Shown in pieces: positions 1 through 30,819 of a stretch of DNA of 30,819 nt (position 1 is the first letter of the stretch; the number at the start of each line of letters is the position of its first letter). The notes below the pieces were generated by a model. It was not told the DNA's origin. It was given only the letters and a program-made list of their open reading frames with translations, and did no database searches. Location: the IMG/VR virus record IMGVR_UViG_3300046411_000025, positions 1 to 30,819 of that record, one strand, 5' to 3'. The translations under genes and the position numbers were made by a program. Origin of the DNA: a virus.

Positions 1-43
1 CTCCACTCGCGGCCCAATGCAACAATTTATGAAAGGTAATTAA

Positions 44-196
44 ATGCCAAACGTAATGGGAAAGAAGTACGCCTACACACCAGCGGGTAAGAAGAAAGCC
101 AAGAAAGCTGCTAAGTCTTTGCTAACCGCAAAACAAAAGACACTGCCAAAGGCAATGCAGAAAAAGATTATTGATTCAAAGATGAAGCAAGCATGA
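44..196 (+). CDS. small basic phage protein, 50 aa
   Basis: A 50-residue, very lysine-rich protein (starts MPNVMGKKYAYTPAGKKKAK). The ATG follows a Shine-Dalgarno-like GAAAGG about 7 nt upstream, and the stop overlaps the next start (ATGA at 193-196), so the two are translationally coupled. Short basic proteins with a 'GKKYAYTPAGKKKAKKA' opening are familiar to me next to terminase genes in marine podophages, but no function is established. The charge suggests nucleic-acid binding, which is inference. It is the first gene of the late unit visible here; the 43 bases before it hold only its leader. Confidence 0.72.
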   Translation: MPNVMGKKYAYTPAGKKKAKKAAKSLLTAKQKTLPKAMQKKIIDSKMKQA

Positions 197-459
197 GATG
201 GCAGTTTACTGACGGCACTCCTTATGAGGGTCCAACGATTCAAATGCCTGACGGACGCACTCTGTCAGGCGCAACCTATATGCCTGACTCACGCCGAGTA
301 ATACTTATGGAGGTCAAAGATGGCGGTCAACGAAGCGGGGAACTACACGAAGCCCAAGCTAAGAAAGAGCCTGTTCAACAAGGTAAAACGCGAGGCAAAG
401 GGCGGCGCAGCGGGTCAGTGGTCAGCAAGAAAAGCACAAAGGCTAGCCCTTCTGTATAA
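193..459 (+). CDS. hypothetical phage protein with long 3' overlap, 88 aa
   Basis: The first ~43 residues (MRWQFTDGTPYEGPTIQMPD...) look like ordinary folded protein: a short beta-type sequence with paired glycines and prolines, resembling small proteins next to marine phage terminases. From residue ~43 onward the frame runs 140 nt into the gene starting at 320 and becomes a low-complexity Lys/Gln/Ser/Gly tail, as expected of an overprinted extension. The start is coupled to the stop of the gene before. Function unknown. The N-terminal part is probably genuine; whether the tail matters is unclear. Confidence 0.6.
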   Translation: MRWQFTDGTPYEGPTIQMPDGRTLSGATYMPDSRRVILMEVKDGGQRSGELHEAQAKKEPVQQGKTRGKGRRSGSVVSKKSTKASPSV

Positions 460-487
460 GAAGGCTGGCGGCGGGTATACAAACTAA
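320..487 (+). CDS. conserved small phage protein (MAVNEAGNYTKP type), 55 aa
   Basis: A 55-residue basic protein starting MAVNEAGNYTKPKLRKSLFN and ending KKAGGGYTN. I recognise this pattern (N-x-AGNYTKP ... K-GG..GQWSARKAQ.LA..YK..GGGY) as a widespread small protein encoded near terminase genes of many tailed phages. Function unknown; its conservation and basic charge fit a nucleic-acid or packaging role, which is inference. An AUG-proximal GGAGG occurs about 5 nt upstream (309-313). The stop overlaps the next start (TAATG at 485-489). The N-terminal 47 codons are overprinted by the preceding gene in another frame; the conserved pattern makes this frame the more certain of the two. Confidence 0.8.
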   Translation: MAVNEAGNYTKPKLRKSLFNKVKREAKGGAAGQWSARKAQRLALLYKKAGGGYTN

Positions 488-738
488 TGGCACTCGCGGA
501 TTCACAAAAGTCGCTTAGACGCTGGACTTCACAAAAATGGAAAACCAAATCTGGTAAACCATCTACTCAGGGCAAAGAAGCTACTGGTGAACGATACCTC
601 CCTGCGTCTGCCATAGCTGCCCTGAGTGACGAAGAGTATCGCCGCACCACCAGAGCGAAGCGGGCAGCGATACGAAAAGGTAAGCAATTCGCCAAGCAAC
701 CAAAGGATGTTGCTAAAAAGGCAGCAAGTTATAGATGA
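487..738 (+). CDS. DUF5872-like small phage protein, 83 aa
   Basis: An 83-residue basic protein beginning MALADSQKSLRRWTSQKWKT and containing KSGKPSTQG, ATGERYLP and KRAAIRKGKQFAKQPK. I associate this pattern with the DUF5872 family, a small phage protein usually beside the GNYTKP-type protein. Length is typical. It overlaps the preceding stop by one base and the next start by four (ATGA at 735-738), so it sits inside a chain of coupled small genes leading into the terminase. Biochemical role unknown; position and basic character suggest DNA packaging or head assembly, which is inference. Confidence 0.75.
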   Translation: MALADSQKSLRRWTSQKWKTKSGKPSTQGKEATGERYLPASAIAALSDEEYRRTTRAKRAAIRKGKQFAKQPKDVAKKAASYR

Positions 739-929
739 GTTTCTTACACACTTTGAAGCCAGAAGAACGTGAGGTTCTGAGGCGTGTGGTTAAAAAGGTA
801 CATCTTTGTCACCACCCAGAAGAGTTTTGTACCGACTATGAGGCTGATAAAGTCATCGCCTCCATAGGGCCGGAGATAGTTGAACGCATGATTAAGTTTG
901 GTAAGGACCACAAGGTTGACCAACTTTAA
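735..929 (+). CDS. hypothetical protein preceding terminase, 64 aa
   Basis: A 64-residue, mainly helical charged protein (MSFLHTLKPEEREVLRRVVK...), with a short His/Cys cluster (HLCHHPEEFC) near residue 23. It starts on the ATGA overlap with the DUF5872-like gene and overlaps the terminase reading frame by 32 nt. No separate small terminase is recognisable in this window; this is the position where one is often found, but 64 residues is short for TerS and no DNA-binding fold can be claimed. Best left as a conserved-context hypothetical protein. Confidence 0.6.
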   Translation: MSFLHTLKPEEREVLRRVVKKVHLCHHPEEFCTDYEADKVIASIGPEIVERMIKFGKDHKVDQL

Positions 930-2436
930 GTACAAACCTGATGGCGATACATTAAAAGCATTTATGAAAGATGATACATTCTTTCGTGGCATCCGTGGAC
1001 CAGTAGGCTCTGGCAAATCTGTTGGCTGTTGTGTCGAGGTGTTTCGCAGAGCATTGCAACAAGAACCAAATAAGGCTGGCATAAGGCGAAGCCGGTGGGC
1101 TATCATTCGTAATACAAACCCACAGCTTAGAACAACTACAATAAAAACTTGGCTTGACTGGTTTCCAGAAGAGCAATGGGGCAAGTTTATGTGGTCTGTT
1201 CCATACACACATAATATTAAACAGGCTGACTTAGAGCTTGAAGTTATCTTCCTAGCCCTTGATCGACCCGAAGATGTCAAAAAACTTCTGTCCCTAGAAC
1301 TAACTGGCATCTGGATCAATGAGGCTAGGGAGGTGCCAAAGTCTATTATTGATGCGTGTACTATGCGTGTTGGTCGATTCCCTTCTATGCGTGAAGGTGG
1401 TCCTAGTTGGTCAGGTGTAATTGCTGACACCAATGCACCGGAAGAAGATCACTGGTGGCCTATCATGTCTGGCGAGGTGCCAATCCCTGACCATATTCCT
1501 CAAGAGCAAGCGCGTATGTTGGTTAAGCCTGACAATTGGAATTTTTATGTGCAGCCATCAGGAATGTTAGAAAAGACTGATGAGCAAGGAGTAGTTCTTG
1601 ATTATGGGACTAATCCTTCTGCTGAGAACGCAAAGAATATGCTCAAAACTTATTATACAAATTTGGTTCGTGGTAAGACAAAAAGCTGGATTGATGTCTA
1701 TGTAATGAATAGGCTTGGCACAATCCAAGAAGGAAAGCCTGTATATCCTATGTTTGTAGCTGACACTCACATAGCCAAAGAAGAAATACCAATTGCTGCT
1801 GGTGTTCCATTATACATTGGCATCGACTTTGGTTTGACTCCTGCTGCTGTATTCGGTCAGAAGGTTAGGGGCAGATGGCTAATACAGTCAGAGATTGTTG
1901 CTATTGATATGGGCATTGTTCGTTTTGCCGAGATGCTGCGCCAAGAAATTGCTACTAGGTTTGATGGTCTTGATGTGCATATCTTTGGTGATCCTGCTGG
2001 TGACTTCCGCGCACAGACTGATGAAAGCACACCGTTTCAGATACTCAGAGGTGCTGGACTCCGCGCACAACCAACTCATAGTAACTCGGTAGATTTACGC
2101 CTAGAAGCTGTATCATCTAACCTAAACAAGATGGTCGAGGGTAAACCAGCGTTTATGATTGATCGCCGCTGCCCTACACTTATCAAAGGATTTGAAGGCG
2201 GATATAGTTACAAAAGGTTACAAGTGTCTGGTGAGAGGTTTGATGACAAGCCAGATAAGAATATGTACTCTCACATACATGACGCCTTGCAGTATCTAAT
2301 GCTAGGTGCTGGTGAAGGTAGACAGTTAATATCGGGGCAAAAGCCTCTTAGAGCCTTTAATGCGAAAGCTGAGTTTGATGTGTTTGCTAGAAAGCAGAAA
2401 CAACCAAAGCGGCAAGGATTATGGGCAAGACTTTGA
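898..2436 (+). CDS. terL: terminase large subunit (packaging ATPase/nuclease)
   Basis: The 512-residue packaging motor subunit translocates DNA into the prohead and cuts the concatemer. The N-terminal ATPase has a Walker A GPVGSGKS at residues 34-41 and a Walker B-like TGIWINEAREV at 136-146. The C-terminal RNase H-like nuclease has the expected acidic positions: YIGIDFG (D310), FGDPAGD (D365) and SHIHDALQY (D462). Length is normal for podovirus TerL. No ATG is available before the conserved region, so the start is probably TTG at 898 (another TTG at 916); it lies inside the previous gene and is likely coupled to it. A late-promoter motif begins immediately after the stop. Confidence 0.95.
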   Translation: MVRTTRLTNFKYKPDGDTLKAFMKDDTFFRGIRGPVGSGKSVGCCVEVFRRALQQEPNKAGIRRSRWAIIRNTNPQLRTTTIKTWLDWFPEEQWGKFMWSVPYTHNIKQADLELEVIFLALDRPEDVKKLLSLELTGIWINEAREVPKSIIDACTMRVGRFPSMREGGPSWSGVIADTNAPEEDHWWPIMSGEVPIPDHIPQEQARMLVKPDNWNFYVQPSGMLEKTDEQGVVLDYGTNPSAENAKNMLKTYYTNLVRGKTKSWIDVYVMNRLGTIQEGKPVYPMFVADTHIAKEEIPIAAGVPLYIGIDFGLTPAAVFGQKVRGRWLIQSEIVAIDMGIVRFAEMLRQEIATRFDGLDVHIFGDPAGDFRAQTDESTPFQILRGAGLRAQPTHSNSVDLRLEAVSSNLNKMVEGKPAFMIDRRCPTLIKGFEGGYSYKRLQVSGERFDDKPDKNMYSHIHDALQYLMLGAGEGRQLISGQKPLRAFNAKAEFDVFARKQKQPKRQGLWARL

Positions 2437-2474
2437 TTTGTGCGTTGCGCTATGCAGCAAATTATGTTTAGGAA
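2437..2474 (+). promoter_or_regulatory. late promoter candidate A (TTTGTGCGTTG motif)
   Basis: TTTGTGCGTTG at 2437-2447 starts at the base after the terL stop. Its last bases form a -35-like TTGCGC (2445-2450), followed after 18 nt by TAGGAA (2469-2474), a weak -10. The same 10-mer TTGTGCGTTG recurs at three other + strand places. It would drive the small 2499 gene, portal, scaffold and onwards. The 62-base gap holds nothing else apart from the next ribosome-binding site. Confidence 0.5.
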
Positions 2475-2498
2475 TAACCTTTAGCCAAGGAGGTTCAT

Positions 2499-2714
2499 AT
2501 GTGTATAGGCCGTGGTCCAAGCACACTTTCTCTTGATCCAAGCGTCAAAGCTGAACAGGAAGCTCAAAAGGCTAAAGCTATGGAAGAAAAGAAAACTGCA
2601 AAACAAGATGCACTTGAGCAAACTGTATCTGAGATGCGCCGTGGGCGTGGTCGAAGATCACTTATCTCTGGCTCTGGTGGTGGCATGGGTTACTACAATG
2701 AGTATAATCAATGA
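2499..2714 (+). CDS. small conserved phage protein between terminase and portal, 71 aa
   Basis: A 71-residue protein with a short Cys/Gly N-terminus, a charged helical Lys/Glu/Ala middle (likely coiled coil, residues ~15-45) and a C-terminal RRGRGRRSLISGSGGGMGY patch. That ending is familiar to me in small proteins lying between terL and portal genes of podophages. The ribosome-binding site is strong (AAGGAGG at 2487-2493). An out-of-frame ORF starting at 2512 in the same stretch is a shadow. The stop overlaps the portal start (ATGA at 2711-2714). Function unknown; location suggests a head or connector role. Confidence 0.8.
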   Translation: MCIGRGPSTLSLDPSVKAEQEAQKAKAMEEKKTAKQDALEQTVSEMRRGRGRRSLISGSGGGMGYYNEYNQ

Positions 2715-4303
2715 TTACATACACTGATTCAGACATGGGAGCTACAGGCGGTGACGATAAGGTTGCTGCTATGTATTTAAAAAAATACGATAAAGCCAAA
2801 TCTCTTAGAGAAAACTTTGTTCCTTTGTTTGAGGAGTGTTATGAATATGCTCTGCCTCAGAGGGAATCATTTTATTATGAAACTATTGGACAGCGTAGAG
2901 ACGATAAGATCTTTGATGAAACAGCGGTGGTTGGCGTTCAAGAGTTTGCCTCGCGCTTGCAGCAAGGCTTGGTTCCGAACTTTGCACGTTGGGCTGATTT
3001 TCGTGCGGGATCAGAGATTCCTTCCGGCGAGCGTGACTCGGTGGATAATGAACTCGATGAGGTAACTGACTATGTTTTTGAGGTTATTCAAAACTCTAAC
3101 TTTGGTCAGGAAGTACACGAGTCCTTTATGGACCTTGCCGTTGGTACTGGCGTCCTGTCCGTTGCCGAAGGAGATGCTATAAATCCTGTAGTGTTTTCAG
3201 CCATTCCACTACCACATGTTGTGTTAGATTCTGGTCCTGATGACAAGATAGACCATGTGTTTCGTGAACGTCAGGTTAGAAACTCTGACATACCAAACAT
3301 GTATCCAAAGGCTAAGATTAGTAAGAAACTCAAAGAACGAATTGATAGACAGCCAGACGAGCGTATTAAAATTCTTGAGGTTGTATGCAAAGATTATTCT
3401 ATAAAAAATCAAGATGCACATTTATTCTTTGCTATTGAGTGCAATACTAAAGAGATAATTCGTCAGGAGAAGTATCAAGGTGTGGGGTCAAATCCTTTTA
3501 TTTGTTTCCGCTGGTCTAAGTGCAGCGGAGAAACATACGGACGAGGACCGCTTATCAACGCCTTATCAGCAATTAAAACCACCAACCTCACCATTGAACT
3601 TATCCTTGAGAACGCGCAGATGGCAATCTCAGGTATCTATCAAATGGAAGATGATGGGGTAGTAAACCCTGATACAATCAATTTGGTTCCGGGAACGGTT
3701 ATACCAAAGGCTACAGGCTCTAGGGGGCTTGAGCCTATTCGCGCAGCGGGTTCGTTTGACGTAGCAAATCTTGTGTTGTCTGATATGAGGCTTAACATCA
3801 AGAGGGCTTTGTATAATGATATGCTTGGTAATCCTGACAGAACCCCAGCTTCTGCAACAGAAGTTGCAGAGCGGATGGCAGATCTGTCACGCCGTATTGG
3901 TTCTGCTTTTGGAAGGCTCCAAGCTGAGTTGGTACAACCTGTTTTACAGCGCGTAGTGTATATCCTAAAGAAACAAGGACGCATCGAACTTCCTACAATT
4001 AATGGCAGAGAGGTTAAGGTTCGTTCTGTATCGCCACTTGCACAGGCACAGGCTAACCAAGATATTTCCTCCGTTGCGCGTTGGCTTGAGCTTGTGCAGG
4101 GCAGCTTTGGTCCAGAGGTTATGAACCTTCTTATTAACTCAGAAGATACTGCGGCATACCTAGCTAAGAAGTTTGGTGTACCCGACACACTGATCCGCGA
4201 CCTTGAGGAACGCAGACAAATGATGGCTATGGCACAGCAGATGGCTATGCAGCAGCAGATGTCTCAACCTCAAGGGGGGGAAATGATTGAGCCGCAACAA
4301 TAA
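2711..4303 (+). CDS. portal / head-tail connector protein (T7 gp8-like)
   Basis: A 530-residue portal protein of the podovirus head-tail connector family: it forms the dodecameric ring at the capsid vertex through which DNA enters and to which the tail tubular proteins attach. Visible hallmarks are the N-terminal helix ending YEYALPQRESFYYE (about residues 37-50), the aromatic/polar core with YGRGP near residue 278, and the C-terminal helical segment ERMADLSRRIGSAFGRLQ before a Gln/Met-rich tail (MAMAQQMAMQQQMSQPQ). Length matches T7 gp8 (~536). The start overlaps the previous stop; the end overlaps the next gene by 17 nt. Confidence 0.93.
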   Translation: MITYTDSDMGATGGDDKVAAMYLKKYDKAKSLRENFVPLFEECYEYALPQRESFYYETIGQRRDDKIFDETAVVGVQEFASRLQQGLVPNFARWADFRAGSEIPSGERDSVDNELDEVTDYVFEVIQNSNFGQEVHESFMDLAVGTGVLSVAEGDAINPVVFSAIPLPHVVLDSGPDDKIDHVFRERQVRNSDIPNMYPKAKISKKLKERIDRQPDERIKILEVVCKDYSIKNQDAHLFFAIECNTKEIIRQEKYQGVGSNPFICFRWSKCSGETYGRGPLINALSAIKTTNLTIELILENAQMAISGIYQMEDDGVVNPDTINLVPGTVIPKATGSRGLEPIRAAGSFDVANLVLSDMRLNIKRALYNDMLGNPDRTPASATEVAERMADLSRRIGSAFGRLQAELVQPVLQRVVYILKKQGRIELPTINGREVKVRSVSPLAQAQANQDISSVARWLELVQGSFGPEVMNLLINSEDTAAYLAKKFGVPDTLIRDLEERRQMMAMAQQMAMQQQMSQPQGGEMIEPQQ

Positions 4304-4556
4304 TGTCTATCTAGGATTAGATGGATTTCAACGCGACAAAGTAGATGACTCAAAGATTAGCTTAAATATAGCAAGTCTATTCTCCGGCCCTTCTGGTCAA
4401 GAAGTGTTGAGTTATCTAAGGTCTATTACCATAGAACAAGTTAATGGCGCAGGGGTGTCCGATGCGGAACTGCGTCATATGGAAGGACAGCGATATATCG
4501 TTGGCCTCTTAGAATCACGCATCCGTCACGCACATAGGGTTAAAAACAATGAATGA
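4287..4556 (+). CDS. Bbp19-like small phage protein, 89 aa
   Basis: An 89-residue protein lying between portal and scaffold. The segment LFSGPSGQEVLSYLRS followed by EGQRYIVGLLESRI resembles the Bbp19-like phage protein family (F-x-GP-GQ-VL-YL ... G-R-V-L-L-x-I), which is usual in this position in podophages of this type. No enzymatic function is known. The reading frame opens with TTG at 4287, overlapping the end of portal; no ATG is available before the conserved part. Its stop overlaps the scaffold start by 8 nt, so the three genes are coupled. Confidence 0.75.
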   Translation: MSRNNNVYLGLDGFQRDKVDDSKISLNIASLFSGPSGQEVLSYLRSITIEQVNGAGVSDAELRHMEGQRYIVGLLESRIRHAHRVKNNE

Positions 4557-5277
4557 AGAAGTAGCAGAAGCAACTGAAGATAGTGGCGTTGTTACCGAAG
4601 GTGGTGATCCGTTACTGCAACAAGACGCTGGTAGACCTGAGTGGCTGCCACAAAAGTTTAACTCACCAGAAGATCTGGCTAATGGGTATACAAATCTAGA
4701 AACAAAGCTGGGTCAGAAGGAAGAAGAAGTACGCGCTGCTGTTATGCAGGAGATTGAAAGCCAAGCATTTGAAAATCGCCCAGCAGAAGTAGGTGACTAT
4801 GAGTTGCCCGAAGGCTTTGATGTAGAAATGGCTGATGGAAATGAGTTGCTAACATGGTGGGCAAACACAGCATTTGAAAACGGATACAGCAACGATGAGT
4901 TTCAAGAGGGCATCAATATGTATATGAACGCTCTTAATGCTGATGTGCCTGATTATGATGCTGAACTCTCAAAGCTAGGTGACAATGCTTCTGCAAGAAC
5001 AGAAGCTGTTAGTCTGTTTGCTAATCAGTTTTTTACTGAAGAGCATCTAGGAGCAATCGAGCGTATGTGTGAAACCGCAGATGGTGTGCTTGTGCTTGAG
5101 CATATTATGGAAAACATGAGACAAGATGGCCCATCTGGGACTAGCATCCCTGCTGCACAAACAAGCGAAAATGAATTAAAACAAATGATGCTTGATCCAA
5201 GATACCATGATCCAACAAGAAGAGATCCTGTTTTTATTCAGCAAGTAGAGGATGGATTCAAACGTCTTTATGGCTAA
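4549..5277 (+). CDS. capsid scaffolding / assembly protein (T7 gp9-like)
   Basis: A 242-residue, strongly acidic, mostly helical protein between portal and capsid genes: the expected place, size and composition for the podovirus scaffold, which lines the procapsid interior and leaves before DNA packaging. Sequence features are the acidic opening (MNEEVAEATEDSG), a typical scaffold-like PEWLPQKFNSPEDLANGYTN at about residues 29-48, and a C-terminal basic/aromatic helix (QQVEDGFKRLYG) of the kind that binds coat protein. It overlaps the gp13-like gene by up to 26 nt. Assignment rests on family resemblance plus order. Confidence 0.88.
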   Translation: MNEEVAEATEDSGVVTEGGDPLLQQDAGRPEWLPQKFNSPEDLANGYTNLETKLGQKEEEVRAAVMQEIESQAFENRPAEVGDYELPEGFDVEMADGNELLTWWANTAFENGYSNDEFQEGINMYMNALNADVPDYDAELSKLGDNASARTEAVSLFANQFFTEEHLGAIERMCETADGVLVLEHIMENMRQDGPSGTSIPAAQTSENELKQMMLDPRYHDPTRRDPVFIQQVEDGFKRLYG

Positions 5278-5791
5278 AGAGTTTGTACGAGTTGGTCGGC
5301 TTTCGTTAATAAAAAGTCGGCCATATGATGCTGAATCTATAGCAGATGAATTGCGATTGCATGATCTGCGTGAGTGTTTAATACATGGGCTACAACCATT
5401 AGAGGCTCTTACTGAACCGTTTGCTATAGATGGCGCACATACATACACATTAATGTTAGATGAAACGCCCATAGGCATGTGCGGCACTGTTCCAATTGAG
5501 GACAGTGGTGCAAGAGTATGGTTACTCGGCACTCACGGAATCACAAATAACTTTCGCCCCTTCTTGCGTGGCTGCACAGAAACTATTGCACTCTTGCAGA
5601 ACGGATATGAATACATAGAAAACTTTGTTCCAGCCGATCATCACGACACAATTATGTGGTTAAGCTGGTGCGGGTTTGTATTTGACGACAATATGTATGA
5701 GATGCACGGACACACTATGATGCGTTTTGTGCGTTGCACACCCCAACATAATGATGTTATTGGTGGATTTACACGGCCTGTAATGCACTGA
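5252..5791 (+). CDS. gp13-like (DUF2833) GNAT-fold virion assembly protein
   Basis: A 179-residue protein of the phage gp13/DUF2833 type, a GNAT-like fold used by T7-like phages for internal virion assembly rather than proven acetyl transfer. Supporting segments: the GNAT-like strand pattern TYTLMLDETPIGMCGTVP near residues 64-81, the helix with FRPFLRGCTETIALL, and HHDTIMWLSWCGFVF near residues 128-142, a typical beta-bulge end of the fold. In T7, gp13 lies after the tail genes; here it lies between scaffold and capsid. The start may be ATG 5252 or, perhaps better, ATG 5270 (MAKEFVRVGR). The end carries one copy of the late promoter motif. Confidence 0.7.
   Translation: MDSNVFMAKEFVRVGRLSLIKSRPYDAESIADELRLHDLRECLIHGLQPLEALTEPFAIDGAHTYTLMLDETPIGMCGTVPIEDSGARVWLLGTHGITNNFRPFLRGCTETIALLQNGYEYIENFVPADHHDTIMWLSWCGFVFDDNMYEMHGHTMMRFVRCTPQHNDVIGGFTRPVMH
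5726..5763 (+). promoter_or_regulatory. late promoter candidate B, upstream of capsid gene
   Basis: TTTGTGCGTTG at 5726-5736 lies inside the 3' end of the gp13-like gene, about 140 nt before the capsid start. It reads TTGCAC as -35 (5734-5739), 18 nt spacer, TATTGG (5758-5763) as a weak -10. The 86-base gap that follows (5792-5877) carries the capsid Shine-Dalgarno (GAGAAGG, 5863-5869) and a weak GTTGAG/CTCAAC pairing. Being inside a gene, this copy is less certain than A, C and D. Confidence 0.38.
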
Positions 5792-5877
5792 GCGACCCGC
5801 AAGGATACTCGCGTTGAGGATGTTAAAACAGACAACCGCAAAATTGTAACTCAACACCTTTAGAGAAGGACTGTAAA

Positions 5878-6690
5878 ATGGCGAATACAATTGATACCGC
5901 CTTTATTAAACAGTTTGAATCAGAGGTCCACATGGCTTATCAGCGTATGGGTTCCAAGTTGCGGAACACAGTGCGTACAGTAGGCAATGTGGCTGGATCA
6001 GTTGTCCGTTTCCAAAAGATCGGCACTGGCTCTGCTTCAACTAAATCACGCAACGGTACAGTGACACCAATGGAATTGGCTCACACTACCGTGGAAGCAA
6101 CAATGGCTGACTTCTATGCTGCCGAGTACATCGACAAACTGGATGAGCTAAAAACCAACATTGATGAGCGTCAAGCTGTAGCTAAGTCTGCTGCTGCTGC
6201 TCTGGGACGTAAGACAGATGAGATTCTGATTACTGCTATGGATGCTGGTGCTAACTCAACTCAGATTCATGATACTAGCTCTGCGGTAGAAAAAGCTGAT
6301 TTGCTTTCTTTGTTTGAAACATTTGGCTCTGCTAACATCCCCGAAGATGGTGGACGTTATTTAGCCATGCACCCAAAGGGGTATGCTGATTTGTTTAGCA
6401 TTACAGAGTTTGCTTCTAGCGACTTTGTTGGTGAGCAGAATCTGCCGTATGCAGGTGGCATGACTATGAAAGAGTTTCTTGGCTTTAAGATCTTTTCAAC
6501 TTCAGCAGTAACCGCTGGTAAAAACATGGCATACCATACATCCTCTGTAGGTCTTGGTGTTGGTGCTGATGTTTCAACAGAGTTGAATTATGTTCCAGAG
6601 CGTGTTTCTCACCTTGTAACATCCATGATGTCAATGGGTGCGGTTGTTATTGATGACAACGGTATCTATGAAGTCTTGGATAACAACTAA
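5878..6690 (+). CDS. major capsid protein
   Basis: A 270-residue major head protein. It follows scaffold, has the best-spaced ribosome-binding site of the region (GAGAAGG) and the only sizeable intergenic leader in the head module, as expected of the most abundant structural protein. Alternating helices and strands (FIKQFESEVHMAYQRMGSK, an Ala/Lys helix near residue 100, the TTVEATMADFYAAEYIDKLD region) resemble the HK97-fold coat proteins of marine podophages. The size is at the small end, so no extra insertion domain is likely. A decoration-like gene and a hairpin follow directly. Confidence 0.9.
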   Translation: MANTIDTAFIKQFESEVHMAYQRMGSKLRNTVRTVGNVAGSVVRFQKIGTGSASTKSRNGTVTPMELAHTTVEATMADFYAAEYIDKLDELKTNIDERQAVAKSAAAALGRKTDEILITAMDAGANSTQIHDTSSAVEKADLLSLFETFGSANIPEDGGRYLAMHPKGYADLFSITEFASSDFVGEQNLPYAGGMTMKEFLGFKIFSTSAVTAGKNMAYHTSSVGLGVGADVSTELNYVPERVSHLVTSMMSMGAVVIDDNGIYEVLDNN

Positions 6691-6702
6691 TAGGAGGCTT
6701 GA

Positions 6703-6966
6703 ATGGCTTATGCAGCAGCAGGACTCCACAGAATTGGTGGAGCAAGTGGAGTAAATCTCTGGATTTATCAAACAACAGATGCTATTGCGGCTGTAAATAG
6801 TGCAAACTATTTTAACAGTGCAGCTAATATGCTGAATGTTCGTGATCTAATCATTGTTCAAGATACAAATACACCTACAACAAGTTTTGTAAGTGTGCTT
6901 TCAAACAATGGTAGTGCGGTTGACGTTTCTGACGGAACGGCTGTCGCAGAAACAGACTCAGACTAA
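6703..6966 (+). CDS. putative capsid decoration/head protein, 87 aa
   Basis: An 87-residue, beta-rich protein (GLHRIGGASGVNLWIYQTTDA ... NYFNSAANMLNVRDLIIV), with a near-consensus ribosome-binding site (TAGGAGG, 6691-6697). I recognise the pattern LWIYxTxDAIxxVNxxxYFNxAxxMLNVxD as a recurring small protein directly after major capsid genes in podophages and prophages. Position right after the capsid, small size, strong RBS and a hairpin behind it favour a high-copy head-surface or decoration protein, but no function has been shown to my knowledge. Confidence 0.75.
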   Translation: MAYAAAGLHRIGGASGVNLWIYQTTDAIAAVNSANYFNSAANMLNVRDLIIVQDTNTPTTSFVSVLSNNGSAVDVSDGTAVAETDSD

Positions 6967-6972
6967 AGGGAT

Positions 6973-7006
6973 AGGGAGAGGTCAAGGTATCAACTTACCT
7001 CTCCCT
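6973..7006 (+). terminator. capsid-region hairpin (terminator or mRNA stabiliser)
   Basis: A perfect 10-bp inverted repeat, AGGGAGAGGT (6973-6982) and ACCTCTCCCT (6997-7006), around a 14-nt loop, fills the gap between the decoration-like gene and tail tubular A. There is no T run after it, so it is either a weak/partial terminator or a 3' stabiliser that raises capsid mRNA over tail mRNA. T7 has its main terminator at the same place in its gene order (after gene 10). Confidence 0.7.
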
Positions 7007-7014
7007 AACTACAC

Positions 7015-7608
7015 ATGACAGTAACCAGCACTACAGCAGATTCTCCTGTTGATATATGTTCAAGAGCATTGATTCTTATTGGTGCTGAACCGATTACATC
7101 ATTCGATGATGGAAACACAGAGGCTCTTGTTTCTGTGAATATGTATGAGGATTTTGCTAGGGCTGCTTTGGTTAATACACGTTGGCGGTTTGCAACAAAC
7201 CAAGCAGTTCTAAATCTTTTAAGTGATGCGCCAACAGGCAGATATGATCGTGCATATCAACTAGCTAACGACACTCTTATGGTTCATGCAATTACAGTTA
7301 GTGACTTGCAGATTGAATATCAGATTTATGGTGACATGGTTTATGCTGATACAGCAGAATCAGATGTTGTGATTGCTGACTATACATACAGACCAGATGA
7401 AGAATATTGGCCTTCATATTTTACAGTTGCGGTTGAGTTTGGATTAGCTAATTTGTTTGCAACCTCTATTGCCAGAGATGCAAGCCTTGCACAGCTAATG
7501 TCAACATCTGCACGGCAAGCTATGGCAAAAGCTAGAAGTGTTGATTCACAACAACAAACAACACGCAGGATTCCAAGTTCGAGGTTTATTACTGAAAGGC
7601 GAAGTTAG
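7015..7608 (+). CDS. tail tubular protein A (T7 gp11-like)
   Basis: A 197-residue gatekeeper/adaptor of the short tail, sitting between portal and nozzle. Hallmarks of the family: the N-terminal DICSRALILIGAEPITSFDD (residues ~13-32), the helix ARAALVNTRWRFATN near residues 48-62, YRPDEEYWPSYFTVAVEFGL near residue 126, and a C-terminal Gln/Arg-rich tail. Length matches T7 gp11 (196). The start lies 8 nt after the capsid-region hairpin. The stop overlaps the next start by one base (GTG at 7608). Confidence 0.93.
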   Translation: MTVTSTTADSPVDICSRALILIGAEPITSFDDGNTEALVSVNMYEDFARAALVNTRWRFATNQAVLNLLSDAPTGRYDRAYQLANDTLMVHAITVSDLQIEYQIYGDMVYADTAESDVVIADYTYRPDEEYWPSYFTVAVEFGLANLFATSIARDASLAQLMSTSARQAMAKARSVDSQQQTTRRIPSSRFITERRS

Positions 7609-9872
7609 TGGCTCGTATTCGCGTTCCGATTAGCAACTTTCAGTTTGGAGAGATTAGTCCGTCCCTAGCATCAAGGACAGATACACCTATCTATGCAAAC
7701 TCAGCTAAGAAGGTTGAGAACTTCTTTTTGCGTAATGAAGGTGGTTTACTAAAACGATTTGGAACTAGCAAGATCTATGAGTTTGACACCACAGTAAGTG
7801 GGTCAGTAACTCAACAGATTCGCATTGTTCCGTTTATTTTTTCTGATGATGAACAATATATTGTTAGCTTAGAAAACGCTAAGATCCGAGTGTTTCAAAT
7901 CAATCCATCTACAGGCGTAGTTTCTTTAATACAAACAATCACACAGGATACAAGCTCGGCTGCTCTGCCTTTTAGTCACAGCATTTTGCCAGAGTTAACA
8001 TATGCCCAAGCTGGTGATGTTATGTTTATAGCGCATCAAACCTTTATGGTGCGTAAGTTAGTGCGTACTAGCCTGACTACATTCCAAGTAGAAACAACTA
8101 CTTTTGAAACAAGTGCTGATAGCTACAGGGTAAACCAGCCATACTATTCATTTCAGCCAGTAGGCATGACACTAGATCCATCTGCATCTAGCGGTAACGG
8201 CATTACTGTTACTGTCAGTGCAGCCTATTTTGATATTACAGGCAGTCAATCAGGCGGTAATTATGCAGACTCTAAGCATGTTGGCGTTAGGTTGCGGTAT
8301 CACGACAATGAGATACTTATTACATCTGTGCAATCAAACACTCAAGCTACTGGCAATGTTACTAACTCACTTGCAGTGCGGCTTTCAACTGATGCTATTG
8401 AGACTGTTGATGGCAGCGCAGATATTAAGATTACATTCCCGCTGCATGGTTTAGCTGTAGGGGATAATATAGTAATCAGTGAAGCTGGTGCTGTTGGTGG
8501 TATTAACGCCAATCAGATCAATGGCACAGAAGCTGTTGTTGAGGTTATTGATGAGAATGTATTTACAGTTACTGCGGGCGCATCAGCTAATGCGTCTGCT
8601 GTTGGAGGTGGCTCACCAAAGATTACAACACATGCACCGACAACACAGTGGGGAGAACAGTCATATTCGGCCCTCAGAGGCTTCCCAGCGGCTGTTACAT
8701 TCCATGAGAATAGATTGTGGTTTGCTGGTACATTAGGTCAGCCAGACGGCATCTGGGCAAGTAAGTCAGCATCTTACTTTGATTTTGGTGTAGGTGATGG
8801 AGAGGATGCAGATGCTATAGACCTAACGGCTAGCATTGGTGAGATCAATACTATCCGACACTTGATGTCAAATCGTGATCTTCAGATCTTTACCAGTACC
8901 TCAGAGATGTACATCCCATCATTTACTGAAAAGCCAATCACGCCAACTAACGCTCAGATTCGGCGTCAGACTCCATACGGTAGCAACTTTGTTCGCCCAG
9001 AGTCATTTGATGGTGCGACAATCTATGTGCAAAAAACAGGATCTGTTGTGCGTGAGTACATCTATTCTGATTCTGAAGCTGCGTATGTTGCTACTGGAAT
9101 CTCAACGCTATCGCCACATTTGATTAGCAATCCTGTGCAAATGTGTATCTTGCGTGGTGCTATTAATCGCCCAGAGTCTTATGCCTTTGTGCTGAATGAC
9201 ACTGGTAAGATTGCAGTGTTTACATCAAATAGAGCAGAACAAAGGGCTGGATGGTCTGAGTGGACAACATCAGGTAAGTTCCATTCTGTCTGTACTATTG
9301 ATGATCGTGTGTTCTGTGTGGGTCAATATGACCTTGGTTCTGGGACTGATAAGTTTATTCTTATGGAGTTTGATGCCGCCATGAACATGGACTTTTCAGC
9401 TACGTTCTCAGGCAGCAATGGTGTGTTTGATGTATCAAGTCACTTTGCTAATGGTGCAAAGGTTAAGGTTGTAAATGGCACTGACTATCTAGGAGAGTTT
9501 ACCGTAGCCAGTGGCAATGTTGATGTGTCTGCTGTGCAAACAATATCATCTGCTCAGATTGGCTTTGACTTTAATGTAGAGGCACAGACACTGCCTATTG
9601 ATGCACAGGTGCAAGGCGGTCCTCTTACTGGTGAGCCACGCGCTGTTAGCAGAGTTGTGGTTGATCTGATTGACACATTGTCATTGTCAGTAAACAACAA
9701 GAACTTAATTATACGTCAGGTTACAGATGATTTTAGCGTTGCTAGAACTGCTGTATCTGGCAAAAGAGAGTTTAGGTTGCTGGGTTATAGCAAAGATCCA
9801 GTTGTTACCATTACACAAACAGCACCCCTATCCTTGCAAGTAAACGGTATAATCGCGGAGGTATCATTCTAA
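7608..9872 (+). CDS. tail tubular protein B / nozzle (T7 gp12-like)
   Basis: A 754-residue tail nozzle protein, which closes the DNA channel and carries the fibres. It starts with the family pattern ISNFQFGEISPSLASRTDTP (residues ~8-27) followed by KKVENFFLRNEGGLLKRFGT, then a long beta-propeller-like body. Length is close to T7 gp12 (794). The start is GTG at 7608, overlapping the tail tubular A stop by one base; no better start exists. It is followed without a gap by the ejection-protein genes, as in T7. Confidence 0.93.
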   Translation: MARIRVPISNFQFGEISPSLASRTDTPIYANSAKKVENFFLRNEGGLLKRFGTSKIYEFDTTVSGSVTQQIRIVPFIFSDDEQYIVSLENAKIRVFQINPSTGVVSLIQTITQDTSSAALPFSHSILPELTYAQAGDVMFIAHQTFMVRKLVRTSLTTFQVETTTFETSADSYRVNQPYYSFQPVGMTLDPSASSGNGITVTVSAAYFDITGSQSGGNYADSKHVGVRLRYHDNEILITSVQSNTQATGNVTNSLAVRLSTDAIETVDGSADIKITFPLHGLAVGDNIVISEAGAVGGINANQINGTEAVVEVIDENVFTVTAGASANASAVGGGSPKITTHAPTTQWGEQSYSALRGFPAAVTFHENRLWFAGTLGQPDGIWASKSASYFDFGVGDGEDADAIDLTASIGEINTIRHLMSNRDLQIFTSTSEMYIPSFTEKPITPTNAQIRRQTPYGSNFVRPESFDGATIYVQKTGSVVREYIYSDSEAAYVATGISTLSPHLISNPVQMCILRGAINRPESYAFVLNDTGKIAVFTSNRAEQRAGWSEWTTSGKFHSVCTIDDRVFCVGQYDLGSGTDKFILMEFDAAMNMDFSATFSGSNGVFDVSSHFANGAKVKVVNGTDYLGEFTVASGNVDVSAVQTISSAQIGFDFNVEAQTLPIDAQVQGGPLTGEPRAVSRVVVDLIDTLSLSVNNKNLIIRQVTDDFSVARTAVSGKREFRLLGYSKDPVVTITQTAPLSLQVNGIIAEVSF

Positions 9873-10333
9873 TGGCATTACCAGTGGCATTTATGGCAAT
9901 AGGCACTGGCCTTCAAGTTCTTGGGGCTATGCAGGGCGCAAGAGCCGCTAGAAATCGAGCCGCATTTGAAGCTGGGCAAATAGAGTTACAAAGAGAAAAT
10001 AATAAAATCCAAGCATTACAAAAAAGCAATCAGAGAAATGAACAGCTACGTTTAGCAGAATCTTCTAATAATGCTTTTTTTAGCGCAATGGGTAGAGACA
10101 TTGGATCTGATATGAGCATTAAGGCTTTTATGAAAAGGCAAGCAGAGATCGCCACATCTGATGTATCTACTATAGAAAGTTCAGCAACTATTGAAGATTT
10201 GCAACTAGCTTCTCGTAAGTCTATGGCTCTTTATGAGGGTAGAGCTACTGCTCGTCAGTATCAAACTCAGGCTTTTGCTTCTATAGCATCTGGTCTTTAT
10301 AAGTATGAAGTAAGCAAAGCGAGTACAGATTAA
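9872..10333 (+). CDS. internal virion protein, T7 gp14-like
   Basis: A 153-residue protein with a hydrophobic, Gly/Ala-rich N-terminus (FMAIGTGLQVLGAMQGARAA, residues 7-26) and a long helical Gln/Asn/Glu-rich body. This is the layout of gp14-type internal virion proteins, which are ejected first and form the outer-membrane part of the DNA-conducting channel. Length is near T7 gp14 (196) but shorter. It begins on TAATG overlap with the nozzle gene and ends on TAATG overlap with the next ejection gene. The call rests mainly on order plus composition. Confidence 0.75.
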   Translation: MALPVAFMAIGTGLQVLGAMQGARAARNRAAFEAGQIELQRENNKIQALQKSNQRNEQLRLAESSNNAFFSAMGRDIGSDMSIKAFMKRQAEIATSDVSTIESSATIEDLQLASRKSMALYEGRATARQYQTQAFASIASGLYKYEVSKASTD

Positions 10334-13300
10334 TGGCTGTAATTAAACAACAAAGACAGTATCAGGTTGGAAATATATCTGTAGTTCGTGCGTCTGATGC
10401 TGGTGAACGTGCTGCAAATAATATGATAAATCTTGCTGGCAATCTTGTTGATTCAGCATTTAAAGAAGCTGCTCAAAATGCAGAGCTTAAAGGCAAAGAG
10501 CTTGCTCAATCTTTATCTGAAGCTGACATTAAAGCTATTGATGTCACAACTGGCAAACCAAGAGCAATACAATTTGCTCCAGAAGGTTTTGGCAAGATAG
10601 CAACTCTTGCATACAAAGATGTTATTGATGACAGATATCAAACATCTATTGACAACGAAATTAAAATTAAAGCCGCAGAACTTGCCGTAGAAGCGGATCA
10701 ACAATCAGATCCTGTTTCCTATTACGAAACACAAATGGGTGATTATCTTGAGCAAATGAAGCTCAATGCTACCGGCAAGTACAAAGGGTATATACAAAGC
10801 TCTGGCACAACATACTTAGCCAGCACAAAACTTGATTTGCAAGCTAAAGCAATACAGCGAGATCGTGAATCTGCTGGTATAGAAGGCATAGAAAGAACAA
10901 AAGATAACTACACAACTTTATTGAGCATGTATCAGTCAGGTGCTTCTCAAGAAGCTATTGATACATTTAAATCAAAAGAAACCCAAAGAATACAAAATCT
11001 TGTTACATCAAGATCAATAAGTCCAAAAGAAGCTGCAACTTTATATAATGCAATTAATAGAGCAGAGTTTGAAGCAAGGGCAATAGCTATTGTTTCTGAT
11101 CAAAATATTTCTATTTCTGAATTAGTTAAAATAAGAAACGCTCTTAGCAAGAATGGAGCAACAATAAACTCAGTTCCAGAAAGGTTGCGAGAGAGTGTCC
11201 TTGCTATTACAGACAACTGGGACTTTGACAGTGCAGCAGCATCTATTGATGGGATTATTGGAAACGAAGTTGCACAACGAAATCAAATTGTTGAACTAGA
11301 TAGAAAGAATAAAACAAAAAAACAAGAAGAAGCATACCCAGCATTATCTCAAAAAATTAGAGATGAAGCTGATGCAGAATCAGCTACAGCAAGGAACATA
11401 GGAAGGTTAGGGAAATCTTCTGACATTGAAACGCTTGTTAAGTATTTAGATAGCAAAGAAATATCACTGAGAAAACAAGTAGCTAATGGTGATATTGAAC
11501 TTAGAGATGTTAGTGTCGGTGTAATCGCTGTTAGAAGAGCGATTGCTGAAGGTGCTATCACTTCTATGCTAGCAAATAATTTATCAACTGAAGAAATAGA
11601 TGGGATTAATAACTGGATTGGAACTAATGGAGAAATAGAAGCTGGAATTAGCAGTGCCAACTTAGCAAAATTAAATGTTTTAAAAGAGACTGGTGCCTTT
11701 AAATTTGGCGGCAATAATAATGATGAAGTATATCTTACACAGTTTTTAAATCCATTTCGTTCTAGAACTGGGGCGGCTGAAGCAAAACAATTAGAAGAAG
11801 ATAATAAAGTTCAAAGAGCGTCAGATAATGTAAATCTTTATAAGTGGTCCACAAATCAAGAAGCTATGGAAACTGATGCTGCAAATAGAGCATCTCAAGT
11901 AACTACAGTAGAAGAATTAGATTCTTTAATACAGGACAGAAATTCAAACATTGAAAGTATTAAAAAAATAGTTGGAGAAAATACATTTCTTTCTGGTGCG
12001 GCAGCAGCAAGTAGAGAAGCTAATTTTGATGAAAGTATAGCAAAAGGTTGGGTTAGAGGTTTAGCTACAGATGGTAGACAGTTTGAAATTACTATAGGTG
12101 ATGAAACTGAACAAATATCTATGTCATCAGAAGTTATGATTGGCATTGCTAATTCATTAGAAAGTGGCGGCACTAACATGTCTGGTGTGCCAAATGAATT
12201 AAAACCACAAATTAAAAAGTTAGTTAGCAGCCTATCAGCATCATCAATACAAAGTGCTGCTGTAGAAGCTAGAACTGCTGTGCAAGATTTAAAAAAGGTT
12301 GAAGCTGAAGTTGCATTACAACTAAAAATACAAAGTGATTTTTCAGATATTAGAACAAATACTGGTAGAAATGAATCAGGTCATAAAGCAATCGTATCTG
12401 ATATTGTTTATAAAAATAATCAAGTTCCTAATACTTTTTTACGCACATCTGATTCGTTACGAGACATGGGCTCAGATGCACAGCATCCAGCGACAACAGC
12501 ATTTTATGAAATGGCAACGAGAAATAGAAGGCTGCCTCAAACATTTGTAGATGATCTTGACGCATTATCTCACGGTAGAAATGTGCAAGGATCTGCTGTT
12601 TTATTGCAGCATTACAAACAATTAAGATATCGCATAGACCCAAGTACAGGCCGTGAAACAAATATGTTTGTTGGCGTTTTAAGTGAAACAATATCAGGCC
12701 CAGCTATGGCTAGACTTGATACTGCGCTTTCAATGATGGAAATGCGCGGAGACTTTAATCCAGATGGAACATACAATAATGACGCTCTTCAAGTTACTCT
12801 AAGTGAAATAAACCAAAGGTCATCAAGCAGTCCAGAGTTTACTGGAGCAATAAAGCAGTTTCTTGATGATGGTGATATTAACAAGTCTCGACATACAAAC
12901 ATTAGAGATTGGGTGTTTGAAGCAACAGGCGGCAGCAGACAGGCTACTCAAGAAATTACACCATACATTACTACAATGATTGGTACAGGAATGTTAACTC
13001 CAACTGAAGCTATGAAACAAACAAAACAGTTATACGATAGTCATTACCCAGAAACAGAAGGCTATGTAATTGATTTTGGCATGAACAGAACTGGCAGATC
13101 TAGGTTTGCTCTTTCTAAAATGATGCCTAATCCTGCAGAAAAAGAATCTTTTTTAAATAACATTGAAGCTGATCTACCTAATGGTTACACAATATTAGGA
13201 ACGGCAGTTGCTGATACTGGAACAGACAGAGAGATGCCACAGTTTCAGATAAGTCCTTATGCAGCAATGGCTCAAGGCGCAATAGATTTTTATTCTAGCG

Positions 13301-13479
13301 AATATGATATGGACATTATGGGTTCAGCAACAGCTAATGGCGATAAGAAAGTATATTTAATACCGCAAAGTTACACTGATACAACTAATCCAACATACTA
13401 TGCTTATGAGATTATTAGTAATCAGTTAGTGCCAGTACAAAAAGATGGCGAACTTTTAGCTTATAGGATTAGGCCATAA
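10333..13479 (+). CDS. internal virion protein, T7 gp15-like (1048 aa)
   Basis: A 1048-residue, helical, Ala/Gln/Glu-rich protein in the position of T7 gp15 (747 aa), between a gp14-like and a gp16-like gene. Ejection proteins of this class form the periplasmic tube through which DNA passes. There is no signal peptide or obvious membrane helix; the sequence is mainly long amphipathic helices with an N-terminal QYQVGNISVVRASDAGERAA, a pattern I have seen at the start of such proteins. No transglycosylase catalytic motif was recognised. The coding sequence is more AT-rich than the tail genes. It overlaps both neighbours by one base. Confidence 0.78.
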   Translation: MAVIKQQRQYQVGNISVVRASDAGERAANNMINLAGNLVDSAFKEAAQNAELKGKELAQSLSEADIKAIDVTTGKPRAIQFAPEGFGKIATLAYKDVIDDRYQTSIDNEIKIKAAELAVEADQQSDPVSYYETQMGDYLEQMKLNATGKYKGYIQSSGTTYLASTKLDLQAKAIQRDRESAGIEGIERTKDNYTTLLSMYQSGASQEAIDTFKSKETQRIQNLVTSRSISPKEAATLYNAINRAEFEARAIAIVSDQNISISELVKIRNALSKNGATINSVPERLRESVLAITDNWDFDSAAASIDGIIGNEVAQRNQIVELDRKNKTKKQEEAYPALSQKIRDEADAESATARNIGRLGKSSDIETLVKYLDSKEISLRKQVANGDIELRDVSVGVIAVRRAIAEGAITSMLANNLSTEEIDGINNWIGTNGEIEAGISSANLAKLNVLKETGAFKFGGNNNDEVYLTQFLNPFRSRTGAAEAKQLEEDNKVQRASDNVNLYKWSTNQEAMETDAANRASQVTTVEELDSLIQDRNSNIESIKKIVGENTFLSGAAAASREANFDESIAKGWVRGLATDGRQFEITIGDETEQISMSSEVMIGIANSLESGGTNMSGVPNELKPQIKKLVSSLSASSIQSAAVEARTAVQDLKKVEAEVALQLKIQSDFSDIRTNTGRNESGHKAIVSDIVYKNNQVPNTFLRTSDSLRDMGSDAQHPATTAFYEMATRNRRLPQTFVDDLDALSHGRNVQGSAVLLQHYKQLRYRIDPSTGRETNMFVGVLSETISGPAMARLDTALSMMEMRGDFNPDGTYNNDALQVTLSEINQRSSSSPEFTGAIKQFLDDGDINKSRHTNIRDWVFEATGGSRQATQEITPYITTMIGTGMLTPTEAMKQTKQLYDSHYPETEGYVIDFGMNRTGRSRFALSKMMPNPAEKESFLNNIEADLPNGYTILGTAVADTGTDREMPQFQISPYAAMAQGAIDFYSSEYDMDIMGSATANGDKKVYLIPQSYTDTTNPTYYAYEIISNQLVPVQKDGELLAYRIRP

Positions 13480-16400
13480 TGGTAAGCGTTAATCCCTACG
13501 CTCTTACACCAAGATTTTCTACTGGTTTAGCTGAAGAAATTAAACCTCAGTCTACATTCAGTGATCTTGTAAAAGCTCAAGCAGGATATGCTTATGATCC
13601 TGTTATTGAGTATATGAAAAATACTTACAAATATTGGGATGAAGAAGATCCAGAATACAATTCTCTTGTTGATATGGAGGGCTATGAACAATTTAAGACC
13701 ACACTAATTGGCGCAAAAAATGCAGATCACATGGCTGATCTAAAGCGTGGAATTAATGAAAGCGCAAAGCGCAGAGAAATTATGTCTCAACATGGGTTTT
13801 GGTCACATGTTGGTGCTGGGCTATTTGATCCAATCAATTTGATTGCATTGCCGTTTGGCGGTGCTGGCATGGCTAGAAGTTTAGGCGGGGCGGCTTTGCG
13901 TGTAGGTGCTGGCACTGGAGCGTTGCAATCTTTGCAAGAAGGATTGCGTTATCCATTTGATCCTCTTGCAACGCTAGGGGAGTCGGCGTTTAACATTGGG
14001 GCTGCTACAGTTACTGGCGGGGTTCTAGGTACTCTTGTAGGCATCCCTGCGGCTCGTAGAGCGGCTGTCTATAATAAGACTGTTAAAGACATGGATGAAA
14101 CAATAGATGCAATCTCCATGCTTACAGCAGATGAAGCTACAACTCTTGGGCAACGTGAGGCGCGTAAATACGGCAACATGGCTGATGAAGAAATAGAAGC
14201 TCTTAAACGCTCTATGCCTAAAGAAATGGCTTTAATAAAAACCGACATTGAAAGGTTAGAAGCCAAGCCAAAGAAAACAATAGATGAGTTAAATGAACTT
14301 GAGAATAAAAGAAAAGGTTTAAGCAATCGCACAATAGAGTTTGAAGATGTGCGTAAAGAGTCTGGTCTTAGACGCATTGAAGATTCAAGATTAGAAGGCG
14401 CGGCTAAAGATCCGTATAAGATTGCTGAAAGCTGGTTTACAGACAGTTGGATCTATAACAATCTTACTCCGAGTCCAATAAAAAATATATTGCAAGATTC
14501 AAAGGTTCCTACACCTGTTAAAAAAGAAACAATAGATCTTGCTGGCGACAGTGGGATAACTCTTGCTGCCCATCAAGCAGGACTTAGTGCTGGCAATTCA
14601 GCCTATCAGTTGTCAAAAGTTCGAGATGGTGAGTGGGTTAGAGTCTTAGATACGCTTGTCGAAAACTATGGTGCTATGACTGGCAAAGGCAAAAACTATT
14701 TTATGGATCATAACTTCAATAACATGAAGATACCTTTTAGTGGCAAGCAAGGTAAGTTCGATCAATTTTTACAAGAAATAAATAGAAAATATATTAATGG
14801 TGAGCGAGGGGCTAATGATTTAGAAAATGAATCTATTGATGCCATGGCTCAATTTTGGAGCAAGTGGGGTGAACGCTTAGAATCTACTGGCCTTATTGGC
14901 AATAGAGACTTTTTGCAACAACGAATGATTAGTAAAGAGTTTCGTTTGGCTCAAACAAACAAAATTAAAGAAGATCTTGAGGCGAAAGAATTTGCTGCTG
15001 ACTCTAACAGATCGGTAAAAATAGCAGAATTAAGAGCAAAAATTGCAGAGTTAGAGACTGAAGAAGCAGCGCGTGGCCTTACAAAAAAACAATTAAAATT
15101 ATTAAAAACAAACAAAAGTGAGTTAGACCGACTGCGTGACACAGACTTTTTAACTAAAAATCAAAGGGATTACCTTAATGCTCTTGAACTTAGAGCAGCA
15201 AAATTAGAAGAAGAAATAGCAGAGATTGAACTTAATGTTAGATCTATTGAGCCAGAAGAAGTATTGCCAGCTAATGAAGAAGTTATGTTTTCTCGTTACT
15301 GGAATAAACAAGCTATTGCTGCTGACAGAGATGGTTTCTTTAACAAGCTCTATGGTTGGTATAGAGACAATCCGTTTGTATGGGCAAAGAATGAGTCTGT
15401 AGCACCTCCGCAACGTAATCTTGTAGACTTTGATGAAAAAGCATTAGTTAAAAGATTAGGACAACACTTTAATGTAAAGAAGGTTGTAACTGGAGAGCGT
15501 GCTGTTAAGGAAATTAAAAAACACCACCCTGACGGCGCACTTGGTATGCACCAATATTTTGATGCTGACAAAGGCATTGTCTATATAGACAAGGCTGGTG
15601 CTTATAAAAAGTATAGAAGATTCCAACAAGCCTTAGACGATAAAGCAGAGGCTTACAAAAAAAACGATGCTTTTGGAGCTAAGTCAAACTTTGCTTCAGA
15701 AACATATCATCATAATGCGTTTATGCTTAACAATTCAGATAGCTTTAAAACATTTAAAGATTATCAAGACTTTGTTCTTTTGCATGAGTTTCAACATGGC
15801 ACTCTTAAAAAAGCATACAAAGAAGATGCTGTAAGTTATGAAATGAGGGTTAGTGAAGCGGCTCTTAGTTTTATGCAGATTGAACATAAAACATTGCGTC
15901 AACGCTCACCTCAATGGATTAAGCAAGAACTACCTACTGATGAAGAATCATTAACTAAACGTGTTAATGCAACTATTGATGACATATTAGAAATGGGTGA
16001 CACAACAGCAGAAACTGTTGGTTATTTTGGTAATGGCAAATCTAAACACTTTAGACACAGGTCATTAGATATACCAAACTCATTAGTTTTTGATTACATT
16101 ATTAATGATCCAATAGCTGTTATGAAGGCATATACAGATAGGGTTGCCCCTAGATACGAGTATGCAAAAAAAACAGGCAGAGATTTAACAGAAGTGCTTG
16201 ACGACATTGAAGATCAAATGCGTCTTGCTGGCAATACAACTAGAGAAATACAAAAAACAAAAAAGAACTACACGGTGTTATATGATCGTGTTGTTGGATC
16301 TGTATTGCGTGAGCCACATTCATGGGATGCTAGGATATCACAAGTCATGCGAGACGCAGCGCAGCTTAATTATCTTGGGTCTGCTGGTTTTTCAACTCTG

Positions 16401-17642
16401 CCTGACATTGCAAAAATAATAATGGAGCATGATGGGTCTACTTTACTTATGGCTCTTAAAGGCATTGGTTCTGATGGGCGTGTTCGCTTCAATGCAACAG
16501 AAGGTAGATATGCTGGTCAAATGTTAGAGATGCTTAAGGGCGCAAATCACATGCGCATGACAGAAGAGCTATCTAATAGTCCATTTTCTGACAAAACTTT
16601 TGATCGTTATTACACACGACATGTGGATTTTGTTAAGAATCAATTTTACAAAGCTAACTTACTTGCACCATTTACAAGAATATTTAAACAAATGGATAGC
16701 ATTGCAAGAAGCCACACAATTATTGATCTTGCTGTTAAACGTGCAGACGGCAAAATGACACAACAAGATTTAACATATTTGTCTAGGTACAATATTGATG
16801 AGGCAAGAGCTAAAGAAATCAAACAACTTGTAGATGATGGCATAATTCAAAGAGCAGATGGCGATGGTCTTTATTTGCCAAACACAGAAAATTGGCCTAT
16901 TGGCAAAGAATCATTGCGTGATGATTTTCGTGCTGCGTTGAATAGCGGTATTGAGAATACTGTTCTTATGGGTACGCCAGCAGATAAACCAATTATTACT
17001 GATGGCATTATGTATATACCAATGAATTTAGCTGGCAAACTTGGATTGCCAGAAGATAGTCTTGTTAAAGGTTATCATAGAATTGAATCACCTTTGCTTG
17101 GTATGCCGTTTCAATTTATGTCATATAGCTTTGCCGCTCTTAATAAGATCACTGCTGCATACGCACAAAATCAAGTTAAAAACCGATCAGTTGCTTTAGC
17201 TAGTGCAATGGGGCTTGCTTACTTTTCTTTGTATCTTAAAAGCACAATCGGACAACCAGATTGGGTTTGGGATAATATGGAGTGGCCCGATAGAATTGCT
17301 AGATCTTTTGATGCATCAGGCATGGCTGCTTTGTACTCTGATGCTTTCTACACTTCTATGTCTACATCTATATCGTTAGGTGGCCCTAATATTGGAATGG
17401 GTTTAATTAATCCAAAGTTTCCACCTAAAGAAGATATAGGTGAGGCGTTGTCTGGTCTTGGTGGGGCTGGCACAAGCATTACACATGATTTTATTCGTTA
17501 TGGCGTAGCTGATTTTGTTCAAGGCAATTACGGTGAAGGCAGCAAGAACATTATTAGAAACTTACCATTAGCTCGATTATGGTTTTTAAAAGAGTTTATG
17601 AATGAAACAACTAGAGATCTTGCTAATATGGGACGGTTCTAA
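13479..17642 (+). CDS. internal virion protein, T7 gp16-like, with HExxH domain (1387 aa)
   Basis: The largest gene, in the place and size class of T7 gp16 (1318 aa), the ejection protein that spans the inner membrane. Hydrophobic segments occur near residues 107-150 (AGLFDPINLIALPFGG and a Gly/Ala run), ~165-190 and ~1243-1262 (ALASAMGLAYFSLYLKS), with long coiled-coil stretches at ~240-275 and ~500-590. Unusually, residues 769-773 are HEFQH, a zinc metallopeptidase motif, with candidate third ligands E788 and E793; the lytic transglycosylase seen at the N-terminus of T7 gp16 is not visible. So this protein may cut host peptides or peptidoglycan cross-links during entry (inference). It overlaps the previous gene by one base. 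Confidence 0.82.
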   Translation: MVSVNPYALTPRFSTGLAEEIKPQSTFSDLVKAQAGYAYDPVIEYMKNTYKYWDEEDPEYNSLVDMEGYEQFKTTLIGAKNADHMADLKRGINESAKRREIMSQHGFWSHVGAGLFDPINLIALPFGGAGMARSLGGAALRVGAGTGALQSLQEGLRYPFDPLATLGESAFNIGAATVTGGVLGTLVGIPAARRAAVYNKTVKDMDETIDAISMLTADEATTLGQREARKYGNMADEEIEALKRSMPKEMALIKTDIERLEAKPKKTIDELNELENKRKGLSNRTIEFEDVRKESGLRRIEDSRLEGAAKDPYKIAESWFTDSWIYNNLTPSPIKNILQDSKVPTPVKKETIDLAGDSGITLAAHQAGLSAGNSAYQLSKVRDGEWVRVLDTLVENYGAMTGKGKNYFMDHNFNNMKIPFSGKQGKFDQFLQEINRKYINGERGANDLENESIDAMAQFWSKWGERLESTGLIGNRDFLQQRMISKEFRLAQTNKIKEDLEAKEFAADSNRSVKIAELRAKIAELETEEAARGLTKKQLKLLKTNKSELDRLRDTDFLTKNQRDYLNALELRAAKLEEEIAEIELNVRSIEPEEVLPANEEVMFSRYWNKQAIAADRDGFFNKLYGWYRDNPFVWAKNESVAPPQRNLVDFDEKALVKRLGQHFNVKKVVTGERAVKEIKKHHPDGALGMHQYFDADKGIVYIDKAGAYKKYRRFQQALDDKAEAYKKNDAFGAKSNFASETYHHNAFMLNNSDSFKTFKDYQDFVLLHEFQHGTLKKAYKEDAVSYEMRVSEAALSFMQIEHKTLRQRSPQWIKQELPTDEESLTKRVNATIDDILEMGDTTAETVGYFGNGKSKHFRHRSLDIPNSLVFDYIINDPIAVMKAYTDRVAPRYEYAKKTGRDLTEVLDDIEDQMRLAGNTTREIQKTKKNYTVLYDRVVGSVLREPHSWDARISQVMRDAAQLNYLGSAGFSTLPDIAKIIMEHDGSTLLMALKGIGSDGRVRFNATEGRYAGQMLEMLKGANHMRMTEELSNSPFSDKTFDRYYTRHVDFVKNQFYKANLLAPFTRIFKQMDSIARSHTIIDLAVKRADGKMTQQDLTYLSRYNIDEARAKEIKQLVDDGIIQRADGDGLYLPNTENWPIGKESLRDDFRAALNSGIENTVLMGTPADKPIITDGIMYIPMNLAGKLGLPEDSLVKGYHRIESPLLGMPFQFMSYSFAALNKITAAYAQNQVKNRSVALASAMGLAYFSLYLKSTIGQPDWVWDNMEWPDRIARSFDASGMAALYSDAFYTSMSTSISLGGPNIGMGLINPKFPPKEDIGEALSGLGGAGTSITHDFIRYGVADFVQGNYGEGSKNIIRNLPLARLWFLKEFMNETTRDLANMGRF

Positions 17643-17678
17643 TTGTGCGTTGAGCAATATCCACATGAAAGGTAGGAT
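17643..17678 (+). promoter_or_regulatory. late promoter candidate C, upstream of tail fibre
   Basis: TTGTGCGTTG at 17643-17652 starts at the base after the gp16-like stop. TTGAGC (17650-17655), 17-nt spacer, TAGGAT (17673-17678) give a sigma70-like layout; the latter also provides the Shine-Dalgarno AGGA for the ATG at 17685, so promoter use there would leave almost no leader. This is the only gap between 7015 and 20708, which makes the motif's presence notable. Confidence 0.5.
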
Positions 17679-17684
17679 GCGGCC

Positions 17685-20600
17685 ATGACTATTAACTTAT
17701 CAGACAATACGCCTCGCGTATCATATACTGTTGCACAAGGAGTTACCCAAACTTCTTTTACAGTTTCGTTTGAGTTTTTTGCTGAAGCGGATCTTAATGT
17801 ATATGTAGATGGAACGCTCAAAACCTTAACCACACATTACTCAGTAAGCGGTGGCAGCGGAGCAACAGGCTCAATTACAATGAGCGTTACTGGCGCATCA
17901 GGCGGCAGCACAGTTGTAATCACAAGAGACATAGCACTAGAGCGAACAACTGATTTTCCATCAGCGGGTGCGTTTCAGATTGCATCGCTTAACACGGAAC
18001 TTGACAAGATTACAGCGCAGTTTGCAGATCGCAAGGATGACGTTGACCGCTCACTTAGACTAAAAGACCAAGACGCAGCCGTATCTATGGAGCTTCCGCT
18101 CAAAGCAGCACGACTAGGTACAGTTCTTGGCTTCAACGCATCGACAGGTGTTCCAGAGGCAGGGCCAACTATTGCTGATGTTTCAAGCCTGTCTGCTATT
18201 ACTGCTGACATTGCATCTCTTGCAGATATAGAAGATGGCACCACTGCAACAGATGCTATATCAGGTGTTGCTGCGATTGCATCAAATGTTACTACGGTTG
18301 CAGGAATAGCAGGCAATGTGACAAGCGTTGCTGGTAATGCGAGTAACATCAACTCAGCAGTAAGCAATGCAAGTAACATCAATACGGTTGCTGGCAAAGC
18401 ATCTGAGATAACAAGTGTTGCCGCAAAAGCCAGCTTGATTACAAGCGACTTTGTTTCTGATCTAAATACCCTTGCTGTTACTGATGTAATTAATGACATC
18501 AATACCCTAGCAACAAGTGATATTGTTAGTGACTTAAACACCCTCGCCACCAGCGATATCGTAAGCGACCTCAACACCCTAGCAACATCTGACATCGTTA
18601 GCGATATCAATACCCTCGCTACAGCCGATATTGTTTCTGACTTAAATCAGCTTGCCACTTCTGACTTTGTGTCTGACCTCAACACAATGGCAACAACTAC
18701 TAATGTTAATAATCTTTCTAGCGTTGCTGGTAACGCATCTAACATTAACGCTGTAGCTGGCAACAATTCTAATATTACTGCTGCTGCTGGTAATGCTTCA
18801 AATATCAATGCCGCTGTTAGCAACGCATCTAATATAAATACTGTTGCTGGAGCTGTTAGCAACGTAAACACGGTTGCTGGCATTTCATCAAATGTATCAA
18901 CTGTTGCAGGCATATCTAGTGAGGTGACTGCGGTTGCAGGGGATGCAACTGACATTGGTACTGTTGCTACAAGTATATCTAATGTGAATACGGTAGCTGG
19001 AATTGCTGGTAATGTAACAACTGTTGCCAATGATGGCACTGATATTGGAACTGTAGCTGGTATTAGCGGTAACATTACAACTGTTGCTGGAATTGCAAGC
19101 AACGTAACAGCAGCAGCATCAAATTCTTCAAACATCAACACCGTTGCTGGGGCAATAACAAATGTTAATTCTGTTGGCGGTGCAATAGCGAATGTAAATA
19201 CGGTTTCTGCTAATCTTAGCAGTATTAATGACTTTGCAGATAAATACAGAATTGGTTCAAGCGATCCATCATCGAACAATGATGAAGGTGATCTGTTCTA
19301 CAACACCACATCAAATTCTCTAAAGGTATACACTGGTTCTGCTTGGGAAGCTGGTGTTACTGCTGGCTCTGGATTCCTTGCCTTAACTGGCGGGCAGCTT
19401 ACTGGCAACCTTACATTCTCTGGTAGCCAGACTGTTGATGGGCGTGATGTATCAGCAGATGGAACGAAGCTGGATGGCATCGAAGCGTCAGCCACGGCAG
19501 ACCAGACAGCCGCTGAAATCAGGACACTGGTAGAAAGTGCTAGTGACAGCAACGTCTTCACAGATGCAGACCACAGCAAGCTAAACGCTATCGAAGCGTC
19601 AGCTACTGCCGATCAAACGGCATCAGAAATTCGTACACTTGTTGAGAGTGCGTCCGACAGCAACGTCTTTACTGATGCTGATCACACAAAGTTGAACGGC
19701 ATCGAAGCTAGTGCGGATGTAACTGACGCCACAAATGTAGCTGCTGCTGGTGCGTTGATGACCAGCGGCGGCACGGTTACTGGTAACGTCAACTTTGGAG
19801 ATAGCGACAAGGTTATTTTGGGGGCTGATACAGATGCTGAGATTTTCCACAATGGTACGCACCTTGTAATTCGTGAGACTAACACTTCTGGTAATATGCT
19901 AGTGCGTGGTGACAGCATTTTTCTTGAAAGCAGTGACGGTTCAGAGCAATACGCAACACTCAATGCAAATGGTGCAGTCGTTCTAAAACACGACAACGCT
20001 ACTAAACTCTCCACCACCTCATCTGGCGTTTCTGTAACTGGCACAGTTGCGGCTACAGCCTTAACAGGTGATGGCTCTGGTTTAACAGGTGTCGAGGCAT
20101 TTCCATCTGGAACACGGATGCTGTTTCATCAGTCGGCTGCTCCGACTGGCTGGACAAAAGATACAAGCAGCCATAACAACAAGGCTATCCGTTGTGTCAC
20201 TGGCTCTGTTAGTTCGGGTGGATCAAACAGCTTTACGACTGCGTTTGGAAACCGGACTGTGAGTGTATCTGGTACTACTGGCAATACTAACGCAACCATT
20301 TCTGGTTCGGGAACAACAGGAAATACAAACGCTAGTATTTCTGGATCTGGACCTACTGGAAATACATCACTGTCTCTCGCACAGCTTCCTTCTCACAATC
20401 ACCCTGTCTCTGTCAGCGATACAGTCGGAAACGTGGGAGCGGGATCGTCTGGAGGTAACTCAATCGCTTCATACACCCAGATAGGCGGTTACATTGGTCA
20501 TACCTCTACAAGATTTCAGAGCCAGAAATCACAAAACCAAGGCTCTGGCAGTTCACACAACCACAGCTTCAGCTTTAGTGGCAGCAGCAATCACAATCAC

Positions 20601-20708
20601 AGCTTCAGCTTCAGTGGTAGCAGTAACCACAGCCACAGCTTTAGTGCTAGCGGTACTGCTGACATCAATGTTCAGTATTTTGATGTCATCATAGCTCAAA
20701 AGAATTAA
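17685..20708 (+). CDS. tail fibre protein, T7 gp17-type N-terminus, HxH-rich tip
   Basis: A 1007-residue receptor-binding fibre. Residues ~1-130 match the virion-attachment domain of T7 gp17 (VSYTVAQGVTQTSFTVSFEF, VVITRDIALERTTDFPSAG, LNTELDKITAQFADRKDDVD). Residues ~195-520 are short repeats: Asn/Val/Ala units around NINTVAGN and seven 12-residue units around DIVSDLNTLATS, probably a trimeric shaft. Residues 598-671 are two near-identical 37-residue repeats. From ~residue 808 (MLFHQSAAPTGW) the protein resembles phage tail-collar tips, ending with HNH (958-960), HNH (970-972) and HSH (982-984). In T4 gp37, HxH motifs hold iron ions in a needle; the same is likely here. Confidence 0.9.
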   Translation: MTINLSDNTPRVSYTVAQGVTQTSFTVSFEFFAEADLNVYVDGTLKTLTTHYSVSGGSGATGSITMSVTGASGGSTVVITRDIALERTTDFPSAGAFQIASLNTELDKITAQFADRKDDVDRSLRLKDQDAAVSMELPLKAARLGTVLGFNASTGVPEAGPTIADVSSLSAITADIASLADIEDGTTATDAISGVAAIASNVTTVAGIAGNVTSVAGNASNINSAVSNASNINTVAGKASEITSVAAKASLITSDFVSDLNTLAVTDVINDINTLATSDIVSDLNTLATSDIVSDLNTLATSDIVSDINTLATADIVSDLNQLATSDFVSDLNTMATTTNVNNLSSVAGNASNINAVAGNNSNITAAAGNASNINAAVSNASNINTVAGAVSNVNTVAGISSNVSTVAGISSEVTAVAGDATDIGTVATSISNVNTVAGIAGNVTTVANDGTDIGTVAGISGNITTVAGIASNVTAAASNSSNINTVAGAITNVNSVGGAIANVNTVSANLSSINDFADKYRIGSSDPSSNNDEGDLFYNTTSNSLKVYTGSAWEAGVTAGSGFLALTGGQLTGNLTFSGSQTVDGRDVSADGTKLDGIEASATADQTAAEIRTLVESASDSNVFTDADHSKLNAIEASATADQTASEIRTLVESASDSNVFTDADHTKLNGIEASADVTDATNVAAAGALMTSGGTVTGNVNFGDSDKVILGADTDAEIFHNGTHLVIRETNTSGNMLVRGDSIFLESSDGSEQYATLNANGAVVLKHDNATKLSTTSSGVSVTGTVAATALTGDGSGLTGVEAFPSGTRMLFHQSAAPTGWTKDTSSHNNKAIRCVTGSVSSGGSNSFTTAFGNRTVSVSGTTGNTNATISGSGTTGNTNASISGSGPTGNTSLSLAQLPSHNHPVSVSDTVGNVGAGSSGGNSIASYTQIGGYIGHTSTRFQSQKSQNQGSGSSHNHSFSFSGSSNHNHSFSFSGSSNHSHSFSASGTADINVQYFDVIIAQKN
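18447..18698 (+). repeat. seven 36-bp coding repeats (DIVSDLNTLATS units)
   Basis: Seven in-frame 36-nt units encode variations of DIVSDLNTLATS (fibre residues 255-338). Units 3 (18519-18554) and 4 (18555-18590) encode identical 12-mers yet differ in 8 of 12 codons. The repeat is thus conserved as protein but diversified as DNA. Confidence 0.9.
19476..19697 (+). repeat. two 111-bp coding repeats in the fibre
   Basis: Two 111-nt units (19476-19586 and 19587-19697) encode almost identical 37-residue blocks starting G/A-IEASATADQTA and ending FTDADH-S/T-KLN. A partial third unit (GIEASADVTDATN) follows. As in the shorter repeats upstream, the copies differ at many synonymous positions. Confidence 0.9.
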
Positions 20709-20717
20709 GGAAATCAC

Positions 20718-21041
20718 ATGGCAATATACACAATTATTCATGCAGACGGTTTCATATCAAAAGATGGCGTGGGTTACCGTGGTCTAACATTAAGCTGGCT
20801 TCCCGATGACATTCTTGCTGTGCAAGCAGCAGCAGATGGATCAGCCGACATTGAAAAAGGCGTCAGGTCCACACTAACAATCACAGCCAATGAAGATGTT
20901 GCGGATGTTACTGCTTTGAGCTGGTGGTCAAATGTCGATTCCACTTGGCAAGCTGGTTATGACGCTGAACAAGCAGAGATTGCAGCTTCAGATGCTTTAG
21001 AGAAAAAACTTGCAGAAGAGGCAGCAAAAAGTGGTGACTGA
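20718..21041 (+). CDS. hypothetical protein after tail fibre, 107 aa
   Basis: A 107-residue protein with a beta-type N-terminus (MAIYTIIHADGFISKDGVGYRGL) and a C-terminal acidic/Ala helix ending EKKLAEEAAKSGD, suggesting a short coiled coil. The RBS is AAGGAAA just before. Small proteins with a similar 'DGF-xxxDG-GY' opening occur after fibre genes in marine podophages; a fibre-assembly chaperone or accessory tail part is possible by position but unproven. The stop overlaps the next ATG by one base. Confidence 0.72.
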   Translation: MAIYTIIHADGFISKDGVGYRGLTLSWLPDDILAVQAAADGSADIEKGVRSTLTITANEDVADVTALSWWSNVDSTWQAGYDAEQAEIAASDALEKKLAEEAAKSGD

Positions 21042-21349
21042 TGAAAATTGAAGTCAAAAATAACTGTCCACTGAACAACTTTAAGCCATGTAAGCAAATG
21101 GATTGTGGTTGGTTTATTCAGATTGCAGGGACAGATCCTACCACTGGTGAAGATGTAAAAGACTGGGGTTGCGCTATGTCTTTTCTGCCATTGCTGTTGA
21201 TTGAAAACGCATCACAATCACGGCAAACAGGCGCAGCGGTTGAGAGCTTTCGTAATGAAATGGTCAAAGGTAATGAAGTCAGCCATCAGCTTTTAGAGTC
21301 AATGAAACGCCCACCAAGTTTGAGTGATCTGATTGAGATGAAACAATGA
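21041..21349 (+). CDS. Cys-containing conserved phage protein, 102 aa
   Basis: A 102-residue protein with four cysteines in its first half: NNCPLNNFKPCKQMDCGWF (C9, C17, C22) and DWGCAMSFLP (C44). Together with the phrase TGAAVESFRNEMV near residue 65, this is a pattern I associate with an uncharacterised protein encoded between fibre and lysis genes in many marine phage contigs. Four cysteines could bind a metal or Fe-S cluster (inference). It is coupled at both ends by overlaps (21041 and 21346-21349). Confidence 0.75.
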   Translation: MKIEVKNNCPLNNFKPCKQMDCGWFIQIAGTDPTTGEDVKDWGCAMSFLPLLLIENASQSRQTGAAVESFRNEMVKGNEVSHQLLESMKRPPSLSDLIEMKQ

Positions 21350-21516
21350 GCAAACCAACAGCAGCGTCAGTTCAAGCTCAGATCGACACCCATGAGGCTG
21401 TCTGCGCTGAACGCTGGACTGAAACCATTCAGCGGATCAAGCGTATCGAACATATTATGATCGGCACTGCTGCTACCACTATTCTGCTGTTACTTAACTT
21501 GGTTGTGAGCAGCTAA
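21346..21516 (+). CDS. small C-tail-anchored protein, XhlA-like, 56 aa
   Basis: A 56-residue protein beginning on the ATGA overlap with the preceding gene. Residues 1-35 are a polar helix (DTHEAVCAERWTETIQRIKR) and residues ~37-54 one transmembrane helix (IMIGTAATTILLLLNLVV). This layout, a short cytoplasmic coiled coil followed by a C-terminal membrane segment, is that of XhlA-type haemolysin/holin-accessory proteins, which act with holins in lysis. Its place three genes before the holin fits. A spanin or antiholin cannot be excluded. Confidence 0.72.
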   Translation: MSKPTAASVQAQIDTHEAVCAERWTETIQRIKRIEHIMIGTAATTILLLLNLVVSS

Positions 21517-21517
21517 T

Positions 21518-21712
21518 GTGGAAACGATTGTTGTATTTTCACTTTATGTATTCATTGGGATAAATGATGACAGGCGACAGGTTCCAGAAGTCATGCGCTT
21601 TAGAGATGTAAATGAATGTGTTTTTTTTGCTAAAAAACTGCACGCTCAAGGACAACAGATCACCGCTTATTGTTTGCCAGAGGCAGTAAGTAAGGGCATG
21701 AGGGTTTTCTGA
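21518..21712 (+). CDS. hypothetical protein, 64 aa
   Basis: A 64-residue protein with a hydrophobic N-terminus (METIVVFSLYVFIG) and a globular remainder (MRFRDVNECVFFAKKLHAQGQQITAYC) with two cysteines. The start is GTG at 21518, one base after the previous stop; the stop overlaps the next ATG. The opening METIVVFxL plus a later N-E-C-xFFA pattern resembles small proteins of unknown role in pelagic phages. It may be membrane-associated or exported, a weak inference from the N-terminus. Confidence 0.65.
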   Translation: METIVVFSLYVFIGINDDRRQVPEVMRFRDVNECVFFAKKLHAQGQQITAYCLPEAVSKGMRVF

Positions 21713-22407
21713 TGGACCCTATTTCTTGTATGGCCACTGCCTCCGCCGCTTTTGGCGTTTTGAAAAAAGGTTTTGCAGTTGGCCGTGATATCGAATCAAT
21801 GGCCTCTGACCTATCAAGGTGGATGGGTGCGCTGTCTGACCTTGATATGCTTGAGAAAGAAGCTAAGAACCCCCCTATATTTAAGAAGTTATTTAATGGC
21901 AAGTCTGTAGAACAGGAAGCCATTGAAGCGTTTGCGGCTAAAGAAAAAGCACAGCAACAGAGATATGAATTACAGCAATGGATCTCTATGACTCTTGGTC
22001 GCAAGAAGTGGGACGACCTTGTGAAAATGGAAGGGTCAATTCGCAAGCAACGCCAAGAAACTCTTTATAAACAAAGACAGCGGCGACAAAAGTTTGTAGA
22101 GATTGTTGCTTGGATGATGATGGCAGTAGTAGGTGCTGCATCTATTGGTTTATTTATTTTGTTTTTGAAAGGCCAAGCTGCAAACGCAGTAGGAGAAATG
22201 GTTACTTGTCGCAAGGTAAAGTGCGAGAAGTTGGACAACAAGCAAACTGTCTGTGTGTTCAAAGGTGCAAACAATACGATTGAAACGCAGTTTTTCAAGT
22301 ACATGGAGTTCATACCAAACGAGTATCAGTGCAAGTATGATCCTAAAGCCAAGAAAGAAATGACCATTCAAGAAACGTTAAAGGCTGTTAGGGAGAGTCA
22401 GAAATGA
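21712..22407 (+). CDS. conserved membrane-anchored phage protein, 231 aa
   Basis: A 231-residue protein opening MDPISCMATASAAFGVLKKGFAVGRDIESM, a pattern I recognise from uncharacterised proteins upstream of lysis genes in marine phages. Residues 40-125 are charged and helical (coiled coil likely); residues ~130-152 form one transmembrane helix (AWMMMAVVGAASIGLFILFL); a Cys-containing C-terminal part (VTCRKVKC...VCVF...YQCKYD) would be periplasmic, with possible disulphides. The single-pass topology is compatible with a structural or spanin-like role, but no family function is known. It overlaps the next gene by 4 nt. Confidence 0.72.
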   Translation: MDPISCMATASAAFGVLKKGFAVGRDIESMASDLSRWMGALSDLDMLEKEAKNPPIFKKLFNGKSVEQEAIEAFAAKEKAQQQRYELQQWISMTLGRKKWDDLVKMEGSIRKQRQETLYKQRQRRQKFVEIVAWMMMAVVGAASIGLFILFLKGQAANAVGEMVTCRKVKCEKLDNKQTVCVFKGANNTIETQFFKYMEFIPNEYQCKYDPKAKKEMTIQETLKAVRESQK

Positions 22408-22613
22408 CAGTAGAAGATATTGCAAGAAAGATGCTTGAGCTAAAGATACTGCCACGTTTTTGCATACTTGTTATGACTGGTGTTTACATACGGTGCATTG
22501 AGTGGGCATTGTCTCAGCCTGATCTTACAACACAGCAAGCTAGTCTTATCAGCGTTGTTACTGGTGCAATGACAGGCAGTCTGGCAGTCTGGCTTAGTTC
22601 GGAGAAGCATTAA
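22404..22613 (+). CDS. holin-like small membrane protein, 69 aa
   Basis: A 69-residue protein with two hydrophobic helices: ILPRFCILVMTGVYIRCIEW (~15-34) and ASLISVVTGAMTGSLAVWL (~46-64), joined by a short polar turn. Size, topology and the position directly before a second holin-type gene and the endolysin suggest a holin or antiholin; two adjacent small membrane proteins often form such a pair. It starts on ATGA overlap and ends on TAATG overlap, so translation of the whole lysis group is coupled. Confidence 0.65.
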   Translation: MTVEDIARKMLELKILPRFCILVMTGVYIRCIEWALSQPDLTTQQASLISVVTGAMTGSLAVWLSSEKH

Positions 22614-23002
22614 TGTTACAGGCTTTACTAGGTCCAATATCTTCACTAGCGGGTACTTGGCTTGAGGGCAAGGTTGAAACAAAGAAAGCTGAAGCTGCAT
22701 CGAAAGTCGCAAAGGCAAAGGCTGAAGCGACTATTATGGAGAAAAAGGCGACCGGCGAGATAGACTGGGATCTGACTATGGCTGACGCCAGCAAACATAG
22801 CTGGAAAGATGAGTGGCTTACAATTTTATTTTCTGTTCCATTGGTGCTAGCCTTTTGTGGTGAGTGGGGGCGTGAGATTGTAGCTCAAGGTTTTACTGCT
22901 TTGGATGCTATGCCTGATTACTACAGATATACATTAGGAATTATTGTGTCTGCTTCATTTGGAACTAGAGCAGCTACAAAATTCTTTGGAGGAAAGAAAT
23001 GA
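22613..23002 (+). CDS. holin, GTA_holin_3TM type
   Basis: A 129-residue protein of the 3TM holin type found in gene transfer agents and many alphaproteobacterial phages. It has an N-terminal segment (LLGPISSLAGTWLEGK), a Lys/Ala/Glu-rich linker, the family-like HSWKDEWLTILFSVPLVLAF (residues ~61-80) and YYRYTLGIIVSASFG (~103-117) near the end. Holins accumulate in the inner membrane and open at a set time to release the endolysin. The GGAG upstream gives a usable RBS; the stop overlaps the lysozyme start by 4 nt. The family bias supports an alphaproteobacterial host, weakly. Confidence 0.83.
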   Translation: MLQALLGPISSLAGTWLEGKVETKKAEAASKVAKAKAEATIMEKKATGEIDWDLTMADASKHSWKDEWLTILFSVPLVLAFCGEWGREIVAQGFTALDAMPDYYRYTLGIIVSASFGTRAATKFFGGKK

Positions 23003-23451
23003 ATATAGCAAAGCTGCGTGCTGATCTTGAGCTTGACGAGGGTATTAGCCATGTTGTGTATGTAGATCATCTTGGTTTGAAAACATGTGGCATAGGTCAT
23101 TTGTGCCTAGAAGGAGAACCTGAGTATGATATGGAAGTTGGCACAGCCATATCTGATGATCGTGTACAAATATTATTTGAGCGTGATCTTGATATGGTTC
23201 GCCTTGATTGCTTGAAACTGTATCCTAACTTTGATTCTTTACCTGAGGATGCCAAGCTGATTATTGCGAACATGATGTTTAATCTTGGTTTGCCTCGTCT
23301 TTCTGGTTTTAAGCTAATGAAGGCTGCTGTTGATGCTGGTGACTGGGAAGAGGCTGCGAACCAGATGGAATCCTCCAAGTGGTATCGTCAGGTTATTAAT
23401 CGGGCAGAGCGTTTGTGTAATCGGATGCGGTTATTGGCTGTCCCAACGTAA
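22999..23451 (+). CDS. endolysin, T4-lysozyme-like muramidase (GH24)
   Basis: A 150-residue glycoside hydrolase cleaving the MurNAc-GlcNAc bond of peptidoglycan. The T4 lysozyme triad is visible: E14 in LDEGISHVVY, D23 in VDHLG and T29 in LKTCGIGH. The C-terminal half has the typical IANMMFNLGLPRLSGFKLM and a final RAERLCNRMRLL. There is no signal peptide, so release depends on the holin just upstream. It ends the rightward late unit; a convergent gap follows immediately. Confidence 0.93.
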   Translation: MNIAKLRADLELDEGISHVVYVDHLGLKTCGIGHLCLEGEPEYDMEVGTAISDDRVQILFERDLDMVRLDCLKLYPNFDSLPEDAKLIIANMMFNLGLPRLSGFKLMKAAVDAGDWEEAANQMESSKWYRQVINRAERLCNRMRLLAVPT

Positions 23452-23453
23452 AA

Positions 23454-23481
23454 CGAGTGAGCATCGGGGGACACTCACTCG
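23454..23481 (-). terminator. terminator-like hairpin ending the leftward early unit
   Basis: A perfect 8-bp stem, CGAGTGAG (23454-23461) and CTCACTCG (23474-23481), with a 12-nt loop. Read leftwards the stem is followed by TTTT, read rightwards by CCGT, so it fits a Rho-independent terminator mainly for the leftward transcript, possibly slowing the late transcript as well. Confidence 0.68.
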
Positions 23482-23516
23482 CCGTGGGTTAGCGGAGAAC
23501 CAAAACCGCACCACGA
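23454..23516 (-). ncRNA. putative 3'UTR-derived sRNA with anti-RBS loop
   Basis: After the SSB-like stop, the leftward RNA can form a hairpin (23484-23514: outer GTGG/CCAC, inner GCGG/CCGC) whose loop reads TTTTGGTTCT, then the 23454-23481 terminator-like hairpin. With the two adjoining C residues, TTTTGGTTCTCC is exactly complementary to GGAGAACCAAAA, the start region of the DUF932 gene, and to 7-11 nt of six other early ribosome-binding sites. The arrangement (seed-bearing loop plus terminator, at the 3' end of the transcript it would target) is that of a bacterial 3'UTR sRNA. No known RNA family was recognised. Alternative: the match is a remnant of a lost gene start in the opposite direction. 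Confidence 0.42.
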
Positions 23517-23936
23517 TTAGAATGGTATATCATCATCCATTTCTTGTGTAGATGTTTCTTGTGGCTCTGGCTTTGATTCGTCATCCTTTGGCTTTGACTC
23601 GTCATCCTTTGGCTGCATTTCTGACACCTTGAGAGATAAATACTTACGTCCATCTTTCTCACCGCGCCATCCAGCAATACGCCAATCCTGATGTATGCCA
23701 TCAAGAGGGCCAGAGTAATCTGGCTTGTTGTCGTCATCTGTCTTGTCTTTGTTTTCAAACAGCACACCTACTTTCTGGTACACCTCAAGACGCTTTTCTC
23801 CTGTCTTGGTTTGAGCCGTGATAATAGCAACGTGACCATCCTCACCCATGATGTTTAGCTTGCCCTGCAAGATAAAGTTCTGTTCGGGCCAAGGCTTGCC
23901 AGCTATGCCGGAGTTAGTGTTGTCATATTCAGTCAT
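23517..23936 (-). CDS. single-strand DNA-binding-like protein, 139 aa
   Basis: A 139-residue protein, probably an OB-like ssDNA-binding protein. Central segments (IITAQTKTGEKRLEVYQKVG, WRIAGWRGEKDGRKYLSLKVSEM) are beta-rich with aromatic and basic residues; the C-terminus is acidic and ends MDDDIPF, the same type of tip as bacterial SSB, which docks partner proteins. A 21-nt direct repeat encodes PKDDESK twice in the linker. ATG 23936 was chosen over an upstream start because it follows AGAAGGGA at normal spacing. It is the last gene of the leftward unit, with ERF and exonuclease two and three genes upstream. Confidence 0.75.
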   Translation of the reverse strand: MTEYDNTNSGIAGKPWPEQNFILQGKLNIMGEDGHVAIITAQTKTGEKRLEVYQKVGVLFENKDKTDDDNKPDYSGPLDGIHQDWRIAGWRGEKDGRKYLSLKVSEMQPKDDESKPKDDESKPEPQETSTQEMDDDIPF

Positions 23937-24243
23937 TGATCTGTCCCTTCTGTAACTTGTATTGGCGTCCTCTGCGATTGATGATGTATCCATCAGCCCT
24001 AGCTAACTTGATGTAGGTTATGACTGTTTGAACAGATAGATTTAGATACTCCCCAATCTCTTCTACAGTTCTGTATCTACCCTTGATTGTGGTTAGAAAC
24101 TTTCGTGGATACTTATTCGATGTTTCAATCAACTTCTTTGGTTCTAGTGGTGGTGGGGAAGCCAGCATGACCAGCTTCTCCAGATTGTTGTTAATCCTTT
24201 TGAGTTCATCCTCAATGGTTTGTAGCTGTTTCACGTGGAACAT
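23929..24243 (-). CDS. small coiled-coil / winged-helix protein, 104 aa
   Basis: A 104-residue protein. Residues ~4-35 form an amphipathic helix (KQLQTIEDELKRINNNLEKL), likely a coiled coil; residues ~58-98 look like a helix-turn-helix with wing (RTVEEIGEYLNLSVQTVITY, then DGYIINRRGRQYKL). So a small dimeric DNA-binding protein is likely, of unknown target. It starts on TAATG overlap with the ERF stop (24241-24245) and overlaps the SSB-like start by 8 nt. Regulation of the recombination genes or help with ssDNA handling are both possible. Confidence 0.72.
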   Translation of the reverse strand: MFHVKQLQTIEDELKRINNNLEKLVMLASPPPLEPKKLIETSNKYPRKFLTTIKGRYRTVEEIGEYLNLSVQTVITYIKLARADGYIINRRGRQYKLQKGQIND

Positions 24244-24683
24244 TACCAATCCTTATCGTCTGATGAGTCAGTTGACTTGCCTTTTGTCACTTTGGGTGAA
24301 GGCATACTGGCAGAGTTGCCATCATCATCTTCTGACGGCAAACCAAAGACTGACTGCAAGCCATATCTTTTAGCGTAGGTAATACCACTGCCCATCTTTT
24401 GTGGATCAGTATTATCCTTGGTTAAAACAGGTGTTCTGCCCTCTACATATTCACCTGATTCATGCAACAGCATCGTTCTTACAAAGATAACATTGTCTTG
24501 GAAGTCAACAATCTGCGTGAATGTAAGGCCACACTTGCCAGCTTCTGCTCGTACAGTTTCAATAACCTCTTCAAGCGAGGCATACTTTGACTTGAAGAAT
24601 GGATTGTTTGCAGCTTTCTTTGCTGCTGCTCCTGTGTTGTGGAACTGTATCAAGGCTTTGCATATATTTTTGTACTCAGACAT
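24243..24683 (-). CDS. erf: ERF-family ssDNA-annealing recombinase
   Basis: A 146-residue ERF-type protein, the single-strand annealing recombinase class of phage P22. The conserved opening NPFFKSKYASLEEV (residues 27-40) and the core GSGITYAKRYGLQSVFGL (98-115), followed by the acidic SEDDDGN, are typical. It anneals complementary ssDNA made by the neighbouring exonuclease, supporting genome circularisation, concatemers and gene exchange. The acidic C-terminus (SSDDKDW) may contact SSB. The start carries the extended RBS GGAGAACCA; it overlaps the exonuclease gene by 8 nt. Confidence 0.93.
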   Translation of the reverse strand: MSEYKNICKALIQFHNTGAAAKKAANNPFFKSKYASLEEVIETVRAEAGKCGLTFTQIVDFQDNVIFVRTMLLHESGEYVEGRTPVLTKDNTDPQKMGSGITYAKRYGLQSVFGLPSEDDDGNSASMPSPKVTKGKSTDSSDDKDW

Positions 24684-25488
24684 TCTGGTTCTCCTTTACT
24701 GTGACACGAAGTGATCCGCGCTTATCGCGTTTGATGGTGAGAAGGTCACAGTATACTTCTCGCTCATCATCTCCGACCATAGCTTTAAGATCAGACTTGG
24801 CTGAATCAAATAGCTTGGCGTTCTGTTCTTGCTCAATGTAGTCATGGCATCTGCTGATAAACTCATTGTCAGATGACGCATCCCTGCGTGTCATACCATC
24901 TACTTTGATCTTGTCTATGGATACAGGTGGTATCTCATCATCAGCAAAAGGGCGGGTGTTGTCCCGAACCAACCCCCAAAATTCTTTGATGTGGACTTGC
25001 ATCTTGTGAATGTAATCCCAATCAACTGACACATAGACAGATTCCCATCTACGATTGCCAAAGATTACAGATAGATAACAGCCCTTGGCTTGGTGCAACC
25101 ACATGTAAAACTGTATTTGTGGCATATACATTTGCAAACATTGCTGCATGTTGTTTGCATCGTATGTGTGCTTGCACTCGATAATCTCATCGGTAAAATT
25201 ATTTTGAGATCCGCTGTTGTCCCAGACATATCCATCTACAGTTCCTTTGAGTTGCACACCTTCCCAATTTATTTCTGCACAATACTGTTGCTTTCTAACG
25301 CTGCAACCATGCTGGTCAGCAAACCAATTGATATTGAACTGCTCTGTAAATACTCCAAGCTGCACAGGCAGCACATTGGATAGATCATCAGGCTCTGTTT
25401 TGCCTGTCTTTTCTTCCCATAGTGATGTCCAATCACCATTCATTATGCGGCGCATATCTGAGCCGCCTAGAAATCCTAGTCTGTTCAT
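24676..25488 (-). CDS. YqaJ/lambda-exo-type recombination exonuclease
   Basis: A 270-residue PD-(D/E)xK nuclease that resects double-stranded ends for ERF. Motifs: LGGSD near the N-terminus (7-11), PVQLGVFTEQFNINWF (41-56, with E49), LKGTVDGYV (80-88, D85), IIECKHT (102-108, E104 and K106) and PQIQFYMWL (123-131). These are the usual YqaJ-family elements in order. RBS AAAGGAGAACCAAC precedes ATG 25488. A promoter candidate with an overlapping dyad lies 14-49 nt upstream, so the recombination genes could be expressed separately from the rest of the early unit. Confidence 0.9.
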   Translation of the reverse strand: MNRLGFLGGSDMRRIMNGDWTSLWEEKTGKTEPDDLSNVLPVQLGVFTEQFNINWFADQHGCSVRKQQYCAEINWEGVQLKGTVDGYVWDNSGSQNNFTDEIIECKHTYDANNMQQCLQMYMPQIQFYMWLHQAKGCYLSVIFGNRRWESVYVSVDWDYIHKMQVHIKEFWGLVRDNTRPFADDEIPPVSIDKIKVDGMTRRDASSDNEFISRCHDYIEQEQNAKLFDSAKSDLKAMVGDDEREVYCDLLTIKRDKRGSLRVTVKENQNV

Positions 25489-25508
25489 GTTGGTTCTCCT
25501 TTGTATTG

Positions 25509-25537
25509 ATACTACTGCAACAGTGCAGTAAGTGCAA
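25509..25537 (-). promoter_or_regulatory. promoter candidate for the recombination genes with operator dyad
   Basis: Reading leftwards: TTGCAC (25537-25532), 17-nt spacer, TAGTAT (25514-25509). The predicted transcript would start near 25502, leaving a ~14-nt leader with GGAGAACC before the exonuclease ATG. A perfect dyad TACTGC-N6-GCAGTA (25513-25530) fills the spacer and touches the -10. The same dyad is found at two other early promoter candidates. The stop of the upstream gene lies within it. Confidence 0.5.
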
Positions 25538-26033
25538 CACGTTTCTTTAACAGCGCATCCAGTAACAGGTTTCTGTTACGCACACGCCACTCGATGTGCT
25601 TGTATATTTCTGCGTATGATGGCCAGAATGTTGACGACTCGACCACACGCTCAAGCGCATACTTCACAATATCTGCTGGATAATCTTGCAGCTTGATAGC
25701 TGTAGCTTTGATCCGCATTGCATGATCTTGGGAAGATTCGTTTGAAGGCTTCACTACAAGGGCTGCAACAGCAGTTAGCTGTTCCTCTAGCTGCTGTGCT
25801 GTAAAGGGCGTCAGTGCCTTCTGAGCAGCGATTATGGCCCTATTCAAACCTTCTATGTCCTTTGTTGTTATCTCATAGCCTTTGACAATGATCTCAACAC
25901 TGCTTTCAAGGAACCTAGTTCTGCTTATCTGCCGTACTGGAAAGCCCAGATAAGATTCCAGCGAAGTGACTAACCTTTTGTCTGCCTCTGACGGATTGTT
26001 TATTGTGAGTAAACGATCCCGACCTTGATCCAT
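25512..26033 (-). CDS. possible replication partner / helicase-loader-like protein, 173 aa
   Basis: A 173-residue helical protein directly after the O-like initiator. The part YPADIVKYALERVVESSTFWPSYAEIYKHI (~117-146) is a pattern I have seen in uncharacterised proteins that follow phage replication initiators; the position is that of lambda P, the helicase loader, but no loader motif such as a Walker site is present, so the function is inference. An upstream ATG gives 211 residues, but ATG 26033 has GGAGAG just before it and leaves a smaller, more plausible overlap (119 nt) with the initiator gene. Confidence 0.6.
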   Translation of the reverse strand: MDQGRDRLLTINNPSEADKRLVTSLESYLGFPVRQISRTRFLESSVEIIVKGYEITTKDIEGLNRAIIAAQKALTPFTAQQLEEQLTAVAALVVKPSNESSQDHAMRIKATAIKLQDYPADIVKYALERVVESSTFWPSYAEIYKHIEWRVRNRNLLLDALLKKRVALTALLQ

Positions 26034-26577
26034 CTGCTCTCCACTTAAAGGCGCGGCGACACCAGCCTCTGTAAGCGAGGTCAATGCTGACGAATCTGCT
26101 GCCTTTGCTGGCATGGTAACAACGGAACTGATCTGCTTCATAGTCATGGTCCTGATCCTCTTCTAGCTTTTCATTTATCGACTTGCATAACTCCTCACTT
26201 GGACACCAATCTTCTGGCACCAATATCTTTTTGTTTACTGGAGGGTTAATTGATAGGTTAGTGTTGCTGTCTGCAACAGGTAACTTGCTGTCTGCAACAA
26301 CCTCGTTGCTCTGTGCAACACTAGGGAATATTGTATAGATGGTAGACTTGCGGTATGAGCCACGCACTCTTGTCAACAGTCCGTGATCCTCTAACCAATT
26401 GAGTTTCCTAGTAATTGTAGCCACACTCATTTGTGTGCGGTCAGATAGACGTGACAAACTAGGGAAACATTCGTGTGTATGTTCATCGGCATGGTCAGCA
26501 AGTACGACCATAAGCCACTTGGCATAGCAATCAGGGATGTCAGCTTTGATTGCCCTCGCCATCAGTAGAAACGACAT
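25915..26577 (-). CDS. O-like replication initiator with HTH_36 domain
   Basis: A 220-residue protein. Residues ~5-75 form a helix-turn-helix of the HTH_36 type (VLADHADEHTHECFPSLSRL, RTQMSVATITRKLNWLEDHG), the DNA-binding half of lambda O-type initiators. Residues 87-107 are three 7-residue repeats (VAQSNEV, VADSKLP, VADSNTN). Residues ~149-179 (DQFRCYHASKGSRF ... YRGWCRRAFKW) match the conserved C-terminal part of phage replication proteins that recruit the helicase. After residue ~180 the frame runs on over the next gene for 40 residues. RBS AAAGGAGAACCAAC fixes the start. The DNA of the repeats is itself iteron-like, so the gene probably contains the origin. Confidence 0.82.
   Translation of the reverse strand: MSFLLMARAIKADIPDCYAKWLMVVLADHADEHTHECFPSLSRLSDRTQMSVATITRKLNWLEDHGLLTRVRGSYRKSTIYTIFPSVAQSNEVVADSKLPVADSNTNLSINPPVNKKILVPEDWCPSEELCKSINEKLEEDQDHDYEADQFRCYHASKGSRFVSIDLAYRGWCRRAFKWRADGSRSGSFTHNKQSVRGRQKVSHFAGILSGLSSTADKQN
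26264..26319. repeat. iteron-like dyads inside the initiator gene (candidate origin)
   Basis: Three dyads of the form TTGC-N5-GCAA at 26264-26277, 26285-26298 and 26306-26319, exactly 21 bp apart (two helical turns). On the coding strand they read GTTGCAGACAGCAAC, GTTGCAGACAGCAAG and GTTGCACAGAGCAAC. An AT-rich stretch (about 26215-26262) flanks them on one side. In lambdoid phages the origin is a set of iterons inside gene O; the layout here is the same. Confidence 0.62.
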
Positions 26578-26902
26578 GTTGGTTCTCCTTTAGTAATGGC
26601 GCAATCCTTTCAGCAAATACATCGCCATCAAATATTACAAGCGTTTTTGGTGAGCCTGTCTTGCGCTTGTAAAACAAAACATCTCTTACAACTGTAAACG
26701 GATTGGGAAAGTTTGACTTGTCGCGGTACTTTACTTCCACCACCAGTCGCTCTTCACCGATTTCCCAGATGATGTCACCGCTATATTCTCCTCCCAAGCT
26801 GCCGCTGAGGGGTTGCCTTTTCGCTTTAAACCCTTTTTCTTGGAGCCAGTTGACGAACCACCTTTCGTGGTAGTTGCCTTTGTTGCGATTTTTGTTTGCC
26901 AT
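26540..26902 (-). CDS. Holliday-junction-resolvase-like nuclease (PD-(D/E)xK)
   Basis: A 120-residue small nuclease. The fold signature is clear: basic N-terminus, NKGNYHERWFVNWLQEKGF with E13, the loop PLSGSLGGEYSGDI with D43, then LVVEVKY with E56 and K58. This is the E-D-ExK arrangement of Hjc/VRR-type resolvases. Likely role: cutting branched DNA from recombination and replication before packaging. It overlaps the zinc-ribbon gene upstream by 172 nt and the initiator start downstream by 38 nt, so it is embedded in a tightly coupled group. The RBS is weak (GGTGA). Confidence 0.82.
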   Translation of the reverse strand: MANKNRNKGNYHERWFVNWLQEKGFKAKRQPLSGSLGGEYSGDIIWEIGEERLVVEVKYRDKSNFPNPFTVVRDVLFYKRKTGSPKTLVIFDGDVFAERIAPLLKENQHVVSTDGEGNQS

Positions 26903-27063
26903 GATTCACCATCGTAACAATCTAAACATATCGTGTGATATGTTGCGGGTTCTATTGTAGCTAGAAGGCACACAAAATAATTGGTGTGTGCATTGCAAGC
27001 ATCACAATATTGTTTTCTTCCTAGCGTTAGCTTTTTTCTTGTGGACTTTGATCGTGAGGCCAA
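26731..27063 (-). CDS. zinc-ribbon-like small protein with long 3' overlap, 110 aa
   Basis: The first ~52 residues hold a likely zinc site: YCDAC (C20, C23) and CLDCY (C46, C49), separated by NYFVCLLATIEPATYHT, with a basic N-terminus (RSKSTRKK). After residue ~54 the frame overlaps the nuclease gene in another frame and becomes Lys/Ser/Thr/Gly-rich, probably an uninformative tail. No ATG precedes the cysteines; the start would be TTG at 27063, inside the XRE gene, so coupling is expected. It could be a DNA- or protein-binding accessory. Moderately supported, since the paired CxxC motifs would be unlikely by chance. Confidence 0.5.
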   Translation of the reverse strand: MASRSKSTRKKLTLGRKQYCDACNAHTNYFVCLLATIEPATYHTICLDCYDGESWQTKIATKATTTKGGSSTGSKKKGLKRKGNPSAAAWEENIAVTSSGKSVKSDWWWK

Positions 27064-27304
27064 GTGCTTCTAACCAACAGCTAAACATAAAGCCAGATGG
27101 CACACGTTTATACTGCTCCCATTTGTGAACAAGTGATTTTGCACAACCGATTTGATGGGCTAACTCCTCTTGAGATATACCGAGCTTATGTCTGTGTTGG
27201 ACCAAGCTCAGTATAATCTCTTGGTATGTGTCAGGAACTACTGTCTCTTGTTTGAAGTGTTGAAAGTTTTTCAATCGACTGTTCCACACGATTAGCTGTT
27301 TCAT
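27002..27304 (-). CDS. XRE-family helix-turn-helix regulator, 100 aa
   Basis: A 100-residue protein with a Cro/cI-type HTH at about residues 30-75: SLVQHRHKLGISQEELAHQI, CAKSLVHKWEQYKRVPSG and FMFSCWLEALGLTIKV. The SQEELA-x(n)-S-x-V-x-KWE pattern is diagnostic. ATG 27304 is preferred over an upstream in-frame start because the extra residues look like overlap noise. It follows another small HTH gene, overlapping it by 74 nt; together they resemble a regulatory pair. Candidate reader of the shared dyad at the early promoters, though which of the two binds it is not determinable here. Confidence 0.8.
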   Translation of the reverse strand: MKQLIVWNSRLKNFQHFKQETVVPDTYQEIILSLVQHRHKLGISQEELAHQIGCAKSLVHKWEQYKRVPSGFMFSCWLEALGLTIKVHKKKANARKKTIL

Positions 27305-27434
27305 GCCGTAGATTGCGACCATGTATTGCACGGTAGTATGTAGAGTCGCGCACTCCAGCATGAACAAACGCCTTCTTTAGTGGGACGTTTGCGGTTGCAG
27401 ATTTTTCTTTGAGTATGTCCAAGTAACTTTGCAT
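27231..27434 (-). CDS. small HTH regulator, probably from a leaderless mRNA, 67 aa
   Basis: A 67-residue basic helical protein (YLDILKEKSATANVPLKKAF, GVRDSTYYRAIHG, HETANRVEQSIEKL) whose 'VRDSTYYRAIHGRNLRHETA' stretch looks like the recognition helix region of a small phage HTH repressor. The start could be GTG 27440 or ATG 27434; the promoter candidate at 27441-27469 would begin transcription exactly at the ATG at 27434, with no Shine-Dalgarno, as for lambda cI made from its maintenance promoter. The last ~24 residues overlap the XRE gene. A dyad present at two other early promoters lies within its own promoter, so autoregulation is likely (inference). Confidence 0.65.
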   Translation of the reverse strand: MQSYLDILKEKSATANVPLKKAFVHAGVRDSTYYRAIHGRNLRHETANRVEQSIEKLSTLQTRDSSS

Positions 27435-27440
27435 GGACAC

Positions 27441-27469
27441 ATCATCTGCAACTACGCAGTGATTGTCAA
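27441..27469 (-). promoter_or_regulatory. repressor promoter candidate with operator dyad
   Basis: Reading leftwards: a perfect TTGACA (27469-27464), 17-nt spacer, GATGAT (27446-27441, 4 of 6 matches). The spacer holds ACTGCGTAGTTGCAG (27460-27446), identical at 14 of 15 positions to the dyad at 29811-29825. +1 would fall on the A of the 27434 ATG. Confidence 0.55.
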
Positions 27470-27667
27470 CTATTTGGTTAACACTGGTTTTGCTCTTACA
27501 AATTCATAGCCACTGTTTCTCATACTTTTCTTATTTGTTGATGCTCTCATAACTGCAATATCTTCTGCATGAGAAGGCACTAGTGCTTTGACTCGATAAG
27601 TTTTCCTATATGTTACCTCAAGTGTAACATGATGTAATTCACCGTAATGATAAATAGAACTAGACAT
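27470..27667 (-). CDS. hypothetical protein, 65 aa
   Basis: A 65-residue basic, beta-type protein (HHVTLEVTYRKTYRVKALVP) with no recognised motif. The start overlaps the end of the upstream gene by 8 nt, so it is translated by coupling. The end abuts the repressor promoter: its stop lies one base from the -35. Composition is normal for the region. The sequence resembles the small strand-rich 'early' proteins phages often use to modify host functions, but no target can be named. Confidence 0.6.
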   Translation of the reverse strand: MSSSIYHYGELHHVTLEVTYRKTYRVKALVPSHAEDIAVMRASTNKKSMRNSGYEFVRAKPVLTK

Positions 27668-27986
27668 GATTGCTGTCCTCTTCTAATGCAACCCATACAA
27701 TTTCATTGCGTTTGCGTTTGTTTTTAACTCTTCTACCACTATCAATAACAAGATCAGCACGAACAAGCTCAGTAATGCGAGGCTTTACAGAGTAAAGCCA
27801 TTCATCAATACCATTTGCAACCTCTTCTCCTGTGGCTCCAACAGGACCTCTATCTTTTATATAGTTCAATACTCTCACTCGTAAGATAGGTACTTTAGGT
27901 GCGATCTTCTGTGCTGCTTCAACCTCAGTATCAGCAGCATTTTTGTGGTGCATCTTATGCACTTCAACATCGAATAAATCATTCAT
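27660..27986 (-). CDS. putative winged-helix protein, 108 aa
   Basis: A 108-residue protein. Residues ~33-95 look like a winged helix: VPILRVRVLNYIKDRGPVGA, TGEEVANGIDEWLYSVKPRI and ELVRADLVIDSGRRVKNKRK, i.e. helix, helix, recognition helix, basic wing. It may bind DNA, or it may be a regulator that tells early from late genes. ATG 27986 carries the extended RBS (AAGGAGAACCAAATC), which decides the start against a longer upstream reading. It overlaps the zinc-binding gene before it by 4 nt and the next by 8 nt. Confidence 0.68.
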   Translation of the reverse strand: MNDLFDVEVHKMHHKNAADTEVEAAQKIAPKVPILRVRVLNYIKDRGPVGATGEEVANGIDEWLYSVKPRITELVRADLVIDSGRRVKNKRKRNEIVWVALEEDSNHV

Positions 27987-28318
27987 GATTTGGTTCTCCT
28001 TATGCTTGGGAATGGTGGTATTACTGGCAATTGTTCGTTCCATAAGTGACGTGTGATATCAATCTTGCCCTGCATAGATTGCCAATTACCAATTTGAAAT
28101 GATGTTTCAACAGCATCATCCTCATCTGTAGCAAACACATGCTGATACACAGTGTAAGTTTTCATGTGATTGATATCATCGCCTTTGCAATTAGGACATG
28201 TGCCTTCGATCATTGAGTTAATGTATTGCTCCTCATCGAACTGCATTTCGCAAAAGCGACACTCATAATATTCTTCAAAGACTTTCTTAGCCTCTAACTC
28301 AGTATGGAATATGGTCAT
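27983..28318 (-). CDS. zinc-ribbon-containing hypothetical protein, 111 aa
   Basis: A 111-residue protein with a clear zinc ribbon: ECRFCEMQF (C20, C23) and TCPNCKGDD (C41, C44), the two knuckles 17 residues apart. The N-terminal helix and the C-terminal HVFATDEDDAVETSFQIG part give no family. Zinc ribbons of this type bind nucleic acid or proteins such as RNA polymerase, so a transcription or translation modifier is possible, unproven. ATG 28318 has GGGAG 7-8 nt upstream. The gene overlaps both neighbours (28299 and 27986). Confidence 0.68.
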   Translation of the reverse strand: MTIFHTELEAKKVFEEYYECRFCEMQFDEEQYINSMIEGTCPNCKGDDINHMKTYTVYQHVFATDEDDAVETSFQIGNWQSMQGKIDITRHLWNEQLPVIPPFPSIRRTKS

Positions 28319-28505
28319 CAAGTGGCTCCCTTGGATTTGCTTTTTCCCACGCAGCAACTGCACGTTGGATAAACTTATCTCTATTGAACTTAGGATTAGT
28401 TGCAGCTAACTCATCAGCCATCTTGTGTATTTGTGTAGGCCAACTCATTAATGGGGCAACATTATCTGCAAGATATATAAAGTGACGTTGGGTCATTAGT
28501 GACAT
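28299..28505 (-). CDS. hypothetical protein (MTQRHFIYLADNVA type), 68 aa
   Basis: A 68-residue protein containing QRHFIYLADNVAPLMSW and later NPKFNRDKFIQRAVAAWEKAN. A pattern of 'T-x-x-HF-x-x-IAD ... F-x-R-x-x-F-x-x-A' is common to small early proteins of many phages and plasmids; I know of no function. The start, ATG 28505, has a consensus AAGGAGGT at ideal spacing, unlike its neighbours' GGAGAACC sites. It touches the upstream gene's stop and overlaps the downstream gene by 20 nt. Confidence 0.68.
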   Translation of the reverse strand: MSLMTQRHFIYLADNVAPLMSWPTQIHKMADELAATNPKFNRDKFIQRAVAAWEKANPREPLDDHIPY

Positions 28506-28714
28506 TATTTTACCTCCTTGATTGGACGAAAGGATTGATCTTCGTTTGCATCACGATCAAGAACTTCCTGATAAGTTGCAGCAACACGATCAATGTTCCA
28601 CTTGGCTGATTGTATTTGATAAACAAACCGTGAATCTTCTTCAGATGCACGTTCAGTAAGTAAGTCAAGTATGCGCTTGCACTCGTTGACTTGATTGATA
28701 AATGATATTTTCAT
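28505..28714 (-). CDS. hypothetical helical protein, 69 aa
   Basis: A 69-residue, charged, probably all-helical protein (INQVNECKRILDLLTERASE, FVYQIQSAKWNIDRVAATYQ), which could form a small helical bundle or coiled-coil dimer. No family recognised. The longer upstream reading is rejected because ATG 28714 has a variant of the extended RBS (AAGGAGAACTAAT) and the longer frame would run through a strong RNA hairpin (28741-28787) and into the DUF932 gene. Confidence 0.66.
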   Translation of the reverse strand: MKISFINQVNECKRILDLLTERASEEDSRFVYQIQSAKWNIDRVAATYQEVLDRDANEDQSFRPIKEVK

Positions 28715-28740
28715 ATTAGTTCTCCTTGTTTGATTGGCGA

Positions 28741-28787
28741 GACGGCCCCCGCCTCTTGCCATACGCGGGGCCGAGGCGGGGACCGTC
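28741..28787 (-). promoter_or_regulatory. strong GC-rich hairpin between DUF932 gene and next gene
   Basis: Arms 28741-28755 and 28773-28787 form a 15-bp stem with one C/A mismatch on the + strand; read leftwards the same position becomes a U-G wobble, so only the leftward RNA pairs fully. The 17-nt loop is GC-rich (GGCCCCGCG...). No U run follows, and the next start is 27 nt downstream. It may be an attenuator, an RNase processing site or a 3' stabiliser for the DUF932 message. Confidence 0.75.
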
Positions 28788-28793
28788 GAGCGA

Positions 28794-29666
28794 TTAAACT
28801 CTGTGCCAATTAGATTGCTTGAACACTTTAGCAAGTTGGTTCTCACGCAGCCGCTGAGTATTGGCTGGTGACTTGGACTCTTGGGTATGTGATGCCCAAT
28901 ATGTGCAAGCGTTGTATAACGCCCACTTGTTAGAGCCGAGAGACTTTTTGTCTGCATACCAGCATGACATTAAGTTATCCAACATGCGTTCATTCCATTT
29001 GAATGTGCTTGTCTTGTTGGGTACACGACACATGCTGTGCTTGAAGAATGTCTCAGCCATCTCATCGTCAACATGCGTAGTTATCCATGATTTGTAGATA
29101 TCTTTGGTAGTCATGAACGCATCAAGGCCAGCTTGTATTTTCTTTGAACTGCCCTCGACATTGACGTTGGTTGTATGCTTGGCCCATGTATTAGCTACAG
29201 TGTCAGCATGTGTACAACCATTGAGGCACCACAAACGCAGACCAAAAGCTGATTGTTGAAACGCCCAGCTACTGTCATATGAGTTGAAGAATTGAACACG
29301 GAACCTGACATAATCACCGACTGCTGGTTCGATGACCAGATCATTGAAGTCAACAGTGCCGCGCAGCTTTGCGCCATTGTCGAACACTTCAATGTTTGTA
29401 TCGTAGTCATTAGATACTGCTGAGTTTTTGACAGCATCCATCACAGAGTTGACAACATCATCATGCTTGATGGCTTTGTACTTGGAGCCATGAACGCCAA
29501 GCACTTCATTGGTATCAGTACGCATGATAGCCCTAGCCATAGACTGAGGCACATCATACAGGTTGCAGTCACCATCCTTACTTGCAGTCAGGTTGACAGT
29601 TTCAACAGGAAACGACCAGTTATCTAAAGCTAGTGTGTTGTTTCCGATTACAGTTACTCCATCCAT
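28794..29666 (-). CDS. DUF932 (TIGR03299-like) phage/plasmid protein, 290 aa
   Basis: A 290-residue protein of the DUF932 family, common in phages and plasmids and of unknown biochemical role, often near recombination genes. Typical features: an N-terminal strand region, VLGVHGSKYKAIKHDDVVN (~56-74), then LRGTVDFNDLVIEPAVGDYV (~99-118), the conserved SAFGLRLWCLNGC (~141-153) and a C-terminal helical part with FKWNERMLDNLMSCWYADKK. The extended RBS GGAGAACCAAAA leads directly into ATG 29666 and is the best match to the putative 3'UTR antisense loop. It is the first long gene behind the early promoter candidate. Confidence 0.83.
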   Translation of the reverse strand: MDGVTVIGNNTLALDNWSFPVETVNLTASKDGDCNLYDVPQSMARAIMRTDTNEVLGVHGSKYKAIKHDDVVNSVMDAVKNSAVSNDYDTNIEVFDNGAKLRGTVDFNDLVIEPAVGDYVRFRVQFFNSYDSSWAFQQSAFGLRLWCLNGCTHADTVANTWAKHTTNVNVEGSSKKIQAGLDAFMTTKDIYKSWITTHVDDEMAETFFKHSMCRVPNKTSTFKWNERMLDNLMSCWYADKKSLGSNKWALYNACTYWASHTQESKSPANTQRLRENQLAKVFKQSNWHRV

Positions 29667-29676
29667 TTTGGTTCTC

Positions 29677-29793
29677 CTAAAAGTTTGAGTTGCGATGGGT
29701 TACGATTAGGCCCAGCCATTTGATGGTGAACCCGCGATCCGTGCGAAAGTAACGAGGCACGAAATAAAAATTCCTGTAAGATTTGATCCGCAT
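29677..29793 (-). CDS. short leader protein ahead of DUF932 gene, 38 aa
   Basis: A 38-residue basic/aromatic ORF: MRIKSYRNFYFVPRYFRTDR, then GFTIKWLGLIVTHRNSNF. It begins ~24 nt after the predicted early start site with GAGG six nt before the ATG, and its TAG lies inside the DUF932 ribosome-binding site (TAGGAGAACC), so its translation could control access to that site. The sequence looks protein-like (aromatic, balanced charge) and resembles tiny 'FVPRYxRTxRGxxIKWLG' proteins I associate with marine phages. A competing frame exists through the same DNA (see rejected items). Confidence 0.5.
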   Translation of the reverse strand: MRIKSYRNFYFVPRYFRTDRGFTIKWLGLIVTHRNSNF

Positions 29794-29809
29794 TTCTATC
29801 CTCAATTCT

Positions 29810-29852
29810 TACTGCGTACTTGCAGTATAATATTGTTTGTTGCACAGTGCAA
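29810..29852 (-). promoter_or_regulatory. main early leftward promoter with operator and iteron-like site
   Basis: Reading leftwards: TTGCAC (29852-29847), 17-nt spacer, TATACT (29829-29824, 4 of 6), a good sigma70 match; +1 near 29817. A perfect dyad TACTGC-N6-GCAGTA (29810-29827) covers the -10 and start. The -35 sits in GTTGCACAGTGCAA (29839-29852), which matches an iteron of the initiator gene at 13 of 14 positions. It would serve the leader ORF, DUF932 and probably the rest of the early unit. Nothing else is seen in 29853-29962. Confidence 0.68.
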
Positions 29853-29962
29853 ACGATTGTTGTGAAATTCATTAAATCTTTAGCTGTAGATGTGCTGGCG
29901 CAAAGCCAAATACACCTGAGATGTGGTCCTCCCGTGGGAATCTCCATGGTCCTGATGAGCAT

Positions 29963-29994
29963 AAAAAAAGCCCCGCAGCCGAAGCTGCGAGGCT
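29963..29994 (-). terminator. strong Rho-independent terminator
   Basis: Read leftwards: an 11-bp stem (29994-29984 with 29979-29969, one G-U) closed by a TTCG tetraloop, then seven T residues (29969-29963). A classic terminator. It isolates the gene at 30006-30407 from the early unit downstream, so these two groups have separate transcription. Confidence 0.93.
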
Positions 29995-30005
29995 GTGTCA
30001 GCCCT

Positions 30006-30407
30006 TTACGCTGACTTTGTGAAGAACTCGATGCTAGATGCAACGCTCTTTGACTTGTCGTGTTCTTCTGGGAAGAGTGCCTGTGACTGAAGCTGCAGAT
30101 ACTGGAGCAGTTGCTCGACTGTATCTTGCTGGTTGTTGTGCCAGTGCCAGTCGTTCTCCAGCTTTACGAGATCGTCTGCATTGAAGTGCGGTGCGCCTTC
30201 TGCTGACGTACCATCCTTGTTCTTGATGATCTCTTGAGCTTGTACGTTAATGTCAGTTTTCTTCAGTTCTTTCTGATTGATGTTGTAGTTACAATCGTCA
30301 ATGAACTTGTTGAGCATGTAGTTGATAGTTGATTTTGTTGTACGGTCAGACATTGCGAAGATAGTGGTGATGTCTGTAGCGAATGATTTGTTAGCTTTGT
30401 TAGCCAT
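30006..30407 (-). CDS. hypothetical early protein, 133 aa, own transcription unit
   Basis: A 133-residue polar protein (MANKANKSFATDITTIFAMS, then KSTINYMLNKFIDDCNYNIN, HFNADDLVKLENDWHWHNNQ, QLLQYLQLQSQALF), mainly helical, with no recognised family. It starts at ATG 30407 with AAGGAGAACCACT, one of the shared extended sites, and ends 12 nt before the strong terminator. It therefore seems to be a monocistronic first early gene, expressed from the structured region to its right; the position is that of host-takeover or anti-host-defence genes, which is inference. Confidence 0.72.
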   Translation of the reverse strand: MANKANKSFATDITTIFAMSDRTTKSTINYMLNKFIDDCNYNINQKELKKTDINVQAQEIIKNKDGTSAEGAPHFNADDLVKLENDWHWHNNQQDTVEQLLQYLQLQSQALFPEEHDKSKSVASSIEFFTKSA

Positions 30408-30426
30408 AGTGGTTCTCCTTGTAAGC

Positions 30427-30444
30427 GGCAGGAACATCCCTGCC
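30427..30444 (-). promoter_or_regulatory. leader hairpin before gene 30006-30407
   Basis: GGCAGG (30427-30432) and CCTGCC (30439-30444) form a perfect 6-bp stem with a 6-nt loop, ending about 8 nt before the extended RBS of the gene to its left. It could modulate translation or cap the structured leader. Small but in a suggestive place. Confidence 0.55.
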
Positions 30445-30465
30445 TATGCCAACCACGTATCACGG

Positions 30466-30601
30466 CTGGTCAGCTACGCCGCGAGGAAGCCCTGCAGGGC
30501 GACTGAAGCGTCCAAGTAAAGGACAGCCACGGAAGAAGGAAGGGAACCAGCTATGCACCTCGTCTGCAGGGTGCGGCCTGCTCCTTTACTTGGATGACCA
30601 G
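30466..30601 (-). ncRNA. candidate structured RNA / long 5' leader
   Basis: Nested inverted repeats: outer P1, CTGGTCA (30466-30472) with TGACCAG (30595-30601); a long P3, TCCAAGTAAAGGA (30511-30523) with TCCTTTACTTGGA (30582-30594), perfect 13 bp and directly stacked on P1; inside P3 a GCACC/GGTGC hairpin (30555-30559, 30570-30574); and between P1 and P3 a 12-nt palindrome GCCCTGCAGGGC (30489-30500). No tRNA and no family I know fits. It could be a 5' leader of the gene at 30006-30407, an independent ncRNA, or a DNA-level element such as an origin or packaging site. Strand is a guess. Confidence 0.55.
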
Positions 30602-30696
30602 TTGTGATTCGTAGGATTGGCAAGGACAGGGATGTAACTGTTGCTTCCAAGGATGGTTCCTATGGCGTGGCAAAGATAACCAATCTATGAGTGGAG

Positions 30697-30722
30697 GACA
30701 TTACCGCTAGCTGAGTAATGTC
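30697..30722. promoter_or_regulatory. dyad near the divergent control region
   Basis: GACATTAC (30697-30704) and GTAATGTC (30715-30722), a perfect 8-bp inverted repeat around a 10-nt centre that itself holds GCTAGC. No T run on either side, so it is more likely an operator than a terminator. It lies ~40 bp left of the rightward promoter candidate. The remaining DNA from 30602 to 30696 holds no convincing gene. Confidence 0.5.
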
Positions 30723-30752
30723 TGGCCCCTGTTGTATATGATTTGAGTGTGT

Positions 30753-30789
30753 TTTGTGCGTTGACAAGCTGCAAAAACGAGTGTGATAA
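30753..30789 (+). promoter_or_regulatory. rightward promoter candidate D (late motif)
   Basis: TTTGTGCGTTG (30753-30763) overlaps a perfect TTGACA (30761-30766), followed after 17 nt by TGATAA (30784-30789). This is the best -35 of the four motif copies. It points off the right edge, and would lead into the gene at 44 if the genome is circular or permuted at the window ends. Confidence 0.55.
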
Positions 30790-30791
30790 AT

Positions 30792-30814
30792 GGGGGGGGA
30801 ACACAAGGGGGGGG
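30792..30814. repeat. paired G8 tracts
   Basis: Two runs of eight G (30792-30799 and 30807-30814) with a 7-nt A/C spacer, five bases from the window end. The first lies where transcription from candidate D would begin. It could form a G-quadruplex or cause RNA polymerase slippage; run length may also be a sequencing uncertainty. Confidence 0.7.
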
Positions 30815-30819
30815 CAAGT

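Follow-up and report, generated by a model that had tools for sequence, protein, structure and literature searches.

At the 3' end of its early transcript, an uncultivated marine phage carries a hairpin that very probably serves as an inbuilt RNA brake on the expression of its early genes. The window, by which we mean the whole stretch of DNA that was analysed, corresponds to a single uncultivated virus record with a length of 30,819 bases, and related marine phages carry a comparable hairpin at the same place. We consider it likely that the hairpin belongs to an autoregulator that derives from the 3'UTR and controls the early operon by base pairing, in which the loop would cover extensions shared by the ribosome-binding sites (RBSs) of the early genes and so exert feedback on the early proteins.

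The window holds two convergent units. The late genes (terminase, portal, capsid, tail and lysozyme) point to the right, the last of them being an endolysin gene at 22999-23451, and the early genes point to the left, starting at about 30.4 kb and reaching down to an SSB-like gene on the minus strand (23517-23993), which has weak PHROG hits to ssDNA-binding protein and whose product ends in DDDIPF. The hairpin site falls within the 65 nt that separate these units. When the early strand is folded, the 3'UTR forms an anti-RBS hairpin (23483-23515, minus strand; 5'-CGTGGTGCGGTTTTGGTTCTCCGCTAACCCACG-3') and then the intrinsic terminator of the early transcript (23450-23481, minus strand), which consists of a hairpin at 23481-23454 and TTTT at 23453-23450; the z-score of the region is -4.2 against shuffles. 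The anti-RBS hairpin is therefore placed between the SSB stop codon and the intrinsic terminator of the operon, as expected of a 3'UTR-derived sRNA, and the terminator's U-run shares bases with the stop codon of the endolysin gene that converges on it. An additional strong terminator-like hairpin, with 11 pairs followed by TTTTTT, is found on the minus strand at 29969-29994, between the first early gene and DUF932, and the early region may therefore consist of two transcription units or make use of antitermination.

The pairing sequence itself, TTTTGGTTCTCC (23494-23505, minus strand), is made up of the 10-nt loop and 2 nt of the inner stem of the hairpin at 23515-23483; the loop displays UUUUGGUUCU, and the CC that follows belongs to the inner stem. 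Its counterpart GGAGAACCAAAA occurs at exactly two places in the window, on the plus strand at 23494-23505 and on the minus strand at 29677-29666, where it ends on the A of the DUF932 ATG. The initial annotation had proposed a 12-nt complement of the DUF932 start in the loop and adjoining stem of a hairpin ahead of a terminator, and this proved exact in both sequence and fold. Dinucleotide shuffles of the 68-nt 3'UTR reached a 12-nt match in 3 of 10,000 cases, which makes the window by itself suggestive and leaves the decision to the relatives; 16 of 10,000 equalled the observed number of RBSs matched over 9 nt or more. As the site in the window was picked after inspection, the independent evidence likewise comes from the relatives, in which the pairing sequence covaries with the RBS code. 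No Rfam family matched at gathering score anywhere in the window. AAGGAGAACC was noticed on the plus strand at 23110-23119, within the endolysin gene, where the minus strand would pair with many early RBSs; we took this candidate second anti-RBS site to be a chance occurrence, and it is missing in the close relative L003.

Seven of the 11 early GGAG RBSs carry the motif, compared with none of the 10 late GGAG RBSs of the window, which lack GGAGAAC. All seven lie on the minus strand, and they precede the ATG of the ERF annealing protein gene (GGAGAACCAGA-ATG, 24683-24694; targeted in 11/11 phages with that ERF), the YqaJ/RecE-like exonuclease gene (GGAGAACCAAC-ATG, 25488-25499; 24/24), the RepO-like replication initiator gene (GGAGAACCAAC-ATG, 26577-26588; 19/24), a phrog_1123-type gene (GGAGAACCAAATC-ATG, 27987-27999), a gene of about 70 aa (GGAGAACTAAT-ATG, 28714-28725, with one G.U wobble to the loop; 14/20), the DUF932 gene (GGAGAACCAAA-ATG, 29666-29677, with 12 of 12 nt paired; 21/21) and the first listed early gene, the ATG of which is at 30407 (GGAGAACCACT-ATG, 30407-30418; 11/15). 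Their longest exact matches to the pairing sequence are 12, 11, 10, 10, 9, 9 and 7 nt, in agreement with the earlier statement that six early starts other than that of DUF932 share 7-11 nt of the site. The 3'UTR loop thus has complements in the translation initiation regions of the operon that encodes it, which is another property of 3'UTR-derived sRNAs. Predicted duplex energies in the window are -16 to -23 kcal/mol for targets and -12 to -14 kcal/mol for non-targets; the non-target values are not zero, since partial pairing with UCUCC is open to every GGAG RBS. Where the canonical extension would give GGAGGU, these sites have AAC, which adds no pairing to the 16S anti-SD; the conservation of AAC therefore needs another partner, of which the loop is one.

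Some early genes lie outside the set. The 68-aa gene has a conserved non-target RBS (GGAGGTAAAATA-ATG, 28505-28517, minus strand) that keeps GGAGGTAAAATA or a similar sequence across phages; the motif is missing in 21 of 23 of them and present in only two. The RBS of the SSB-like gene, which adjoins the hairpin, also reads without the motif in the window. Among the phages examined, regulon membership is consistent by gene: DUF932, YqaJ and ERF are always members, RepO usually is, and the 68-aa gene almost never is. The gene after YqaJ (24243-24683 in the window, and its counterparts in relatives) belongs to one of two ERF-type families with about 23% identity to each other, and both families have the same position and the same RBS code.

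Relatives were gathered from viral contigs by means of their DUF932, SSB, YqaJ and ERF proteins. In each of them, several early genes share GGAGAAC together with a lineage-specific extension, giving GGAGAACC, GGAGAACT, GGAGAACA or GGAGAACG, and the base that follows GGAGAAC (position 8) can be C, T, A or G in these related marine phages, which amounts to four codes. The complement of the extension is found in a hairpin located 3-24 nt past the stop codon of the last early gene and ahead of a second, terminator-like hairpin, which is at the same place in all relatives and is followed by a U-run in most. Covariation between loop and RBS had been set beforehand as the test of the proposal, and it was borne out across the four codes: in 32 of the 36 loci the loop base opposite position 8 agrees with the base most common among the RBSs, and loops pair better with RBSs of their own phage than with foreign ones. 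Of the four other loci, L031, L033 and L138 use the AAAGGAGAAC side for pairing instead, and L127 is a tie. Beyond the constant GGAGAAC core, pairing averages 2.8 nt for own loops and 1.4 nt for foreign loops; none of 100,000 permutations was as good as the observed arrangement, a result that is not a clean probability because the loci are related. On the best tree of YqaJ the loop code changes five times, with only one independent pair on strongly supported branches, and each change of the loop code involves several RBSs together. Pairing is thus kept by compensatory change, as in 3'UTR-derived sRNAs, in the form of natural covariation with few strongly supported independent events.

Hairpin lists drawn up from GTTCTC alone held many coding hits, and we replaced them with a blind scan based on ORF stops, to which GGAGAAC was not supplied; a hairpin was counted if it lay no more than 45 nt after an ORF stop and if its loop paired over at least 9 bp with at least three RBSs. 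Among related loci the scan was positive for 83 of 175 on the early strand and for 0 of 164 on the opposite strand. The former figure is a lower bound, since the scan misses the window and L063 because of an interrupted hairpin stem, and the 175 scanned loci include fragments that end short of the operon end as well as several that overlap on one contig. In 71 mostly unrelated loci recruited by ERF there were two matches, both of them new members of the phage family. The scan also uncovered code families beyond those first looked for: in L141-L149 the loop GGUGGUUCUUCUUA pairs over 12 bp with AAGGAGAACCAC through one G.U, and in L137 and L140 the loop matches AGAAGGAG and GGAGAAGAA.

Several loci depart from the common layout. 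L072-L082 keep the order of SSB, hairpin and terminator with a looser GGAGAA match. In L164 (8214-8270), L166 and L190 (2351-2440), the sequence AGAGAACTAATC just past the terminator is an 11-nt complement of the hairpin loop, and read on the opposite (late) strand it provides these three with another anti-RBS sequence, situated where the endolysin gene ends. L177 (15310-15375) has CTGTTCTCC in two successive hairpins, and the second, whose loop holds the anti-RBS motif, doubles as the terminator. In L028 (1304) and L061 (5341), a terminator hairpin upstream of DUF932 has GGGTTCTCCCTTC in its loop, and the early RBSs there are GGAGGTA. Phages that share the early extension GGAGGCAA (L041-L049, L169, L171 and L174) showed no matching hairpin, even when G.U pairs were allowed, and look like relatives without the system. 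Among cultured phages, Hodr and MEP301 come closest by terminase, and neither showed a repeated RBS code. Genome contigs yielded only distant relatives of YqaJ, at about 30%, and no host link was found in them.

As the + strand also folds at this site, and as the late operon converges here in the window, it could be asked whether the functional RNA belongs to the late, rightward strand, the hairpin of which would show GGAGAACCAAAA and, by mimicking an RBS, titrate either ribosomes or a translational regulator. We regard this as highly improbable and rejected the late-strand decoy on the basis of neighbouring genes, fold and wobble bias. In L067, L024, L036, L050, L127, L135 and L182 the next gene past the terminator runs in the direction of the early operon, with its own RBS and start codon, so that no convergent late transcript is needed there. 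The early strand gives the better fold in 21 of 28 cases and has more G.U pairs than the opposite strand; in the L141 group the opposite strand lacks GGAG (AAGAAGAACC), whereas the early strand still pairs through G.U. About 15 different hairpin stems occur across the phages, all complementary, and in one subgroup three stem pairs are altered on both sides and all still paired. Together, the compensatory stems, the stronger folding of the early strand and the same-strand neighbours point to an RNA derived from the early transcript. Because loop and targets are on the same strand, the loop does not have the arrangement of a cis-encoded antisense RNA, which lies opposite its target.

According to a rival explanation, the pairing is real but might act in cis, the uncut 3'UTR folding back on RBSs of its own polycistronic mRNA and altering decay or ribosome loading without any free sRNA, and pairing between 3'UTR and 5'UTR is a known kind of regulation from icaR of Staphylococcus. 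Since loop and targets share one transcript, the sequence evidence fits this equally well, but a single loop can occupy no more than one RBS on each mRNA, and the match is nevertheless preserved at 5-9 RBSs in each phage; this favours a diffusible RNA, and we consider the cis explanation unlikely. Exclusion, in which the RNA would pair with early RBSs mainly so as to silence the early genes of a newly arriving phage that shares its code, and changes of code would mark exclusion groups, seems to us very unlikely. It has a precedent in the c4 RNA of P1/P7, which acts in immunity, and it would agree with the lineage-specificity of the codes C, T, A and G and with the targeting of replication genes, which are needed first. 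However, no integrase was found, one code is common to many distantly related phages, and an RNA made early would hit the resident phage too. Finally, terminator hairpins are common at such a place and repetitive RBSs would help a chance match along, as the few shuffles that reach 12 nt illustrate, but an ordinary terminator region is contradicted by the relatives, in which the loop tracks the RBS code and the opposite strand is blank in the scan; we find chance barely credible. Several observations count against the autoregulator that we favour: two of the 12 pairing nt in the window are in the inner stem, the loops of L031, L033 and L138 differ from the majority base at position 8, few independent code changes have full support on the YqaJ tree, and non-targets have duplex energies other than zero.

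According to the autoregulatory model, the 3' end of the leftward early transcript would encode an RNA composed of the anti-RBS hairpin and the terminator hairpin, and the loop would pair with the shared Shine-Dalgarno extension GGAGAACNNN just ahead of the start codons of about seven early genes, among them DUF932, RepO, the YqaJ exonuclease, the ERF annealing protein and small ORFs. RBSs covered in this way would be closed to ribosomes, and SSB, the 68-aa gene and the late genes, which are without the motif, would escape. As the RNA would be made only after the whole operon has been transcribed, its level would track the number of early transcripts, resulting in negative feedback on, or shut-off of, replication and recombination proteins. 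We infer that the sign of the effect is repression and that the RNA acts in trans. Processing or release might turn it into an sRNA, RNase E together with Hfq being one possible route, and a separate sRNA of about 60 nt might drive the early-late switch.

Individual elements of this design have precedents. The icaR 3'UTR of Staphylococcus aureus engages in anti-Shine-Dalgarno pairing through a stretch rich in pyrimidines that matches the SD on its own transcript, as here, but it serves a single gene in cis, unlike the whole operon and the shared extension beyond the SD described above. The c4 RNA of P1/P7 is a phage antisense RNA that blocks initiation. P22 sar and lambda OOP are also phage RNAs that pair with phage mRNA, partly at initiation sites, but as treated in a review of phage sRNAs they are cis-encoded antisense to one gene (PMC12197685), in contrast to short pairing with many targets from the same strand at the operon end. 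VpdS of VP882 and PreS of lambda are, according to the same review, phage-encoded base-pairing RNAs that operate during infection, acting via Hfq on host (and other) targets (PMC12197685), whereas the evident targets here are the early RBSs of the phage itself. The closest likeness is to OppZ and CarZ of Vibrio cholerae, autoregulatory 3'UTR-derived sRNAs that are cut from the 3' end of an operon by RNase E and pair with their own operon (PMC7398697; PMC9438474). As with our candidate, the RNA comes from the operon 3' end, is finished by the operon terminator and pairs with initiation regions of its own operon, hitting some genes and letting others escape (PMC7398697). OppZ and CarZ are bacterial and each has been shown for one site; the candidate system involves a phage, 5-9 RBSs and one shared code, and here loop and code change together between phages. 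On the best reading, it would add to the OppZ/CarZ kind a novel phage variant with multiple targets. The sections covered of the phage sRNA review describe no member of this design (PMC12197685), and a literature search, with subscription papers and preprints outside its scope, returned no such system.

If the model is correct, an RNA of about 60 nt, obtained free from the end of a transcript, would take the place of a repressor protein for the early operon, with several sites tuned to one loop, and this would be, to our knowledge and within the literature searched, the first phage example in which several sites of the same operon are addressed. Thanks to the natural changes of code, the base pairing can be tested without guesswork, and sequence alone predicts, through the shared extension, which of the early genes are regulated. 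A repeated SD extension together with a complementary loop at the operon end provides a signature for searching other phages. Overall, it is probable that uncultivated marine phages of a widespread family control their early operon through an RNA code, in which a lineage-wide SD extension on 5-9 replication and recombination genes and a matching 3'UTR loop change together, and in mixed infections this code could also serve to distinguish self from other.
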